Shown piece by piece: positions 1-64,000 of a stretch of DNA of 64,000 bases (its first letter is position 1; the number at the start of each line of letters is the position of its first letter). The stretch lies in assembly GCA_016223135.1 (NCBI GenBank), contig JACRPQ010000016.1, positions 1-64,000 on the forward strand, written 5' to 3'. A program made the translations under genes and the position numbers. Under the pieces are notes generated by a model, which was given only the letters and a program-made list of their open reading frames with translations, was not told the origin of the DNA and made no database searches. The DNA comes from Chloroflexota bacterium. GTDB taxonomy: Bacteria > Chloroflexota > Anaerolineae > Anaerolineales > Villigracilaceae.

Positions 1-123
1 CTGCCCCATCATCGCCGCCACTTTCGTGATCGCCGCCGTCAGCGTCGTCTTCCCGTGGTCAATGTGACCCATCGTCCCCACGTTCAGATGCGGCTTGCTT
101 CGATCAAATTTTTCCTTCGCCAT
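1..123 (-). CDS. tuf: Elongation factor Tu, N-terminal part (runs off the window)
   Basis: The first 41 residues are visible. They begin [20 protein letters not shown] and contain the G1 P-loop GHIDHGKTT of translational GTPases. EF-Tu delivers aminoacyl-tRNA to the ribosome in the cytoplasm. The start ATG is at 121-123. Three tRNA genes lie directly upstream on the same strand, the Thr-Tyr-Thr-tuf order known from other bacteria (E. coli thrU-tyrU-glyT-thrT-tufB is similar), so tuf is probably co-transcribed with them. The rest of the gene is outside the window. Confidence 0.97.
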
Positions 124-167
124 GTCTTTTCTCCTTTTATAGACACAGATCTTGATTTCAGCAATTG

Positions 168-240
168 AGCCCTCAACGAGACTCGAACCCGTGACCTCAC
201 CCTTACCAAGGGTGTGCTCTACCGACTGAGCTATGAGGGC
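168..240 (-). tRNA. tRNA-Thr (GGT)
   Basis: A full cloverleaf can be drawn. The acceptor stem is GCCCTCA/TGAGGGC, the anticodon arm is CACCC-TTGGTAA-GGGTG with anticodon GGT, and the T-arm contains GGTTCGAGT. CCA is not encoded. It is the last tRNA before tuf. Confidence 0.96.
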
Positions 241-270
241 TTAACGTGCTGTCCCGCGCTTGCGGGATAG

Positions 271-353
271 TGGGCGGTGAAGGATTCGAACCTCCGAAGT
301 CTTCTGACAACTGATTTACAGTCAGTCCCCTTTGGCCACTTGGGTAACCGCCC
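271..353 (-). tRNA. tRNA-Tyr (GTA)
   Basis: The acceptor stem is GGGCGGT/ACCGCCC and the anticodon arm is CTGA-CTGTAAA-TCAG with anticodon GTA. A long variable arm (class II tRNA) is present, as expected for bacterial tRNA-Tyr. It is the middle tRNA of the tuf cluster. Confidence 0.96.
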
Positions 354-410
354 AAGTAAGGTATTGAATTGTCAACATCACGCGCCGACTCGTTTTCAAC
401 GCATGACCAG

Positions 411-483
411 AGCCGACGACGAGAATCGAACTCGTAACCGCCCGCTTACAAGGCGGGTGCTCTGCCGATTGAGCTACGTCGGC
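411..483 (-). tRNA. tRNA-Thr (TGT)
   Basis: The acceptor stem is GCCGACG/CGTCGGC and the anticodon arm is CCCGC-CTTGTAA-GCGGG with anticodon TGT. It is the first tRNA of the Thr-Tyr-Thr-tuf unit. Confidence 0.96.
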
Positions 484-504
484 AGACCCATTTTAAGCAG
501 GATG

Positions 505-513
505 ATTATACCA
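505..513 (-). promoter_or_regulatory. Extended -10 promoter element of the tRNA-tuf unit
   Basis: On the minus strand the sequence TTTGGTATAATC gives a TGN-TATAAT extended -10 about 22 bases before the first tRNA. No good -35 box is visible, which is usual when the extended -10 is present. Confidence 0.6.
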
Positions 514-716
514 AAGCCATGCTTGATGGGGAAGTGAATTTGCAATTAAATTGCTCCCACGCCAAGGGAGCGGGCGATAGTTTAGCAGGATTCGCCGGGT
601 AAGTCAAGAAGCGCGCGGCAGGAATTGGGGCTTTTTTCCAAAATGACACATCAAATGGCACATCGTGAGCGGATAAGGGCGTATAATCCGGCAAACTTAT
701 GAAAGGAGATGTCCCT

Positions 717-1055
717 ATGCAGTATTTCAGTTTCAATGACGCGATGCGCTTCAGAATGGCAACCCAACAGGAGGATACCAATGCCAAGGTGCAGGTCTTT
801 CTTGGCGTTTTCCTCGGCGTCATTCTGCGCTGGATTTACGGGATTGCCGTGGAGGTCATCAAGAATCAAGCCCCTTGGGATTTCGGAACATGGCCCACGA
901 TCATTGCCCGGTTGGTGGTGGCGCTCATAACCACCTTCTTCGTCTTCTCTGGCTACTGGCAGAAAGCGAAGGATATGCCGCCCAGTTGGCGGTTCTGGAA
1001 TGCGCTGGCATACGGCATTTCCATTGACGCGCTCGTCGGTCCGTGGATGGCGTAG
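717..1055 (+). CDS. Small membrane protein, unknown function
   Basis: 112 residues. After about 20 polar residues there are three hydrophobic stretches, roughly VQVFLGVFLGVILRWIYGI, WPTIIARLVVALITTFFVF and a weaker C-terminal one (WNALAYGISIDALVGPW), so it is likely an inner-membrane protein. I chose ATG 717 because AAGGAG lies about 8 bases upstream; an upstream ATG at 699 overlaps that ribosome site. A TATAAT-like element at 682-687 could be its -10 box. I do not recognise the family. It faces fmdB and shares a bidirectional terminator with it. Confidence 0.7.
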   Translation: MQYFSFNDAMRFRMATQQEDTNAKVQVFLGVFLGVILRWIYGIAVEVIKNQAPWDFGTWPTIIARLVVALITTFFVFSGYWQKAKDMPPSWRFWNALAYGISIDALVGPWMA

Positions 1056-1070
1056 CGAGCGTTACGGAAA

Positions 1071-1105
1071 ATAAAAGAGAGAGGGTAGCGCCCTCTCTCT
1101 TTTAT
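1071..1105. terminator. Perfect bidirectional intrinsic terminator
   Basis: A 15-bp perfect inverted repeat (arms 1071-1085 and 1091-1105) has a 5-base loop. It carries A/T tracts on both sides, so it can terminate both the upstream plus-strand gene and fmdB on the minus strand. Confidence 0.85.
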
Positions 1106-1125
1106 TTCTACGATTCACCTGGCGG

Positions 1126-1392
1126 CTATTCGTCTTTTGTGCCGGAGGTTTTCGTAGTGGCTTTGCTTTCGTTTTTTGCCGGCTTGCTATCACGCGATTC
1201 ACTCCCCGAAGGAGACCTGTGGTCGGTGGCATAGAAACCCGAGCCCTTGAAGATGATCTTGGTAGGGGTAATCACCCGCCGGACGGATTTCTGCCGACAT
1301 TCCGGACAGGTCTTCAACGGCTGGTCGTGAAACGATTGATGTTTCTCGAATTGCACGCCACATGAATCACAGCGATAGGTATAAACAGGCAT
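1126..1392 (-). CDS. FmdB-family zinc-ribbon protein
   Basis: 88 residues. It starts MPVYTYRCDSCGVQFEKHQS and has two CxxC pairs (CDSC near residue 8 and CPEC near residue 29), the hallmark of the FmdB/putative regulatory zinc ribbon. The C-terminal 30 residues are a charged, Ser/Lys-rich tail. Family members are assumed to be regulators or ribosome/RNA-associated proteins, but no function is proven. A TATAAT element on the minus strand at 1425-1430 and an AAGGAG site precede the start. Confidence 0.9.
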   Translation of the reverse strand: MPVYTYRCDSCGVQFEKHQSFHDQPLKTCPECRQKSVRRVITPTKIIFKGSGFYATDHRSPSGSESRDSKPAKNESKATTKTSGTKDE

Positions 1393-1585
1393 AGTACTTT
1401 CTCCTTGCTTCTAAATGCGCGGGCATTATAGCTTGCCACTGTTAGCATGGCAAGGGAAACAGCATAAGAGTTCCGTTAACAATCTCTCCACTGGATTGCC
1501 AGTGAGAAGAAATTGTCTCAGCGGGGAAAAGGCAGATTGAGATGAAACAGGTGTCGGCGGAGGAAGAAGCGGGAAAATCTCCGTT

Positions 1586-2356
1586 TCAGAGCGGATGGTT
1601 GAGGTCCCACAGGATGCGCAAGCCGTCGAGCGTAAGCCAGGGAGCGATGATTTGAATGACGTCGGTTTCCTGGGCGATGACTTCCGCCAGCCCGCCGGTA
1701 GCGATGACTTTCATGGTGGGACCAAGTTCCTTGCGGAAACGTTCAACCATGCCTTCCACCATGCAGACATAGCCAAACAAAAGCCCCGACTGCATGGCGT
1801 GAACGGTGTTGCTGCCGATGATGGAGGGCGGACGCTGAAGGTCTATGCGCGGGAGTTTGGCGGCGTGGGTAAAGAGCGCCTCGGTGGCGAGGTTGATGCC
1901 GGCGGTGATTGCCCCGCCAAGGTATTCGCCGTCTTTGGTGATGGCGTTGAAGGTGGTGGCGGTGCCGAAATCTATGACACAGGCGGGACCCTTGTAAAGG
2001 TACATGACGGCGACGGCGTCGGCGATGCGGTCCGCGCCGACGGCGCGCGGGTCGTCGTAACGCACCTTGATGCCGGTCTTGATGCCCACATCCACTACGA
2101 AAGGGTTTTGGTGGAGATACTCGCGGCACGCCTGGATGACGCGGCTGGTGAGTTGCGGTACCACCGAAGCCAGGCAGATGCCAGTGAGTTCACTTGGCGA
2201 ACGCTTGGCGTTTTGCAGCAATCCCTGAAACTGCAAGCCGTATTCGTCGGGCATGCGGGCGTGATCGGTGGCAAGCCGCCAGTGCGCCGTCAGGTTGTTG
2301 CCGTCATACAAGCCAAGCGTGAGGTTGGTGTTGCCGATGTCTATGGCGAGCAGCAT
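1586..2356 (-). CDS. coaX: Type III pantothenate kinase
   Basis: 256 residues. It phosphorylates pantothenate with ATP, the first step of coenzyme A synthesis in the cytoplasm. Family motifs are present: the N-terminal phosphate-binding DIGNTNLTLG, the central PRAVGADRIADAVA, FGTATTFNAI, and a late GGLAEVIA. I start at ATG 2354-2356 (MLLAIDIGN) because an upstream in-frame ATG adds only 15 residues unrelated to the family. A TATACT element lies only about 9 bases before this ATG and no clear Shine-Dalgarno is seen, so the mRNA may be leaderless. Confidence 0.94.
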   Translation of the reverse strand: MLLAIDIGNTNLTLGLYDGNNLTAHWRLATDHARMPDEYGLQFQGLLQNAKRSPSELTGICLASVVPQLTSRVIQACREYLHQNPFVVDVGIKTGIKVRYDDPRAVGADRIADAVAVMYLYKGPACVIDFGTATTFNAITKDGEYLGGAITAGINLATEALFTHAAKLPRIDLQRPPSIIGSNTVHAMQSGLLFGYVCMVEGMVERFRKELGPTMKVIATGGLAEVIAQETDVIQIIAPWLTLDGLRILWDLNHPL

Positions 2357-2421
2357 GGGATAAGTATACACGTAGACAGGTACCCATGTAAACACATTCA
2401 CAGGGAAACAGGGGCACAGCG

Positions 2422-4278
2422 TTAGCCCTTCACTTGCTCCACAATTTCCGCCACCAAATCATAGCGATGGAACTGCGGCATGATATAGACGCCTCGCGCC
2501 CACGCCTTGAACTGTTCCGCCAATTCGACAGCGATCTCCACCCCGGCTTTGGCGCCCTCCTCGCCGGCGGCTTCGATGCGGCTGCGCATCTCGTCGGGGA
2601 TGAAGATGCCCGGCACTTCGTGATGCAGGAAGTTGGCGTGACGCACGCTCACCAGCGGCAGGATGCCCGCCAGGATGGGCTTATCCAATTTGCCGTATTT
2701 TGCCTCGTATGCCTCCAGCACGCGCGGACCGTCATTTGGGTTGTAGACCGGCTGAGTGAGGAAGAAATCCGCCCCTGCTTTGACCTTGCGGCGCAGGTTC
2801 TTGATTTCGTTCTCCAAGTCGGGCGGACACAGATTGAGCGCCGCGCCGACGAAGAAATTGGTGGGCTGACCGATGCTCACGCCGGAGTGATCCACGCCGA
2901 CATTGAAGCCTTGTTTGATGAGTTTAATCAAGCCCGAGGGGACAAGATCGTAGTTGTCCATCGCTTCGGGGTAATCGCCGATGGAGGTGGGGTCACCCAT
3001 CACAACAAAGACGTTGCGAATGCCAAGCGCGTGCGCGGCGAGCAGGTCGCCCTGCACGCGCAGCAGATTGCGCCCGCGTGTCGGGAAATGGAGCGTGGTC
3101 TCGACTCCAACCTGGCGTTGAACCACGTCGCAGACCGCCCAGGCAGACATCCTCATGCGCGCCATGGGGGAGTCGGCAACGTTGATGACATCGGCGCCAG
3201 CCTCAGCGAGGAGGGATGCGCCGGCGATGAGTTTATGGGTGGAGAGTCCGCGCGGGGGGTCCATCTCCACACAGATGGCGAAACCGCCGGAGGTCAGCTT
3301 TTGGGCAAGTTTTGTCGGCTGTGCCTGCGCTGCCTCGACGAGTTCTTCCTGCGGCAAAATGACGATGTGGGTGGGGTCAATTTTGGGATTGGTATCGAGA
3401 GCGCGGCGCATTGCCGCAATATGCTGTGGAGTGGTGCCGCAGCATCCGCCCACCACGCGCGCTCCCGCCTCGCGGAATGACAGTGCGTAATCGCCAAAGT
3501 ATTCGGCATCGGCGGGGTACATGATGCGCCCGCCCACTTGTTCGGGCCAGCCGGCATTGGGCTTGACCCAGAATTTCACATCCTGCTCGGTGACCGCCTG
3601 ACGCATCTGTTTCAAAATTCGCAAGAGCTGCGAAGGTCCCCCGGAACAGTTGACGCCGATGACATCCGCGCCGGCATCGTGGAGCGCGCGCGCCACTTTG
3701 GCGGGATGGTCGCCCAGTAAAGTGCGGTCGTCGCGCGTGAACGTGACCGTCGCCACGACGGGCAGATCGCAGACTTCCCGTGCGGCTTTGATGGCTTCGC
3801 GGATCTCGTAGAGGTCGCTCATGGTTTCGATGACGATTAAGTCTGCGCCGGCCTCTGCCAAGGATTGAATTTGCTCTGCGAACGCTTCGCGCGCCTGCTC
3901 AGGCTGGACTCTGCCAAAGGGGGCGATTCTCACCCCCAGCGGACCCACATCCCCCGCTACCAGCACCTCCTTGAACGAGGCAGCCACCACACGCTTCGCC
4001 AGTTCCACGCCTTTTTGATTGATTTCCCGCACGTCGTCCTGCAAGCCGTGTTTACTCAGTTTGTAACGGTTGGCGCCGAAGGTGTTGGTAATGATGAGCT
4101 GCGCGCCGGCTTCGATGTATTCGCGATGTATCTCTGCCACGGCGGCTGGCTGGGTGATGTTAAGCTCATCGAAGCATTTGTCGAAGCCGATGCCGCGCGC
4201 GTGCAGCATGGTGCCCATCGCGCCGTCGGCGAGGAGGGTTTGGGAGGAGAGCAGTTGGAGGAAAGTGTCTTTTTGCAT
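2422..4278 (-). CDS. Bifunctional homocysteine S-methyltransferase / methylenetetrahydrofolate reductase
   Basis: 618 residues, a fusion like B. subtilis YitJ. Residues about 1-300 form the homocysteine methyltransferase barrel: DGAMGTMLHARG at the start, GVNCSGGP near 210, and the zinc-binding VGGCCGTTPQHI near 280. Residues about 330-618 are a MetF-type FAD-dependent reductase (CVEMDPPRGLSTHK; late MPQFHRYDLVAEIVEQ). The protein should make 5-methyl-THF and possibly transfer a methyl group to homocysteine. The cobalamin-dependent metH lies 3 kb upstream on the same strand, separated by GT87-like genes, so the two are probably not one transcript. Confidence 0.93.
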   Translation of the reverse strand: MQKDTFLQLLSSQTLLADGAMGTMLHARGIGFDKCFDELNITQPAAVAEIHREYIEAGAQLIITNTFGANRYKLSKHGLQDDVREINQKGVELAKRVVAASFKEVLVAGDVGPLGVRIAPFGRVQPEQAREAFAEQIQSLAEAGADLIVIETMSDLYEIREAIKAAREVCDLPVVATVTFTRDDRTLLGDHPAKVARALHDAGADVIGVNCSGGPSQLLRILKQMRQAVTEQDVKFWVKPNAGWPEQVGGRIMYPADAEYFGDYALSFREAGARVVGGCCGTTPQHIAAMRRALDTNPKIDPTHIVILPQEELVEAAQAQPTKLAQKLTSGGFAICVEMDPPRGLSTHKLIAGASLLAEAGADVINVADSPMARMRMSAWAVCDVVQRQVGVETTLHFPTRGRNLLRVQGDLLAAHALGIRNVFVVMGDPTSIGDYPEAMDNYDLVPSGLIKLIKQGFNVGVDHSGVSIGQPTNFFVGAALNLCPPDLENEIKNLRRKVKAGADFFLTQPVYNPNDGPRVLEAYEAKYGKLDKPILAGILPLVSVRHANFLHHEVPGIFIPDEMRSRIEAAGEEGAKAGVEIAVELAEQFKAWARGVYIMPQFHRYDLVAEIVEQVKG

Positions 4279-4348
4279 TTTATGGATTTATCCTGTTGGG
4301 TTGGTATCAAGTCCGATGCTGGAGGGCGTCTCTTATCTTTGCGGTGGC

Positions 4349-4376
4349 ACAGCGGACGTTCTCTACTGTCCGCTGA
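4349..4376. repeat. Partial copy of the AACGTTAGAGA repeat family
   Basis: The segment ACAGCGGACGTTCTCTA resembles the reverse of the element seen at 11953-12014, 45315-45345 and 60223-60286. It overlaps the very end of the preceding glycosyltransferase-like gene. Confidence 0.45.
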
Positions 4377-5574
4377 CCTCATGAGGGGAGACGCGAGGCG
4401 TTGGAAAAAATTTCTGGTACAGAAAAGTGGGAGTCAAAATGAGCAGCGGGTAGGCAAGCCAGATGAAGTCGTACCAGACTTCGACGGAGGACGGAAGCGG
4501 CTGACGAATAAAATAGAGCAGGCTGAGCCAGGGAAACCAAATGAGTATGCCGATCAAATTCCATGAAAGAAATGGCGAAATCTGTTGATTTGCAATCATA
4601 CGCCTCCCCAGCAGAGCGAGGAGGGGGACGAAAACGATCAGGTCGTAATCTGCGGTGTGCGGGACGAATATGGCATTGAGGGCAAGCGCCGCAGCGACGG
4701 CGAGGTCGGCGTCGCGGCGTTTCAGGCTAAGGATGAGGAGAAGCAGGGAGAGCGCCAGCCAGCCCAGTCCAGAGAGAGATGCGGCGCGGGTCCAGTCCCA
4801 GGCTACGGCGTTTTCGGAGGCGTATCCCGAAATGTCGCGCAGGAAATCGGGTATCCACCAGCCGAGCATGAGAGTAGGAGGCAAATAGAGGACGAGGGAG
4901 GCAATCCCGAAGGAGAGCAGGGTTTTGCGGCTGCTTTTGTAGAGAAAAAAGAGAACAGCAAGCGGCAGGAGAGTAAGCGAGAATTTGATGAGGCAGAGCG
5001 CGCCAAAGATGCCCGCTGCAATGTGACGTTGATGTTTGAGCGCCAGCCATGTTAGCGCAAACATTGCCACGCTGAAGAGGGAATACTGTCCGAGCAGGTA
5101 ATTGGAATAGGTGGGACGGAAGGCAATGCCGCTGAGCAGGAGGAAGGTCAGCAAGAACAGCCGCCCTTTCTGCGGGATTGAGAGAGATGCCGCCCAACCG
5201 AGCAGAAGGGCAGACCAGAGCGCCCAAAGGAAGGCGCACCACAACACGGCGGCGGTTTCAAGAGAGAGACCGGCAAGGACAAACGGGAAGAGCAGCGTGA
5301 CCACCGCCGGCGGGTAGTAGAAACCGAACGGGTTGCCGCTGGGAAGATCCGGTTTGCCATACACTGCCTGCCAAATCCTTTGCCGGGTCTCGAAACTGTA
5401 GGGGCTTTTTCCCTCCAGCGCTGCCTGAGCGCCCACCCAGCGCGGGTAGAGGTCCACGCCGAGGGTCATGGTGGTGCCGCGCAGGGCATCCTGAAGGTAG
5501 CTCATGAGGAAGATGCCGGCGATGAAAAAGCCTGCGAAGGCAAGCAGTGTGATTTTGAAAACACCGTTTTTCAT
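4363..5574 (-). CDS. GT87-like (DUF2029) polytopic membrane glycosyltransferase
   Basis: 403 residues with about ten hydrophobic segments. The early periplasmic motif DLYPRWVGAQAALEGKSPYS and the downstream GFYYPPAVV match the GT87/DUF2029 family, which transfers mannose or similar sugars from polyprenyl-phosphate donors at the membrane. The start ATG (5572-5574) overlaps the TGA of the upstream gene (ATGA), implying translational coupling. A longer reading frame upstream exists but lies inside that gene. The sugar and acceptor cannot be told from sequence. Confidence 0.82.
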   Translation of the reverse strand: MKNGVFKITLLAFAGFFIAGIFLMSYLQDALRGTTMTLGVDLYPRWVGAQAALEGKSPYSFETRQRIWQAVYGKPDLPSGNPFGFYYPPAVVTLLFPFVLAGLSLETAAVLWCAFLWALWSALLLGWAASLSIPQKGRLFLLTFLLLSGIAFRPTYSNYLLGQYSLFSVAMFALTWLALKHQRHIAAGIFGALCLIKFSLTLLPLAVLFFLYKSSRKTLLSFGIASLVLYLPPTLMLGWWIPDFLRDISGYASENAVAWDWTRAASLSGLGWLALSLLLLILSLKRRDADLAVAAALALNAIFVPHTADYDLIVFVPLLALLGRRMIANQQISPFLSWNLIGILIWFPWLSLLYFIRQPLPSSVEVWYDFIWLAYPLLILTPTFLYQKFFPTPRVSPHEVSGQ

Positions 5575-6410
5575 GCAAAGAATCTCATCAATACCACAAT
5601 CCACATGCCGATGACGGCGGCTGTGGTTTCGGAAGGCTTGGGCGCCAGCGCCAGCAGCGCCACGATCCATGAATAGAGCAGCAAGTACGGAGCGAGCATG
5701 GGAGAAGCCATCATCGCGTAACGGATGTCATTTTTTCGGATGGCGGCGACCGTCAACACCAAGCCAAGCGGCAGCGACATGGGGAAAAGGCTGTCGTTAG
5801 CGGGCAGTTTATCGAGGGAGGGGATGTTTAGAAACCACGGTCCAAAAATCATGATGGATAGCGCCGCCGCCAGCCCAACAGGCAGGAAGGTCTTGAACAC
5901 GCGGAGAGGACCTCCCCGTTTCCATTCGGCAAAAAACAGATAAAGAATAACCATCACGCTCACCTGCGGTTTGAGCGCCAGAAAAAACAATCCCAGCCAG
6001 GGAGGCAGCACGATGCCTAAAATGGCAAGCCAGTCAATATTGCCGATTAAGATTCCATGCAGGCTGGGCGGAGAGAGCAGCAATATGGCGATGGTCAGTT
6101 TGTTCGCTCCCAATTTGTGCGCCACATAGGCATACACCCCTAAAGCGACAACGACCAGAACTGCCCATCCGACTTTCTCCGGCAGCACCGCAAACGGGAT
6201 GAGCAGGATGGCTGCCCAAGGCGGGTTGAAAAAACCTTTGGCGGTATACGGTGAGCGTCCGTGCAGGATTTCGAGCGCGGCAGGGCGAAAGGTGGCGTGC
6301 CAGTCGGGAGAATGGAGGTAACCTACGGTGGGCCACGCAAACAGGACAATTGCAATCGTGAGGATAATCAGAAATGAAATTTTTGCGCTAAAAAATTTGG
6401 TTTTCTCCAA
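5571..6410 (-). CDS. GT87-like membrane protein, copy 2
   Basis: 279 residues with about eight hydrophobic stretches and the GT87-like signature FRPAALEILHGRSPYTAKGF with FFNPPWAA. It is shorter than usual GT87 members (about 400), lacking C-terminal membrane segments. It is closely similar along its length to the product of 6468-7310, so the two arose by tandem duplication. Its stop codon overlaps the start of the next gene. Function is probably a membrane glycosyltransferase or a derivative of one. Confidence 0.78.
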   Translation of the reverse strand: MEKTKFFSAKISFLIILTIAIVLFAWPTVGYLHSPDWHATFRPAALEILHGRSPYTAKGFFNPPWAAILLIPFAVLPEKVGWAVLVVVALGVYAYVAHKLGANKLTIAILLLSPPSLHGILIGNIDWLAILGIVLPPWLGLFFLALKPQVSVMVILYLFFAEWKRGGPLRVFKTFLPVGLAAALSIMIFGPWFLNIPSLDKLPANDSLFPMSLPLGLVLTVAAIRKNDIRYAMMASPMLAPYLLLYSWIVALLALAPKPSETTAAVIGMWIVVLMRFFA

Positions 6411-6429
6411 GGCTTACCCTTTCCTCGCG

Positions 6430-6471
6430 CTATCGCGCAAGCAGTGTGATTTTGAACGCCCCGCTTTTCAT
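6430..6471 (-). pseudogene. 13-codon remnant of the downstream GT87-like gene start
   Basis: Directly overlapping the stop of the upstream copy is ATG followed by codons for MKSGAFKITLLAR and then TAG. This matches the first residues of the 4363-5574 product (MKNGVFKITLLAF). It shows that the duplicated unit included the beginning of the next gene, which was then cut off. The same ATGA overlap is kept. Confidence 0.85.
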
Positions 6472-7310
6472 GAAAAGAACCTTATCAACACCACAATCCA
6501 CATGCCGATGACGGCGGCGGCGGCTTCGTAGGGCTTGGGCGCCAGCGCCAGAAACGCTCCGATCCATGAGTGCATGATGACATAGGGAGACGCAAACGGC
6601 GATGCCGCCATGGAGTAACGAATTTCATTTTTCCTTATGGCAGTTATGAGCAGGGTCAAGCCTATGGGCAAGGATAGGGGCCACAAACTTGAGTTGCCAA
6701 TCAAATTAATTTCGTTCGAGACCTTTGTAAACCACGATCCAAAAATGAGGAGGGATAGCGCCGACGCCAGCCCAACAGGCAGGAAGGTCTTGAAGACGCG
6801 GAGGAAACCTCCTCGCTTCCATTCGGCAAAAAACAAATAAATGACGACCATCATGCCGACCTGAGGTTTGATCGCCAGAAAAAACAACCCCAGCCAGGGA
6901 GGCAGTACAACGCCCAAAACGGCAAGCCAGTCAATGTTGCCGTTCAGGATTCCATGCAGGCTGGGCGGCGAGAGCAGTAACAAGATGATGGTCAGTTTGT
7001 TGGCTCCCAATTTGTGCGCCACATAGGCATAGACCGCCAAAGCGGCGATGACCATCAGCGCCCGCCCCACATTCTCCGGCAGGACGGCAAACGGGATGAG
7101 CAGGATGGCGGTCCAGGGGATGTTGAAAAAGCCTTCCGCGTTGTAGGGAGACCGTCCGTGCAGAATTTCGAGCGCGGCGGGGCGGAAGGCGCCGTGATAG
7201 TCTACGGCAGGGGGGAGAAACCTCGCCAACAACCCGGTTAATAGCGCAAATACCAAAACCACCAGGATGGCTTGAAGATTTCTGCTTGCAAGCGGTTTAT
7301 CGGTTGTCAT
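6468..7310 (-). CDS. GT87-like membrane protein, copy 1
   Basis: 280 residues, a close paralogue of 5571-6410. It shares FRPAALEILHGRSPY, VYAYVAHKLGANKLTI, the LLSPPSLHGIL segment and FFAEWKRGG. Several transmembrane helices are predicted by eye. It is the first gene of the GT87-like set and starts 45 bases after the metH stop, so it may be transcribed from metH readthrough. No enzymatic residues beyond the family signature can be assigned. Confidence 0.78.
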   Translation of the reverse strand: MTTDKPLASRNLQAILVVLVFALLTGLLARFLPPAVDYHGAFRPAALEILHGRSPYNAEGFFNIPWTAILLIPFAVLPENVGRALMVIAALAVYAYVAHKLGANKLTIILLLLSPPSLHGILNGNIDWLAVLGVVLPPWLGLFFLAIKPQVGMMVVIYLFFAEWKRGGFLRVFKTFLPVGLASALSLLIFGSWFTKVSNEINLIGNSSLWPLSLPIGLTLLITAIRKNEIRYSMAASPFASPYVIMHSWIGAFLALAPKPYEAAAAVIGMWIVVLIRFFS

Positions 7311-7354
7311 GCTGACCTTGAACCATCGTAAATCAAATTTAAGCTGGGGTCAGG

Positions 7355-10300
7355 TTATTTCATCAACTGTTCGACGCGTGACTCGCCCACGCTGTAATAC
7401 TTCGCCTGCGGGTGGTGGACGATGATCGCGGCGGTGGATTGCTCGGGAATCAATTGGTAGGCGGGGCTCAATGTCATGCCGAGTTCTTTTTCAACGGGCA
7501 ATAACTCGAATACCTTTTTGTGATCTTCGAGTTCGGGGATGGCGGGGTAGCCCCACGAGTAACGCTTGCCCTGCCCTTCGGGAATCCCAAGTTCGCGGCG
7601 GATGTGTTCATGCAAATAATTCGCTGTTGCTTCTGCCGTCTGGACGGCGAGTCCGTGCGTGAAGTAGGCTTCGGTGTAGTCGTGAGCCGCCTGGAGTTTG
7701 TCGAAGCGTTCGCTCGCCTCCTGCCCCACTGTCACAACCTGGAAGGCAATCACGTCCATTTGCCCCGATTCGACGGAGGCGAAGTAGTCGGCGAGGCAGA
7801 GGTGGTCGTCGTAGGGCTGGCGGGGGAAGGTGAAGCGGGTTAGTTCTTCCCTCACCCCCAGCCCCTCTCCCAGGGAGAGAGGGGAGTAAATGATGAGGTC
7901 GTCGCCGTCGGATTGGCAGGGGAAGATGCCATAGACGCCCTGAGGCTTGAGCCATTTTTGGCGCAGCGCTTCCTTCTTCATCCGCAGCAGACGCGCGTCG
8001 AATTCGGCTTTTAACTTCTCCCATTCCTCGCCGTGCGCGTTCTTGGCGCCCCAAGAGAGACGGTAGAGTTCGTTGATGTTGAGGTGCGTCAGGACGATTT
8101 CGAGCGGCATGTTCTTGACGACGCGGACGCCGAATTGGGAGGGGTTGAGGGTGAGGGGAGCAGGTTCAATGTTGGAACGTTGAACGTTTGAACGTTCCAA
8201 CGTTTTAACCTGCGAACGCCCTAATTCCATTTCCGCCTCTTTGACGGTCTTGGCAAGCAGGGCGGGACGTCTCTCGTTATCAATGAGTTGATCCATTGTT
8301 TCGAGACCTTCAAAGGCGTCTTTGCAGTAGAAGACGCCGGGCTCGTAGAGGTCTCCGCTTTCGGTTTGGAGGATGCGCCGCCCGAAACGACGGTTGATTG
8401 CCGCGCCGCCAACCAGGACGGGGAAGCGGAGTCCTCGGCGGTGCAGTTCGTTGACGATGAGCGGCATCTGTTTCGAGGTCGAGACGAGAAGCGCAGAAAG
8501 TCCAATCGCGGTGGCGTTGACTTCCACAGCCTTGGTGATGATCGTCTCCGCGGGGACTTGTTTGCCGAGGTCAATCACATCGTAACCGTTGTTGGCGAGA
8601 ATCGTTTTGACGAGATTCTTGCCGATGTCATGCACGTCGCCGTAAACGGTGGCGATGACAACCAGCCCCTTGCTGACGCCTTCCTTCTTTTCGAGGTAAT
8701 TTTCGAGATGGGCGACGGCTTTCTTCATTACTTCGGCGGATTGAAGCACAAAGGGCAGGATGAGTTCGCCCGCGCCGAATTTGTCGCCGACCTCTTTCAT
8801 GGCGGGGAGCAGGACGGTGTTGAGGGTGTGGACGGCGCGCTCATGAGTGGCAGGTAATTGGTTATTGGTAATTGGGCGGTTGATGATCTCATCAATATCC
8901 GCCTCCACGCCATCCTTCTTGCGGTGGACGATCTTCCAGTGCAGGCGCTGTTCGGGGGTCATGCCTTCGGTGGGGTCAGCGAGAGTCGACTCGGCGGTGG
9001 GCGTGACTTTCTCGAAGTATTCGATGTAGCGCTGTAACGCGTCGGCGCGGCGGTTGAAGATGAGGTCTTCGGCGAGTTCTTTTTCGTCAGCAGGGATGTC
9101 GGCGTAGGCGGTGACGTGAGCCGGGTTGACGATTGCCATGTCCAAGCCAGCCTGCACACAGTGGTAGAGCATGACCGAGTTCAGCACGGGACGGGCATGC
9201 GGGGCGAGTCCGAACGAGAGGTTGCTCACGCCGAGGGAGGTCAACACGCCGGGCAGGTTCTGTTTGATGAGGCGGATGCCTTCGATGGTCTCGATGGCGG
9301 AGTTGGCAAATTCGGCGTCGCCTGTGGCGAGGGTGAAGGTCAGCGCGTCGAAGACGAGGTCGGAGGGACGCAGCCCATGTTCGTTCACGGCGATGTCATA
9401 GATGCGTTTGGCGACTTCGAGTTTGCGCTCGCGGGTCTTCGCCATGCCGTTTTCGTCAATCGTCAAAACGATGACGGCGGCGTTGTGTTCCTTGGCGAGT
9501 TTGAACACCTTGTCGGCTTTGGCGCGCCCCGCTTCGAGATGAGTCGAGTTAATGAGACAGCGTCCGGGCGCGGTCTTGAGGGCGACTTCGAGAACGTCAA
9601 GTTCGGTGGTGTCAATCACGAGCGGAACGTCCACGCCCATTTCGAGTTTCTTGACGACTTTGCGCATGAGTTCGGCTTCGTCGGGGCGCTCGGTAACGGC
9701 GCAGGAGATGTCGAGGGCGTGCGCGCCGTACTCGACCTGTTCACGGGCGATCTCCAAAATGGAGTCGTAATCTTCCTCGAGCAGGAGCCGCTTGAACTTG
9801 CGCGAGCCTTGCGCGTTGCAGCGTTCGCCGATGAGGGTGGGAGGAGGATCCTGCCGCATCGAAATGGCGGACATGGCGGAGGCAAGTTTGGGGTCGGAGG
9901 TGGGGCGATTGGTAACTGGTAACTGGTAATTAGCGAGGCGGTCCACGAGGAGGCGCAGGTGGTCGGGAGTCGTCCCACAGCAGCCGCCGACGACGCGGAC
10001 GTTGTGCTTGGTCACGAACTCGAACATGTCGTTCGCGAAGGGTTCGGGTTCGAGCGGGTAAACGGCTTGCCCGTCCACGTTGAGCGGAAGTCCCGCGTTG
10101 GGGATGCACGAAACGGGGAGCGCCGAAGTTTCGCCGAGGATGCGGATGGGCTCGCGCATGTGTTCGGGTCCGGTCGAGCAGTTGAGACCGATGACGTCAA
10201 TGCCCATGCCTTCGAGGATGGCGAGCGCGGCGTTGATGTCGGTGCCGAGCAGCATGCGTCCCGTTGTATCGAGCGTGACCTGAGCCTGAATCGGCAAATA

Positions 10301-10957
10301 GACTCCCGTCTCCTCGAAGGCTTTGTGAATGCCAACGATGGCGGCTTTGACTTCGAGGATGTCCTGCGAGGTTTCGATGAGCAGCAAATCCACGCCGCCG
10401 CGAATCAGACCGACAGCCTGCTCGCGGAAAACGTCCACGAGTTCGTCGAAGGTGACGTCCGAGAGTTGGGGGTCGTCGGCAGAGGGGAGTTTGCCGGAGG
10501 GACCGATCGAACCTGCTACAAATCTGGGGTGAGCGTCAGAGGTCGAAGGTCGAAGGTCGGGAGTTGCGTGTTCCGTGTCTACCTGTGTACCTGTGTACCT
10601 GTCTACCTGTGTACCTGCATACTCATCCGCCAGCCTCCTCGCCAGCCGCGCCGCCGTCTCGTTGATCTCCAGCACGCGATCTTGCAGTCCGTATTCCTTC
10701 ATCGTGATGCGGTTGGAGCGGAAGGTGTTGGTCTCGATCACGTCCACGCCGGCTTCGAGGAAGGAGCGATGGACTTTTTCCACGGTTTCGGGATAGGAAA
10801 CGACGAGGTAGTCGTTGCATCCGTTGTATTGTTCCCCGCCAAAATGCTCGGCGGTGAGATTTTGTTTTTGCAGGCTCGTTCCCATCGCGCCGTCGAAGAC
10901 GAGGACTTTCTTTTCGAGGGCGTCGAGGTAGCGGCGGTTGGTGTATTTGCGATTCAT
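7355..10957 (-). CDS. metH: Cobalamin-dependent methionine synthase
   Basis: 1200 residues, the normal length of MetH. Domains in order: homocysteine barrel (about 1-340; DGAMGTSLQ, zinc cysteines in VVGGCCGTTPDHL), pterin-binding barrel (about 360-690; LIGERCNAQGSRKFKRLL), B12 cap and B12-binding Rossmann domain (about 710-910; DVHDIGKNLVKTIL with the cobalt-ligating His), and the AdoMet activation domain (about 930-1195; RYSWGYPAIPEL). The enzyme methylates homocysteine using methyl-THF. A SAM-I riboswitch lies upstream, as expected. The coding frame contains five repeat-like in-frame insertions (listed separately), mostly in inter-domain linkers. The initiation ATG is at 10955-10957 after TCAGGAGC. 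Confidence 0.96.
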   Translation of the reverse strand: MNRKYTNRRYLDALEKKVLVFDGAMGTSLQKQNLTAEHFGGEQYNGCNDYLVVSYPETVEKVHRSFLEAGVDVIETNTFRSNRITMKEYGLQDRVLEINETAARLARRLADEYAGTQVDRYTGTQVDTEHATPDLRPSTSDAHPRFVAGSIGPSGKLPSADDPQLSDVTFDELVDVFREQAVGLIRGGVDLLLIETSQDILEVKAAIVGIHKAFEETGVYLPIQAQVTLDTTGRMLLGTDINAALAILEGMGIDVIGLNCSTGPEHMREPIRILGETSALPVSCIPNAGLPLNVDGQAVYPLEPEPFANDMFEFVTKHNVRVVGGCCGTTPDHLRLLVDRLANYQLPVTNRPTSDPKLASAMSAISMRQDPPPTLIGERCNAQGSRKFKRLLLEEDYDSILEIAREQVEYGAHALDISCAVTERPDEAELMRKVVKKLEMGVDVPLVIDTTELDVLEVALKTAPGRCLINSTHLEAGRAKADKVFKLAKEHNAAVIVLTIDENGMAKTRERKLEVAKRIYDIAVNEHGLRPSDLVFDALTFTLATGDAEFANSAIETIEGIRLIKQNLPGVLTSLGVSNLSFGLAPHARPVLNSVMLYHCVQAGLDMAIVNPAHVTAYADIPADEKELAEDLIFNRRADALQRYIEYFEKVTPTAESTLADPTEGMTPEQRLHWKIVHRKKDGVEADIDEIINRPITNNQLPATHERAVHTLNTVLLPAMKEVGDKFGAGELILPFVLQSAEVMKKAVAHLENYLEKKEGVSKGLVVIATVYGDVHDIGKNLVKTILANNGYDVIDLGKQVPAETIITKAVEVNATAIGLSALLVSTSKQMPLIVNELHRRGLRFPVLVGGAAINRRFGRRILQTESGDLYEPGVFYCKDAFEGLETMDQLIDNERRPALLAKTVKEAEMELGRSQVKTLERSNVQRSNIEPAPLTLNPSQFGVRVVKNMPLEIVLTHLNINELYRLSWGAKNAHGEEWEKLKAEFDARLLRMKKEALRQKWLKPQGVYGIFPCQSDGDDLIIYSPLSLGEGLGVREELTRFTFPRQPYDDHLCLADYFASVESGQMDVIAFQVVTVGQEASERFDKLQAAHDYTEAYFTHGLAVQTAEATANYLHEHIRRELGIPEGQGKRYSWGYPAIPELEDHKKVFELLPVEKELGMTLSPAYQLIPEQSTAAIIVHHPQAKYYSVGESRVEQLMK
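7848..7887. repeat. In-frame palindrome in metH, insertion 5
   Basis: CCCCTCTCCC and GAGAGAGGGG form an inverted repeat that encodes SPLSLGEGLGVRE at about residues 1023-1036, inside the activation domain. The same palindrome occurs between genes at 15509-15531 and in-frame at 59861-59881. Confidence 0.8.
8161..8212. repeat. In-frame palindrome in metH, insertion 4
   Basis: Nested inverted repeats: CAGGTT/AACCTG at the ends and GTTGGAACGTT (8171-8181) with AACGTTCCAAC (8191-8201) inside. It encodes VKTLERSNVQRSNIE at about residues 915-932, between the B12-binding and activation domains. Confidence 0.85.
8851..8874. repeat. In-frame short repeat in metH, insertion 3
   Basis: Repeats of GGTAATTGGTTATTGGTAAT encode PITNNQLPAT at about residues 694-702, between the pterin and cobalamin modules. 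Confidence 0.75.
9909..9931. repeat. In-frame short tandem repeat in metH, insertion 2
   Basis: Three 7-base units (GGTAACT, GGTAACT, GGTAATT) encode NYQLPVTN at about residues 342-349, exactly in the linker between the homocysteine and pterin domains. Confidence 0.78.
10530..10620. repeat. In-frame tandem repeat in metH, insertion 1
   Basis: Roughly 10-base units of TGTGTACCTG/TGTCTACCTG, with an adjoining GGTCGAAGGTCGAAGGTC stretch, encode GTQVDRYTGTQVD and DLRPSTSD at about residues 113-142, in a loop of the first barrel. A related GTAGACAGGTAC segment lies just upstream of coaX (about 2372). Confidence 0.8.
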
Positions 10958-11015
10958 ATTGCTCCTGAATTTTTAGCCACAGGCTTCACGAATTTACACA
11001 ATTTTTTCTTTGTTT

Positions 11016-11357
11016 TCATTTTACATCCGGCGGCAGGGTTGCACGTCCAGCGGGGGTCATCCTGCCCTCCGCAATCATCTTGCGGGCGCGGTCCTTGTTG
11101 GTGTTCGTCCAGTTCGATTTCGGCTTGCGCGGCGAGAAGCGCGTGGCGTAGCGTTCGGCGTCCATGGATTTTTCGATGTTGTCAATCCAGCCGAAACAGA
11201 TGGCTTCCTCCACCGCTTCCACGTAATTGATGGACGGTTTCTTTGCGGCTTTCTTGTACTGAATCAGCCAAATCTCTTTCTTGGTCTGGTGATTCTCGAT
11301 CAACCACTTGCGGAAGTCATCGCGGTTTGTCACATAAAGCGTCTCACCGATTTGCAT
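11016..11357 (-). CDS. YdeI/OmpD-associated family protein, apparently C-terminally truncated
   Basis: 113 residues. FRKWLIENHQTKKEIWLIQY, EEAICFGWIDNIEKSMDAER and ATRFSPRKPKSNWTNTNKDR are typical of the YdeI family, which normally has about 190 residues. The sequence stops soon after GRMTPAGR, where the family continues with a helical C-terminal half. The following spacer is a repeat-like AT-rich stretch, suggesting loss of the 3' end. I start at ATG 11355-11357 (MQIGETLYVTNRDDF). An upstream in-frame ATG lies in the riboswitch terminator. Its role is unknown. It sits between the SAM riboswitch and metH. Confidence 0.72.
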   Translation of the reverse strand: MQIGETLYVTNRDDFRKWLIENHQTKKEIWLIQYKKAAKKPSINYVEAVEEAICFGWIDNIEKSMDAERYATRFSPRKPKSNWTNTNKDRARKMIAEGRMTPAGRATLPPDVK

Positions 11358-11387
11358 AACTGCTCTCTCTGCCTTTGCTCGTTTCCT

Positions 11388-11422
11388 CAACAACAAAATC
11401 GCCTCTCCAAAACGAGAGGCGA
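11388..11422 (-). terminator. Intrinsic terminator of the SAM-I riboswitch
   Basis: On the minus strand TCGCCTCTC-GTTTTG-GAGAGGCGA is followed by TTTTGTTGTTG. It lies directly 3' of the riboswitch aptamer and before the first gene, as expected for a transcription-attenuating expression platform. Confidence 0.88.
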
Positions 11423-11443
11423 CACGCGGAATGCATATCATCT

Positions 11444-11605
11444 CTCATCTCCCGGACAAATCGTCCGCCGAAGTTGGCACCATCCTCAGTTATCAGTCAT
11501 CAGTTTACAGTAATCAGTGACTGTTCACTGATCACTGACCACTGATTACTGAGCGAGTGGTTGCCGAGGCGTCATCGGGTCGGTCCCTCAGCCTCTCTGG
11601 ATGAG
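11444..11605 (-). promoter_or_regulatory. SAM-I (S-box) riboswitch upstream of metH
   Basis: Minus-strand core motifs appear in order: P1 strand CTCATC, then AGAGAGGCTGAGGGACCGAC, CCGATGACGCC, GGCAACC, GGTGCCAACTT, a small hairpin CGGAC-GATTT-GTCCG, and P1 closing strand GATGAG. This is the S-box layout (GAGGGA, GATGA, GGCAACC, GGTGCCAA). SAM binding should favour the downstream terminator and switch off metH when SAM is plentiful. The variable hairpin between GGCAACC and GGTGCCAA is swollen by a 69-base palindromic insertion. Confidence 0.93.
11485..11553. repeat. Palindromic CAGT-rich repeat inserted in the riboswitch P3 hairpin
   Basis: The segment begins CTCAGTTATCAGTCATCAG, ends CACTGATTACTGAG and is built of CAGT/ACTG units. 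It is self-complementary, so the insertion extends the hairpin rather than breaking the aptamer. Confidence 0.85.
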
Positions 11606-11627
11606 CAAGTCCGTAAATTGTTCGGGG

Positions 11628-11657
11628 GTTATATCATGATGGAAGAGGGATTGTCAA
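11628..11657 (-). promoter_or_regulatory. Sigma-70-type promoter of the riboswitch-metH unit
   Basis: Minus strand TTGACA (11657-11652), 18-base spacer, TATAAC (11633-11628). The predicted transcription start falls shortly before the riboswitch P1 stem. Confidence 0.75.
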
Positions 11658-11708
11658 ATAAAAAAGCGTCCTTTTTCTGATGATATAATCGCTGCGCCTG
11701 GAGGTTAT

Positions 11709-11951
11709 ATGTTGAAGATCGAAATTGTGTATTGCGCGGTCTGACACTACACCGGTCGAGCCGTGGGCTTGGCAGAGGAATTGCTGAAGAATTATGAGCA
11801 TGTCATCGAGGCGATTACGCTCGTGCCTTCGGATGGCGGCAGGTTCGAGGTGACAGTGAATGGCGAGTTGCTGTTTTCCAAAGCGCAATTGCGCCGTCAT
11901 GCCGAGCCGGGAGAAGTGCTGGGACTGGTAAGGAAATTGGTTGGAGAATAA
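11709..11951 (+). CDS. SelW-like (Rdx family) selenoprotein with in-frame UGA
   Basis: 80 residues if the UGA at 11742-11744 is read as selenocysteine. The N-terminus reads MLKIEIVYCAVU and continues HYTGRAVGLAEELLKNY, the Rdx/SelW family pattern (I-x-Y-C-x-x-C/U near the N-terminus, then an amphipathic helix). The UGA falls exactly at the second redox position of the CxxC/U motif. The rest (FEVTVNGELLFSKAQLRRHAEPGEV) matches the family, where SKxxxxRxP is common. A GGAGG site is 4 bases before ATG 11709, and TATAAT lies at about 11684. Reading only from after the UGA would leave a 62-residue protein lacking the catalytic motif. No selA/B/C/D genes are in the window, so decoding is inferred. 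Confidence 0.87.
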
Positions 11952-11952
11952 T

Positions 11953-12014
11953 TTAGCGCGCAGAATGCGCTCTCTAACGCATTTGCAGACGTTAGAGAAC
12001 GTCCCCTGCGCTAA
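11953..12014. repeat. Palindromic element, AACGTTAGAGA family
   Basis: Terminal inverted repeat TTAGCGC (11953-11959)/GCGCTAA (12008-12014) and inner arms TCTCTAACG (11971-11979)/CGTTAGAGA (11990-11998). It fills the gap between the SelW-like gene and trpS. Confidence 0.82.
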
Positions 12015-12031
12015 TAATGGAGACAGGTTTC

Positions 12032-13018
12032 ATGGCTAAAAAAGGACGCGTTTTTTCAGGAGCAAGACCCACAGGACGCCAGCATCTTGGCAACTATCTG
12101 GGGGCGATTAAAAATTACGTCGCCCTGCAGGATGACTACGATTGTATCTACTGCATCGTGGACGTGCATGCGCTGACGACGGTCGAGACGACACAGGACT
12201 TGCGCAGGAATACCCTCGAGATGGCGCTCGATTGGCTGGCAGCGGGCATCCGCCCTGAAGAGTCCATTCTCTTTATTCAGTCGCACGTTCCCGAAGTGAT
12301 GGAACTGCACACCTACCTTTCGATGGTCACAGCGCTGGGCAAACTCACCGACCTGCCCACCTTCAAGGAAAAAGTGGCGCAGCAGCCGGATAACGTCAAC
12401 TACGGTTTGCTTGGCTACCCGGTTCTGATGACCGCCGACATCGTTCTCTATAAAGCGGACATTGTCCCCGTCGGCGTGGATCAGGCGCCGCACATTGAAT
12501 TTGCGCGCGAGATCGTGCGCACGTTCAATTACCGCTACAACACGAAAGTGTTGGTTGAACCGCAGGTCAAGCATACCGAAGTGCCCAAAGTGCTGGGCAT
12601 TGACGGCAAAGCCAAGATGAGCAAGAGCCTGAACAACCACATCGAACTTGCCGCCACCCCCCAAGAGACGACCGCCCGCGTCATGGAAATGGTCACCGAC
12701 CCGGCGCGCATGAAGCGCACCGACCCCGGCAATCCCGATGTCTGCAACGTCTTCTCGATGCACAAAATCTTCTCTCCCGCCGAAGAAGTGGAGATGATCA
12801 ACCGCGAATGCCGCGTGGCGGGCATCGGCTGTGTGGACTGCAAAAAACGCTTCGCCGCCAACCTGAACCGACATCTCGAACCCTTCCGCGCCAAACGCGC
12901 CGAACTCGCCTCCAAACCGGACCTGGTAACGGATGTGCTGAACGACGGAGCCAAACGCGCCCGCGTCATTGCCCAAAAGACCATGGAAGAAGTGAGGGAA
13001 GCAATTCAACTGCCGTAA
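12032..13018 (+). CDS. trpS: Tryptophanyl-tRNA synthetase
   Basis: 328 residues, a normal length for bacterial TrpRS. It charges tRNA-Trp with tryptophan using ATP. The class I signatures are GARPTGRQHLGNYLGA (HIGH equivalent) near residue 9 and AKMSKSLNN (KMSKS) near residue 197. The region DIVPVGVDQAPHIEFAREI is typical. I start at ATG 12032 (MAKKGRVF); an in-frame ATG five codons earlier is possible. There is a GGAGACAGG upstream. Confidence 0.97.
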   Translation: MAKKGRVFSGARPTGRQHLGNYLGAIKNYVALQDDYDCIYCIVDVHALTTVETTQDLRRNTLEMALDWLAAGIRPEESILFIQSHVPEVMELHTYLSMVTALGKLTDLPTFKEKVAQQPDNVNYGLLGYPVLMTADIVLYKADIVPVGVDQAPHIEFAREIVRTFNYRYNTKVLVEPQVKHTEVPKVLGIDGKAKMSKSLNNHIELAATPQETTARVMEMVTDPARMKRTDPGNPDVCNVFSMHKIFSPAEEVEMINRECRVAGIGCVDCKKRFAANLNRHLEPFRAKRAELASKPDLVTDVLNDGAKRARVIAQKTMEEVREAIQLP

Positions 13019-13075
13019 CGTCTGATAAACAAACATCCTGAAAAACGCGGCACAGCCGCAGATTGGAGTGTTTGT

Positions 13076-13579
13076 ATGCTCAGGCGTTTCAAGTTGGATG
13101 TCATTTTCATTCTTGGGGTGTTATTGCTTTCTTCGTGCGCCCTGCCCCTCTCTGCAGCCTCCGCTCCAGATGTGGACAAAGACTTCGATGCGGCGGTGGC
13201 AAAAGCACACAGCACCCTCAATACGGTTCGGCAGGCGCTTGTTTCCCCCAAACCATCCTATGTTTATATCGGCTTGAAGATACGCATTCACAACGCTTCC
13301 ACTTTTGAAGACATTTGGACGGAACCCGTGGACTACTACAACGGCGCTTTTACCACGCAAATGGTGGAGGGAGTTACTGTGTCGCAGGGCTATCATCCCA
13401 ACAATCTGGTGCGCGTCCCCGTTGAGGATGTCATTGACTGGATGATCGTCGAGGAAGACGGCACGTTGATTGGCGGTTACACCATCCGCCTCGCTTACAG
13501 GAACATGACTCCCGAGGAACGAGAAGAATTTCTTCGGATTACCGGCTACAAAGCCGAGACACTGCTGGAAGAGGAATAA
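13076..13579 (+). CDS. DUF2314-domain lipoprotein or secreted protein
   Basis: 167 residues. An N-terminal hydrophobic signal [17 protein letters not shown] contains a lipobox-like LSSC, so it is likely a membrane-anchored lipoprotein. Residues about 60-150 match the DUF2314 (YegJ-like) pattern: [40 protein letters not shown] and [18 protein letters not shown]. The function of this domain is unknown. GGAG lies 7 bases before the ATG. Confidence 0.78.
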
Positions 13580-13587
13580 TCGGGAGT

Positions 13588-14025
13588 ATGCGCGTATTGC
13601 TTCAAAGGGTTTCAAAGGCAAGTGTGACCGTTGAGGGCAGGGTCATCGCACAGATTGAAAAAGGCTTGGTTGTCCTGCTCGGCGTTGGACATGGCGACGG
13701 GGAGGAACAAGCCCGCTTTCTTGCAGAGAAGACCGCCAACCTGCGGATCTTTGAGGACGAACAGGGGAAGACAAATCTATCCGTTCTGGATGTGAAGGGG
13801 GAAGCAATCGTCGTCTCACAATTTACCCTGTATGCCGATGCCAGAAAGGGACGCCGCCCCTCCTTCACTGACGCCGCCCTGCCCGAAGTCGCCGAACCGC
13901 TGGTCAACCGCTTCGCGGAAGCGTTGCGCGGATATGGCGTCCCCACCCAAACGGGTCAATTCGGCGCGCACATGCTGGTGGAAATTCACAACGATGGTCC
14001 CGTAACAATATGGCTGGAAAAGTAA
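13588..14025 (+). CDS. dtd: D-aminoacyl-tRNA deacylase
   Basis: 145 residues, the standard size. It begins [20 protein letters not shown] and contains [20 protein letters not shown] (the SQFTL motif) and a C-terminal [21 protein letters not shown], which includes the G-x-P region. The protein removes D-amino acids from mischarged tRNA. It lies 8 bases after the DUF2314 gene and overlaps the following gene by 16 bases. Confidence 0.96.
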
Positions 14026-14510
14026 CAAAGCCGAATGCGCTTCAAAAACTCATTCACCGCCTTGTGATGTGGAAACCCATTACCGCCTTTTTCGCCAGCC
14101 GCTTGCATCGAATTGATGAATTTGTATTGCGGTGGAGCGGAAATCGTTTTACGCTCTCTCAACTTGCAGGCTGGACGATCATTCAACTGACGACCATCGG
14201 CGCAAAATCCAATCTGCCGCGCACCACACCGTTGATTGGGGTGGTGGATGGCGAAAAGATTGCGCTGGTTGCATCCAGTTTTGGGCGCGCGCATCATCCC
14301 GCCTGGTATTACAACCTCAAGGCGCACCCCGAATGCGAAGTGACTTTGACAGGCAGGACGGGAAAATATCTGGCGCGTGAGACGCAGGGGGAGGAATATC
14401 AGCGTTATTGGAAAATGGCGGTTGCGATGTATGAGGGCTACGAAAAATACAAGGAACGCGCCGCCCCTCGGCATATTCCGGTCATTGTGTTGGAACCGAG
14501 AATCTCTTAA
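14010..14510 (+). CDS. Deazaflavin-dependent nitroreductase family protein
   Basis: 166 residues. The motifs [40 protein letters not shown] and [23 protein letters not shown] match the Ddn-type F420/FMN-binding split-barrel family. Members bind F420 or FMN and reduce varied substrates. The cofactor used here is not known. It starts inside the end of dtd (ATG 14010), indicating coupling. Confidence 0.87.
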
Positions 14511-14580
14511 ACACAAAGGCACGAAGAATGCCTTTTGCATATCTTATCCTTTGACTGATGACCTTACACTCTCAAAATTT

Positions 14581-14671
14581 GGACGCAGATAAACGCTGAA
14601 AACGCTGATTCTTCTTGATTTTTTTGCGGTTGCGCTTAAACATCTGCGCTCGTCTGCGTTTTTCAGCGTCC
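14581..14671. repeat. Imperfect inverted repeat, GCAGATAAACGCTGA type
   Basis: The left arm GGACGCAGATAAACGCTGAA and right arm GCGTTTTTCAGCGTCC are partly complementary. A related inverted repeat (CAGATAAACACCGATGAA) lies at 60299-60390. Confidence 0.7.
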
Positions 14672-14675
14672 CGAA

Positions 14676-15479
14676 TCAACGCGTAAGGTAATCAAATCCT
14701 TTGTGTTCTTCGTTTCCTTGATGGTGAAAAGCGATTGCGGGATTCCACAACGCCGCATCCACCTGCACTGCCAGCGCGCCGGCGGCGAGCATCGCCTCGG
14801 CGTTTTCTTTTGTCCACACCCCGCCCGCACCGATGACAGGCAGCCCTAGTTTGGCAGCGTTGCGAACCGTGTCGAATGCCTGCGGGAAGAGAGAAGGTCC
14901 ATAGAGCCTTCCAGACACAACAGACTTTTGACTTGTAACGTTTGACCCTCTTGGCGCCCCGATACTGACCGCATCCGCCCCCGCCTGAACCAATTTCGGT
15001 CCGAGCGACAGTACCTGCTCACGAGGCAGGCAAAAGATGAGCGGCAGTTCGCCCAGGCACATCTCAAGCGTCAGCAGGATGATGTCATCTGCCAGCAGGG
15101 GGGCGAAGCCGAGTTCCACCGCCATCACGTTTTCGACTTCCTCCAGCATTCGCACCATGACCTGCGCCTCTTCGGGGCGGTCTGCCATCAGGTGGACGAT
15201 GATGGGCAGGTCGGATTTATTCCACCTCGCCGCATATTTGCGGAGACCGGCGCTGAGACCGGGATTCGGCAGTCCCGTATGGAGCAGGAATCCGCCGGGG
15301 AATTCGATCAAAGCCGGTTGAGCAGCCGGCAGGCGCGGGCGCAGAGAGAACGGGTTGGTCACGAACGCGCCGAAACCATTGAGACTTCCAACGTCTTCAA
15401 GGCTTCGGAAGTCTGGGAAGAATCCCAGCGAACCCGCCGCGTTCATGAATGGTTTGCTGAAGTACAGGTCGCGTTTCAT
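14676..15479 (-). CDS. Dihydroorotate dehydrogenase-like flavoprotein
   Basis: 267 residues. KPFMNAAGSLGF, IEFPGGFLLHTGLPNPGLSA, LVQAGADAVSIGAPRG, GRLYGPSLFPQAF and LPVIGAGGVWTKENAEAMLA match the FMN-binding TIM barrel of the dihydroorotate dehydrogenase family. The protein is shorter than true PyrD and diverged near the active-site loop, so orotate synthesis is uncertain. An in-frame palindrome (15383-15413) encodes DFRSLEDVGSL. I start at ATG 15477-15479; a TTG is three codons earlier. Confidence 0.78.
   Translation of the reverse strand: MKRDLYFSKPFMNAAGSLGFFPDFRSLEDVGSLNGFGAFVTNPFSLRPRLPAAQPALIEFPGGFLLHTGLPNPGLSAGLRKYAARWNKSDLPIIVHLMADRPEEAQVMVRMLEEVENVMAVELGFAPLLADDIILLTLEMCLGELPLIFCLPREQVLSLGPKLVQAGADAVSIGAPRGSNVTSQKSVVSGRLYGPSLFPQAFDTVRNAAKLGLPVIGAGGVWTKENAEAMLAAGALAVQVDAALWNPAIAFHHQGNEEHKGFDYLTR
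15383..15413. repeat. In-frame GACTTCC/GGAAGTC palindrome
   Basis: GACTTCC (15383-15389) and GGAAGTC (15407-15413) form arms inside the DHOD-like gene, encoding DFRSLEDVGSL near its N-terminus. The same GACTTCnGAAGTC unit occurs twice at 58624-58654. Confidence 0.65.
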
Positions 15480-15508
15480 TTCATGCAATGATACCTTGTA
15501 AAAACAAA

Positions 15509-15531
15509 CCCCTCTCCGAGCGGGAGAGGGG
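15509..15531. repeat. Intergenic CCCCTCTCC palindrome
   Basis: CCCCTCTCC-GAGC-GGGAGAGGGG between the two minus-strand flavoprotein genes. The same unit is coding in metH and in the lipoprotein gene at 59796. It may act as a hairpin. Confidence 0.7.
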
Positions 15532-15539
15532 CGTGAGGG

Positions 15540-16853
15540 TTATGCTGTTTCCATGAAGCCCATGGCTTGCAGCATTTCTTCGTTGGTGTCGAACTTGAAG
15601 GCTTCCAGTCCGCGCTTTTGCGCCTCTGCCGCTTCCGCCGCCTCCAGTTTGCGGATGTCGTCTTTCATGACGACCGGCTTGCCCAAGCCTCGCATCCGTT
15701 CGAAAAGCGCATCCATGTTCACTTCAATGGGCTGTTTGGTTTGCAAATATTGCCAGACTGCTTTCGCGGCGTTGGTGCCGTCTTTGCGGGCATAGCCCAC
15801 CAGCCCCGAACTGGCTTTACGCGACCAGCCGCCCACGAACACATCATCGAACGGCGTCTCGAAGGAATTGCCTTCGATTGGGAAGCGCGGATTTTCACGC
15901 TTGACGAACTCATTCCATTCGACGGGCAGACCGAAGGTATCGTCCACCTTATCGCCGATGGCAAAAATGACCGTTTCAACATCAATCCGACGCTTGTTCC
16001 CGGTTCCCTTGGCTTTCATCTCCCCGTCTTTTTCGACGAGGATGTTGTCTTCGACCTCGACAGCGGTCAGGTTGCCCTCGGCATCCCCGAACATCTGCAC
16101 GGGCGAGGCGAGGAACTCGAAGCGGAAGCGCGTATCGGAAACTTTGGGCAGGGCTTTCGGGAGGGCTTCCAAAATTGCGGCGCGCGCCGCTGCCGGGTCC
16201 TGACCGACCGCCTGCATGATGGGCGTCACACGCTGAATCTCGGCGTCCAGCGCCGCCACGTCGAGGTTGGCGATGACGTATTCCATTTCCTTCTTATCGA
16301 ACTTCACTTCAGCAGGACCGCGCCGCACGATGGCGATGACTTCCTCCACCTTCTGTTCGCGGATGAGGTAATGCGCGATGTCAACCATCACGTTCCCCGC
16401 GCCAATCACGGCGCAGCGTTTGCCAAAGCGGAAAGGTTTCTGGGAATAGGGTGGCAGTTGGTTGTAGTAATAGACCACGTCCTTGGCGTGATAGACGCCG
16501 GTCAGGTTTTCGCCGGGCAAGCCCAGCCATTTGGTCCCTTGCGCGCCGGCGGTGACAAGGATTGCCTGAAAGCCAAGCCCTCGCAAGTCGTTGAGGGTGA
16601 GGTCGCCTTGTTCGCCAATGATGACGTTTCCAAAGTATTCCACGTTGGGCAAATCCAACGCCTGGCGGAATTGCTTGCGCAGCCCGCTCTTCATGGTGTG
16701 CTTGCTGGGATAGATGCCGTATTCCGCCAAGCCTCCCGGTTTGATGTCGCGGTTGAAGACGACGACACGTACACCCTGATTGGCGAGTTCACGCGCACCG
16801 AATAATCCCGCAGGTCCTGCGCCGACAACGGCGACGAAGTATTGTTTGGTCAC
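15540..16853 (-). CDS. FAD-dependent ferredoxin/adrenodoxin-NADP reductase-like oxidoreductase
   Basis: 437 residues. There is an N-terminal FAD dinucleotide motif VAVVGAGPAGLFGARELA (about 7-24), and a second Rossmann motif CAVIGAGNVMVDIAHYL (about 150) for NADPH. GGLAEYGIYPSKHTMKSGL, LVTAGAQGTKWLGLPGE and the late FVGGWSRKASSGLVGYARKDG match the FprA/glutamate-synthase-small-chain superfamily. The probable role is electron transfer between NADPH and a ferredoxin. The start is GTG 16851-16853, with GGAGG 5 bases upstream. Confidence 0.86.
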   Translation of the reverse strand: MTKQYFVAVVGAGPAGLFGARELANQGVRVVVFNRDIKPGGLAEYGIYPSKHTMKSGLRKQFRQALDLPNVEYFGNVIIGEQGDLTLNDLRGLGFQAILVTAGAQGTKWLGLPGENLTGVYHAKDVVYYYNQLPPYSQKPFRFGKRCAVIGAGNVMVDIAHYLIREQKVEEVIAIVRRGPAEVKFDKKEMEYVIANLDVAALDAEIQRVTPIMQAVGQDPAAARAAILEALPKALPKVSDTRFRFEFLASPVQMFGDAEGNLTAVEVEDNILVEKDGEMKAKGTGNKRRIDVETVIFAIGDKVDDTFGLPVEWNEFVKRENPRFPIEGNSFETPFDDVFVGGWSRKASSGLVGYARKDGTNAAKAVWQYLQTKQPIEVNMDALFERMRGLGKPVVMKDDIRKLEAAEAAEAQKRGLEAFKFDTNEEMLQAMGFMETA

Positions 16854-17124
16854 AGTGCCTCCTTGAATGTGGCAATTATTTTGGACAAAAACTGTCAGAT
16901 TATAGTCTCAATGCTAGACCTTCACAAGCGAAAATGGTTACAAGAAGATGAGAGGGGGCATCCCAACGCATCTGAGGAAGGTCATGTAATCATTGTAGAA
17001 AAAAAGCAGCGGCGTTTCAAGTGAAAAATGTCACAGTGTGGTTTTAGTTGATTCGAACCGCCGGTCACAACACAGTCGAGGCGGGAGGCGGCGGCATTAC
17101 CCCGTTGTTGTGCAGTCCTAAAAC

Positions 17125-17154
17125 TTGTATCCGTCAAAGCGGATACTCTATGCT
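17125..17154 (+). promoter_or_regulatory. Promoter with GTATCCG/CGGATAC dyad
   Basis: In the 330-base gap 16854-17183 the only strong signal is an inverted repeat GTATCCG (17127-17133)/CGGATAC (17140-17146). It overlaps a TTGTAT -35 candidate (17125-17130) with TATGCT 18 bases downstream. It could be an operator for the following operon. I see no other gene or RNA in the gap. Confidence 0.5.
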
Positions 17155-17183
17155 AATATTAATCACAAGTTATAGGAGGTCGT

Positions 17184-17954
17184 ATGTCGCAGCCTGATCC
17201 CAACTCAAACGAACCCAGCAAAATGAAAAAACTCTTGAGCGGCGGGGAGGAACTGGAATCTCCGCTGGAAAAACTAAAGCATTCGGTGGGCAGAAATGTT
17301 CCCAGCCAAAAACAACCCGCCCCCCAAACGGCGCCTGCCCCTCCGCCGGCAGCCTCCCAACCGAAGGCGAAGAGCGCAGCGCCCAACCTGCCAGCCATCC
17401 GTTTGGCTCCCAGAAAACTCAAACTCTTGCCAGCCTTCTGGACGGTTGCCAGTGTCCTTTCGTTTGCGGTCAACCTTGTGCTTCTGATTGTGCTGGCTCT
17501 GCTGCTGCAGAACTTTAACGCCCTGGGCGTCACGCTGACGAAACTTCCGAACCACCTGCTGGGCGGGCTGTACACCAACTTCGTCAAAATGGATCAGGCG
17601 CACATCCGCACGGTCATCCCCGTCAGCAAGGAAATCCCGGTTCAATTCATCTTGAATGTCAGCGGTTCCACCAATGTGACCTTGAGTGATGATGTAGTAA
17701 TCACCGGCGCGCTGGTCACGGTCAACACCGGCGGACTGAACATCAACCGCGCGCGGGCAGACATTATCCTGCCGCAGGGAACCGTCCTGCCCATTTACAT
17801 CCAAAACCTGGTTGTGCCGGTGGACCAAAAAGTCCTTGCCGAACTCGACGTGGCAGTGGACATTCCCCTGAACCAGACCGAACTGCATGAACCGTTCGTC
17901 GGCTTGCGTCAGGTGGTGGAGCCGTTTTACTGTCTGCTCAATCCTTGTCCTTGA
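17184..17954 (+). CDS. Single-pass membrane protein, unknown function
   Basis: 256 residues. A Pro/Ala/Gln-rich cytoplasmic N-terminus (about 1-85) precedes one strong transmembrane helix, VLSFAVNLVLLIVLALLLQ (about 92-112). An extracytoplasmic domain of about 140 residues follows, of beta type with NVSGSTNVTLSDDVVITGALV. No family recognised. AGGAGG lies 7 bases upstream of the ATG. It is the first gene of an operon with two M16 peptidases and overlaps or abuts the next gene. Confidence 0.72.
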   Translation: MSQPDPNSNEPSKMKKLLSGGEELESPLEKLKHSVGRNVPSQKQPAPQTAPAPPPAASQPKAKSAAPNLPAIRLAPRKLKLLPAFWTVASVLSFAVNLVLLIVLALLLQNFNALGVTLTKLPNHLLGGLYTNFVKMDQAHIRTVIPVSKEIPVQFILNVSGSTNVTLSDDVVITGALVTVNTGGLNINRARADIILPQGTVLPIYIQNLVVPVDQKVLAELDVAVDIPLNQTELHEPFVGLRQVVEPFYCLLNPCP

Positions 17955-17968
17955 AACGGAGACGAATC

Positions 17969-19255
17969 TTGAAAAATCCATTAACCGTAACCGCCCTCTC
18001 AAACGGACTCAAAGTCTTTTTGAAGGAAATTCACACCGCCCCCATCATCTCTTCGTGGATGTGGTACCGCGTCGGCTCGCGCGACGAAGTGCAGGGGCGC
18101 ACCGGCATTTCGCATTGGGTGGAACACATGCAGTTCAAAGGCACACCGCAATTTCCAGCGAACATGCTCGACAAAGCCATCTCACGCGAGGGCGGCACTT
18201 GGAACGCCATGACCTACCTCGATTGGACGGCATACTACGAAACCATGCCGGCCGGCAAAATTGACCTCGCCCTGCGCCTCGAAGCCGACCGCATGGTCAA
18301 CAGCCGCTTCGATGAAAACGAAGTCGCCTCCGAACGTACGGTCATCATCTCGGAACGTGAGGGCAACGAAAACGACCCTCTTTTTCTGTTGGGCGAGGCG
18401 GTTCAGCAGGCGGCGTTCCGCATTCATCCCTATCATCACGAGGTCATCGGCGACATGGCAGACCTGCACACCATGACGCGCGATGACCTTTACAGCCACT
18501 ACCGCGCCTTTTACATTCCCAACAACGCGGTGATGGCGGTGGCGGGAGATTTCGACACGCCCTCCATGCTGGCGCGCATCCGCGAACTCTTCGAACCGAT
18601 TCCTGCCGGACCGCAACCCGTCCGTGTGGCGCGCCCGGAAACAGAACAAAGAGGGGAAATCCGCCTCTCGGTGGAAGGACCCGGTTCGACCACTTACCTG
18701 CAAGTCTGTTACCGCTTCCCAGCCGCCTCTCACCCGGACTTTTTCCCGCTCATCGTGCTGGATAGTCTGCTGGCGGGACCCAGCAACTTCAACATGTTCA
18801 GCGGCGGTATCTCGAACAAGACCTCCCGCCTCTACCGCGCCCTGGTGGACAAGGAATATGCCGTCGGCGTGTATGGCGGCGCACAAGCGACGGTGGACCC
18901 GTTCCTTTATTCAATTGTGCTGACCGTTCACCCCAAACGCAAAGCCGAGGAAACGCTCGCCGCGCTGGACAGGGAGATCGAACGTGTGCGCCGCGAAAAG
19001 GTGACCAAAGCCGAAATCGCCCGCGCCATCAAGCAGGCGAAGGCGCTCTTTGCCTACGGAAGCGAGAACATCACCAATCAGGCGTTTTGGATGGGCTATG
19101 CGGAAATGTTTGCAAACTACGGCTGGTTCGAATCCTATCTCGACAGGCTGGCGGCAGTCACCGTAAAGGACGTTCAACGCGTGGCAAATGAATATTTCAG
19201 ACCGCAAAGCCGCGTCGTCGGTACGTATGTTCCGCTGGAGGGAGGACAGGCATGA
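17969..19255 (+). CDS. M16-family zinc metallopeptidase, catalytic subunit
   Basis: 428 residues, the usual half-size of M16B peptidases. HWVEHM (HxxEH) near residue 48 is the inverted zinc motif, and the distal Glu lies in the following NEVASERTVIISEREGNEND region. It forms a clamshell heterodimer with the next gene product and degrades peptides or mitochondrial-processing-like substrates. I start at TTG 17969 because GGAGACG lies 7 bases before it; TTG 17945 is another option and would overlap the previous gene. Confidence 0.92.
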   Translation: MKNPLTVTALSNGLKVFLKEIHTAPIISSWMWYRVGSRDEVQGRTGISHWVEHMQFKGTPQFPANMLDKAISREGGTWNAMTYLDWTAYYETMPAGKIDLALRLEADRMVNSRFDENEVASERTVIISEREGNENDPLFLLGEAVQQAAFRIHPYHHEVIGDMADLHTMTRDDLYSHYRAFYIPNNAVMAVAGDFDTPSMLARIRELFEPIPAGPQPVRVARPETEQRGEIRLSVEGPGSTTYLQVCYRFPAASHPDFFPLIVLDSLLAGPSNFNMFSGGISNKTSRLYRALVDKEYAVGVYGGAQATVDPFLYSIVLTVHPKRKAEETLAALDREIERVRREKVTKAEIARAIKQAKALFAYGSENITNQAFWMGYAEMFANYGWFESYLDRLAAVTVKDVQRVANEYFRPQSRVVGTYVPLEGGQA

Positions 19256-20529
19256 CCCCGAAAAAAGTAAACTCTGCCCTGCCCGGTCCAGCCGATATTT
19301 ATCGTGAAGTGCTGCCCAACGGCATTACCGTGCTGACCCGCGCCAACTTCAACAGCCCGTCTGTCACTGTGAAAGGGTACTTCGACGCCGGCTCCCTGTT
19401 CGACCCGGATGAGAAAATGGGGCTTGCCGATTTTGTCACTTCGGCGTTGATGCGCGGGACGAAGAAACACAGTTTCGATGAGATGTACAACATCCTTGAG
19501 TCGGCGGGGGCAAGTTTGGGGTTTAGCACCGGCGTACATAAGTCGGGATTCAACGGGCGCGCGCTGGCGGAGGACTTGCCGCTGTTGCTCAGTCTTTTAG
19601 CCGAAGCGCTCACTCAGCCGGTTTTCCCCAAAGCCGAAATGGAGAAATTACGCGCTCAAATTTTGACGGGTCTTGCCATCAGTGCGGAGGATACCTCCGA
19701 AATGGCTTCGGAGACCTTCGATAAGATTTTGTACCGCGATCATCCCTACAGCCGACCGGAGGAGGGAACGCCGGAAACTGTAAAACGCATCACGCGCGAT
19801 GACCTGATGAAGTTTCACCGCGAATGTTACGGTCCGCGCGGGATGGTGATCGCCGTCGTCGGGGCGGTGGAGGCGGAGGAAGCCGTCAGACAGGTGAAAC
19901 GCGCGTTGGGCGGGTGGCAGGTTCGAGGTCAGAAAGAACCGCCTGCGCTTCCCGATGTCAAACCGCTGCGGAAGACGGTCTCAAAACATCATCGCATCCC
20001 GGGCAAGTCTCAGTCTGATATTGTAATTGGCACGAACGGACCGAAACGAAGGGATGCGGAGTACATGCCGGCATCTTTGGGGAATAACATTTTGGGGCAG
20101 TTTGGCATGATGGGGCGCATCGGCGATGCAGTGCGCGAAAAGGCAGGGCTGGCATATTACGCCTATTCGAGCCTGAATGCGGGGATTGGTCCCGGTTCGT
20201 GGGAGGTGAGCGCCGGCGTGAACCCAACCAATGTGGCAAAGGCGACCCGCCTGATTGTGGATGAGTTGAAACGCTTTGTGCAGGAGGGTGTGACGGAGGA
20301 CGAACTTGCCGACAGCCAGGCAAATTTCATCGGACGCCTGCCGCTTTCACTCGAGTCGAATGGAGGGGTAGCGGGGGCGCTGCTCAACATCGAACGGTAT
20401 GACCTGGGGCTGGATTACTATCTGCGTTATGCCGATTTGGTGAAGGCGGTGACGCGCGAGGAGGTGCTTTTGGCGGCGCGAAAGTATATTGACCCCGAAC
20501 GGCTGGCAATTGCGGTGGCGGGTCCATAG
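19252..20529 (+). CDS. M16-family peptidase, non-catalytic partner
   Basis: 425 residues. It aligns with M16 peptidases (VLPNGITVLTRANFNSPSVT, YFDAGSLFDPDEKMG), but at the HxxEH position it reads LADFVTSA, so zinc ligands are missing. In this family the inactive subunit shapes the chamber and supplies the R/Y pair, here plausibly in GKAGLAYYAYSSLN. Its ATG overlaps the TGA of the catalytic subunit gene, which matches a 1:1 heterodimer. Confidence 0.92.
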   Translation: MTPKKVNSALPGPADIYREVLPNGITVLTRANFNSPSVTVKGYFDAGSLFDPDEKMGLADFVTSALMRGTKKHSFDEMYNILESAGASLGFSTGVHKSGFNGRALAEDLPLLLSLLAEALTQPVFPKAEMEKLRAQILTGLAISAEDTSEMASETFDKILYRDHPYSRPEEGTPETVKRITRDDLMKFHRECYGPRGMVIAVVGAVEAEEAVRQVKRALGGWQVRGQKEPPALPDVKPLRKTVSKHHRIPGKSQSDIVIGTNGPKRRDAEYMPASLGNNILGQFGMMGRIGDAVREKAGLAYYAYSSLNAGIGPGSWEVSAGVNPTNVAKATRLIVDELKRFVQEGVTEDELADSQANFIGRLPLSLESNGGVAGALLNIERYDLGLDYYLRYADLVKAVTREEVLLAARKYIDPERLAIAVAGP

Positions 20530-20563
20530 ATGGTGATTGGTGATTGGTGATTGGAGGATTGGT

Positions 20564-20929
20564 TTGAAACTTGCCAGCGGTGTGGATTTGATTGAGATTG
20601 CGCGCATCGAGGAGGTGATTGCGCGTCACGGCAAACGGTATCTCGAGCGCATTTACACGCCTGCCGAACTCGAACAGTGCGGCAGGCGCGTCGAGTCGCT
20701 GGCGGGGAGGTTCGCCGCAAAAGAAGCGGTCGCCAAGGCGCTGGGCTGTGGGATTGGTGAAGTGAGTTGGCAGGAGATTGAAATTTTGGGCAACGAACAG
20801 AACGCGCCGCAGTTGACCTTGCACGGAGAAGCGCTGAAGAAGGCGCAGGAGGCGGAGTTATTCACATGGTCGGTGAGTATCAGCCACACGCAGAGTCATG
20901 CCGTGGCGTTTGTAGTAGCAATGGGATGA
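20564..20929 (+). CDS. acpS: Holo-[acyl-carrier-protein] synthase
   Basis: 121 residues, standard size. It transfers 4'-phosphopantetheine from CoA to acyl carrier protein. The motifs are GVDLIEIARIEEVIARHG near the start and the magnesium/CoA site FAAKEAVAKAL near residue 49. I choose TTG 20564 with GGAGG 6 bases upstream; ORF extension upstream runs into a tandem GGTGATT repeat (20531-20552) that is not protein-like. Confidence 0.93.
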   Translation: MKLASGVDLIEIARIEEVIARHGKRYLERIYTPAELEQCGRRVESLAGRFAAKEAVAKALGCGIGEVSWQEIEILGNEQNAPQLTLHGEALKKAQEAELFTWSVSISHTQSHAVAFVVAMG

Positions 20930-20936
20930 AAAAGAA

Positions 20937-20963
20937 CCTCCCGTGAGCCAGTTTCACGGGAGG
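20937..20963 (-). terminator. Terminator of the ATPase-small protein unit
   Basis: A perfect 10-bp stem (CCTCCCGTGA/TCACGGGAGG) with a 7-base loop. On the minus strand it is followed by TTCTTTTTC. Confidence 0.82.
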
Positions 20964-21006
20964 CGCAATGGACAGGACTCGACTCTTGTCCGAATTGCCG
21001 GGCAGG

Positions 21007-21234
21007 TTACAGGTTATCTTCCACGCCGATCCATAGGTGACCGGGCAGCACGGGGCGATAAGCGCGGACGGTGATTTTTTCTTCTTTCAGCGTTTGCTCT
21101 TTCAACATGCTGGGATGCACCAGGCATAGGTCGGGGCGGCGTCCGAACTTCTTTTGATAGTAGTCCATCGCTTTTTGAATTTTGACATCCAGCGCGGCGG
21201 GGGAATTGTCGAACCACAGCATTCCGGTGTGCAT
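21007..21234 (-). CDS. Small uncharacterised protein
   Basis: 75 residues, mixed alpha/beta composition, with YYQKKFGRRPDLCLVHPSML in the middle and no signal or membrane segment. It begins 12 bases after the ATPase gene, with AAGGAGG overlapping the ATPase stop, so it is co-transcribed. I do not recognise the family. Its link to the ATPase and to the operator upstream suggests a shared, possibly damage-induced function. Confidence 0.72.
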   Translation of the reverse strand: MHTGMLWFDNSPAALDVKIQKAMDYYQKKFGRRPDLCLVHPSMLKEQTLKEEKITVRAYRPVLPGHLWIGVEDNL

Positions 21235-21246
21235 CGCTGCCTCCTT

Positions 21247-22038
21247 TCAACCCTGGCTGGGGATCCAAAACTTCAGCCAGCGGTTTCCTTCGCGAAGGGT
21301 AAACTCGGCGCCGGCGCTCAGCGTGCGCAAGCCGGCTCCCTCCGCTCCCAGTTTGCGGATGTGTTCCGCGTTTTGCACGCGCCCGATAATGCGCGTGCGG
21401 AATGCTCCCAGCCAGGGCGTCATCGCATCGAGGCGCTGTGTGCTTAGAGTGATGAGGGACCACACGCGGCGCGCCGGTCCGCGCAGGAGCAGCCAGCGCA
21501 GGTTTTGCACCGCTTCCATATCCATATTGGAAACCGCTTCGAGATCGTCCAACAGAAGCAGGATGGACTGTTTGCTGGATTTATTTCCGTGCGCCCACGC
21601 TGCCAGCGAGAGAATGAAATCCTCTGCTGAGCGATGATGAATGGAAAAGACGCCTACATTGTTGGCGATTCTCTCAAAACCGCTCCACTCATCGGGATGG
21701 CTGGTCAATATCCCGAATTGCAGTCTCTCCGCCGAGTGCATTTGTTCCGCTGCCAAGGCAATGGTCTGAAGCAGGGCGGTCTTGCCAGTACCTGCATCTC
21801 CAGCAACCAGCAGTGGACCCGGCAGGGGATCATGAAGGTTGAGCAGCACCGGCAATTCATCATACGCCATACCGAGGAAGAGCGCCTCGGTGGGGAGGGG
21901 ACCCAGTCCCGCCAGGACCTGACTCAGGGGGGGATGAACAGGCATCGGCTTGGGAAGACGCGCCGACTTTATTTCTGTTTGGATTTCGCTAAACGCTTCC
22001 ACCATTAAATCGTAACGGTGAGTTTCGTCATCTTTCAT
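21247..22038 (-). CDS. FtsK/EccC-like P-loop ATPase
   Basis: 263 residues. Walker A is GDAGTGKTALLQTI near residue 87, and Walker B is SILLLLDDLEAV near residue 166. The preceding LGMAYDELPVLLNLHDPLPGPLLVAG resembles the start of FtsK/SpoIIIE and type VII EccC motor domains. There are no membrane segments and no obvious DNA-binding gamma domain, so it is a stand-alone cytoplasmic ATPase. It is read from a promoter overlapped by a TTTAGAAC-N4-GTTCTAAA dyad. GTGAGGAACC precedes ATG 22036-22038. Confidence 0.75.
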   Translation of the reverse strand: MKDDETHRYDLMVEAFSEIQTEIKSARLPKPMPVHPPLSQVLAGLGPLPTEALFLGMAYDELPVLLNLHDPLPGPLLVAGDAGTGKTALLQTIALAAEQMHSAERLQFGILTSHPDEWSGFERIANNVGVFSIHHRSAEDFILSLAAWAHGNKSSKQSILLLLDDLEAVSNMDMEAVQNLRWLLLRGPARRVWSLITLSTQRLDAMTPWLGAFRTRIIGRVQNAEHIRKLGAEGAGLRTLSAGAEFTLREGNRWLKFWIPSQG

Positions 22039-22051
22039 GGTTCCTCACTTT

Positions 22052-22098
22052 TTTAGAACATCCGTTCTAAATATATAACCAAACCTCATTCGTGTCAA
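22052..22098 (-). promoter_or_regulatory. Promoter with LexA/SOS-type operator
   Basis: Minus strand TTGACA (22098-22093), 17-base spacer, TATATT (22075-22070). The perfect dyad TTTAGAAC-ATCC-GTTCTAAA (22052-22071) overlaps the end of the -10 box. GAAC-N4-GTTC is the core of the SOS box of Gram-positive bacteria. The LexA site of this lineage is not known to me, so the regulator is inferred. Confidence 0.75.
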
Positions 22099-22106
22099 GG
22101 GTGGGG

Positions 22107-22144
22107 CGGAAAAACAAAAGACCTCACTCAAATGAGTGAGGTCT
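22107..22144 (-). terminator. Terminator of tRNA-Asn
   Basis: AGACCTCACTCA/TGAGTGAGGTCT forms a near-perfect palindrome (22119-22144). On the minus strand it is followed by TTTTGTTTTTCC. Confidence 0.82.
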
Positions 22145-22151
22145 GCTTTGG

Positions 22152-22224
22152 CTCCTCGCCGAGGACTTGAACCTCGAACCTAGCGGTTAACAGCCGCCCG
22201 CTCTGCCGATTGAGCTAGCGAGGA
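22152..22224 (-). tRNA. tRNA-Asn (GTT)
   Basis: The acceptor stem is TCCTCGC/GCGAGGA and the anticodon arm is GCGG-CTGTTAA-CCGC with anticodon GTT. The T-loop is GGTTCAAGT. Confidence 0.95.
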
Positions 22225-22351
22225 AGGCGACCGCGATTATACCTTAAGGAGGAAACATGTCAAGCGAGGTTATGTGAAAGAGGAGAATCAGGCTGCGGGT
22301 CCGAAAAGATGCGTGCTTCATCCGCACTGTTATCACTGTATAATTGTCATC

Positions 22352-22822
22352 ATGATCGAAATTGAAATCCCCGCACGCGGCGTTCTCCGTTTGCAGCATC
22401 TCGTCAGCGACGTCAACGGCACGCTGGCTGTAGACGGGATGCTCATCGAAGGCGTGGCGCAAAAAATTGAAGCGCTCAAACAACATCTGACCATTCACCT
22501 GCTCACTGCCGACACACACGGCAAACAAGCCGTCATTGACCGCCAACTCAACCTGACAGCCGTCCGCATCCAACCCGGCAACGAAGCCGAACAAAAAGCG
22601 GAGTATGTCCGGCGGCTGGGCGCAGAGACCGTTGTTGCGCTTGGTCAGGGTGCCAATGACGCCGCCATGCTGAAGGAAGCCGCACTGGGACTGTGCGTCC
22701 TTTCTCCCGAAGGCACAGCCCTCGAAAGCCTGCTTGCTGCCGATTTGCTCCTGCCGGATATTCACGCCGCCCTGGCGCTGCTCGACCACCCTCTGCGCAT
22801 CCGCGCCAGTCTGAGAAAATAA
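22352..22822 (+). CDS. HAD-family hydrolase, soluble P-type-ATPase-like
   Basis: 156 residues. It contains HLVSDVNGTLAVDGML (DxNGT nucleophile loop), LTADTHGK and VALGQGANDAAMLKEAALG, the order of motifs I, II and IV of the HAD fold. The second Asp of motif I is replaced by Asn, as seen in small P-type-ATPase-like HADs. Substrate unknown. A TATAAT at 22339-22344 lies 8 bases before ATG 22352, suggesting a leaderless transcript. It ends 5 bases before the next gene. Confidence 0.82.
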   Translation: MIEIEIPARGVLRLQHLVSDVNGTLAVDGMLIEGVAQKIEALKQHLTIHLLTADTHGKQAVIDRQLNLTAVRIQPGNEAEQKAEYVRRLGAETVVALGQGANDAAMLKEAALGLCVLSPEGTALESLLAADLLLPDIHAALALLDHPLRIRASLRK

Positions 22823-22827
22823 CCGCC

Positions 22828-24141
22828 ATGGAACCCTCAGAAATCACGCCACCCGAACCGCCGCAAGAATTTGTTTCCTCCCGCGCCCGCCGCCGCCGCG
22901 CCATGCGCCGCGCCTATTTCCCTGCCAACGAGGAGGAACGCGCGGCGCTCTTCGACCACCTGGCGCGGCGCGCCTTTCCCTCCTACGAACTATTCATCTT
23001 TGCTATTGTCGCCGGCGCCATCATGGGGCTGGGCTACTTTCTCGACTCGCAAAGCCTGCTCATCTTTGGCGTGCTCGTCGCGCCTCTTCTCACTTCATGG
23101 ATTGGCATGTCGCTGGGAATCATCGCCGGCGCCGGGCGTCTGTTCCTCCAAACCCTGCTCGCGCTGCTCGTGAGCGCCGCACTCACCGCGCTGGGAGGCG
23201 TCCTCGCCGGTTATGCCACACGCATTTTTCCACAGCCGCGCACCTTCAACGAAGCCTTCCTGCACAGCCGTCTTTGGATTCCAGATTTCTTCGTATTGGC
23301 AATTGGCGCCGTTCTCATCACCCTTTCCTTTGTCCGTTCCGAACAGCGCCCCTACCTGCCGAGCGCGCTTGTTGCCTACGAACTCTTCCTGCCCCTCTGC
23401 GCGGCAGGCTTAGGCTTGGGAAGCGGCATCGAGGGACTTGCCCTGCCCGGCTTGCTCGTTTTCCTCATCCATTTTGCGTGGGCGACCCTCTTCTGCATCC
23501 TGACCCTCTTCTTCCTGCGCTTCTACCCACTTACCTTCAGCGGGATTTCACTCACGGGAATCGTTCTCGTTGCCCTGCTTGCCTGGCTGACAATCGCCAC
23601 CGGCGCCCTGCAATGGATCAGAATACAGACGGGTCTTGCCACGCCGCAGCCTGATTCTGCCAACCAAGCCACCGCCACCCTGCCGCTGGTTCCCACCCTC
23701 ACTCCCACCTTCAACCCTACTCTTCCCCCTCAAGCCGTGACAGCAGCGACACTTACGCCCGCCGCCACAAGCGCCAGCGCGTCCACAGCCACCCCTTCCC
23801 CCCGCCCCACCGCCACCCCCTCCCCGTCGCAAACGCCCACCTTCACCATCACCGCCGAGCCGACGCCCATTATTGCTTTCATCCGCGCTCCAGAGGGAGG
23901 CGGTGCGAACATCCGCGAACGCCCCAACGGTCTCGTCCTGCTCACCCTCAGCAACGGCTCCACTGTTACCATCATCCCCAACGACATTCAGGAAGTCAAC
24001 AACGTGGTGTGGGTGCATGTCTTCGCTCTTGTCAACGGCGAGCGGGTGGAAGGCTGGGTGTTACAGTCGCTTCTCGTCACCGCCACCCCTCCCCCCAACT
24101 GGCAGCCCTCCGCCACACCCCCCGCAACTTCGACGCCATAG
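22828..24141 (+). CDS. DUF389 membrane protein with C-terminal SH3-like domain
   Basis: 437 residues. An Arg-rich cytoplasmic start (SRARRRRAMRRAYFP) is followed by about seven membrane segments (for example FIFAIVAGAIMGLGYFL, LLIFGVLVAPLLTSWIGMSL), which match the DUF389 core. A Thr/Pro/Ser-rich linker (about 285-345) is typical of Chloroflexota cell-surface proteins. The last about 90 residues (GGANIRERPNGLVLLTL, VVWVHVFALVNGERVEGWVL) form a bacterial SH3-type domain placed outside the cell. The start MEPSEI at 22828 is chosen; frames upstream belong to the HAD gene. Confidence 0.8.
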   Translation: MEPSEITPPEPPQEFVSSRARRRRAMRRAYFPANEEERAALFDHLARRAFPSYELFIFAIVAGAIMGLGYFLDSQSLLIFGVLVAPLLTSWIGMSLGIIAGAGRLFLQTLLALLVSAALTALGGVLAGYATRIFPQPRTFNEAFLHSRLWIPDFFVLAIGAVLITLSFVRSEQRPYLPSALVAYELFLPLCAAGLGLGSGIEGLALPGLLVFLIHFAWATLFCILTLFFLRFYPLTFSGISLTGIVLVALLAWLTIATGALQWIRIQTGLATPQPDSANQATATLPLVPTLTPTFNPTLPPQAVTAATLTPAATSASASTATPSPRPTATPSPSQTPTFTITAEPTPIIAFIRAPEGGGANIRERPNGLVLLTLSNGSTVTIIPNDIQEVNNVVWVHVFALVNGERVEGWVLQSLLVTATPPPNWQPSATPPATSTP

Positions 24142-24209
24142 CCGCTATAATAGCCGCGCTTCAGCCCCCGCCGCTGAAGGATATACACTCTTCTCGCAAG
24201 GAAACACTC

Positions 24210-25670
24210 ATGCCCATTCACTTTGGAACCGACGGCTGGAGAGCCGTCATCTCGGACACATTCACCTTCAGCAACCTGCGCATGGTTGCTCAAGCCATTG
24301 CAGACGCCGTCGCCTCGGAACACTGGGATAAAACCGGCAACGGTGAACAAGCCCCCGACCCCAAAAAGATTGTAGTCGGTTTCGATACCCGTTTCCTCTC
24401 CGACCGTTACGCCGGCGAAGTGGCGCGCGTCCTCGCCGCCAACGGCTTCACGGTGATGCTGGCGCAAGCCGATGCGCCCACTCCCGCCATTTCCTATGCC
24501 GTCAAACATCAGAAAGCCGTTGCCGGCGTGATGATTACCGCCTCTCACAATGCGCCGCGCTATAACGGCGTCAAACTCAAGGGAGCGTTCGGCGGTTCCG
24601 CTCTGCCGGAGCAATGCCGCCGCGTGGAAGTGTACATCAACGACAACGAACAGCAGGCGCGCGGTCCCAACCTGATGGACTTTCACAAGGCGCGTGCAGC
24701 CGGGCTGATTCAAAAATTCAATCCCCTGCCCGCTTACTTTGACCATCTGCGGACGCTCATCAACACCGACATCATCGCCGACAACCCCCAGCGCTTCGTG
24801 GTGGACGCAATGTACGGTTCGGGACGCGGCGTCATCAAATCCTTTTTGCAGGGAACGGGCTGTGAAATTGCCGAAATCCGCGGCGAGATGAACCCCGGCT
24901 TCGGCAGCGTGCATCCGGAGCCAATTGCCAAATATCTCGGCGCGCTGGCATCCGCTGTCAGTTCGGGGATGGGCAACTTCGGCGTGGTCACCGACGGCGA
25001 CGCCGACCGCATCGGCGCGATGGACGAACGCGGCAACTTTGTGGACCCGCACAAAATCATGGCTCTCTCCCTGAAATATCTCGTGGAGAAACGCGGCTTG
25101 AGCGGCTCCGTCGTGCGGACGGTTTCCACTACACGTATGATTGACCGCCTTGCCAAACGCTATGGCTTGACGCTGCACGAGACGCCGGTCGGTTTCAACC
25201 ACATTGCCGATTACATGATGTCGGAAGATGTGTTGATTGGCGGCGAGGAATCGGGCGGGATTTCGTTCAAAGGGCACATCCCCGAAGGCGACGGTCCCAT
25301 CATGGGATTACTGTTGGTGGAGATGATCGCTGAATCGGGAAAAACGCTGAACGCGCTGGTCGAAGATCTGCTGAGGGATGTCGGTCCCGCTTTTTACGAG
25401 CGCACCGACCTGCGGCTGAGCCGCCCGGTCGCCAAGGCGGAGATGACGGGATTTTTGACGAAGCAGGCTCCGGCGGAGATTGGAGGCGAAAAGGTCGTCG
25501 AGATCAGCCAGCTGGATGGCGTCAAATACATCATGGCAGATGACTCGTGGCTGTTGATCCGCCCGTCTGGAACAGAGCCGGTCCTGCGCGTCTATGCCGA
25601 GGGGCGCTCGCCGGAAATGGTGCGGGCGCTGTTGGGTTACGGCGAACAGGTGGCAAAGAGCGTGGTGTAA
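24210..25670 (+). CDS. Phosphoglucomutase/phosphomannomutase family enzyme
   Basis: 486 residues. The phosphohexomutase signatures are present in order: HFGTDGWRAVISD at the start, the phosphoserine loop GVMITASHNAPRYNGVK near residue 108, the metal loop TDGDADRIGAMD near 261, the sugar loop GGEESGGISFKG near 347, and the phosphate loop IRPSGTEPVLRVYAEG near 451. It interconverts hexose 1- and 6-phosphates. AAGGAAACACTC precedes ATG 24210, and a TATAAT lies at about 24149. Confidence 0.93.
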   Translation: MPIHFGTDGWRAVISDTFTFSNLRMVAQAIADAVASEHWDKTGNGEQAPDPKKIVVGFDTRFLSDRYAGEVARVLAANGFTVMLAQADAPTPAISYAVKHQKAVAGVMITASHNAPRYNGVKLKGAFGGSALPEQCRRVEVYINDNEQQARGPNLMDFHKARAAGLIQKFNPLPAYFDHLRTLINTDIIADNPQRFVVDAMYGSGRGVIKSFLQGTGCEIAEIRGEMNPGFGSVHPEPIAKYLGALASAVSSGMGNFGVVTDGDADRIGAMDERGNFVDPHKIMALSLKYLVEKRGLSGSVVRTVSTTRMIDRLAKRYGLTLHETPVGFNHIADYMMSEDVLIGGEESGGISFKGHIPEGDGPIMGLLLVEMIAESGKTLNALVEDLLRDVGPAFYERTDLRLSRPVAKAEMTGFLTKQAPAEIGGEKVVEISQLDGVKYIMADDSWLLIRPSGTEPVLRVYAEGRSPEMVRALLGYGEQVAKSVV

Positions 25671-25700
25671 GAAGGCGGAACGAAAACCAAGTAAAAGACA

Positions 25701-25743
25701 AAAAGAGACATCCTGCAAGAATGCTTTGCAGGATGTCTCTTTT
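25701..25743 (+). terminator. Terminator after the phosphohexomutase
   Basis: An 18-bp stem, AAAAGAGACATCCTGCAA and its complement, with a 7-base loop and a T tract at the end of the right arm. It can act in either direction. Confidence 0.85.
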
Positions 25744-25765
25744 GAGCATGGGGAATTATTTTTGA

Positions 25766-25867
25766 GTGATGTTACGCGGTAGCGCGAGATTTACCTCACG
25801 TTTTCAGGCGACATGCCCCCACCTCAGGGACGATGTGTCGCGCTACGAGAAAACTGCGTAACATCAC
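25766..25867. repeat. MITE-like element with 12-bp terminal inverted repeats
   Basis: Perfect terminal arms GTGATGTTACGC (25766-25777)/GCGTAACATCAC (25856-25867) and inner arms GTAGCGCGA/TCGCGCTAC. It directly abuts the TTCGGGATAA element at 25873. Confidence 0.82.
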
Positions 25868-25872
25868 ATAAA

Positions 25873-25965
25873 TTCGGGATAAGGCTTTTGAATCGTCCCG
25901 AAGGCTTTTGACGCAGCGGGTTCGAGAGCAGAATCAGCCTTCGGGACGCTTATCCCGACTGACGT
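25873..25965 (+). repeat. TTCGGGATAA palindromic element, copy 1
   Basis: Begins TTCGGGATAA, ends TTATCCCGA, with inner arms CGTCCCGAAGGCTT/AGCCTTCGGGACG around GCAGCGGGTTCGAGAGC. Copies recur at 45124-45222, 46360-46440 and 61611-61706, and a partial copy at 44296-44332. Confidence 0.88.
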
Positions 25966-25969
25966 AACA

Positions 25970-26908
25970 TCAGTTATTGAGGGAACGCATGTCAACATAG
26001 AGATCCAGATTGCGGTTCTGCGCCACTGCCTCCAGTTTTCTGCGGTATTCAGCAATGGCATGATCCGCCACCAGCGGACCGAACAGCCTGAGCGCTGCCA
26101 CAAGGAAGAAAAACATTCGCCGCAAAATGGGGATGCCGCGGCGGATGCTGCCCGGCTGGCGCTCAAGGAAGCGCACATCGCCAATGTGAATAAACCCCAT
26201 CGAAAGCAGGGGGATGACGGTGACAATGTCGGTGGTGTTGACAACGCGATAGATGGATGATTTGAATTCGCGGTCGAATTCGGCGTCGCCCACACGTGGA
26301 CTGCCGAAGGTGTAGCACGCCGCAATTTCGTCGCGCCAAAACGGGTCGCCTTCGAGATGTTGGGTGGCGATGGTCGCCAGCGCCGCTCCCAGCGAATGCC
26401 CGGTAATGTAGAGCGGTAGTCCGCGCACCTTTTTCAGCCCATCCAGCATCTGCGGCTCGACGCTGCGATACGCTTCTGCAAAGCCTTTGTGTATCCTGCC
26501 TTCGATGGCGGAAATTTTGAAGACCCGCGCATCGGTGATGACGTCTTTGGTTTTGGTCACTTCGGTGCCGCGAAAGGCAAGCACGGCATACTCATCGTTC
26601 GAGACCAAGAATGCCTGTGTGTCCGTTTCGGGAGCGTTGAATTCGCCCACCAGTTTGAAGCCGCCGCCCTTGAGTTTTTCGATGAGCATCTCACGCTCTT
26701 TGCCGCCCCGCTCGAAACGCTCATACACCAACTGCGCCAGCGAAGCCATTACCCAGGCAGTGCGGTCGGAATATGCCGCGCGTTTGATGGGCGGGTTGAG
26801 CAGCAGACGATTCGACGCGAAATATTGTCTCGCCTCTGCGATCTCCCTGGTGGTGAGCAGACGTTTGGAGCGGGTGATGCCTGTCGCTTTCTTTGCTTTC
26901 TCGGTCAT
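25970..26908 (-). CDS. Lipase class 3 family protein
   Basis: 312 residues. The alpha/beta-hydrolase nucleophile elbow GHSLGAALA lies near residue 171. The family regions YAVLAFRGTEVTKTKDVITD (oxyanion region) and YTFGSPRVGDAEFDREF precede VVNTTDIVTVIPLL (Asp), and the catalytic His is probably in LVADHAIAEYRRKL. It should hydrolyse acyl esters or glycerolipids. No signal peptide is visible, so it is probably cytoplasmic. AGGAGAGG precedes the ATG. Confidence 0.9.
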   Translation of the reverse strand: MTEKAKKATGITRSKRLLTTREIAEARQYFASNRLLLNPPIKRAAYSDRTAWVMASLAQLVYERFERGGKEREMLIEKLKGGGFKLVGEFNAPETDTQAFLVSNDEYAVLAFRGTEVTKTKDVITDARVFKISAIEGRIHKGFAEAYRSVEPQMLDGLKKVRGLPLYITGHSLGAALATIATQHLEGDPFWRDEIAACYTFGSPRVGDAEFDREFKSSIYRVVNTTDIVTVIPLLSMGFIHIGDVRFLERQPGSIRRGIPILRRMFFFLVAALRLFGPLVADHAIAEYRRKLEAVAQNRNLDLYVDMRSLNN

Positions 26909-26993
26909 GGTTGATCCTCTCCTTTAAAGTCAATTCACAGTCGCAAGCTTCTTTCTATAGTAGCATAATCTCATGTAAAATCAAATAACAACA

Positions 26994-27110
26994 GGACTTA
27001 CGCAAAACCTAAGTTTAATCCACCAATCTTCGCTACTCTGCGCTAATTCGTTCAAAATTCGCGAAGATTGGCGCAGATTCGCGGACAAGGAAGAAATTTT
27101 GCGTAAGTCC
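26994..27110. repeat. MITE-like element with 14-bp terminal inverted repeats
   Basis: GGACTTACGCAAAA (26994-27007) and TTTTGCGTAAGTCC (27097-27110) are perfect inverted terminal repeats around an internal palindromic AATCTTCGC/GCGAAGATT. No ORF, so non-autonomous. It ends 21 bases before the enoyl-CoA hydratase start. Confidence 0.88.
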
Positions 27111-27131
27111 AGAACAAATACAGGAGACACC

Positions 27132-27905
27132 ATGCCATACGAAACGATACTGACCGAAATCCGCGGACGCGTGGGGCTGGTTACGCTCAACCGCCCGCAA
27201 GCAATGAATGCCCTCAACCATCAATTGATGACCGAACTCATGGACGCACTCGAAGCCTTCGACCGGGACAACGCCGTGGGGGCAATGGTCATCACGGGCA
27301 ATGAAAGAGTCTTCGCCGCCGGCGCAGACATCAAAGAGATGGCGGGGAAATCGGCGCAGGAAATGACAGCGGCAGATCATGTGGCGGTCTTTGGCAGAAT
27401 CCGCTCGGTGGAGAAACCGGTCATCGCCGCCGTCTCCGGTTGGGCGTTGGGCGGCGGATGCGAAATCGCTCTCGCCTGCGACATGATCGTCGCCTCCGAA
27501 ACCGCCAAATTTGGGCAGCCTGAAATCACCATCGGCGTCATCCCCGGCGCCGGCGGCACACAGCGCCTCACACGCGCGGTAGGCAAAGCGCTCGCCATGG
27601 AAATGATTCTCAACAACCGCACGCTGACGGCTCAGGAAGCGCTGCAATATGGACTGGTCAACCGCGTCGCGCCGGCAAGCGATTACCTGAACGAGGCGCT
27701 GCAACTGGCAGAAGAAATCGCCTCACGCGCCCCGCTGGCTGTGCGCGCCGCCAAGAAAATGATCAACGCCGCCTACGAACTCCCCCTCAGCGAAGGGCTT
27801 GCCGCAGAAAAGCAGGCATTCTACAACCTGTTCGACACCGCCGACCAAAAGGAAGGCATGCAAGCCTTTGTGGAAAAACGCCAGCCCCGCTGGAGCGGCA
27901 AATGA
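27132..27905 (+). CDS. Enoyl-CoA hydratase/isomerase
   Basis: 257 residues, the usual crotonase size. The sequence [16 protein letters not shown], the oxyanion motifs AGADIKEMA (about 62) and [16 protein letters not shown] (about 104), and [16 protein letters not shown] with the catalytic Glu support crotonase activity in fatty acid or amino acid degradation. The start is ATG 27132 with AGGAG 8 bases before. The next gene starts 2 bases after its stop, so they form an operon. Confidence 0.95.
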
Positions 27906-27906
27906 G

Positions 27907-28695
27907 ATGATGGGCTACGCCGACTTGCGAAGCGCCTTCCGTGAATTGGGCTTGGCAGGCAAGCCGCTCATCGTCCACGCTTCGCTCCGGAAATTCGGCG
28001 GCATCCATGGCGGACCCGGCGCCCTCATCCGCGCATTACGCGATTCCTTCGCCGGCATCCTCATGCCCACCTTCACCTACAAGACGATGGTCACGCCGGG
28101 CGTCGGTCCGCCGAACAATGGCATCACCTACGGGAACGACAAAGACCTCAACAAAATGGCAATGCCCTTCCACCCCGCCATGCCCCCCGACCCGCTGATG
28201 GGCGCGCTGCCTTTACAGCTGCTCCATGAAGAAGACGTTCGGCGCACCTCCCATCCCATCCTATCCTTTGCCGGCGTGGACGTGGATGAAATCCTGCTCA
28301 CACAAACCATCTTCGATCCGCTTGCCCCCATTGGGGCGCTGGCGGAACGGGACGGCTGGGTCTTGCTCATCAATGTGGATCACTCGGCAAATACCAGCAT
28401 CCACTACGGAGAAAAACTGGCTGGGCGCAAGCAGTTCGTCCGCTGGGCGGTGACGGCGGGGCGCATCGTCGAATGCCCTGGCTACCCCGGCGACTCTACC
28501 GGCTTCAACGCCATCGAGGAGCATTTGCGCTTTCACACCCGCCGTGTGGATTTGGACGGGGAGGCGTTCCTTCAAGCAGTCCCCCTCAAGCGGCTGTTGG
28601 AGGTAACAGTGGAGTTGATTAAACGAAACCCGCTGGCGTTACTCTGCCAGCGGAAAGATTGCGAGATGTGCAATGCGGTGAGGGAGCAAAACTAA
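27907..28695 (+). CDS. AAC(3)-family N-acetyltransferase-like protein
   Basis: 262 residues. LGLAGKPLIVHASLRKFGGIHGG at the N-terminus, GILMPTFTYKTMVTP, RRTSHPILSFAGVDVDEIL and LINVDHSANTSIHYGEKLAGRK match the aminoglycoside 3-N-acetyltransferase (antibiotic_NAT) fold. Environmental members often have unknown substrates, so I do not claim antibiotic resistance. Translational coupling with the enoyl-CoA hydratase gene is likely. Confidence 0.85.
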   Translation: MMGYADLRSAFRELGLAGKPLIVHASLRKFGGIHGGPGALIRALRDSFAGILMPTFTYKTMVTPGVGPPNNGITYGNDKDLNKMAMPFHPAMPPDPLMGALPLQLLHEEDVRRTSHPILSFAGVDVDEILLTQTIFDPLAPIGALAERDGWVLLINVDHSANTSIHYGEKLAGRKQFVRWAVTAGRIVECPGYPGDSTGFNAIEEHLRFHTRRVDLDGEAFLQAVPLKRLLEVTVELIKRNPLALLCQRKDCEMCNAVREQN

Positions 28696-29123
28696 ATTTC
28701 TTCCAACGAATGTACCCAGTGAAGTTTCAAATCCTTTCGGCAACGGTTTGCCAATCGACCGTCTGCTGTCCAGAATTCAGCCTTCAATTTTTCCGCCAGC
28801 GCAAGATAAAAAGCATCGTACGCTCTGGACTGTCCTAATTTTCCTGCCATTTCCAATGCGCGAAAACTCAATTCTTCATCTTCATCAACAATCTCAAATT
28901 GCAGTCCATAAATGGTACGCAAGGCGTCTTTCGCTTCGTCCTGCGTCAACTCCTTTTGCGAAACCAAAAACCGAAGTGCAGAGGTAACTTCACTGATCCA
29001 CAACCGCGGCGCGCTGGGAATAATTTGTTGACGGTCAACCCTCTCCCAGAATGCCAGCAAATTATCTGTGGCGCTCAAAACCGTATTCACAGCGATGTTA
29101 GCGTCCACGACCCAATAACTCAT
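28692..29123 (-). CDS. PIN-domain toxin, VapC-like
   Basis: 143 residues. YWVVDANIAVNTVL supplies the first acidic residue of the PIN nuclease, and Glu in LWISEVTSALRF, DAFYLALAEKL and FWTADGRLANR supply the others. PIN toxins cleave RNA. The start ATG 29121-29123 lies inside the end of the antitoxin gene. Convergent with the AAC(3)-like gene, with a 4-base overlap. Confidence 0.87.
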   Translation of the reverse strand: MSYWVVDANIAVNTVLSATDNLLAFWERVDRQQIIPSAPRLWISEVTSALRFLVSQKELTQDEAKDALRTIYGLQFEIVDEDEELSFRALEMAGKLGQSRAYDAFYLALAEKLKAEFWTADGRLANRCRKDLKLHWVHSLEEI

Positions 29124-29394
29124 TCGTCCGCTCCGCACGAATTTTTTCGATGACTTTAACCGAATCAGTGAGTGGCTTGCCCTTCCGCCGCTTCAGGATG
29201 CGCGCACTGAGCGCCCGTGCATGTTCGAGGGCAAGCATTCTTTCCCTTTCACGGCTGTAATCTTCGCGCAAGCCGGCCGCAATATACTCTCGCACCAGAT
29301 CGCTGACACTGCGTTTCTTCTGAATTGCCAGACGTTCCAACGCCTCACGCTGACGGCGCTCCAACAACAGATTAACCCGTTGTAAGTTTTGCAT
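29098..29394 (-). CDS. Antitoxin of the PIN toxin (ribbon-helix-helix type)
   Basis: 98 residues. The N-terminus MQNLQRVNLLLERRQREALE with VSDLVREYIAAGL looks like a ribbon-helix-helix DNA-binding antitoxin. The C-terminal charged tail presumably binds the toxin. It overlaps the toxin start by 26 bases, so the two are co-translated. It should repress its own promoter. Confidence 0.82.
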   Translation of the reverse strand: MQNLQRVNLLLERRQREALERLAIQKKRSVSDLVREYIAAGLREDYSRERERMLALEHARALSARILKRRKGKPLTDSVKVIEKIRAERTNELLGRGR

Positions 29395-29477
29395 GACAAC
29401 TCCTTTGTTACATTATACACACCCACATGCGCATACGTCAACGCGCCCCAAAAGACACAGCGCCGGCTGTGTCTCAC

Positions 29478-32400
29478 TCACTGAAACGTAATCTCCTCCA
29501 CGCTCCAATTTTCACCTCCCAGCAGTTTCCGCAGGCGCGTGAGCAGTTCGGGGCAAATGCGCGTGGTATCGTTGGGGAAGTCAATCAGGTGCCTGCCGCC
29601 GTTTTCGAAAATCTGAAAACTAAATTTATCGCGCCCGTGAAATGAAATCAGCGTGCCGAAGATGGTTTTGATTTGACGGCGGTCTGCCTCTTTATCGCCC
29701 GAGGCGCGCAGGTTGATTGTGATTTGTTTGGGCGGATGATCTTTCTCCTCCGGCTTGACCAGCGGGATGTAGAGGGATTTCAGCGACGCGGCGACCGCTT
29801 CGCGCTCCGCCTCAGCCTGCTCCTCCCCAACATCCGCAGACGCCGCTGGGGCTTTTTCCAACTGAACGCGCTGCGGCGTGACCGGTTCCTTTTTGTTGAA
29901 CTTCGGCTCGGGGCGCGAGGCGATGACCGCCTCATCAAACGACGGCTGCCATTGTGTCTCCCAGCCTTCAGGGAAGTTATCGGGCGGGGGCGGCATGTCG
30001 TCCCACCCCGCCTCGGTCTGCCCCGTTTCCCTTGTCAATGAAGGCGCATATTTCGCAGGCTCCTCTGCCGCCTGCATGACCGGCTGCTTTTGCGGAGCGG
30101 CAATCGGCTTGGGTTGTTTGGATTGCACGGGGAGGGGTTTTACATGGCTGTCCGGCTTGGGCTGGGAGAAAGCCTCGAGGGCAGAATCAGGCATCGGCTT
30201 GGGTTGAGGCGAAGCGTCCTTCAGAGGCTCTAGAATTTTGATTTCCGTCCGAACAGTGTCCACCAAAATCTTCGGGGGCTGACTGTTGGCGTCCACCTTG
30301 CCTTCGACGATGACGATTTGCCCGACGGTGAGCAGTTCGCGCGTCTTTTCCCATGTGCGCGGGAAAAGGACCAGTTCGATGTTGCCCTGAATGTCTTCGA
30401 GGGTGACGAAGCCCATCGGTTTGTTGTTCTTGGTCATGTACGGGCGGACGCTGGTGACCAAGCCTGCCACGCGCACTTTTTCTTCGTGCTGCGCTTCGCC
30501 CAGTTGGGCGGAGAAGTAACTGACGATTTGGCGGAAGGTGTCTTGGTAGGGCGTGAGGGGATGGTCGGAGATGTAGAGACCGATGAGTTCGCGTTCCCAG
30601 CCGAGCATTTCGCGGCGGTCCACGTTGTTGACTTCGGGCAGGGTGATTTCTTCGACAACGCCGGTGGAATCGCCAAAGAGGGACATTTGCCCGGCTTCGG
30701 CGGCGCGGAAATGGTTGTTGCTGATGGAGATGAGACGGTCGAGCGAGGCAAGCAGGGCGGGACGGCTGCCGAAGGCATCCAGCGCGCCGACTTTGATGAG
30801 GCATTCGAGGGCGCGCTTGCCGACGGCGCGCAAGTCCACGCGGCGGGCGAAGTCGTTGAGGTCTTTGAATTTGCCGTTTTGGGTGCGTTCATTGACGATG
30901 AGTTCGACAGCGCCTTTGCCGACGTTTTTGACGGCGCTGAAGCCAAAGCGGATGTGGGGTTTGCCGTCTATGTCTTCGATTTCAAAGTCCCATGCGGAGG
31001 CGTTGATTTCGGGCGGCAGGACCGGCACACCCATGGCGCGGGCATCGGCTACATAGAGCGCCACTTTTTCGGTCTGGCTTGCGGAGGCGGTGAGGGTTGC
31101 CGCCATGAATTCGGCGGGGTAGTGCGCTTTGAGGAAAGCAGTTTCGACGGCGATCACGCCGTAATCGGCGGCATGGCTGTTGTGAACGAGAATGTCGTTG
31201 GCGATGAAATTATGCGTTTGAGTAATCTCAAGATCATAGGTCTGTTTTTCGCCAACGTATTCGATGCAGGCAATGCGGTCCCAGTAGAGATCGCTTTCGG
31301 CAAAGCGTTTGATATGGGGATCATCGAAATACTGTCCCAATCGCTGTAGCGTATGCCGCCCAAAACCGATTTTGCCGGCGGAGTTGGTTGGGTAAAATTC
31401 GCGCGGGGCAATACCGGTTCGAGCGGTCAAATCCTGCCATGTTAGACCAGCCCGCTCCTTGGCAGAGCGGACATAATCCTTCACCGCATGGACGGGAATG
31501 ACGTCCTTTGCGGCTGCGGCGTGAGAGACCATTGCGGTTAGTTCAGCCAAAGATTGTTTGCGCTTTTGGCTGACAAAATAACAGCCTATCTTTTCCGCGA
31601 AGGCGTTGATGTTCTCATAGCCGGTGACAAAGACCTGATACCCGATACGCCCTTCTTTGTATGGGAATTCGACGGTACGAACACGGCTGATGATACCGAA
31701 GCGCAGCAACAGATGCTGAAGTTGTGAAGCCAGCCGCTTCGAGGCGGTAGCATAATACAGGCTGCGCCCGCGCACATCCACGTGACCGTCGCCCTCCCAC
31801 ATGCGGCTGAGCATCAACCCAATCTGACGGTTGTTCAACTCAAAAACCGCCGCAGGGATTTCCTTGGTGCGGGCGTTTTTACCCAGCATGCCCAATTCAC
31901 GGCTCCAGGTGAAAATGCCTGGTTCGAAGCGTTTATTTGCGCGCGCGGCGTAAACAGAGTAAACGCTTTTATGTACGGCGACCGAACAGCGGACATTATC
32001 GAAGGAATTAGCAGCACGGATAAAATCGTCCACCTGCTCCCTATCCTGGCTGTAAAAATAGACGGAGTGCGGATGGCACAGATTCCCTTCCGCCAGCAAA
32101 TGACCCAAGGCAATCACTTCATGGTCATGCCATTCATTTTTCCCTTCGACCGGAATCACGCGAGGGACAGCAATAAAATCATCGGGCTGCAGTTCGCCCA
32201 ATTGCCGCCAGCCATGAACTGTGAAAAAGGGATGGTTGTCCGTCGCTTCGATGACGCGCCCCAGCGCCGTGGTCAAACGGAAAACGGGCTTGATGCCGTT
32301 ATCCATGACGCGCGTGACCGGTTGAGTTTTCAATTTCAGGGAGGCGATGTCGCAGGATAAAGTATCTGCGATCCTTTGAGCGCCGCGATACAAATCCTCC

Positions 32401-34703
32401 ACTTTCACCAGGCGCCCTGTCGAGGCGTCCACCACTTCCACATCGCCGGGCAGGCATTTGTTGAACCCATAACGTGCGAACTCTTCCCAGTCGCTGTAGA
32501 TGGCTTCGGCGGTTTCCTTGTCTATGCCGTTCTTGACCGCGCCCGCCACGAATTTGGCGCGGTGTTTTTCGATGTCTTCCTTCTTCTTTTTGGAAATCGC
32601 CTTGCGCAGTTCGTCCGATTCGGACGGGGTGTAGCCCGCCAGTTCCACGGCGGCGCGCATCAGTTGTTCCTGATAGACCGGGATGCCGTAGGTGTCTTTG
32701 AAGATGGGTTCGAGTTTGGGGTGACGGTATTCCACCTCCGCTTCGCCGTGCATGCGCGCGATGTAATCGGGAATGAACGCCATGGGACCCGGCCGGTATA
32801 ACGCCACCATGGCGATGATGTTATCCAGCGTTTTGGGCTTCATTTGCACGAGCCAGCGCGTCATGCCCCCGCCTTCCACTTGGAAGACGCCGGCCGTCTG
32901 CCCGCTGCCGAGCAATTCGAACGCTTTGGGGTCGTCGAGCGGGATGTTGTTTAGGTTATAACGGATGCCATGCCGCTTCTCGATCATCTCACAGGCTTTT
33001 GCCATGACGGTGAGCGTAATCAGCCCGAGGAAATCCACCTTCAACATGCCAAGCGAGTCGAGGATGCCCATTTCGAACTGCGTGACGGTCTTGATGGGCG
33101 TTTCCTCCGAGCCGGAGGTTGGACGGTGCAGCGGCAGGTATTCGATGATGGGCTTGTCCGAAATCACCACGCCGGCGGCGTGCGTGCCAGCGTTGCGGAC
33201 GGTGCCTTCCATTTTGGCGGCGGTGTCAATCAACTCACGCAGGTGAGGCTGCTCGTCGTAAATCTTTTTGAATTCCGGCACTGCCAGCGCGTCTTCCATG
33301 GTGGTATTGCGCCCGGAAACAAACGGAACCAGTTTGGCGACGCGATCCACTTCAGGGAGCGGAATGCTCATCACCCGCGCCACATCGCGCAGAGCGGCTT
33401 TGGCGCCCATTGTGCCAAAGGTGATGATTTGCGCCACTTTGTCATCACCATACTTGCGGACGCAATATTCAAGCATCTCACTGCGCCGGTCATCGCGGAA
33501 ATCCAGGTCAATATCGGGCATGGAAATGCGCCCGGGGTTCAGGAAGCGCTCGAAGAGTAGGTGGTGATGAAGCGGGTCCACCAGCGCAATCTCGAGGACA
33601 TAGGCAACGATGGAGCCTGCGGCGGAACCGCGCGCGTTGTACCAGATGCCGTTCTCTCTGGCGTGACGGCACAAATCCCAGACGATGAGGAAGTAGGCGT
33701 CGAATCCCATTTTGTGGATGACGTCCAACTCGTAATCGAGTCTTTCGCGGACCTGAGGACTGTCGGCGCGTTCCCCATACCTTTTCCTCGCCCCCTGCTC
33801 GCACAGGTGACGGAGATATGACTGCGCTGTGAATCCTGCCGGCACGGGGAAATCGGGCAGGTGATAGCCCTTGAAGCTCAAATCCACGTTGCAGCGTTCG
33901 GCAATCAGAAGCGTGTTACTGAGCGCCTCAGGCACTTCGGCAAACAGTTGACTCATCTCCTGCGGGGTGCGCAGGTAGTATGAGTTGTCGGTCATGCGCA
34001 TTCGATCTTTATCGTCAAGGGTGGTGTTGGTCTGGATGGCGAGCAGAATATCCTGATAACGCGCGTCGTCCTGATTGATGTAATGCACGTCGTTGGTGGC
34101 GACGAATTTTGCCGAATACCGCGCTCCCAGTTCCACCAGCTTGCGGTTCAGGTCTGTGATTTCCTTGATGTTGTGCTGCTGCAACTCGACGAAGAAGCGG
34201 TCTGATCCGAAGACATCGTAATACCAATTCATGCGGCGGACGGCTTCTTCGGGTTTTTCTTCCAAGAGCAGCCGCGGAATTTCGGCAGACATGCAGCCGG
34301 AGGTGCAAATCAATCCTTCGGAATGAGCCGCCAGAAACTCGTGGTCAATGCGGGGGTAATAGTAAAAACCTTCCAATTGTGCGGCGGATGAGATTTTGAG
34401 CAGGTTTTTATAGCCGGTCTCATTTTCCGCCAGCAGGAGCAGGTGAGAGGAGGTGCGGTCGAGTTTGGCGTCACGGTCGCGCATGGTGCGTGCCGCCATA
34501 TACGCCTCCACGCCGATGATGGGCTTGACGCCGGCTGCGGTTGCCGCCTTGTAAAAATCCATCACGCCAAACATGGTGCCGTGATCGGTGATGGCGACCG
34601 CCGGCATCTCCAACTCTTTGACGCGTTTGACAAGCTTCTTGATATTCGAGAAGCCGTCGAGCAGGGAATATTCGGTATGAACGTGAAGATGGGCAAAACT
34701 CAT
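29478..34703 (-). CDS. dnaE: DNA polymerase III alpha subunit with an intein
   Basis: 1741 residues before splicing, 1315 after. The PHP domain starts with FAHLHVHTEYSLLDG. The polymerase catalytic region includes PDIDLDFRDDRRSEML and YGIPVYQEQLM. The intein interrupts YGFNK/SHAADYG (residues 750-1175). The OB-fold (VRVAGLVTSVRPYMTKNNKP) is followed by a Gln/Pro/Lys-rich linker (QPKP repeats) and a C-terminal domain. I start at ATG 34701-34703; upstream residues look non-homologous. A TATAAT lies on the minus strand at 34783-34788. Confidence 0.96.
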   Translation of the reverse strand: MSFAHLHVHTEYSLLDGFSNIKKLVKRVKELEMPAVAITDHGTMFGVMDFYKAATAAGVKPIIGVEAYMAARTMRDRDAKLDRTSSHLLLLAENETGYKNLLKISSAAQLEGFYYYPRIDHEFLAAHSEGLICTSGCMSAEIPRLLLEEKPEEAVRRMNWYYDVFGSDRFFVELQQHNIKEITDLNRKLVELGARYSAKFVATNDVHYINQDDARYQDILLAIQTNTTLDDKDRMRMTDNSYYLRTPQEMSQLFAEVPEALSNTLLIAERCNVDLSFKGYHLPDFPVPAGFTAQSYLRHLCEQGARKRYGERADSPQVRERLDYELDVIHKMGFDAYFLIVWDLCRHARENGIWYNARGSAAGSIVAYVLEIALVDPLHHHLLFERFLNPGRISMPDIDLDFRDDRRSEMLEYCVRKYGDDKVAQIITFGTMGAKAALRDVARVMSIPLPEVDRVAKLVPFVSGRNTTMEDALAVPEFKKIYDEQPHLRELIDTAAKMEGTVRNAGTHAAGVVISDKPIIEYLPLHRPTSGSEETPIKTVTQFEMGILDSLGMLKVDFLGLITLTVMAKACEMIEKRHGIRYNLNNIPLDDPKAFELLGSGQTAGVFQVEGGGMTRWLVQMKPKTLDNIIAMVALYRPGPMAFIPDYIARMHGEAEVEYRHPKLEPIFKDTYGIPVYQEQLMRAAVELAGYTPSESDELRKAISKKKKEDIEKHRAKFVAGAVKNGIDKETAEAIYSDWEEFARYGFNKCLPGDVEVVDASTGRLVKVEDLYRGAQRIADTLSCDIASLKLKTQPVTRVMDNGIKPVFRLTTALGRVIEATDNHPFFTVHGWRQLGELQPDDFIAVPRVIPVEGKNEWHDHEVIALGHLLAEGNLCHPHSVYFYSQDREQVDDFIRAANSFDNVRCSVAVHKSVYSVYAARANKRFEPGIFTWSRELGMLGKNARTKEIPAAVFELNNRQIGLMLSRMWEGDGHVDVRGRSLYYATASKRLASQLQHLLLRFGIISRVRTVEFPYKEGRIGYQVFVTGYENINAFAEKIGCYFVSQKRKQSLAELTAMVSHAAAAKDVIPVHAVKDYVRSAKERAGLTWQDLTARTGIAPREFYPTNSAGKIGFGRHTLQRLGQYFDDPHIKRFAESDLYWDRIACIEYVGEKQTYDLEITQTHNFIANDILVHNSHAADYGVIAVETAFLKAHYPAEFMAATLTASASQTEKVALYVADARAMGVPVLPPEINASAWDFEIEDIDGKPHIRFGFSAVKNVGKGAVELIVNERTQNGKFKDLNDFARRVDLRAVGKRALECLIKVGALDAFGSRPALLASLDRLISISNNHFRAAEAGQMSLFGDSTGVVEEITLPEVNNVDRREMLGWERELIGLYISDHPLTPYQDTFRQIVSYFSAQLGEAQHEEKVRVAGLVTSVRPYMTKNNKPMGFVTLEDIQGNIELVLFPRTWEKTRELLTVGQIVIVEGKVDANSQPPKILVDTVRTEIKILEPLKDASPQPKPMPDSALEAFSQPKPDSHVKPLPVQSKQPKPIAAPQKQPVMQAAEEPAKYAPSLTRETGQTEAGWDDMPPPPDNFPEGWETQWQPSFDEAVIASRPEPKFNKKEPVTPQRVQLEKAPAASADVGEEQAEAEREAVAASLKSLYIPLVKPEEKDHPPKQITINLRASGDKEADRRQIKTIFGTLISFHGRDKFSFQIFENGGRHLIDFPNDTTRICPELLTRLRKLLGGENWSVEEITFQ
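31179..32456 (-). other. Intein with LAGLIDADG endonuclease inside dnaE
   Basis: 426 residues. It starts with Cys (CLPGDVEVVDASTGRLV, block A), has block B at ATDNHPFFTVHGW, LAGLIDADG-like motifs at IALGHLLAEGNL and IGLMLSRMWEGDGH, and ends in block F/G at TYDLEITQTHNFIANDILVH-Asn, followed by the extein residue Ser. All splicing residues (Cys1, TxxH, terminal His-Asn, +1 Ser) are present, so it should splice. The site, between Lys and Ser in FNK/SHA, is a few residues downstream of the split-intein site of cyanobacterial DnaE. Confidence 0.95.
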
Positions 34704-35055
34704 GAGAGACAGCCTGATGGTCAGATAGCCGCCGGGAAATCTGGCGGAGGGTCTTTTTCCTGGCAACTATGGAACGATGGAGATTATAGCACGTGTGTTC
34801 GGCTATGCAGGCAGCGCCTTGCTTAAAATATCCCTGCAGCGCGTTTTGAAATTCATGGAAAGAGGCGTAGAAAGCAGTCGGACCTTTCCTCATTGCCCTG
34901 TTGATTGTCACGTACCTGCATGGACTTTGGCGCTTGAGTAAACTGGGCGGACCGAGTGTGGAGGAGTTTAAGGCAGGCAAAGCCCCGCCTTGGGAGGGAC
35001 AGAGGCGAGGGTTTTATAGAACCGCTGGCTGGATTTACCATCTGCCATCAGTGGA
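34704..35055. other. Gap with dnaE promoter, otherwise no gene seen
   Basis: 352 bases. The minus-strand TATAAT (34783-34788) near dnaE is the only clear signal. A CGAACACACGTGC stretch directly upstream of it resembles a GAAC-N4-GTTC box with one mismatch. Short reading frames here have no support. Confidence 0.5.
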
Positions 35056-35265
35056 TCAACGGCCTTTTTTTCTGCTGATATATTGAAACATAAATAATAT
35101 TAACAGAACTACAATTGTTGGAACGAGAAATAGCAATAATATTCTTCCAAAGTAGATAACAATATTGTGTAGGCTCATGTTTTCATGGATATAAAGAAAT
35201 AATCCAACAATAAGAAATAGCAAAATTAAGAAAGTTAAAGATGTCACTTGCCTTATTTGTTTCAT
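35056..35265 (-). CDS. Small two-helix membrane protein, island gene 3
   Basis: 69 residues with two transmembrane helices, about TFLILLFLIVGLFLYI and ILLLFLVPTIVVLLILF, followed by a basic tail. The codon use is AT-rich, unlike the surrounding genes. The start overlaps the previous gene by 4 bases (ATGA). Unknown function. Confidence 0.6.
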   Translation of the reverse strand: MKQIRQVTSLTFLILLFLIVGLFLYIHENMSLHNIVIYFGRILLLFLVPTIVVLLILFMFQYISRKKGR

Positions 35266-35579
35266 TTCATCAAAATCCTATCTTTTTCTCGCCTATTGAA
35301 ATTGGACAGGACAAAGTCTAGCAAGTCAATGTTGGATGTATCTACACTAGTCTCTTGCATCATTGAATACATAATTCTTTCTGTCACGTTTTGTGGGGGA
35401 TAAAAGATTATAGAAATACCCTCTGAAACAGTGGCGGATAACACATATGAGGCCGCACCACTGGAGAAGTGGGTTTCGCCAAAGGGTTTGTAGCGCAATT
35501 CGGAGACAACGCTGCTGCTTACAATCAGGCATGCATTCCTTTCCTTAATCAAATTTATCTCTCTCTCACTTCTCCCCAA
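35262..35579 (-). CDS. Uncharacterised protein, island gene 2
   Basis: 105 residues, with no membrane segment or signal and no recognised domain. It overlaps both neighbours (25 and 4 bases), so the three genes are one operon. Composition is AT-rich relative to flanking DNA, which suggests horizontal transfer. Confidence 0.58.
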   Translation of the reverse strand: MGRSEREINLIKERNACLIVSSSVVSELRYKPFGETHFSSGAASYVLSATVSEGISIIFYPPQNVTERIMYSMMQETSVDTSNIDLLDFVLSNFNRREKDRILMK

Positions 35580-35989
35580 TCGATTATCTTCATGTCTTTG
35601 ATAAAAATACGATCAACCTTGAACGACACGTCACCATATCTCTCGCCCGCACAGCCAAACACAACCTCCCAACCTAGATCTTCACCATTTGCGCGCGTTA
35701 TCTTTCCACTTAAAAAAATATAAGGTTCACTGGCACATTTTCTGGCTGGATGTGTATTCATCCATTCATCCAAACGAGGCTTCAAACTTGGATCGATCAT
35801 TTCATATGCTGCAGGATGATTGATTCGAAGTGCAGTGACAAAAGCGGCAACCAACTCACCTTCTGTATCGCGGCTGTGTATCCATTTGTAATCTGCCACA
35901 GCTTGTGAAGTGTCAGCCCAGATCATCAAAGCACAAGTAAATAATACAACTAAGAAGGCTGTTATGGTTATTTGTACGCTGTTCTTCAT
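35555..35989 (-). CDS. Signal-anchored uncharacterised protein, island gene 1
   Basis: 144 residues. An N-terminal hydrophobic stretch TITAFLVVLFTCALMIWA is followed by an extracytoplasmic domain with ELVAAFVTALRINHPAAYEM and three cysteines. A ribosome site AAGG lies about 11 bases before ATG 35987-35989. The longer reading frame upstream encodes an Rhs remnant and is not part of this gene. No family recognised. Confidence 0.62.
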   Translation of the reverse strand: MKNSVQITITAFLVVLFTCALMIWADTSQAVADYKWIHSRDTEGELVAAFVTALRINHPAAYEMIDPSLKPRLDEWMNTHPARKCASEPYIFLSGKITRANGEDLGWEVVFGCAGERYGDVSFKVDRIFIKDMKIIDWGEVRER

Positions 35990-36034
35990 TTTGTGCATCA
36001 CCTTTATCAAAATCGGTAGAATTCGAATATAGTG

Positions 36035-36115
36035 GCCGTTCTTTTTCATGGCGATGCGAGTCGCTCCAGCTAGATAATACTTGGTCACGACGCCGTTGTC
36101 TACAATTGGTAATAT
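36035..36115 (-). pseudogene. Fragment of an Rhs/YD-repeat core
   Basis: Codons for IVDNGVVTKYYLAGATRIAM followed by KKNG match the typical Rhs core segment (VTKYYxAGxxRIAMR). The frame then runs into non-Rhs sequence, and the usual LLGDHLGSTS is missing. Upstream of it no YD repeats are visible. It is a remnant next to the AT-rich three-gene island. Confidence 0.72.
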
Positions 36116-36241
36116 GCACCGACCCTTTGGCTACCGCTTCGATAAACTCAGCGCGGCGGCTCAGGGCGGGATCCGCAGGTGCTCACACCTTTGAGGGCAG
36201 ATTCGAATACCATCCCCCTGCGGAGGCTCTGAACCAAGCCA

Positions 36242-36265
36242 AAGACCCTCCTTGCGGAGGGTCTT
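36242..36265 (-). terminator. Hairpin after tRNA-Lys
   Basis: AAGACCCTCC-TTGC-GGAGGGTCTT directly downstream of the tRNA on the minus strand. The U tract is short (TTTGG). Confidence 0.65.
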
Positions 36266-36273
36266 CATAATGA

Positions 36274-36345
36274 TGAGCGCGCAGAGATTCGAACTCTGAA
36301 CCAATGGCTTAAAAGGCCACTGCTCTGCCGTTGAGCTACGCGCCC
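36274..36345 (-). tRNA. tRNA-Lys (TTT)
   Basis: The acceptor stem is GGGCGCG/CGCGCTC (one G-U) and the anticodon arm is TGGC-CTTTTAA-GCCA with anticodon TTT. It borders the AT-rich island, consistent with tRNA genes being common insertion points. Confidence 0.94.
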
Positions 36346-36435
36346 TTGGGAAAGCGGACTGCATTCTATCACGGGAAATAATCATCGTCAACGTAAGAGA
36401 CGCGCCCAACACAACGTCCGCAAAGCGGAGGTTCT

Positions 36436-36762
36436 ATGGCTGAAATCGTACACGTAAACGAAGCAACGTTCCAAAAAGAAGTATTGGAAACAGATAAACC
36501 CGTCCTAGTGGACTTCAGCGCCGTCTGGTGTCAGCCCTGCAAAATGCTGGACCCCGTGGTCAAAGAACTGGCAGGCGAATGGGACGGAAAAGTCAAAGTG
36601 GTCAAAATTGATGCGGACGAAAACCCCAGCCTCGTCATGAAATACGGCATAATGGGCATTCCCACCCTATTGTTCATCAAAAGCGGCGCGGTCAAAGAAC
36701 GTGTGACCGGCTTCATGCCCAAGGAAAAACTGATTGCCCGCTTCAGTCCCCACTTCAATTGA
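36436..36762 (+). CDS. trxA: Thioredoxin with CQPC active site
   Basis: 108 residues. The fold is typical (VLVDFSAVWCQPCKMLDPVV, KIDADENPSLVMKYGIMGIPT with the cis-Pro). The active site reads WCQPC instead of the usual WCGPC, which may change redox potential. It reduces disulfides in the cytoplasm. GCGGAGG lies 5 bases before the ATG. A strong terminator follows. Confidence 0.95.
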   Translation: MAEIVHVNEATFQKEVLETDKPVLVDFSAVWCQPCKMLDPVVKELAGEWDGKVKVVKIDADENPSLVMKYGIMGIPTLLFIKSGAVKERVTGFMPKEKLIARFSPHFN

Positions 36763-36772
36763 AGCCATTGTG

Positions 36773-36802
36773 AAAAAACGCCGCGAGTCTGCGGCGTTTT
36801 TT
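36773..36802 (+). terminator. Terminator after trxA
   Basis: AAAAAACGCCGC-GAGTCT-GCGGCGTTTTTT. The T tract serves trxA. The A tract can serve the convergent surE gene. Confidence 0.88.
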
Positions 36803-36806
36803 GTTT

Positions 36807-37613
36807 TCACTCATCCCGCAGCAACCGATCAAGTTCGCCAAAATCCACGCGGGAAGTAAGGTCCAAACTCAGCGGCGAGACGGATACCCAGCGTTTTTTG
36901 CGCAGGACATACACATCGGTATCCGGCGGCTCGTCTTCCAGCCTGCCAGCCGGACGATACCCAATCAAGGCAGGTTCGCTCCATGAACGTCTCTGCGGCG
37001 CAACCGGTTCATAGTATCGTTGGCGGGAAACGCGCGTCAACTGCCAGGGAGTTTGCGGCGTCGCCCCCCAGGGAACATCCACTTTCAACAGATCCACATC
37101 AGCAGGGAATTTCTTTTGCAGGAGCAGTCGCGCAAAAAATTTGGCAAAGCCAGCCGCAGCCGAAAAATTGACATCCTCGGAATAGGACAGATGATACTTC
37201 GAATCCGTTTCCAAAGAAACCGCCAGAGAGGGAATCCCCAGCGAGGCGGCTTCCATTGCCGCCCCCACCGTCCCTGAAATGGTGATACCCGAAGCAACAT
37301 TTTCCCCATAATTGATTCCCGAAACGACCAGATCCGGCTTGAACTTCAGGACTTCCAGCACTCCATGCAGAACCGCCTGAGCAGGGCTTCCTCCAACGGC
37401 AAACACGCTCCATTCCTGACCGTTGACCTGGACCTGCTCCTCACGCATGATCCCATCCGACGTATTCGGCAGGCTGCGCCCCATCCCCGAGGACTGGTCA
37501 CGCGGCGCAACAACGGTAACAAACCCCAACTCTGAGAGGACAGCGGCGGCTGCCCACAGGCCGGGAGAGCGAATTCCATCATCGTTTGTCAAAAGAATCT
37601 GTGCTTTTCTCAT
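36807..37613 (-). CDS. surE: 5'/3'-nucleotidase SurE
   Basis: 268 residues. LLTNDDGIRSPG (metal site), APRDQSSGMGRSL, VVSGINYGENVASG and TISGTVGAAMEAASLG are the SurE signatures. It dephosphorylates nucleoside monophosphates and may act on other phosphates. I start at ATG 37611-37613 (MRKAQILLTNDDG); the longer frame runs back into the tRNA-Arg terminator region. Confidence 0.95.
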   Translation of the reverse strand: MRKAQILLTNDDGIRSPGLWAAAAVLSELGFVTVVAPRDQSSGMGRSLPNTSDGIMREEQVQVNGQEWSVFAVGGSPAQAVLHGVLEVLKFKPDLVVSGINYGENVASGITISGTVGAAMEAASLGIPSLAVSLETDSKYHLSYSEDVNFSAAAGFAKFFARLLLQKKFPADVDLLKVDVPWGATPQTPWQLTRVSRQRYYEPVAPQRRSWSEPALIGYRPAGRLEDEPPDTDVYVLRKKRWVSVSPLSLDLTSRVDFGELDRLLRDE

Positions 37614-37641
37614 ACTGTCCTGAATCGACAAAGTGCTTAAC

Positions 37642-37666
37642 AAAAAGGAGCGGAATCTCCGCTCCT
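37642..37666 (-). terminator. Terminator of tRNA-Arg
   Basis: AGGAGCGGA-ATC-TCCGCTCCT with TTTTTG following on the minus strand. Confidence 0.82.
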
Positions 37667-37677
37667 GATTGACACAG

Positions 37678-37751
37678 CGCCCTCGGCGCGACTCGAACAC
37701 GCGACCTATTGCTCCGCAAGCAAGCGCTCTAATCCACTGAGCTACGAGGGC
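37678..37751 (-). tRNA. tRNA-Arg (GCG anticodon as read)
   Basis: The acceptor stem is GCCCTCG/CGAGGGC, the anticodon arm is CTTGC-TTGCGGA-GCAAT and the T-arm is GCGTG-TTCGAGT-CGCGC. The loop gives anticodon GCG, with a mismatch at pair 27-43. Bacteria usually decode CGU/CGC with ACG (inosine). Confidence 0.85.
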
Positions 37752-37807
37752 AGGCAGGGCAGTATTCTATCTCAATTAAATTTGATGGTCAAGTGGTGAT
37801 TCAAAAA

Positions 37808-39403
37808 TCAAAACCCGTTCGTGTTGAGCAGGTTAAGAAACTCCGGAACAAGGCGGGGGTCGAAGTGTTTGCCGGCTTGATGTTCAATGTAGCGAAGCGC
37901 ATCCTGTTTCAACCATGCCTTGCGGTAGGGGCGGTCAGACGTGAGGGCATCGTACACATCCACCAAGGCAAACAGCCGCGCCGAAAAGGGAACCTCTTCG
38001 CCGCCAAGGTGATCGGGATAGCCACTGCCGTCCCATTTTTCATGATGCCAGTGGGGTATTTCGGTGGCTTTTTCGAGATACTTGATGGGCATCAGCAGGT
38101 CCACTGCATACTTTGGGTGCTGGCGCATAATGTGCCATTCTTCATGATTGAGGGGAGCCGGTTTGAAGAGAATAGTATCGGGAATCACCACCTTGCCGAT
38201 GTCGTGCAGCGCCGCTCCGCGGCGGATGTGAAGCAGGTCGGTATCCTTTACACCCAGGAGCGTGGCAAAACGGGTTGTAAGGTCAATCACCCGCTGAGTG
38301 TGTCCCTCAGGTTCCTTGCTGCGCAAATCCAAGGCGCGTGACCAGGCATCAATGGTAGCGTTGTATGCCAGTCCCAGTTCAAAATTGGCTTTTTGCAGTT
38401 CCTTGAACATCATGGCGTTATCTATGGCGATGGCGGTTTGCCCGGCAATGATGTTCAGGAAATCCATCCAGTCTTCATCGGAATGCAGCGGCGAACGATG
38501 AAAAATTTCCAGCACGCCCAATACCCGCCCCTTGGCAATCAATGGCACTCCAAAATATACAACAAATTTTTCGCTCGGAAACAAGGGCAGGCGTTCAAAA
38601 TCGCTGCCGCCTTTTGTGAGGTCGGAGATGGTTACGATTCTACGTTCCAACACTACCTTGCCGGCATGTCCATGCCCGGGTTTCAGGCGGGTATGCTGCA
38701 GAATGTTGGTGTGAAATCCCTTGCCGGCGGCGTAGGTCAACTCGTTCAGTCTCTGATCGAGCAGGAGCACATCGGCGGCGTCCACGTGCAGGGTTTCAAT
38801 GACGCGATCAAGCAAAATGGAAAGCAGCAGGTTCAGGTCCAAGCCGGAGGCGATGGCGAAATCTATGGAACGCAGGGCGTTGATGCGCTGCAACTGCCGC
38901 TTGAGGCGGTGTTCGGTCTGCTTATATTTGGTGATGTCGCGGGCAGATAAAATCAGTTGCGAGTTTGCCGTGCCAACCAGCCTCGCATCGAACCAAAATT
39001 CATGTCCCCCCAAAATCAAAGGGAATTCGAAGGAAGCGGTTTTACCGCCCTCCTGTCGTTCTGAGAGATATTGCTTAAGTCTATCCCTGGCTTCGATGGA
39101 TAGAAAGCCATCCAACCCTTTGTTGCGGATTTCTTCACAGGCTTCGGCTGGATAGGTGGAGGAATTGCCAAAATGACATTCAAGGATGGTTCCGTTTTCA
39201 CTCGCAATGAAAAGCAGGTCGGCGAACGCCTGCAGGGAATCTCCAAGCTTGTGTTCAATATCCAGCGACAGAGCCAAGTGAGTTACTCCATCCAAATCAG
39301 GAAGGTTCATTGGAATTGGGCGATCATCCTGCCATAAACCAGAAAGTGCCTTTTGCGGAAGGTTTGCAATGATCATCTTTACGGTCTCAGCAGCCTGTCT
39401 CAC
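37808..39403 (-). CDS. PAS-GAF-HD-GYP signalling protein (probable c-di-GMP phosphodiesterase)
   Basis: 531 residues. A PAS-like region (about 60-170, ending LILSARDITKYKQTEHRL) is followed by a GAF domain (about 190-330, DVLLLDQRLNELTY, FVVYFGVPLIAKGRVLGVLE) and an HD-GYP domain (about 350-520, GAALHDIGKVVIPD and HHEKWDGSGYPDHLGGEEVP). The GYP signature and metal-binding HD are intact. It probably hydrolyses cyclic di-GMP in the cytoplasm. No membrane segment. Confidence 0.92.
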   Translation of the reverse strand: MRQAAETVKMIIANLPQKALSGLWQDDRPIPMNLPDLDGVTHLALSLDIEHKLGDSLQAFADLLFIASENGTILECHFGNSSTYPAEACEEIRNKGLDGFLSIEARDRLKQYLSERQEGGKTASFEFPLILGGHEFWFDARLVGTANSQLILSARDITKYKQTEHRLKRQLQRINALRSIDFAIASGLDLNLLLSILLDRVIETLHVDAADVLLLDQRLNELTYAAGKGFHTNILQHTRLKPGHGHAGKVVLERRIVTISDLTKGGSDFERLPLFPSEKFVVYFGVPLIAKGRVLGVLEIFHRSPLHSDEDWMDFLNIIAGQTAIAIDNAMMFKELQKANFELGLAYNATIDAWSRALDLRSKEPEGHTQRVIDLTTRFATLLGVKDTDLLHIRRGAALHDIGKVVIPDTILFKPAPLNHEEWHIMRQHPKYAVDLLMPIKYLEKATEIPHWHHEKWDGSGYPDHLGGEEVPFSARLFALVDVYDALTSDRPYRKAWLKQDALRYIEHQAGKHFDPRLVPEFLNLLNTNGF

Positions 39404-39422
39404 CTAATTCCAAAGAACATTA

Positions 39423-39487
39423 ACCAGCGGACGCGGGGCGCAGTGATTCCCTTGTCACTGCGTCCCCATTCCGCCGCGTCACCTGGT
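39423..39487. repeat. Long imperfect hairpin between the HD-GYP gene and a small protein gene
   Basis: ACCAG/CTGGT, GACGCGG/CCGCGTC and CGCAGTGA/TCACTGCG nest into one long stem of about 65 bases with an 8-base loop. No T tract follows, so it is probably a structural or repeat element rather than a terminator. Confidence 0.65.
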
Positions 39488-39522
39488 CTAACATCAGCCC
39501 CCCAACTGATGAGTTCTCAGAG

Positions 39523-39801
39523 TTATAAGGCTTTAAGCGCTTGGTTGACCTTCTGAGCAAAGTCGGTCAGGTTGCTGGCGCGCACATTGCTGATGATTGC
39601 CAGTTCCTGGTCGGTCAGGGAAAAGGTCTGTCCCAAGTAGCCGCCTGCCAGCGCCATTTCCGGTTCACGAAGCAGTTTCTCGCGAAACTGGCTGTTGACG
39701 ATTGCTGCGGTGAAAACACGATGCAAGCCGGAACGATCCATAGTGGGTCTTTGGTAGTCGTGTGAAGGATAAACGCGGACTTCCAAGTTAAGAAGTGCCA
39801 T
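39523..39801 (-). CDS. Small protein of the NHLP/Os1348 leader-like type
   Basis: 92 residues. FREKLLREPEMALAGGYLGQTFSLTDQELAIISNV resembles nitrile-hydratase-leader-like (NHLP/Os1348) proteins, where F-R-x-x-L-x-x-x-P-x-x-A-L and a following SLTDxE helix recur. Many such proteins precede ribosomally made peptides; here there is no double-Gly cleavage site and no modifying enzyme nearby, so a RiPP role is not claimed. A 47-residue membrane peptide gene lies just upstream. Confidence 0.65.
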   Translation of the reverse strand: MALLNLEVRVYPSHDYQRPTMDRSGLHRVFTAAIVNSQFREKLLREPEMALAGGYLGQTFSLTDQELAIISNVRASNLTDFAQKVNQALKAL

Positions 39802-39834
39802 TGGGGTCTCTCCAATGCCGTGTTCAGGGAAAAA

Positions 39835-39978
39835 TTACCGAACCGGCCCAATGCTGCCGTCGAGGGGACCTTGCACGACAATGGCGACGAAGAGCGCAAG
39901 GGCAAGATGGGCGAACTGGATGTAGCGGCGGTCAATCTTGCTGACGAAGGACACGAGTTTGGCAAGTTTATTGTTCAT
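39835..39978 (-). CDS. 47-residue single-helix membrane peptide
   Basis: Begins MNNKLAKLVSFVSKIDRRYI and continues with the hydrophobic segment FAHLALALFVAIVVQGP. AAAGAGGTGTT precedes the ATG 39976-39978. It starts the unit with the NHLP-like gene, behind a region with the dyads CCCAAATATGGG and CCCATATATGGG. Unknown function. Confidence 0.6.
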   Translation of the reverse strand: MNNKLAKLVSFVSKIDRRYIQFAHLALALFVAIVVQGPLDGSIGPVR

Positions 39979-40087
39979 GGAACACCTCTTTCTTTTGGGC
40001 TTGAAGTTGACAGCATAATATCCCCCCCTAGGATGCAAAACAGGATGCAAAAAAAACGCTCTAAATTGGACAAAGGGCATGGAATCT

Positions 40088-40139
40088 CCCAAATATGGGA
40101 CAACTGATATAAAATCAGCCTATGCCACCCATATATGGG
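40088..40139. promoter_or_regulatory. Paired CCCA-N4-TGGG dyads upstream of the small peptide genes
   Basis: CCCAAATATGGG (40088-40099, imperfect) and CCCATATATGGG (40128-40139, perfect) have centres 40 bases apart, about four helical turns, which would suit a cooperative regulator. The second dyad reappears as CCCCATATATGGGG at 55406-55419. Confidence 0.6.
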
Positions 40140-40163
40140 CATACGAATGGACAAATAAATCAT

Positions 40164-43100
40164 CTAAAAAGTCAATTGCTGATAGAGTTTTTCGGTTTCA
40201 TCCGAAACGGAAACCCCCAATTCCTGCATCGCCTCCTTGCAAGCCTGATAGCGGCGCACCACAGCGGGACGGTCTCCCAATGCTGCCAGAGCGCGCATTT
40301 CGATTTGATAGATGGCTTCGTGAAAACGGTTATGCTTGAGCGCCAGATGACAAACCGCCAAGCATCGCTCCAACTGATTGGCGTCCAGGTACAGATGCGC
40401 CAACTCTTCGAGCGCAGCGGCATACGCCTGATTCAACCTTTCTCTCTCCGTCACTACCCATTCCCCGTTCACATCGGCAAGATAGGGACCGCGCACTAAA
40501 TCCACAGCCTTTTGCAAATGTTCGATGCGCGCTCCCGGTTCGGCGGTTTTATGCGCCCGCTGCAAGTGGGAATCGAACGCTTCCACATCGTATTCATAAT
40601 CCAACTCGCGGTTGAAGCGGTAATACTCCTCTTCGAAAACAATGACATCGCGCCCCGCGGCGCGCCGCAGGCGGTAGATTTCATTCTTGAAGCGTTTTTT
40701 CAACGCCTGAGCATCTTCAACTTCGGGCCAAAGCGCCAAGCCAATCTGTTCTTTTGTGAGCGCTTCCTGACGGTAGAGAAAATAAAAGAACAGGTCGCGC
40801 ACCGATTGCGTGCGCCATTGAGCCATGGTCACAACACGTCCGCTGACGCTTACTTCCGGAATGCCAAAGGCGCGAATTATGAGCGCGGCAGAAGGCACCT
40901 GAATATAACTGGTGTGCTGCCGCAGCGCGCGGCGAATGGCCGGCAGTTTCGAGTTCAGGCGCTGAGCCTTTTCAAGCAGGCTGCGAAAGCGACGATCCAG
41001 CGGCGCGTTCACCTGAATTCCTGCCAGCCAAGGGAGCGTCTGCCGGACAACCACAATCAGAGTATGAGGAGGAGAAGTATTCGATGATAGGAATCCCTGC
41101 GTCTCGCTTCGCGCCTTTTCTTTTTCGCCCGCCGCATTATAAGCAGCTGCCAACCAAACTGCGCTTGCTTCCACTTCCGGGCTTCTTCCATCCTGAATGA
41201 AAAGGCGTTTGGATTCTTCCAAAAATAAAGCCGCCTGTTTCGCTTCCCCACGAAAGAGATAATACTTCCCTTGAACCAGCACCCATAACCCGCGCTCATA
41301 TAGTGACTGACTTTCTCGAAGCCGTTCCTGGAACTCCCGAATGATATGCCCTGCCTCCGTCAAGTTTCCCTGCGCCAGCATCAGATTGCATCTGGCAATG
41401 ACCAGATAATTGGAGATATACTGCCCCGGTAAATCGCCTGCCGCCGCCTCTGCCTGGACATAAGCCTGGGAGGCGGCATCGAAGATTTCCACCTCGCTAT
41501 ACAAATCGCCCAAGCCGGTGAGGATAAGCGCCTCAGTGCGGAGGTTGCGGCTTTTGCGGGCGCAGGTCAGCCCCAACTCAAAGGTCTCCGCCGCCAGTTC
41601 ATATTCACCTATCTGATGATATAGCACCGCCAGATTGTTCAATATATCTGCCTGATAAAAAATATCGCCTTCCGCCTGTTTGATTTGCAAGGCTTTTTGA
41701 TAGTAGGTACGGACAGATTGGATATTCCCCATCGTGTGATACACCATTCCGGTTTCCATCAGCACGATAGGAATGCGGCCCGTTTCTTTCAGGTTGGAAT
41801 AAAGCGACAGAGAGTTTTCCAATGCATCAACCGCCTGCCGCAATTCACCCAACCGATATAAATTCAAGCCCTTCAGACGCAATGCTTCAGCATGATAGAA
41901 CTGCAAGGCAACGTCTGATGTGGACAGCCGCAAAGCCTCCTCAATATCTTCCAGCGAGGAGGAATAATCCCCCAGTAAGCGGAGCGTGTTGGCGCGGCGG
42001 ATGAGGGCAACCGTCAGCCCTTCCACAGCATTCATCTGGCGGTAAAGAGACACTGCTTTATCCAGCAATTCTTTCGATTCTTGCAGCCTGCCTTTGACAG
42101 CAAGAATGGGACCCTGCAGCGAAATCAGGCCGGGACGGGTGTGGAGCATGACAGGCGGCAGGCTGTTGATCCAGCCATCCAAAGTGACCAGCGCGTTTTG
42201 CAGCATCGGTGTGCCGGCATGTTCGATGACATCTGCCAGCGCCTCGAGGTCATTCAGTTCGCGGCAGGTATGGTAGGCTTTTTCCCATTCGCCCAGTTTT
42301 TCGTAGGCTCTCACCATTTGTTCGAGGATGGGGCGCACTTCGTGCGGACGTTCCTCGCGCAGGCGTTTTTGCAGAAACTCGCGAAACAGCGGATGGTAGC
42401 GCAGCCAGCGTCCATCCGAATCGAGAGGCAGGACAAACAGGTTCTTTTCAAGAATGAGGCTCATCAGGTCGTACCAGTTGGGAGGTTGGGAGTAGAGCGG
42501 TCCCAGCACCATCGCACAAAACTGGGCGTTGAATTCTTCCGGCAGCGAGGTGCGGAGAAGAAATTCGCGGATGTGGGGCGGTTGATGATCCAAAACCTGC
42601 TGTCCGAGATAGGAAAAGGTATCCACCCCCGAAACACGCGGCATACCGGGCAGGTTGGAAAGCACCATACCGGTGATCCAGCCGCCGGTTTGCGCCACAA
42701 ACTCCTGCGCGGTTTCATCGGAAAGATGCTGACGGTAGTTCTGGGCGTAGAGCGCCTGCAACTCAACGGGCTGAAACGCCAAATCTATGTGGCTGAGTCC
42801 CGCCACCTGTTCACGCGCCACCATCAAGGTCACATCAGGTAAGGAGGGCAGGGTGCGCGAAGAGATGATGACATGACAGTTCTCGATGACCAGGTTGAGG
42901 AAGCGATTCACCAGCGAAGAAATGACTGCCACATCATCGAGCAAATGATAATCATCCAGAATCAGGAGAAAATCCTCTTCGACGTTGTCGTAGATTTCAT
43001 TGGTGAACAGAACCAGAAGCGCTTCCATGTCCTGTTCAATGGAATTGGAGCGCCTCAAGCGGCTGCGCGAAACCTCCCCCACTTTAGGGAAACGTTCAGC

Positions 43101-43364
43101 GACACAGGCAATCAGATAGGCGAGAAATCTTTGAGGATCACGATCAAGGGGATCGAGAGACAGCCAACAGACCGGCATTTCGACATGATGAGCCAGGTCA
43201 ATCAGCAGGGAGGTCTTGCCGTAGCCGGCGGGCGCCGAGAGCAGGATAAGTTTGTTATCGAGCAGGGACTTCAAATTCTCCAACAAGCGCGGGCGGGAAA
43301 GCAGATCCGGACGGCGACTGGGAACGATAATTTTGGTCTTGCTGATGGGAATGGGCGGAGGCAT
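40164..43364 (-). CDS. MalT-like STAND regulator with BTAD (SARP-type) output domain
   Basis: 1066 residues. A P-loop ATPase (SAPAGYGKTSLLIDL near 41; LLILDDYHLL Walker B near 135) is followed by many TPR-like helices (about 350-800). A winged-helix OmpR-like DNA-binding domain (about 840-920, LFFYFLYRQEALTKEQIGLALWPEV) leads into a bacterial transcriptional activation domain at the C-terminus. It should bind an inducer, oligomerise and activate transcription, possibly of the two small-protein genes downstream. The inducer is unknown. Confidence 0.9.
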   Translation of the reverse strand: MPPPIPISKTKIIVPSRRPDLLSRPRLLENLKSLLDNKLILLSAPAGYGKTSLLIDLAHHVEMPVCWLSLDPLDRDPQRFLAYLIACVAERFPKVGEVSRSRLRRSNSIEQDMEALLVLFTNEIYDNVEEDFLLILDDYHLLDDVAVISSLVNRFLNLVIENCHVIISSRTLPSLPDVTLMVAREQVAGLSHIDLAFQPVELQALYAQNYRQHLSDETAQEFVAQTGGWITGMVLSNLPGMPRVSGVDTFSYLGQQVLDHQPPHIREFLLRTSLPEEFNAQFCAMVLGPLYSQPPNWYDLMSLILEKNLFVLPLDSDGRWLRYHPLFREFLQKRLREERPHEVRPILEQMVRAYEKLGEWEKAYHTCRELNDLEALADVIEHAGTPMLQNALVTLDGWINSLPPVMLHTRPGLISLQGPILAVKGRLQESKELLDKAVSLYRQMNAVEGLTVALIRRANTLRLLGDYSSSLEDIEEALRLSTSDVALQFYHAEALRLKGLNLYRLGELRQAVDALENSLSLYSNLKETGRIPIVLMETGMVYHTMGNIQSVRTYYQKALQIKQAEGDIFYQADILNNLAVLYHQIGEYELAAETFELGLTCARKSRNLRTEALILTGLGDLYSEVEIFDAASQAYVQAEAAAGDLPGQYISNYLVIARCNLMLAQGNLTEAGHIIREFQERLRESQSLYERGLWVLVQGKYYLFRGEAKQAALFLEESKRLFIQDGRSPEVEASAVWLAAAYNAAGEKEKARSETQGFLSSNTSPPHTLIVVVRQTLPWLAGIQVNAPLDRRFRSLLEKAQRLNSKLPAIRRALRQHTSYIQVPSAALIIRAFGIPEVSVSGRVVTMAQWRTQSVRDLFFYFLYRQEALTKEQIGLALWPEVEDAQALKKRFKNEIYRLRRAAGRDVIVFEEEYYRFNRELDYEYDVEAFDSHLQRAHKTAEPGARIEHLQKAVDLVRGPYLADVNGEWVVTERERLNQAYAAALEELAHLYLDANQLERCLAVCHLALKHNRFHEAIYQIEMRALAALGDRPAVVRRYQACKEAMQELGVSVSDETEKLYQQLTF

Positions 43365-43459
43365 GAGTTGGATGAACCTGTTCCTATTTTACCGATTTAT
43401 AGGACTTTTTCATCTGGGTTTATCGCATTTCGACGACAAACTCCAAGATACCCAGCCAT

Positions 43460-43500
43460 ACAAAACAAACAAAGCAGGCAGGCGCTCAAGAACGCCTGCC
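43460..43500 (-). terminator. Terminator between inositol monophosphatase gene and the regulator
   Basis: GGCAGGCG-CTCAAGAA-CGCCTGCC with TGCTTTGTTTGTTTTG following on the minus strand. Confidence 0.78.
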
Positions 43501-43503
43501 TTG

Positions 43504-44277
43504 TTAGGAATGCAGCACGTCCAGCATCCTGGCATGGATGCCCGGCGTCGCAGCGACCACCGATTGGGGCGGGGAAATGTAATCCGCCTCGCCGCGGACA
43601 TTGGTCACACGTCCGCCCGCCTCTTCGCAGATTAACCCGCCAGCAGCGACATCCCAGGGTTTAAGCGCCAGCTCCCAGAAGCCGTCGAAGCGGCCCGCCG
43701 CCACGTAACACAGGTCCAGCGCGGCAGAGCCGAGGCGGCGAACACCCTGTGTCATCTTGGCAAATTTCACAAAGTTGGCAAAGTTATCCTGCTCCGTGTT
43801 CCAGGCGTCATAAGGAAAGCCGGTCACCAACAGACTTTTTTGCAGTTCGGTGACGGCAGACACGCGAAGGGGGCGTCCATTCAGCCAGGCGCCCTTACCG
43901 CGCTCCGCCAAAAACATCTCGCCGCGCAGCGGGTCGTAGACGGCGCCCAAGCTCACGGTCCCGTGAGAGGCGTAAGCGATGGAGACGCTGAAGATGGGGA
44001 CATGATGCGCGTAATTCACCGTTCCATCCAGCGGATCAATGTACCAGATGTGGTCGTTGCTCCCCTCGATGACGCCGCTCTCTTCGGAAAAGATGTGATG
44101 GGAGGAAAAATCCCGGCGCACCTCCCCCAGCAGGAACGCCTCGGATTGATGATCCACCTCGGTCACCAGGTCAATCACGCCCTTGTAATCCACCTTATGG
44201 TCTTTGTTGTAGCCTTCGCGCAAGATTTCACCCGCCCGGCGGGCGAGCGTTTCAAGATAAGCCAATGTAGGCTGCAT
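43504..44277 (-). CDS. Inositol monophosphatase family protein
   Basis: 257 residues. The metal-binding FSEESGVIEG (Glu near 69), WYIDPLDGTVNYAHHVP (about 79-95) and KPWDVAAGGLICEEAGG (about 207-224) define the IMPase/FBPase superfamily. It may act on myo-inositol phosphate or related phosphates. The gene is bounded by a terminator and a repeat. Confidence 0.93.
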   Translation of the reverse strand: MQPTLAYLETLARRAGEILREGYNKDHKVDYKGVIDLVTEVDHQSEAFLLGEVRRDFSSHHIFSEESGVIEGSNDHIWYIDPLDGTVNYAHHVPIFSVSIAYASHGTVSLGAVYDPLRGEMFLAERGKGAWLNGRPLRVSAVTELQKSLLVTGFPYDAWNTEQDNFANFVKFAKMTQGVRRLGSAALDLCYVAAGRFDGFWELALKPWDVAAGGLICEEAGGRVTNVRGEADYISPPQSVVAATPGIHARMLDVLHS

Positions 44278-44295
44278 AGGAAATTACCTCAAATT

Positions 44296-44332
44296 TCGTC
44301 CCGAAGGCTGGGCAAACAAGACCTCCGGGACG
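44296..44332. repeat. Partial TTCGGGATAA-family element
   Basis: TCGTCCCGAAGGCT and CCTCCGGGACG are left and right inner arms of the family, with a different centre and no terminal arms. Confidence 0.5.
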
Positions 44333-44381
44333 TTCGATGACAATAGACAGGCGTCCTTTTCTCACACAGGAGGAACGCGCT

Positions 44382-45005
44382 TTACTTTTTCAATGCTTCG
44401 ATGGTGTTGTAAATATCGTAGAGTTCAGCCTGTATCTCGTCGCGGTCGCGCATGGACTGTTGAAGCAGCGCCTCGAAAGCGGGCTTTTGATCCGGCGGCA
44501 GTGTAGGCAGCAGACGTTCGGCGCGCGCAATCTGTGAATTTTTATGGCGCAGTTTGTCTTCCAGGCGCGTGCGGTAACCGTTGTAGAATTTTTCCATGTC
44601 GAGCGGCTGAGGCTGGGTAAAGGGCTGTTGTGTCACCAGCTCCGCCACCGTAAGCAGAAAGTCCTCGGTGTCAATCGGCTTTTCCATGAAACGCGCCGCT
44701 CCCAAACTCAAAGCAAACTGCTTATCCTCGGGCGTCACATACGTTGCCGATAGAAACACCACCGGGATGGAGCGCGTCTCTGGATTGATGCGCAGTTTTT
44801 GGACAAAGGCATACCCATCCATCTTGGGCATCAGGATGTCGGTGACGATCAACACGGGGCGCGTTTTGGCAATCACCTCCAGCGCCTCCGCGCCGTTGTG
44901 CGCCGTAATCACCGAATAACCTTTGAACCGCAGAGTGACTTCCAGCAGTTCCAAAACATTCGGCACATCTTCCACAATCAGGATGGGACCATACGAAGTC
45001 GTCAT
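44382..45005 (-). CDS. Response regulator, receiver domain with coiled-coil tail
   Basis: 207 residues. The receiver domain (about 1-125) has ILIVEDV, the phospho-Asp in LIVTDILMPKMDG near residue 54, a Ser/Thr-type switch in VFLSA and the Lys in FMEKP. The tail (about 140-207) is helical with charged heptad-like residues (LRHKNSQIARAERLLPTL) and has no DNA-binding domain. No histidine kinase adjacent, so partner unknown. Confidence 0.88.
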   Translation of the reverse strand: MTTSYGPILIVEDVPNVLELLEVTLRFKGYSVITAHNGAEALEVIAKTRPVLIVTDILMPKMDGYAFVQKLRINPETRSIPVVFLSATYVTPEDKQFALSLGAARFMEKPIDTEDFLLTVAELVTQQPFTQPQPLDMEKFYNGYRTRLEDKLRHKNSQIARAERLLPTLPPDQKPAFEALLQQSMRDRDEIQAELYDIYNTIEALKK

Positions 45006-45123
45006 GGTGCTATTGTAGCCGCATTCGGGATGCGAAACAAGACCGCCTCGTTCTTAACACGAACCTGCCACTCTCTCATCAGCCTGTTTCACGCTGAAGC
45101 CTTTCCTGCTCACTTACCTTAAC

Positions 45124-45222
45124 GTCAGTTCTGGATAATCGTCCCGAAGGCTGATTCTGCTCTCGAACCCGCTGCGTCAAAAGTCTTCGGGACGATTCAA
45201 AAGCCTTATCCCGAATTCAGGT
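45124..45222 (-). repeat. TTCGGGATAA palindromic element, copy 2 (reverse orientation)
   Basis: Reverse copy of the 25873 element, ending CCTTATCCCGAATTCAGG. It is the first of three repeats filling the 353-base gene-free gap 45006-45358. Confidence 0.88.
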
Positions 45223-45235
45223 TACCTTACGAAGT

Positions 45236-45287
45236 GCGTCGCACCATAGGGCAGATACGCCCACAATAGGCAGCGAAGGTGCGACGC
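45236..45287. repeat. Inverted repeat GCGTCGCACC/GGTGCGACGC
   Basis: Arms 45236-45245 and 45278-45287 are perfect 10-bp complements, in the gap before the arginase gene. Confidence 0.72.
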
Positions 45288-45314
45288 CCCTTCTGCGCAA
45301 CATGAGCCGCTCCC

Positions 45315-45345
45315 ACAGACGTTAGAGAACGTCCGCTGTGCGACG
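45315..45345. repeat. Half copy of the AACGTTAGAGA element
   Basis: AGACGTTAGAGAACGTCCGC is nearly identical to the right half of 11953-12014. It abuts the 3' end of the arginase gene. Confidence 0.65.
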
Positions 45346-45358
45346 AAGCCGTCCTTTT

Positions 45359-46258
45359 CTAACCGCCCCACACCCGCGCCCCCAGCGCCGAACAGATGAA
45401 TTGCACTGCGTCAATGGCGGTCTGGTTCTGGATATCGAGGATGGGGTTGACTTCCACCATGTCCATGCCGATGAGTTTGCCGGTTTCGGCGATGACCTCG
45501 CAGGCAAGGTGCGCTTCGCGGAAGGTCAGCCCGCCCGGCACAGGCGTTCCCACGCCGGGCGCATGGCGTGGATCGAGGGAGTCCATGTCGAAGGAAAGGT
45601 AGATGCCGTCCACGTCGCGGCTGACGCGGTGGATGGCTTTCTCCAGCGCGGCGACCATACCGATGCGATCAATCTGCTCCATGCTTTGCACCATCACGCC
45701 GGCTTCGCGCAGGTTGCGTTTTTCGCCCGGGTCGAGGTCGCGCGCGCCGATGATGGCAACCCGCTGCGGGTCGAGGACGGGAGGCGTTTCGTCCCAGAGT
45801 GAGACAAGGCGCGGGTCGCCCAGTCCGCACAGGGCGGCGAGGGGCATACCGTGAATGTTGCCGGAGGGGGTGGTTTCGTGTGTGTTGAAGTCGGCATGGG
45901 CGTCCACCCAGATGACGCCCAGTTTGCGGTGTTTTGCCGCGCCGCGAATGGAACCGACCGAGAGGCTGTGGTCGCCGCCCAGCACCAGCGGGAAATGCCC
46001 CGCCTGGATGGAGGTCGCTACCGCACCCGCCACACGCCGTCCCATCGGAATGATGCAGTCAATGTATTTGAGTTTGGGGTCGGTGATGCGGCACATTTCC
46101 TGAATGGGCACTTCGACGTTACCCTTATCTTCGATGGTGTAGCCAAGCGCTTCCAGTTTTTTTTGAAGATGGGCGTAGCGAATGGCACTGGGACCCATGT
46201 CCACGCCGCGGCGGTCGGCGCCCAAGTCAATGGGTACGCCGATGATGTCAATTTGCAT
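45359..46258 (-). CDS. rocF: Arginase
   Basis: 299 residues, the normal length. GGDHSLSVGSIRG, VDAHADFNTHETTPSGNIHG and LSFDMDSLDPRHAPGVGTPV hold the binuclear manganese ligands, and the ligand pattern with NTHxTTPSGNIHG favours arginase over agmatinase. It hydrolyses arginine to ornithine and urea. I start at ATG 46256-46258 with GGAGATATAC upstream. hutI is further upstream on the same strand, but a repeat-filled gap separates the two. Confidence 0.92.
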   Translation of the reverse strand: MQIDIIGVPIDLGADRRGVDMGPSAIRYAHLQKKLEALGYTIEDKGNVEVPIQEMCRITDPKLKYIDCIIPMGRRVAGAVATSIQAGHFPLVLGGDHSLSVGSIRGAAKHRKLGVIWVDAHADFNTHETTPSGNIHGMPLAALCGLGDPRLVSLWDETPPVLDPQRVAIIGARDLDPGEKRNLREAGVMVQSMEQIDRIGMVAALEKAIHRVSRDVDGIYLSFDMDSLDPRHAPGVGTPVPGGLTFREAHLACEVIAETGKLIGMDMVEVNPILDIQNQTAIDAVQFICSALGARVWGG

Positions 46259-46324
46259 GTATATCTCCTGAATGTATTTACTGCGAAGGCGCAAAGAGCG
46301 CGAAGGATTTTAGAATAAACTCTC

Positions 46325-46482
46325 TACCGTACATTTCTCTCGTGAAAAACCCTAAAGCCGTCAGTTCGGGATAAACGTCCCGAAGACTGATTCTGCTCTC
46401 GAACCCGCTGTGTCAAAAGCCTTCGGGACGATTCAAAAATTCACGAAGGGAAAGCAGACTTTTAGGGTTTCTGTGTACGGTA
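46325..46482. repeat. Nested inverted repeats between rocF and hutI
   Basis: Outer arms TACCGTACA (46325-46333)/TGTACGGTA (46474-46482) and AAACCCTAAA/TTTAGGGTTT (46347-46356 and 46461-46470) enclose a copy of the TTCGGGATAA element (46360-46440). The element therefore seems to have inserted in an older palindromic repeat. Confidence 0.8.
46360..46440 (-). repeat. TTCGGGATAA element, copy 3 (reverse, one end truncated)
   Basis: Begins TCAGTTCGGGATAAACGTCC and carries CTGATTCTGCTCTCGAACCC. The far TTATCCCGAA end is missing. Confidence 0.8.
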
Positions 46483-46523
46483 AAGAAGAACGGGAGGATT
46501 CGGTAATTCTTGTTTTATCCACC

Positions 46524-46617
46524 GATGAAAGGGATAAAAGTGATTTATTTTCCTTTCATCGCTTTTATCCGTGGTTGAAAAGAATCTTTGCGCCCTTCGC
46601 GCCTTTGTAGTTCAAAC
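46524..46617. repeat. GATGAAAGG/CCTTTCATC inverted repeat region
   Basis: Arms at 46524-46532 and 46552-46560 sit within TTTATCC-rich sequence similar to 60299-60390, followed by TCTTTGCGCCCTTCGCGCC. The frame reading through 46410-46610 is a product of repeats. Confidence 0.6.
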
Positions 46618-47892
46618 CTATGCCGTACGGTAATAGCCCACATCCACCGAATAGACCTGTCCGCGTTTGATGACTTGTTTGACAAGGTTCGTTCCATAGC
46701 GATAGCCGACGTGACGGTAATCTGGCACAGAAAGAATGAGCATGTCTGCCTGTTTGCCGACTTCGATGGAGCCGATGGTATCGGCGCGGCGGATGGCGTG
46801 TGCGGCGTTGATGGTGGCGGCGGCAATCGCCTGGGCAGGGGTCAGTTTCATGTAGCGGCATGCCAGCGCAATTGCCATCTGCATGGATTCGTTCCACGAG
46901 GTGCCGGGGTTGCAGTCGGTGGCGAGGGCAAGGATGGCGCCAGCCTCGATGAGTTTGTGCGCGGGGGTATAGTGGCACTCGGCAAGTCCAAACGGCGTGC
47001 AGGGCAGCGCAACGGCAACCGTATCCGATTTGCCCAGCGCGGCGATGTCGGCGTCGGAGGTCTTCACCAAGTGGTCGGCGGAGGCGGCGCCCAACTCCAC
47101 CGCCAGCGAAGCGCCGCCGAGATTGTCGAATTCGTCAGCGTGGATTTTGAGCGGGAATCCCAGAGAGCGGGCTTGGGTCAGGATTTGACGCGACTGTTCG
47201 AGGGTGAAGGCTTTGTTTTCGCAGAAGACGTCCACAAAGGGCAGGGGCAGGCGCGGGGCGTGAGTCTCCCACCATTCTTTGAGGAGGGGCAGCATGGTTT
47301 GGGTGACGAGGTCGGTGTAGCCTTGAGGGTCGTCGCGGTATTCCGGGGCGATGGCGTGTGCGCCGAGGAAGGTGAAGGCAAGGTCGAGCGGGGTTTCGTC
47401 GTCGAGGGTGAGCAGGGCTTTGAGCAGACGCAGTTCGGTGGCGGTTTGCAGACCGTAACCGGTCTTGGCTTCGACTGTCGTTGTGCCATGGGCGAACATA
47501 CGCAAAAGACGCGGACGGGTTTGCGCGATGAGCGACTCGATGGATGCAGTGCGCGTCGCCCGGACGGTGGAGAGGATGCCGCCGCCTTCAGCCAGAATCT
47601 CCAGATAGGGCTTGCCTGCCATCTTCATCTCGAATTCATTCGCGCGGTCGCCGCCCCAGATGATGTGGGTGTGCGGGTCCACAAAGCCGGGCATGAGGAC
47701 GCAATGGTTGGCGTCGAGGGTGGGCTCGTTGGGGAAGGAGGCGCGGAGTTCGGCGGTGGTCCCCACTGCGACGATTTTTTCATCGCGCACCACCACAGCG
47801 CCATCTTCAATGATGTTGAGCGTGCCGAGCGCGCGCCCGCGCTGAGGTCCGCCGGCGAGGGTGAGGAGTTGGGAAGCGGAGTGAATGAGCAT
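46618..47892 (-). CDS. hutI: Imidazolonepropionase
   Basis: 424 residues. An amidohydrolase barrel with HTHIIWGGDRANEFEMK (metal HxH) near 74, ATELRLLKALLTLDDETPLD, and DADIAALGKSDTVAVALPCT, plus the C-terminal VPDYRHVGYRYGTNLV. It hydrolyses imidazolone propionate in histidine degradation. Other hut genes are not in the window. The next gene upstream, glpX, is 16 bases away. Confidence 0.94.
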   Translation of the reverse strand: MLIHSASQLLTLAGGPQRGRALGTLNIIEDGAVVVRDEKIVAVGTTAELRASFPNEPTLDANHCVLMPGFVDPHTHIIWGGDRANEFEMKMAGKPYLEILAEGGGILSTVRATRTASIESLIAQTRPRLLRMFAHGTTTVEAKTGYGLQTATELRLLKALLTLDDETPLDLAFTFLGAHAIAPEYRDDPQGYTDLVTQTMLPLLKEWWETHAPRLPLPFVDVFCENKAFTLEQSRQILTQARSLGFPLKIHADEFDNLGGASLAVELGAASADHLVKTSDADIAALGKSDTVAVALPCTPFGLAECHYTPAHKLIEAGAILALATDCNPGTSWNESMQMAIALACRYMKLTPAQAIAAATINAAHAIRRADTIGSIEVGKQADMLILSVPDYRHVGYRYGTNLVKQVIKRGQVYSVDVGYYRTA

Positions 47893-47908
47893 GGTGGTTG
47901 GGGAGCAT

Positions 47909-48898
47909 CTAATATTTGACCGCGCTCAATTGCCGTAGTTTGTCCATTTGATGGGTGGCGATGATTTGCCGCACGGTGCCGGTCATGCCGCGCACGACGA
48001 GGGAGTCGGTGCTGGCGCTGGTGCCGAAGTAGCGCACGCCTTTGAGCAGTTCGCCGTCGGTGATGCCGGTGGCGGTGAAGAAGACATCTTCGGAGGAGAC
48101 GAGGTCGTCCATGGTGAGGATTTTGTCGAAGTCGTAGCCGGCTTCGCGTCCACGGCGCAGTTCGTCTTCGTCGCGGGCGTATAACTTGCCTTGAATTTCG
48201 CCGCCCATGGCGCGCAGGGCGCAGGCGGCAATCACGCCTTCGGGCGTGCCGCCAATGCCTATCAGCACATCCACGCCGGAGTTGGGCCAGGCGGTCATCA
48301 GAGCGGCGGCAACGTCGCCGTCGGGGATGAGGCGGATGCGCGCGCCGGCTTTGCGGATTTCGGCAATCATCTCTTTGTGGCGGTCGCGGTCAAGGATGAT
48401 GACGGTCAGGTCTTCCACGTCCTTTTTCTTGGCTTTGGCGATTGCCCGCAAATTTTCGGTGATGGATTTTTCGATGTTGATGACGCCCTTCGCTTCGGGA
48501 CCGACGGCGAGTTTGTTCATGTAAACGAAGGGTCCGGGGTTGAACATGGTGCCGCGCGGGGCAACCGCGACAGTAGAGAGCGAGTTCGAGCGTCCATAGG
48601 CGAGGGGGCGGGTGCCGTCAATGGGGTCCACAGCCACGTCCAGGTCCATGCCCGAACCGTTGCCGACAATTTCGCCGTTGTAGAGCATGGGGGCGTTGTC
48701 TTTTTCGCCTTCGCCGATGACGATGACGCCGTTCATGTCAATGGTTTGGAGGACAGTCCGCATGGCGTTGACCGCCGCTCGGTCTGCCGCTTCTTTATCG
48801 CCGCGCCCCATAAAACGCCCGGCGGCCAGCGCAGCCGCTTCAGTGACGCGCACCAGTTCGAGCGCGAGGTTTCTGGTGGGGTCTTTGGTGATGTCCAT
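47909..48898 (-). CDS. glpX: Class II fructose-1,6-bisphosphatase
   Basis: 329 residues. RVTEAAALAAGRFMGRGDKEAADRAAV, IGEGEKDNAPMLYNGE and VDPIDGTRPLAYGRSN (metal site) with DVLIGIGGTPEGVIAACAL match GlpX. It produces fructose 6-phosphate in gluconeogenesis. I start at ATG 48896-48898 with AAAAGGAGG upstream, 11 bases after cdsA. Confidence 0.95.
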   Translation of the reverse strand: MDITKDPTRNLALELVRVTEAAALAAGRFMGRGDKEAADRAAVNAMRTVLQTIDMNGVIVIGEGEKDNAPMLYNGEIVGNGSGMDLDVAVDPIDGTRPLAYGRSNSLSTVAVAPRGTMFNPGPFVYMNKLAVGPEAKGVINIEKSITENLRAIAKAKKKDVEDLTVIILDRDRHKEMIAEIRKAGARIRLIPDGDVAAALMTAWPNSGVDVLIGIGGTPEGVIAACALRAMGGEIQGKLYARDEDELRRGREAGYDFDKILTMDDLVSSEDVFFTATGITDGELLKGVRYFGTSASTDSLVVRGMTGTVRQIIATHQMDKLRQLSAVKY

Positions 48899-48909
48899 TG
48901 CACCTCCTT

Positions 48910-49737
48910 TTAGAGGATGAAATACTGAATGAGAAAATAACCGAGAGCGGCGCCCCAAATCCACGAGTCAATGCGGTCAAGGAAGCCGCCGTGACCGGGG
49001 AAGATGTTGCTTGAATCCTTCATGCCGCTCTGACGTTTGAACATGCTCTCGCCGAGGTCGCCCAAGGGGGAGAGCGCGCCAATGACCAGCCCGAGCAGTG
49101 CGCCTTGCAAAGGGGTGACGAAGCCTCCCAAGGGTTGAGGTCCGAGGGAGGAGAAGGCATACGCGAAAAACGCGCCGACGAGAACAGCCGTGAAGATGCC
49201 GGCGAAATAGCCTTCCCAGCTTTTCTTGGGGCTGAGGCGGCGGGTCATTTTGTGCCTGCCATACGCCGCGCCGATGGAATAGCCGCCGGTATCCGCCGCC
49301 CACACCAGCGGCAGGACAAGCATGAACCACCATACACCCATTTCGTTGTTGACGAGGCTGCGCAGGTCGAGCAGGTAGGCGCCAATCCATCCCAAATAGA
49401 CGATGCCCGCCACCGTGACTCCGAAGTCAATGGCGGCTTGGTCACGTCCGCGCTCGAAGGCGATGAGATGGGCGGTCATGGCAATCAGGATGACGGCAAC
49501 GAAAACGGGAATGGCGGCTTCGGGAAAAAAGAAGCGTGCAGTGACCAGCACCAGCACGCCTCCAATCGTGACCGATTCATTTGGTTCGTGATTCACAGCC
49601 CGGTACAAGCGGACGTATTCCCACGCCCCCCCCACAAGGAAGATGCCCATCACCAGGAAATAAAACCAGCCGCCGTAAATAATGGCAGGCAGACCAACCG
49701 CCGCCATTCCCAATGCAGTCAGTATCCGTTTATGCAT
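48910..49737 (-). CDS. cdsA: Phosphatidate cytidylyltransferase
   Basis: 275 residues with about seven membrane helices. The C-terminal signature [36 protein letters not shown] is diagnostic for CdsA. It makes CDP-diacylglycerol for phospholipid synthesis. Its start overlaps the end of uppS by 8 bases. In many bacteria dxr follows; here glpX does. Confidence 0.95.
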
Positions 49738-50476
49738 TAGAAGCCTCGAACTCTGTGGATGAGACCTTTCCGAAACGGCGGTCGCGCTGGGCAAAGGCTT
49801 CGAGGGCGCGGCGGTATTCTTCTTTGTCGAAATCGGGCCAATAGGTGGGGGTGACATACCATTCGGAATATGCCGCCTGCCAGATGAGGAAGTTGCTGAC
49901 GCGCAGTTCGCCCGATGTGCGAATGATGAGGTCGGGGTCGGGGACGCCGGCGGTGTAGAGGTAGCGGCTGACGAGTTCATCAGTGACCTGCTCGGCGGGG
50001 ATGCCGTCGCGAATGATTTTTTGGATGGCATGCACGATTTCGTCGCGCCCCCCGTAGTTGAAGGCGACGTTCAGGATCAGGCGGTCATTGTTTTTGGTGA
50101 GTTCGATGGCTTCGAGCACTTTTTTCTGAAGTTTTGGGGAGAGGCGTTCGAGGCGTCCAATATGACGCAGTTGGACGCCTTCCGCGTGGAGTTCGGCAAG
50201 TTCTTTGTCGAGGACATCCTCGAGGATGGACATGAGTCCGCGCACTTCTTCGAGGGGACGCCCCCAGTTTTCAGTGGAGAAGGCGTAAATGGTGAGGTAT
50301 TTGACGCCAAATTCGACCGTGGAACGGATGACGCGGCGCAGGTTTTCGGTGCCTGCCTTGTGACCGGCAAGGCGCGGCAAGCCGCGTGAAAGCGCCCAAC
50401 GTCCGTTGCCGTCCATGATCATGGCGACATGACGCGGAAGTTTTTCGGGAGGAATGTTGAGGGAGGGCGTCGGCAT
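49730..50476 (-). CDS. uppS: Undecaprenyl diphosphate synthase (cis-prenyltransferase)
   Basis: 248 residues. [20 protein letters not shown] carries the catalytic Asp. [16 protein letters not shown] and [19 protein letters not shown] are the substrate-binding signatures. It extends farnesyl diphosphate to the C55 carrier lipid for cell wall synthesis. It belongs to the frr-uppS-cdsA chain. Confidence 0.96.
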
Positions 50477-50505
50477 TAAGTATGAGTGTGCGGGGCGTTG
50501 TCCGC

Positions 50506-51066
50506 CTACACTTCCATGATTTCGGCTTCTTTTTTCCTGCCCTGCTCGGCAATCTCTTCGATGAATTTGTCGGTCAGTTTTTGGAGATCCGCCTCACCGC
50601 GTTCGAGTTCATCTTCGGAGATGAGTTTTTCCTTTTCGAATTCGCGCATGTCATTCAAGGCATCGCGGCGGATGTTGCGGATGGCAATGCGCGCTTCTTC
50701 AAGCCGGTGGTGCATGTGTTTGACCAGTTCGCGGCGGCGTTCTTCGGTGAGCGGAGGCAGGTTGAGGTGAAGGGCTTTGCCGTCGCTGTTGGGGGTCAGC
50801 CCGAGGTCCGAGGCGAGAATCGCCTTTTCGATTGCTTTCAGGGTGGAGGCGTCGAAGGGCTTGATCATCAGGGAGCGCGGCTCGGGAACGCTGATGGACG
50901 CAAGCTGCTGGAGAGGGGTGGGCGTCCCATAGTACTCCACCTGCAGACGTTCGACGAGGGCAGGGCTGGCGCGCCCGGTGCGGATGCCTGCCAGGTCATC
51001 GTGCAAGACAGAAAGGGCGCCTCGCATGCGGGTTTCGGCGTCGTTGAGGATGTCTTTTATCACCAC
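50506..51066 (-). CDS. frr: Ribosome recycling factor
   Basis: 186 residues. [21 protein letters not shown] and the [19 protein letters not shown] motif are typical. The coiled-coil domain I includes [20 protein letters not shown]. It splits post-termination ribosomes together with EF-G. The start is a GTG (51064-51066) after CAGGAGATT; a second GTG follows immediately. Confidence 0.95.
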
Positions 51067-51171
51067 AATCTCCTGAGTTTGATGTGAAGTTCGAGATTAA
51101 GGATACCCCAAAACGTAGAAATTTGCTATATAGGCGTGCATGTCGAAAGGAAATGAGGAATTGTGAGAGTC

Positions 51172-51210
51172 TCTCAAAAGAAAAGCAGGAGAGATGCGGC
51201 TCTCTCCTGC
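51172..51210 (-). terminator. Terminator after pyrH
   Basis: GCAGGAGAGA-TGCGGC-TCTCTCCTGC with TTTTCTTTTG on the minus strand, so frr probably has its own promoter. Confidence 0.8.
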
Positions 51211-51227
51211 ATGGGGAACGGCCGGTT

Positions 51228-52001
<774 letters not shown>

Positions 52002-52004
52002 CAA

Positions 52005-52610
52005 TCAACTTCCCAAACGTTCGCCCAACTCCCATCGCTGGAAGCGGCGGACCAGGATATTTTCGCCGATGGCGCTCACCGCCTGCAAAATCAACTTTTC
52101 GATGGTGAGGGACTCGTCGCGGATGTAGGGCTGACGCAGCAGCACCACTTCATCCTTGAATTTTTCGATGCGCCCCTGCACGATCTTTTCGGCGACGGCA
52201 TCGGGCTTGCCTTCCTCTTTGGCGCGGGCACGGGCAATTTCCGCCTCATGCTCCAGGACCTCCGCCGGGATTTCATCTTCTTTGATGTAGCGCGGCGCGG
52301 CGGCGGCAATCTGCAAGGCGATTTCGTGCGCCAGTTCGCGGAATTTCTCGGAGCGGGCAACGAAGTCGGTTTCGCAGTTGACTTCCACCATCACACCCAC
52401 GCGCCCGCCGCCGTGGGAGTACAGTTCCACCACGCCCTGCGAGGCTTCGCGGTCGGCGCGTTTGGCGGCAGTTGCCATGCCTTTTTCGCGCAGCCAGTCC
52501 ACCGCCTTTTGAAAATCTCCGTTCGCTTCGGTGAGCGCCTGACGGCAGTCCATGATGCCGGCGTTGGTGGCGGCGCGTAATTCTTTGATCATCTCAGTCG
52601 TAATTTCCAT
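52005..52610 (-). CDS. tsf: Elongation factor Ts (short form)
   Basis: 201 residues. The N-terminal UBA-like TTEMIKELRAATNAGIMDCR and VMVEVNCETDFVARSEKFREL match EF-Ts. It lacks the second half of the core found in the about 280-residue enzyme of E. coli, as in the short EF-Ts of Thermus and other lineages. It recycles GDP from EF-Tu. It lies 23 bases after rpsB. Confidence 0.95.
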   Translation of the reverse strand: MEITTEMIKELRAATNAGIMDCRQALTEANGDFQKAVDWLREKGMATAAKRADREASQGVVELYSHGGGRVGVMVEVNCETDFVARSEKFRELAHEIALQIAAAAPRYIKEDEIPAEVLEHEAEIARARAKEEGKPDAVAEKIVQGRIEKFKDEVVLLRQPYIRDESLTIEKLILQAVSAIGENILVRRFQRWELGERLGS

Positions 52611-52633
52611 CGGTTATTCCTTCTGCTGAAAAA

Positions 52634-53527
52634 CTATTCTTCAGAAACTTCTTCTTCCACATCCTTGCCCAAGTCTTCTTCGTCTTCGACGCGCGAAACG
52701 TTCAACTTCGCCAGTGTGGATTCGCCCAACAGGTCGCTCTCATCCAGTTCATCGTCGAGTTCGACACGGCGGGCGGGCTTGCGGGCAGATTTATCTGCGC
52801 CGGCTTCGGCAGCGGCTTCACGCACGTCCAAATCTTCTTCCTTGCGCATCGCCTTGCCTTCCAGCACGGCATCGGCAATCTTCGAGACCAGCAGTTTGAT
52901 GGCGCGAATGGCGTCGTCATTGGACGGGATGACGTAATCCACGTTTTGCGGGTTGCAGTTCGTATCCACCAGCGCTACGACCGGGATATTGAGCAGATTG
53001 GCTTCGTGAACGGCGGCTTCTTCCTTGCCCACGTCAATGACGAACAGCAGGTCGGGGCGGCGCTTCAGTGTGCGCAGACCTTCCAGGCGGGTTTGCAAGC
53101 GCACAATCTCGCGGCTAATCAGGAGCGCTTCCTTCTTGGTCAGGTGATCCAGTTCGTTATTGTCGCGCATCTTTTCGAGGCGCTCCATCTCCTGGATGCG
53201 GGCGTAGATGGTGGACCAGTTGGTCAGGATACCGCCCATCCAGCGTTCGGTCACATAGGGCATGCCGCAGCGGGTCGCTTCTTCGGCGATTGTCTCCTGC
53301 GCCTGGCGCTTGGTGCCGACAAACAATACGATGCCGCCATTTGCCACAGTATCGCGCACCACATTGTATGCCTGATTCAACAGTTTGGAGGTCTGCTGAA
53401 GGTCAATGATGTGAATGCCGTTGCGTTCCGTGAAAATGTACGGCTTCATGCGGGGGTCCCACTTGTTCGTGCGATGCCCGAAATGGACGCCGCTCTCCAA
53501 GAGGGCTTTCATGGAAATAACTGCCAT
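52634..53527 (-). CDS. rpsB: 30S ribosomal protein S2 with acidic C-terminal extension
   Basis: 297 residues. [22 protein letters not shown] and the [20 protein letters not shown] motif define S2. The last about 60 residues (after [14 protein letters not shown]) are strongly acidic and variable ([24 protein letters not shown]), beyond the about 240-residue core. The gene starts the rpsB-tsf unit after a structured leader. Confidence 0.96.
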
Positions 53528-53529
53528 AT

Positions 53530-53681
53530 TTCTCCTTGTCGCCTGCCAGCCGCGCGGGACGTGTTGAAGTCTGCGCCCGGCAGGATGAGTTTAGCGGGAA
53601 TGGGTAACCCGCTCAGGGACGCTTGTTGCCCGTCCCAGGCAAGATGTGCGACGCTTTACGCGCCGCGCCGCGCATTATAGC
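53530..53681 (-). promoter_or_regulatory. Structured rpsB leader and promoter
   Basis: After a TATAAT on the minus strand (53676-53681) the leader has three stems: GGGACG/CGTCCC, AGCGGG/CCCGCT and CCTGCC/GGCAGG enclosing further pairs. A CAAGGAG site precedes the ATG. Leaders of this kind bind S2 in autoregulation in other bacteria. Here that is inference. Confidence 0.55.
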
Positions 53682-53683
53682 AC

Positions 53684-53710
53684 AAAAAAGCCCCGAACCA
53701 CGTCGGGGCT
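53684..53710 (-). terminator. Terminator after dnaA
   Basis: AGCCCCGA/TCGGGGCT stem with a 6-base loop, followed by TTTTTTGTG on the minus strand. It separates dnaA from rpsB. Confidence 0.86.
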
Positions 53711-53716
53711 GATTTG

Positions 53717-55087
53717 TTACACCACTGCATTTTGACCGTACAACTGCTGTTTGATGTTCACGACGCGCTTTCGCAAATCGGTCTTGGTCTCGATTTCGTT
53801 GGCGATTTTGTCAATGGCGTACATGACCGTTGTATGGTCGCGCCCGCCCAGCGCCTCGCCGATTTGCGGCAGGGAGGCATTGGTCTCCTTGCGCAAGAGG
53901 TACATTGCCACCTGGCGCGGCTGGGCAACCTTCTGCGAGCGGTCACGCCCAAGCAGGGCGTCCACTGAAATTTGCCATTCGCGCGCCACCAGTTCGATGA
54001 TTTTTTCCGGAGCGACGTCGCTGCGCTGGGGGAGTAAGTCTGCCAGAGCCACTTCAACCAGGTCCGGGGTCAGGGACACGCCGCTCAGGTCGGCAAAGGC
54101 AAGGATACGGTTGAGCGCTCCTTCCAATTCGCGGATGTTCGACTGTACGCGCTCGGCAATCAGTTCCAGCACTTCGTTGGGGACGCGGCGTCCCATCCGC
54201 TCGGCTTTGGCGCGCAGGATGGCAAGGCGGGTTTCCAAATCCGGCGGCTGGATGTCGGCGGTCAGCCCCCATTCGAAGCGGGAGCGCAGGCGTTCCTCCA
54301 GCGTGACGAGCGCCTTGGGCGGACGGTCAGACGAGACGATGATTTGCTTATCCTGCCCGTGAAGGGTGTTGAAGGTGTGGAAAAACTCCTCCTGGGTGGA
54401 TTCCTTGCCGGCGATGAATTGGATGTCGTCCACCAGCAGAACGTCAATCGAGCGGTATTTTTCGCGAAACGCCTGGGTGGTGTGGGTGCGGATGGCGGTG
54501 ATGAGGTCGTTGGTGAACTCTTCGGAGGAGACGTAGAGTACTCTCAGTCCGCGCGCCTGACAGGCGTTGCCGATGGCATGGAGCAGATGGGTCTTCCCAA
54601 GCCCCACCCCCCCATAGAGGAACAGCGGGTTGTAGGCGCGCGCCGGCTTTTCCGCAACGGCAAGGCAGGCGGCGTGCGCCAAGCGGTTGCCGGAGCCGAC
54701 TACAAACGTATCGAACAGGTAACGGGGATTCAGGTTGGAGGCGCGCACAGGTCCTTCGTAAGCCTCTCCAGCCCCGGCGGAGGGCTGAAGCGAGAATTCG
54801 GGCGCGGAAACGGCGGTTTCTTCGGTCATTCCGTCTGTTTCACTGCCACGGACGACGAAGTGTACGTCCACATTTGAGTTGAAGATGCCAGCCAGCAGGC
54901 GGTTGATGGTGCCGGCAAGGCGGGTTTCGAGCCAGTCGCGGGCGTAGGCGTTGCGGACACTGATGATCAGTGTGCCATCCTGATAGGAAACCGGCTTGGT
55001 ATCCCGCACCCAAGTATCGAAAGAGGCGCGCGGCATTTCCATTTGCAGCTGCCCAAGTACTGATTGCCATGCCTGTTCAGCGTTCAT
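53717..55087 (-). CDS. dnaA: Chromosomal replication initiator protein DnaA
   Basis: 456 residues. Domain I about 1-80, linker with low complexity about 81-120, AAA+ domain (GGVGLGKTHLLHAIG Walker A near 155; VLLVDDIQFIAGK Walker B), and domain IV with ALGGRDHTTVMYAIDKIANE. It binds DnaA boxes and opens oriC. It sits next to the ribosomal protein cluster and not beside dnaN, and the 473-base region upstream carries DnaA boxes. Confidence 0.97.
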   Translation of the reverse strand: MNAEQAWQSVLGQLQMEMPRASFDTWVRDTKPVSYQDGTLIISVRNAYARDWLETRLAGTINRLLAGIFNSNVDVHFVVRGSETDGMTEETAVSAPEFSLQPSAGAGEAYEGPVRASNLNPRYLFDTFVVGSGNRLAHAACLAVAEKPARAYNPLFLYGGVGLGKTHLLHAIGNACQARGLRVLYVSSEEFTNDLITAIRTHTTQAFREKYRSIDVLLVDDIQFIAGKESTQEEFFHTFNTLHGQDKQIIVSSDRPPKALVTLEERLRSRFEWGLTADIQPPDLETRLAILRAKAERMGRRVPNEVLELIAERVQSNIRELEGALNRILAFADLSGVSLTPDLVEVALADLLPQRSDVAPEKIIELVAREWQISVDALLGRDRSQKVAQPRQVAMYLLRKETNASLPQIGEALGGRDHTTVMYAIDKIANEIETKTDLRKRVVNIKQQLYGQNAVV

Positions 55088-55560
55088 GATTGCTCCATTG
55101 CTGTGTTGATGCGTATGCTGAATTAATCCGCTTCGTCAGCGGCTGGTTTGCATGTATTTTCTTATCACATGTCTTTTTATAGGGAACGAGAGATGTGAAT
55201 GATGCTCCACATCCTTTATATCAGCGTGCCATCATTCTAGCAGAGAGTCGGGGAAAATAACAACACGCAAAGCCTACGTTTGTTTTAAAACATCGGCTTT
55301 TTTAAGGTCGCTCAATGTTAAAAATTTTTCGCGTGAAAGTCTTTATACGCAGTGGGATATAGAACACTCGTTTCAGCCACGTATCCTTTGGAAAGTTATC
55401 CACACCCCCATATATGGGGATGACCGTAAAATTATCTCGATGAAATGCAGATGTGGAATCAGGTTGTTAAAAAAATGCTCTGTGAATAAATCATGAACAA
55501 CAGGTTAACGAACCTCCGGTTTTTGTGATTCAAGATGAGAAAAACACGGAAGGTTTCGTT
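55088..55560. other. Candidate replication origin (oriC)
   Basis: A gene-free 473-base AT-rich gap directly upstream of dnaA. It contains a perfect DnaA box TTATCCACA at 55396-55404, a second box TGTGAATAA at 55481-55489 (reverse of TTATTCACA), and the dyad CCCCATATATGGGG at 55406-55419, next to the first box. Runs of A/T (TTTTTTAA, AAAATTTTT) occur at about 55290-55330. Too few exact boxes for certainty. Confidence 0.5.
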
Positions 55561-57237
55561 TTATGGGTGCGTTTCGCGCGGAACCCATGCCAACACCGTC
55601 GTTCCCTCGCCGGGAGCGGAGGAAATCTCCACATCGCCGCCCACGGAACGCGCTCGCGTACGCATGTTCGACAACCCATGACCGATGTTAGCTTGCATGG
55701 CTTCCACATCAAAGCCTTTGCCGTCATCGTTGATTTCCATCAGGACGCGTTCGTCGGTCATCCAAACCGCAATTTGGACTTTTTTCGCCCGCGCATGTTT
55801 CGCCGAATTGGCTAACGCCTCCTGGCAGATGTGAAAGAGCGCCAAAATCTGACCTTGCGGAAGGTCTTTCAGGTCTGATTCGGGTTCGGTAAGGTACACC
55901 TCGGCAAATGTGTTGGCGCGATATTCCGCAATCAGCCGTTTGATGCCGCTCATCAAGCCGTCACTCCCCAGTTGACGGGGGCGCAAATCCAAAATGTAAG
56001 AGCGCAAGTCGCGGATGGCTTGATTCAAGCCCTCAATGGCGTGCTGGACGCGCTGTTTGGCATCCTGCGGGTCGGTTTCAATCGAGTGAAGAGCGCCCTC
56101 CAGCGACAACCCCACCCCATAAATGGACTGGATGATTCCGTCGTGCAGGTCCATGCCGATGCGCTGCCGCTCTTCCAACACGGCAAGCCGGCGGGCGTTG
56201 GCATGCAGACGGGCGTTTTCGATGGCAAGCCCCGCCCAATTGCCCACCGCCGCCATCATTTCGACGTTGCGGTCATCTATGGGTTCGGTGCCAAGCGTGG
56301 CGACGCTCATCACGCCCATCAGATTCTCGCCCGAAAGCAAAGGAATACACGCAATCTGACGAAATCCCGCCTTGACCACCGCCTCGCGCAGGAAGCGCAT
56401 ATCGCTTGCCAGGTCGGTGCTGACCACCGGTTTGCGGGTTTCTGCCACGACGCCAATATACCCCTCCCCCATTTTGAAGACATTGCGCGTCCAAAAGGCT
56501 TCGGCGGCTTGCCCACGATGCAACACCATGCGCAGGGACTTGCCGTCCTCCTCCAGCAGGAAGATTTCGCCCGCCTCCACCCGCATGTAGTTCATCACCA
56601 GCCCGAGGGTTTTGTTCAGAATCTCGTCGAGTTCCAGGCTGGAGGTCAGGGTAGAAGCGATGCCGTTGAGCAGCGCCATATCCACGTTGCGGCGCGTCAG
56701 GGCGATGTCCCGTTCCTTCAGCTGCTCGTACAACCGCGCGTTTGTAATGGCAATGGCAGCATACGCGGCGAGCATCTGGATGATTTTCTCGTCATCGGCG
56801 GTAAATTCGGGCGCGTTCTTCTTATCCGTGAGATAAATCTGCCCCAATTGACGCTCACCGCTGCGGATGGGAACCCCCAAAAACGACCGCATGGGAGGAT
56901 GATTGGGCGGAAATCCCACCGAAAGCGGATGTTCCTGAATGACCGGCACGCGCAGCGGTTCTTTGGCGTTCATTAACGCACCAATCAGCCCCAATCCCCT
57001 TGGCGGGTGGGCGATACGTTTGATTTCTCTCTCGGTCATGCCGACCGCAATGAATTTTTCCAAATTGCCGCGCGCATCCAAAACCCCCAACGCGGCATAT
57101 CTTGCTTCAGCCTGCTCGCAGGCAACCGACGCAATGCGCTCGAGCAGCGTTTCAAGCGAAACATCCTTCACCAGTTCGAGGCTAGCCTGATGCAGGGCAA
57201 TCAATCGCTCCTGTAATTGTTCTCTTGTCAACAGCAT
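55561..57237 (-). CDS. GAF-domain sensor histidine kinase (HisKA_3/NarL type)
   Basis: 558 residues. Two GAF domains (about 30-160 and 200-330; RSFLGVPIRSGERQLGQIYL, RQIACIPLLSGENLMGVMSV) are followed by the dimerisation/phospho-acceptor region ERQRIGMDLHDGIIQSIYGVG (His near residue 360) and an HATPase domain (LFHICQEALANSAKHARAKK, NDDGKGFDVEAM, GHGLSNMRTRARSVGG). Cytoplasmic, with no membrane segment. The cognate regulator is not adjacent. Confidence 0.92.
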   Translation of the reverse strand: MLLTREQLQERLIALHQASLELVKDVSLETLLERIASVACEQAEARYAALGVLDARGNLEKFIAVGMTEREIKRIAHPPRGLGLIGALMNAKEPLRVPVIQEHPLSVGFPPNHPPMRSFLGVPIRSGERQLGQIYLTDKKNAPEFTADDEKIIQMLAAYAAIAITNARLYEQLKERDIALTRRNVDMALLNGIASTLTSSLELDEILNKTLGLVMNYMRVEAGEIFLLEEDGKSLRMVLHRGQAAEAFWTRNVFKMGEGYIGVVAETRKPVVSTDLASDMRFLREAVVKAGFRQIACIPLLSGENLMGVMSVATLGTEPIDDRNVEMMAAVGNWAGLAIENARLHANARRLAVLEERQRIGMDLHDGIIQSIYGVGLSLEGALHSIETDPQDAKQRVQHAIEGLNQAIRDLRSYILDLRPRQLGSDGLMSGIKRLIAEYRANTFAEVYLTEPESDLKDLPQGQILALFHICQEALANSAKHARAKKVQIAVWMTDERVLMEINDDGKGFDVEAMQANIGHGLSNMRTRARSVGGDVEISSAPGEGTTVLAWVPRETHP

Positions 57238-57324
57238 CTCAAAGACACCTCAAATAGATTATCCCACAAATCTGATAGATTTTGGCAGGGGAGTACAATA
57301 GAATAAACCCGCAAAGGTGAACCC

Positions 57325-58623
<1,299 letters not shown>

Positions 58624-58632
<9 letters not shown>

Positions 58633-58654
58633 AGTCTTTAAGACTTCGGAAGTC
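58624..58654. repeat. Two GACTTCnGAAGTC palindromes after HMG-CoA reductase
   Basis: GACTTCTGAAGTC (58624-58636) and GACTTCGGAAGTC (58642-58654). The first overlaps the stop codon of the reductase gene. Confidence 0.7.
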
Positions 58655-58680
58655 TGAAACCTGAAGCAAAGGTTCTTAAA

Positions 58681-59760
58681 ATGACAACTCCTCACCCTCA
58701 CTCCCCCACCCTCCTCAAACCTACCAAACCTGTTGGTATTATTGGCTACGGCGCGTACGTGCCGCGTTACCGCCTGCCCGCCAAAGAAGTCGCGCGCGTG
58801 TGGACCGGCGGCAAAGGCGGACTGCCCATCAAAGAGAAAGCCGTCCCTGGGCTGGACGAAGACGTCATCACCATGTCCATCGAAGCGGCGCGCAACGCCA
58901 TGAAACGCGCCCAAATTGACCCGACCGAACTGCGGGCGGTCTGGGTTGGGTCTGAGTCCCACCCCTATGCGGTGAAACCCACCTCCACCCTGGTCGCCGA
59001 AGCGATTGGCGCCGTCCCGAACACCCAAGCCGCCGATTGGGAGTTTGCCTGCAAAGCCGGCACCGAAGCGCTGGTCGCCGCGATGGGCTTGGTCGGCTCG
59101 GGCATGGGCAAATACGCCATGGCAATCGGCATGGACACGGCGCAGGGCAAGCCCGGCGACGCGCTCGAATACACCGCCGGCGCGGGCGGCGGCGCCTTTA
59201 TCCTCGGTCCCGCAGAAGAAGCGCTGGCGGTCATCAACGCCTCGTACTCCTACGTCACCGACACGCCCGATTTCTGGCGGCGCTCCGACGCCAAATATCC
59301 CGAACACGGCATGCGCTTCACGGGCGAACCCGCCTACTTCAAACACATCACCGAAGCCGCCACGCATCTCATGGAAGCCATGGGCGCCACCGCCAAAGAT
59401 TATAAGTGGGCGATCTTTCACCAGCCCAACACCAAGTTCCCGCAGCGGGTCGCAAGTCAACTCGGATTTTCGATGGAGCAAATCGAACCCGGTCTGCTCG
59501 TCCCTGTGATTGGGAATACGTATGCCGGCGCGGCGCTGATTGGTCTGACTGCCACCCTCGACATCGCCCAACCCGGAGATCGGATTCTCGTCGTCTCTTT
59601 CGGATCCGGAGCCGGGTCCGACGCCTTCGACCTCACTGTCACTGACACCGCCCCGCTCCGCGCCGGTCTCGCGCCCAAGACGCGGGACTACATCGCCCGC
59701 CGCACAGAGATTGATTACGCCACGTATGTGCGCTATCGCGGCAAGTTGCAGATGAAGTGA
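58681..59760 (+). CDS. HMG-CoA synthase, archaeal type
   Basis: 359 residues. [35 protein letters not shown], the catalytic Cys in [17 protein letters not shown] near residue 123, and the His in [14 protein letters not shown]. It condenses acetoacetyl-CoA and acetyl-CoA. In archaea it forms a complex with thiolase and a DUF35 protein; no DUF35 gene is seen here. It should supply the substrate of the preceding reductase. Confidence 0.93.
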
Positions 59761-59795
59761 GGGGATACGCTTTTCGGCTATTCGCTCGGAGTGAA

Positions 59796-60218
59796 ATGAG
59801 AAAAAACATCGTCCTTCCAGTTTGGTTGATTGCACTGGCGGCGCTCACCGCGTGTGTCCCCCCTCTCCCTGTGGGAGAGGGAACGGGAGTGAGGACATCC
59901 ACCCCTGCCGCCGTGACAGACACCTTCTTCTCCGGCCAGGCGCTGCTGGATGCCAACAGCAACGGGCAGATTGACCCCGAAGATGCCCCCATCCCCGGCG
60001 CGACCTTCATCGTCACGCTGCCCGGCGGCGCGGAATTCGGCGCACAGACCGATGAAAGCGGCAAAGCCTTCCTCACCATCCCCGCCCGCGTGGAGTACCC
60101 GGTCACTGCCCGCATGGAAGCGCCCAAAGACAGCGGCTTGATCATCGTCGAGCCGTCCGCCATCAGCCTGAAAGAACCCACGGGCGAGACCATTCAATTT
60201 CTTTTCGGACAACAATGA
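59796..60218 (+). CDS. Lipoprotein with SdrD/Cna-B-like repeat
   Basis: 140 residues. A signal peptide VWLIALAALTACV has a lipobox LTAC, so it is likely anchored outside the cell. SGQALLDANSNGQIDPEDAPIPGATFIV is an SdrD_B/Cna-B-type beta-sandwich with a calcium-binding loop. A CCCTCTCCC/GGGAGAGGG palindrome right after the lipobox encodes PLPVGEGTGVRTS, so the mature N-terminus comes from a repeat. I start at ATG 59796, with GGAG upstream; GTG 59757 would add 13 residues. Confidence 0.75.
   Translation: MRKNIVLPVWLIALAALTACVPPLPVGEGTGVRTSTPAAVTDTFFSGQALLDANSNGQIDPEDAPIPGATFIVTLPGGAEFGAQTDESGKAFLTIPARVEYPVTARMEAPKDSGLIIVEPSAISLKEPTGETIQFLFGQQ
59861..59881. repeat. In-frame CCCTCTCCC palindrome in the lipoprotein gene
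   Basis: CCCTCTCCC-TGT-GGGAGAGGG; the same unit as in metH at 7848-7887 and in the gap at 15509-15531. Confidence 0.78.
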
Positions 60219-60222
60219 ACAA

Positions 60223-60286
60223 CAGACGTTAGAGAACACCTGCTGCGCAAAAATAACGCACAGCGTGCGTTCTCTAAGAGAGCGTT
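60223..60286. repeat. AACGTTAGAGA-family palindromic element
   Basis: ACGTTAGAGAAC (60226-60237) and GTTCTCTAA (60269-60277) are the arms around ACGCACAGCGTGCGT-type sequence. Confidence 0.72.
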
Positions 60287-60298
60287 AAATCAGGATTC

Positions 60299-60390
60299 GC
60301 CACAGATAAACACCGATGAACACCGATTCTTGGAAAATACTGCCGCTAAAACATTCCCAAATTCTTTTTATCTGTGTTTATCGGTGGTTA
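60299..60390. repeat. CAGATAAACACCGATGAA inverted repeat
   Basis: CCACAGATAAACACCGATGA and TCTGTGTTTATCGGTGG form long imperfect arms just before the thiolase-like gene. Confidence 0.72.
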
Positions 60391-60446
60391 AAAACGAATT
60401 TCAAAACACTTTCTAACATACGTCATCGTACACACAAGGAAAATCC

Positions 60447-61607
60447 ATGACAGAAGTCATCATCGCAGGTATCGGACAAACACAAGTCGGCGAGCATTGG
60501 GACATTGGTCTGCGCGACCTTGCCTTTGCCGCCATCCAGGATGCAATCAAAGATTCGGGCGGGCTGAAGCCGGGAGCGTTATTCGTCGGCAACATGCTCG
60601 CGCCGAATCTCTCCAATCAGGCGCATCTGGGGGCGCTCATCGCGGACTACGCGGGGTTGACCGGCATCGAAGCCGTGACCGTCGAAGCGGCGGGGGCATC
60701 CGGCGGCGCGGCGCTGCGGCAGGGCTATCTTGCCGTCAAGAGCGGCATGGTGGATGTGGCGCTCGTCGTTGGCGTGGAAAAATTTACCGACAAGGTCGGC
60801 GCAGGCGTGGAAGCCGCTCTCTCCAACACCGCCGACGCCGATTTCGAAGCCGTGCAGGGCATGACTCCCGCCGCGCAAGCCGCATTGCTCATGAAGCGCT
60901 ACATGCACGAGTATCAAGTGCCAGCCGATGGCTTTGCCGGTTTTGCCGTCACCGCCCATGCCAACGCGGTCGCCAACCCCAACGCCATGTTCCGCAAAGC
61001 CATCAAAGCAGAGACCTACGCCAAAGCGGAGATGGTCAGCGACCCGCTCAACATGTTCGACATGGCGCCCAATGCGGATGGCGCTGCCGCGCTCGTTCTG
61101 ACTCGCCGCGAGTTGTTACCGCCCAATCAGCCGAATCCACCCGTGAAGATTGCCGGCTCCGCCGCCGCGTCCGACACGCTCGCCCTGCACGACCGCAAGG
61201 ACATGCTCTTCTTCGACACCGCTCAACTCTCGGCGGGCAAAGCCATGAAACAGGCAAACGTCATTTTGGATGATATTGACCTGTTCGAGTATTACGATGT
61301 CTTCAGCATCTACGCCGCGCTGCAACTCGAAGCGGTCGGGTTTGCGGTCAAAGGCAAAGGCTGGAAACTCGCCGCCGAAGGCGAGATCGGCTTGAAGGGA
61401 AAAATCCCCTGCGCCACGATGGGCGGGATGAAGGCACGGGGTTTCGCGGGAGGCGCTGCCGGGGTGTATCAGGCTGTGGATGCAGTCACCCAGCTGCGGG
61501 GTCGGGCGGAAGCGAATCAAATCCCCAATGCGAAGACCGCGCTGATCCAGAGTCTCGGCGGACCCGCCTCTACGGCAGTCTGTCACGTTTTGCAAAGAGC
61601 GGAATAA
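60447..61607 (+). CDS. Thiolase homologue lacking the catalytic Cys and His
   Basis: 386 residues, a full-length SCP2/archaeal-type thiolase fold (EVIIAGIGQTQVGEHWD, VVGVEKFTD, TMGGMKARGF, VYQAVDAVTQLRG). At the nucleophile site it reads VEAAGASGGAAL with Gly at residue 83 (codon 60693-60695) where active thiolases have VEAACASG. The His motif GHPxGATG is GFAGGAAG. I therefore doubt acetyl-CoA acetyltransferase activity, although the gene lies next to the HMG-CoA synthase. It may be a structural partner. Confidence 0.85.
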   Translation: MTEVIIAGIGQTQVGEHWDIGLRDLAFAAIQDAIKDSGGLKPGALFVGNMLAPNLSNQAHLGALIADYAGLTGIEAVTVEAAGASGGAALRQGYLAVKSGMVDVALVVGVEKFTDKVGAGVEAALSNTADADFEAVQGMTPAAQAALLMKRYMHEYQVPADGFAGFAVTAHANAVANPNAMFRKAIKAETYAKAEMVSDPLNMFDMAPNADGAAALVLTRRELLPPNQPNPPVKIAGSAAASDTLALHDRKDMLFFDTAQLSAGKAMKQANVILDDIDLFEYYDVFSIYAALQLEAVGFAVKGKGWKLAAEGEIGLKGKIPCATMGGMKARGFAGGAAGVYQAVDAVTQLRGRAEANQIPNAKTALIQSLGGPASTAVCHVLQRAE

Positions 61608-61610
61608 CCT

Positions 61611-61706
61611 GAATTCGGGATAACGCTTTTGAATCGTCCCGAAGGCTTTTGACGCAGCGGGTTCGAGAGCAGAATCAACCTTCGGGACACTTATCCCGAA
61701 CTGACG
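61611..61706 (+). repeat. TTCGGGATAA palindromic element, copy 4
   Basis: Intact copy from GAATTCGGGATAA to TTATCCCGAACTGACGT. It lies between the thiolase-like gene and the attenuator region of the aspartate kinase operon. Confidence 0.9.
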
Positions 61707-61753
61707 TGAATAAAAATAACAGCGCGGGCGTTCTTTGTAGAATTGTTATTTGC

Positions 61754-61782
61754 TTGACGAATATTTTCTGTAATGATATAAA
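61754..61782 (+). promoter_or_regulatory. Promoter of the aspartate kinase operon
   Basis: TTGACG (61754-61759), 17-base spacer, TATAAA (61777-61782). The predicted start is only a few bases before the leader ATG 61793. Confidence 0.82.
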
Positions 61783-61792
61783 CGCGCCCAAC

Positions 61793-61867
61793 ATGAAACC
61801 AGTCTGTCTGATGACCACCACTACTACTTCCCTCCGGCGGCGCCGCAGGGTTTTTGTGGTTGGGTAA
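61793..61867 (+). CDS. Threonine-type leader peptide
   Basis: 24 codons with five consecutive Thr codons (ACC ACC ACT ACT ACT, 61814-61828) after MKPVCLM, then SLRRRRR and a short tail. Such a run is the hallmark of leader peptides for threonine/lysine-family operons (compare E. coli thrL). The adjacent downstream genes make aspartyl phosphate and semialdehyde, which fits. It should sense charged tRNA-Thr. No Shine-Dalgarno is visible, because the mRNA starts close to the ATG. Confidence 0.85.
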   Translation: MKPVCLMTTTTTSLRRRRRVFVVG

Positions 61868-61930
61868 GACAGACTGAAAGAACCGTACCACACTTAATGC
61901 CCTGCGCTGCCGCAGGGCATTTTTATTTTC
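61830..61930 (+). promoter_or_regulatory. Attenuator with mutually exclusive hairpins
   Basis: Segment 1 CCCTCCGGC (61830-61838, directly after the Thr codons) can pair with segment 2 GCCGCAGGG (61842-61850). Segment 2 can instead pair with segment 3 CCCTGCG (61900-61906), or segment 3 with segment 4 CGCAGGG (61911-61917). The 3:4 stem ATGCCCTGCG/CGCAGGGCAT is followed by TTTTATTTT. A ribosome stalled on Thr codons would cover segment 1, free segment 2 and prevent termination. Confidence 0.82.
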
Positions 61931-61948
61931 CATTTCCGGAGGAGAGTC

Positions 61949-63388
61949 ATGCAAAAAGAATCAGCGCCTCAAACTCTTGTAATGAAGTTCGGCGGAACTT
62001 CGGTTGGCTCGTCGGAGGCAATGGCAAGGGTCCTTCAAATTGTGAAAGATGCCCGCGCTGGTTGGCGGCACGTCGTCCTTGTTGCGTCTGCGCTTTCGGG
62101 CGTCACGAACCTGCTTTTAGAGAGCGCCGCTGCCGCCGCGCACGGCGACAGCTCGCAACTACCCAATGCCAAACAAACGCTCGTCGCCAAACACCAAAGC
62201 ATCGCTGATATTCTAATCGCCGATGAAACGCGCCGCGCCGCTGTGATGAATGAGATTGACGGACTCGCGCGTTTGTTCGTTGAACTATGTCAAGCCGTCT
62301 CGGTGCTTGGCGAGACCACCCCCCGTACATTGGATGCGGCGGCGTCGCTGGGCGAGCGAATGAGCGTGCGCTTGTTGGCTGCCGTATTGGAAAGCGCCGG
62401 CATCCCATCCAAATATATCGAAGCCGGAGAAATCATCATCACCGACGATCACTTTCAAGCGGCGCATCCCGATTTTGCTCTGACGACGGAACGGACACGG
62501 CGTATCCTGCTTCCGCTGCTTGAACAAGGTCTCACGCCGGTCGTTACCGGTTTCTTAGGCGCTACACGCGAGGGCATTGTCACCACACTGGGACGCGGCG
62601 GCAGCGATTACTCTGCCGGCATTTTGGGCGCTGTTTTACCTGCCGATGAGGTATGGATTTGGACCGATGTGGATGGCATCATGACCGCCGACCCGCGCAT
62701 CGTCCCGGATGCTCAAACTCTGCCGCAAATTTCTTACAGCGAAATCGCCGAACTGGCTTACTTTGGCGCAAAAGTGCTGCACCCGAAAACCATTCGTCCG
62801 CTGGTAGAAGCGGGGATTGGACTGCGCATTTGCAACACCTTCAACCCTCAACATCCCGGCACGCGGCTGGTAGCCAACGGAAAGAACGGCGCCAAATTAC
62901 AAAAGGGGGAACAAATCATCAAAGCGGTTACTGCCATTCGTCAACAGCGGCTGGTGACCATTGAAGGGCGCGGTATGTTGGGTGTGCCGGGGGTGGCGGC
63001 GCGCGCCTTTGCGGCGGTGGCATCCACCGGCACCAGCGTTCCACTCATCACACAAGCCTCCTCGGAGCAATCCATTTGCTTCGCCATACCCAGCGAAGCC
63101 TCTCCATCTGTTTTATCAGCGCTCGAAAAAGCCTTTGCGCTCGAACTGGCGCAGCGCGATATTGACCGGATTTGGGCTACGGAAGAAGTTTCCATCATCA
63201 CCGCCGTCGGAGAAGGCACACGGTACACGCCCGGTGTGGCTGGGCGAATTTTCACCCAACTCGGCAGCGCCGAGATCAATGTACTTGCCGTTGCGCATGG
63301 TTCGTCCGATGTCTCCATCAGCATGGTGGTCAACTCTGCCGAAACTGAAAAAGCGGTGCGCGCTTTACATCAACTGATTATCCAGTAA
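61949..63388 (+). CDS. Aspartate kinase, monofunctional
   Basis: 479 residues. VMKFGGTSVGSSEAMARV is the amino acid kinase signature, followed by GRGGSDYSAGILGAVLPADE and VWIWTDVDGIMTADPRIV. The C-terminus has two ACT domains (about 330-479), so feedback by threonine or lysine is likely. It phosphorylates aspartate, the first step towards Thr, Met and Lys. GGAGGAGAG precedes ATG 61949. It lies downstream of the Thr attenuator. Confidence 0.95.
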   Translation: MQKESAPQTLVMKFGGTSVGSSEAMARVLQIVKDARAGWRHVVLVASALSGVTNLLLESAAAAAHGDSSQLPNAKQTLVAKHQSIADILIADETRRAAVMNEIDGLARLFVELCQAVSVLGETTPRTLDAAASLGERMSVRLLAAVLESAGIPSKYIEAGEIIITDDHFQAAHPDFALTTERTRRILLPLLEQGLTPVVTGFLGATREGIVTTLGRGGSDYSAGILGAVLPADEVWIWTDVDGIMTADPRIVPDAQTLPQISYSEIAELAYFGAKVLHPKTIRPLVEAGIGLRICNTFNPQHPGTRLVANGKNGAKLQKGEQIIKAVTAIRQQRLVTIEGRGMLGVPGVAARAFAAVASTGTSVPLITQASSEQSICFAIPSEASPSVLSALEKAFALELAQRDIDRIWATEEVSIITAVGEGTRYTPGVAGRIFTQLGSAEINVLAVAHGSSDVSISMVVNSAETEKAVRALHQLIIQ

Positions 63389-63414
63389 GCATCTTATTCT
63401 CAAAGGAGCCCCAC

Positions 63415-64000
63415 ATGTATCCCATCCCCGTTGCCATTCTTGGCGCCACCGGCGCAGTCGGTCAGCGTTTTGTATCGCTGCTGGAACAGCACCCCATGTT
63501 CCAGGTCGCAGCGTTGGCAGCCAGCGACCGTTCTGAAGGCAAAACCTATGCCGAAGCCTGCCGATGGATTCTTTCCGACCCCATGCCGGCTTGGGCGCGA
63601 GAAATGACCCTGCTGCCGTGTCACCCCCAAGCCATGCCCGAAGCCAAAATCGTCTTTTCCGCTCTCCCCTCGGAACAAGCCAAAATCGTGGAACCGGCGT
63701 TCGCAGCGGCGGGCTTTGCCGTCTTTTCCAACGCTTCTGCGTTTCGCCGCGAGCCCGATGTGCCGCTCCTGCTTCCCGAAGTCAACGCTGACCATGTTCA
63801 CCTGGTTCGCCATCAACGTCTTGTCCGCGGCTGGAGCGGCTGTATCGTCACCAACCCCAACTGCACCAGCAGCGGTTTGACGGTGGCGCTCAAAGCGTTG
63901 GACAATGCCTTTGGTCTGAAACGCGTTTTTGCAGTTTCGCTCCAAGCGCTTTCCGGCGCCGGCTATCCGGGCGTCCCTTCGCTGGATATTCTCGATAATG
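63415..64000 (+). CDS. Aspartate-semialdehyde dehydrogenase, N-terminal part (runs off the window)
   Basis: 195 residues are visible. VAILGATGAVGQRFVSLLEQ is the NADP-binding start, and the active-site Cys is in IVTNPNCTSSGLTVALKALD. The pattern is that of the archaeal/fungal ASADH group. It reduces aspartyl phosphate to semialdehyde. It starts 26 bases after aspartate kinase with AAAGGAG, so both are one operon. The 3' end is outside the window. Confidence 0.93.
   Translation, partial: MYPIPVAILGATGAVGQRFVSLLEQHPMFQVAALAASDRSEGKTYAEACRWILSDPMPAWAREMTLLPCHPQAMPEAKIVFSALPSEQAKIVEPAFAAAGFAVFSNASAFRREPDVPLLLPEVNADHVHLVRHQRLVRGWSGCIVTNPNCTSSGLTVALKALDNAFGLKRVFAVSLQALSGAGYPGVPSLDILDN

Follow-up and report, generated by a model that had tools for sequence, protein, structure and literature searches.

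A candidate threonine leader-peptide attenuator, probably near-leaderless, before aspartate kinase in Anaerolineae of the Chloroflexota

Leader-peptide attenuation of amino-acid operons is well known in E. coli. The gamma-proteobacterial thr attenuator (Rfam RF00506, Thr_leader), which precedes an aspartate kinase gene, combines a leader peptide containing threonine codons with alternative antiterminator and terminator structures, and these elements recur before an aspartate kinase gene in a Chloroflexota genome of 3.8 Mb. The locus lies in the window analysed here, a stretch of 64,000 nucleotides (contig 10, positions 1-64000), and raises the question of whether a threonine-sensing attenuator of the classical type is present in this phylum.

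A sequence-only reading of the window had proposed such a system and stated that no description was known in the lineage. The latter agrees with the part of the literature on Chloroflexi, Chloroflexota and Anaerolineae that was covered, in which no such attenuator was found. According to the accessible part of a survey from 2010 (PMC2965389), its authors knew of no leader-peptide system, ermC aside, that had been demonstrated beyond Proteobacteria and Actinobacteria until they presented a Firmicutes case of their own, and in the accessible part of PMC4833913 the Chloroflexi are named only as a phylum with too few genomes. Candidate histidine attenuators of Firmicutes (PMC9413887, accessible in part) likewise place classical attenuation outside Proteobacteria through comparative genomics, but they concern histidine, the his operon and another phylum. 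A conserved threonine (perhaps threonine/methionine) attenuator in Chloroflexota would extend the mechanism to another phylum.

Leader anatomy and predicted folding switch

Re-reading of the sequence located the threonine-rich leader ORF and the attenuator segments at 61754-61930, as had been proposed (Table 1). The 24 codons and the five consecutive threonines were confirmed, and so were the mutual complementarity of segments 2, 3 and 4, the mutually exclusive pairings 1:2, 2:3 and 3:4, and the terminator at the end. Because CGCAGGG is common to segments 2 and 4, both are able to pair with segment 3, whose partner is segment 2 in the antiterminator and segment 4 in the terminator. A methionine codon (61811-61813) lies directly 5' of the threonine run, the spacer from TTGACG to TATAAA is 17 nt, and the terminator ends about 20 nt 5' of aspartate kinase. 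In addition, a 10-bp outer stem (CAGTCTGTCT/AGACAGACTG, 61800-61809 with 61867-61876) encloses 1:2, and its counterpart in many relatives, read by eye, is seemingly a small hairpin right after the stop codon.

Table 1. Features of the leader region and of the genes behind it (window positions)
Feature	Position	Strand	Basis
Predicted -35 element of the leader promoter, TTGACG	61754..61759	+	Sequence and conserved TTGA
Predicted -10 element, TATAAA	61777..61782	+	Sequence; leader ATG 10 nt on
Leader peptide ORF MKPVCLMTTTTTSLRRRRRVFVVG, 24 codons + TAA	61793..61867	+	Sequence; leader ORFs of relatives
Five consecutive Thr control codons, ACC ACC ACT ACT ACT (codons 8-12)	61814..61828	+	
Segment 1, CCCTCCGG	61830..61837	+	Minimum-free-energy fold; pairs with segment 2
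Segment 2, CCGCAGGG (61843-61850) + GTGGT (61856-61860)	61843..61860	+	Partner: segment 1 or 3
Segment 3, ACCAC (61887-61891) + AATGCCCTGCG (61896-61906)	61887..61906	+	
Segment 4, CGCAGGGCATT	61911-61921	+	Sequence
Intrinsic terminator stem-loop 3:4, 11 bp, loop 61907-61910	61896..61921	+	Terminator scan
T-rich terminator tail, ATTTTTATTTT	61919..61929	+	Sequence
Shine-Dalgarno-like motif of the kinase gene, CGGAGGAGA	61937..61945	+	Sequence
Aspartate kinase, 479 aa	61949..63388	+	TIGR00657, 403.7 bits (cut-off 208.7)
Aspartate-semialdehyde dehydrogenase	63415..64000, on to contig position 64467	+	NF006416, 263 bits (cut-off 232)

The leader departs from chance expectation. Its folding energy has z = -4.98, with none of 200 shuffles as stable, and it is the sole ORF of 10-60 codons on either strand of the 64 kb with a run of five identical T, H, N, I, V, L, F, Y, W, C or M residues; with any residue allowed, five ORFs have such runs. 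A plain terminator scan recovers the leader terminator, which proves little by itself because it returned 3 terminator-like sites against 2.0 expected by chance. The promoter scan missed the TTGACG/TATAAA pair, since it requires the second hexamer to end in T, and the predicted leader promoter is called from conservation.

Aspartate-semialdehyde dehydrogenase is probably encoded by the second gene of the kinase operon: asd follows the kinase gene within 400 nt at 42 of the 50 loci compared, and at four of the remaining eight the available sequence ends less than 60 nt beyond the kinase. The two products make the threonine precursor, so that the regulated genes serve the synthesis of the sensed amino acid. 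The kinase gene had no match in the phage collection.

The aspartate kinase leader very probably acts by ribosome-mediated transcription attenuation in response to threonine. The ribosome would initiate almost at the RNA 5' end and translate the leader; with charged Thr-tRNA scarce, it would stall on codons 8-12 and cover segment 1, the 2:3 antiterminator would form and block the 3:4 terminator, and RNA polymerase would continue into the aspartate kinase and aspartate-semialdehyde dehydrogenase genes. With threonine plentiful, the ribosome would reach the stop codon, 1:2 would close behind it, 3:4 would form and transcription would stop near 61929-61930. The transcription start, the stalling, the termination and the threonine response are steps that we infer from the observed anatomy, conservation, covariation and predicted folding switch.

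The switch was followed by constrained folding of 79 aligned leaders, using the RNA to the end of segment 3 with everything up to the ribosome's leading edge unpaired and with textbook ribosome footprints. With the ribosome on the last threonine codon, 2:3 formed with a mean probability of 0.88 (above 0.5 in 74 of the 79; 1:2 is excluded by construction), against 0.21 without ribosome (16 of 79) and 0.23 with the ribosome at the stop codon (18 of 79). The corresponding values in the window were 0.98, <0.001 and 0.007. In silico, a ribosome on the control codons thus moves folding towards the antiterminator. The 1:2 hairpin with the ribosome at the stop codon is weaker than in the classical picture, exceeding a probability of 0.5 in only 31 of 79 leaders and reaching 0.17 in the window.

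Conservation and covariation among relatives

A kinase search at E <= 1e-60 gave 100 places in 98 of 152 genomes of the same family, and 90 of the 100 upstream regions were read (left out: G106, G135, G142, G020, G088, G090, G091, G062, G022 and G134). A leader ORF with threonine codons precedes the kinase at 81 of these 90 loci. It is absent from the other nine, two of which have just 51 and 85 bases upstream; no leader was seen in the 246 bases upstream at L046, and six absences are clear, five in genus g7 and one in g10 (L075). Alignment A1 comprises 79 leaders and excludes 11 of the 90 loci, among them the leader-bearing L034 and L074; for L052, which offered no promoter-associated ATG, the aligned sequence begins at an internal one.

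The sequence-only reading had named a lack of conserved threonine codons or stems in relatives as counter-evidence, and both turned out to be kept. Threonine occupies codons -1, -2 and -3 before the hairpin in 72, 68 and 64 of the 79 aligned leaders, at least three threonine codons precede the hairpin in 77, and the stems covary. Altogether the 79 leaders hold 375 threonine codons, compared with 170.7 in shuffles, and the third positions vary while the amino acid is kept (ACC 216, ACT 127, ACA 24, ACG 8).

A related kinase with the same type of leader was also found at ten loci in Anaerolineales/Chloroflexi MAGs (L092-L098, L100, L105, L106). At the Anaerolinea loci L099 and L104 a promoter-like site lies directly before the kinase, with no leader or terminator evident, and the attenuator seems to be absent there; a threonine-containing GTG ORF 236 nt upstream at L104 was judged a chance occurrence, since the promoter-like site lies after it. 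Among 61 loci from Acidobacteria, archaea and others (L111-L171, some with little upstream sequence), a filter for at least four threonines in eight residues returned a single ORF, at L170, which was likewise judged to be chance.

The covariation check that had been proposed for relatives was run over the 79 leaders and came out positive for both sets of helices, with counts that the relatedness of the leaders inflates. For 1:2 (alignment columns 78-84 with 90-96) together with 3:4, 91.0% of cells were paired, and both-side changes occupied 63 cells against 18.7 in shuffles, none of 500 being as high. For 2:3 the figures were 88.7% and 47 cells against 16.5, again with 0 of 500 shuffles as high; two of its five measures were no better than shuffles (both-side-change pairs 125/500, pair types 146/500). 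Controls with the partner slid by 1-3 columns reached at most 9 pairs and 38 cells for 1:2 plus 3:4, compared with the real 10 and 63, and at most 12 both-side-change cells for 2:3, compared with 47. The main terminator helix 3:4 is paired in 97.8% of cells, and two of the 1:2 pairs are often open, the one at columns 82-92 in 39 and the one at columns 84-90 in 40 of the 79 leaders.

Nine of the 79 leaders (L008, L050, L052, L067, L068, L071, L078, L088, L089) carry a 1-nt deletion in the 1:2 loop, and these may represent few independent events. The deletion shifts the C-terminal frame, for example to SRFSVRNLCLD from SG..REAFVLG, yet segment 2 still reads CCGTGAGG or CCGCGAGG, which argues that the C-terminal stretch is selected as RNA. 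The control codons behave in the opposite manner, the threonine residues being kept while the third positions vary.

These observations also bear on two other readings of the locus. The highly structured leader would suit a riboswitch, T-box or similar element that binds a metabolite or a protein and contains the ORF only incidentally, but no riboswitch or T-box family reached its gathering score in the window's leader or in those of the seven relatives scanned, and the conservation of threonine at the amino-acid level with varying third positions speaks further against such a leader, which we consider very improbable. It is hardly credible, moreover, that a stand-alone terminator merely adjoins a small ORF without any regulation: the alternative 2:3 pairing is kept with covariation, part of segment 4 is duplicated in segment 2 and the threonine codons are conserved, against the one favourable point that terminator-like sites in the region are about as frequent as chance. 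Joint changes affect the same columns of segments 2, 3 and 4 within mutually exclusive helices, a pattern for which an ordinary terminator offers no explanation. On all sequence evidence, the leader appears to be a real, conserved attenuator of the classical type, with a putative function in threonine control.

Start type and codon mix

What is new in this putative attenuator is its start type and its codon mix. The gamma-proteobacterial thr leader has threonine and isoleucine codons, and the leaders here have threonine and methionine codons; the operon there is thrABC, and here a monofunctional kinase gene with asd. The present leader further differs by its near-leaderless start, its phylum and the lack of an RF00506 match, none being obtained at gathering score in the whole window or at E up to 10 in 61700-61960. 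No Rfam family at all reached its gathering score in the window's leader. Seven weak Rfam matches in the leader (E up to 10) lay far below the gathering scores and were attributed to chance; the best, Hrs10, was on the other strand (22.6 bits vs 108), and Phe_leader (20.1 bits vs 55) aligned mainly over the terminator. RF00506 is carried by thrA of Shewanella, according to the accessible part of PMC2659441.

The claim that the ORF starts a few bases from the predicted transcription start agrees with TATAAA 10 nt before the ATG and with conservation of the predicted promoter in relatives. With the -10 element at this distance, the predicted 5' UTR has only a few nucleotides. Of the 81 family leaders, 79 have TTGA 34-44 nt before their ATG, the distance being 39 nt in 47 leaders and 40 nt in 19, a spacing towards which the counts lean because the leader picker preferred ORFs with TTGA 36-42 nt upstream. 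As TTGA thus lies 39-40 nt before the ATG in 66 of 81, the peptide is probably translated from near the RNA 5' end. TANNNT was found 8-15 nt before the leader ATG in 58 of 81; the TATAAA of the window does not fit this pattern and is outside the 58. A Shine-Dalgarno-like motif is missing from the leader ORF of the window and was found near the leader ATG at 1 of 81 loci, against 66 of 81 near the kinase start. In the window's genome the near-leaderless-start pattern is unspecific, with 137 matches versus 58 for a reversed control. Among 12 Chloroflexi genomes, 4 were predicted to contain leaderless genes, averaging 4.7% of genes, as given in the accessible part of PMC3160421.

With its ORF beginning so close to the predicted 5' end of the RNA, the leader would also make a clean system in which to study attenuation by leaderless initiation. 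Leaderless leader peptides of Actinobacteria are reportedly likewise translated without a ribosome-binding site and serve other amino acids and genes: leaderless polycysteine sORFs of mycobacteria were reportedly described by Canestrari in 2020, and the Corynebacterium glutamicum ilvBNC leader is said by Morbach in 2000 to do without a ribosome-binding site.

Threonine and methionine are the two amino acids in which the homoserine branch ends, and joint sensing of them would refine threonine attenuation rather than replace it; the evidence leaves this refinement evenly balanced. The 79 leaders contain 150 in-frame methionine codons before the hairpin, where 500 dinucleotide shuffles gave 23.9 +- 4.7 and at most 39, and ATG occurs there only 1 and 3 times in the other two frames; these related leaders are not independent, and the shuffles ignore kinship. 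Codons -3 to -7 are threonine or methionine in 75, 70, 60, 68 and 59 of the 79, and 74 have at least one internal methionine before the hairpin. On the contig of the window, a methylenetetrahydrofolate reductase-like gene lies 3' of asd, a position that may point the same way.

A second family of the same class, f23, has a kinase match in 54 of 61 genomes and a leader rich in threonine and methionine with a strong terminator before the kinase at 27 of the 30 loci read. Its 27 leaders hold 138 threonines and 91 methionines among 656 residues, the ORFs having been chosen for high T+M content, and methionine also follows the threonine codons. Together with the methionine enrichment among threonine codons in the window's family, this suggests combined sensing. 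In f23 the leader and the terminator are seen and the antiterminator only weakly: a test for a single ungapped 2:3 helix failed (1 of 20 leaders with at most 4 of 200 shuffles as good), and when 15 of the 27 leaders were truncated ahead of segment 4 and folded jointly, a weak 6-bp helix (-2.0 kcal/mol) appeared between the ORF and segment 3. The same kind of test in the window's family gave 55 of 79 leaders with at most 2 of 100 shuffles as good. Further threonine/methionine leaders precede the kinase at L188 (same order), L210 (f58), L213 (f23) and L110 (a Chloroflexi bin).

Against combined sensing, the methionine codons could be spare start codons, and the window has a single internal methionine, at codon 7, where a stalled ribosome would, by a geometric estimate, just miss segment 1. 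In the window's own leader threonine dominates. SAM riboswitches were found in the window (11442-11607, - strand) and, in three of the seven relatives scanned (L005, L011, L018), beyond the kinase gene as seen from the leader, so that methionine has a second RNA control in the group.

Attenuator-like leaders before other amino-acid genes

Model R1 matched 49 of 396 genomes of the class at E <= 0.01, and many of the weak ones among these resemble attenuator leaders for other amino acids. In the window's genome it found one strong site (E 1.4e-18), the next (E 1.15) being the leader of asnA. These further leaders of the same genome, the methionine codons of relatives and the missing Shine-Dalgarno motif go beyond the sequence-only reading, which concerned a single window. 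Leader-peptide attenuation with short and often near-leaderless ORFs might equally well be or not be general for amino-acid genes in Anaerolineae, with threonine and methionine codons in the kinase version and an asparagine attenuator at asnA. The roughly 80 kinase leaders form a natural set with built-in mutational tests, the frame-shifted ones included, and such leaders would offer an amino-acid control code readable from sequence alone in bacteria known here mostly as metagenome-assembled genomes.

Thirty-three R1 places were read, genes without a cited TIGR match being named by resemblance. Five histidine codons precede hisG at L194, L217, L218 and L221 (class family f49; TIGR00070 on L217), with TTGACA/TTGACAG-like and TATACT boxes just upstream; at L217 the 70 residues of downstream protein had no Pfam match, and the full-length protein is hisG. 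A separate scan of an 84-residue fragment likewise returned no match and was set aside. ORFs rich in Ile/Val/Leu precede ilvB (L191-L193, L216, L219; TIGR00118 on L219), ilvD (L211, L212; TIGR00110 on L212) and citramalate synthase (L190, L196, L197; TIGR00977 on L197), those at L190, L196 and L212 having been read by eye from GTG. L207 and L214, the latter before a leuS-like start, were left unclassified. Eight places (L195, L199, L200, L201, L204, L209, L215, L220) showed no convincing leader and were set aside as chance matches or plain terminators.

In the window's genome, asnA (L262, G000:C12:69000-70500, - strand; TIGR00669, 393.9 bits, cut-off 292.8) is preceded by the Asn-rich leader MFDYSFANFNNNNNNNNAVLRGVGRSASNLQT, with eight consecutive asparagine codons, and by a terminator. 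An Asn-rich leader, chosen for its asparagine content, was found at all seven asnA loci in the 152 family genomes (L294-L300), in each case with a terminator-like stretch behind it that is complementary to TTGGGCG of the ORF (pairing by eye). In these asnA leaders the distance to the -10 box is greater, and hence not all leaders of this kind are near-leaderless. No ribosome-mediated attenuator for asparagine was found described, and the methionine and threonine literature likewise gave nothing, both within partial coverage.

Two more leaders were seen in the same genome. A near-leaderless ORF (MDSLPSLDSDHSTTRNPSQLETLGRV) with no clear control codons stands with a terminator-like stretch before a transporter-permease-like gene (L260, G000:C9:170500-172000). 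The chorismate mutase gene aroH (L259, G000:C11:11700-13200; TIGR01796, 152.3 bits, cut-off 82) follows the near-leaderless, Phe/Tyr-rich leader MLKSVRWFAFYFYYGFRGSVTVGGA and a terminator. In family members, Asn/Thr-rich near-leaderless leaders with a terminator precede a class I/II aminotransferase gene (L202, L203, L205, L206; PF00155 on L205). At L208 (G140:C2:18900-21600), the leader MYTRIQFANRNSNDNNDDFSIVG, rich in Asn/Asp codons, and a terminator stand before an aspartyl-tRNA synthetase gene (TIGR00459, 736.3 bits, cut-off 373.85), and this codon pair would fit an enzyme that charges both tRNAs.
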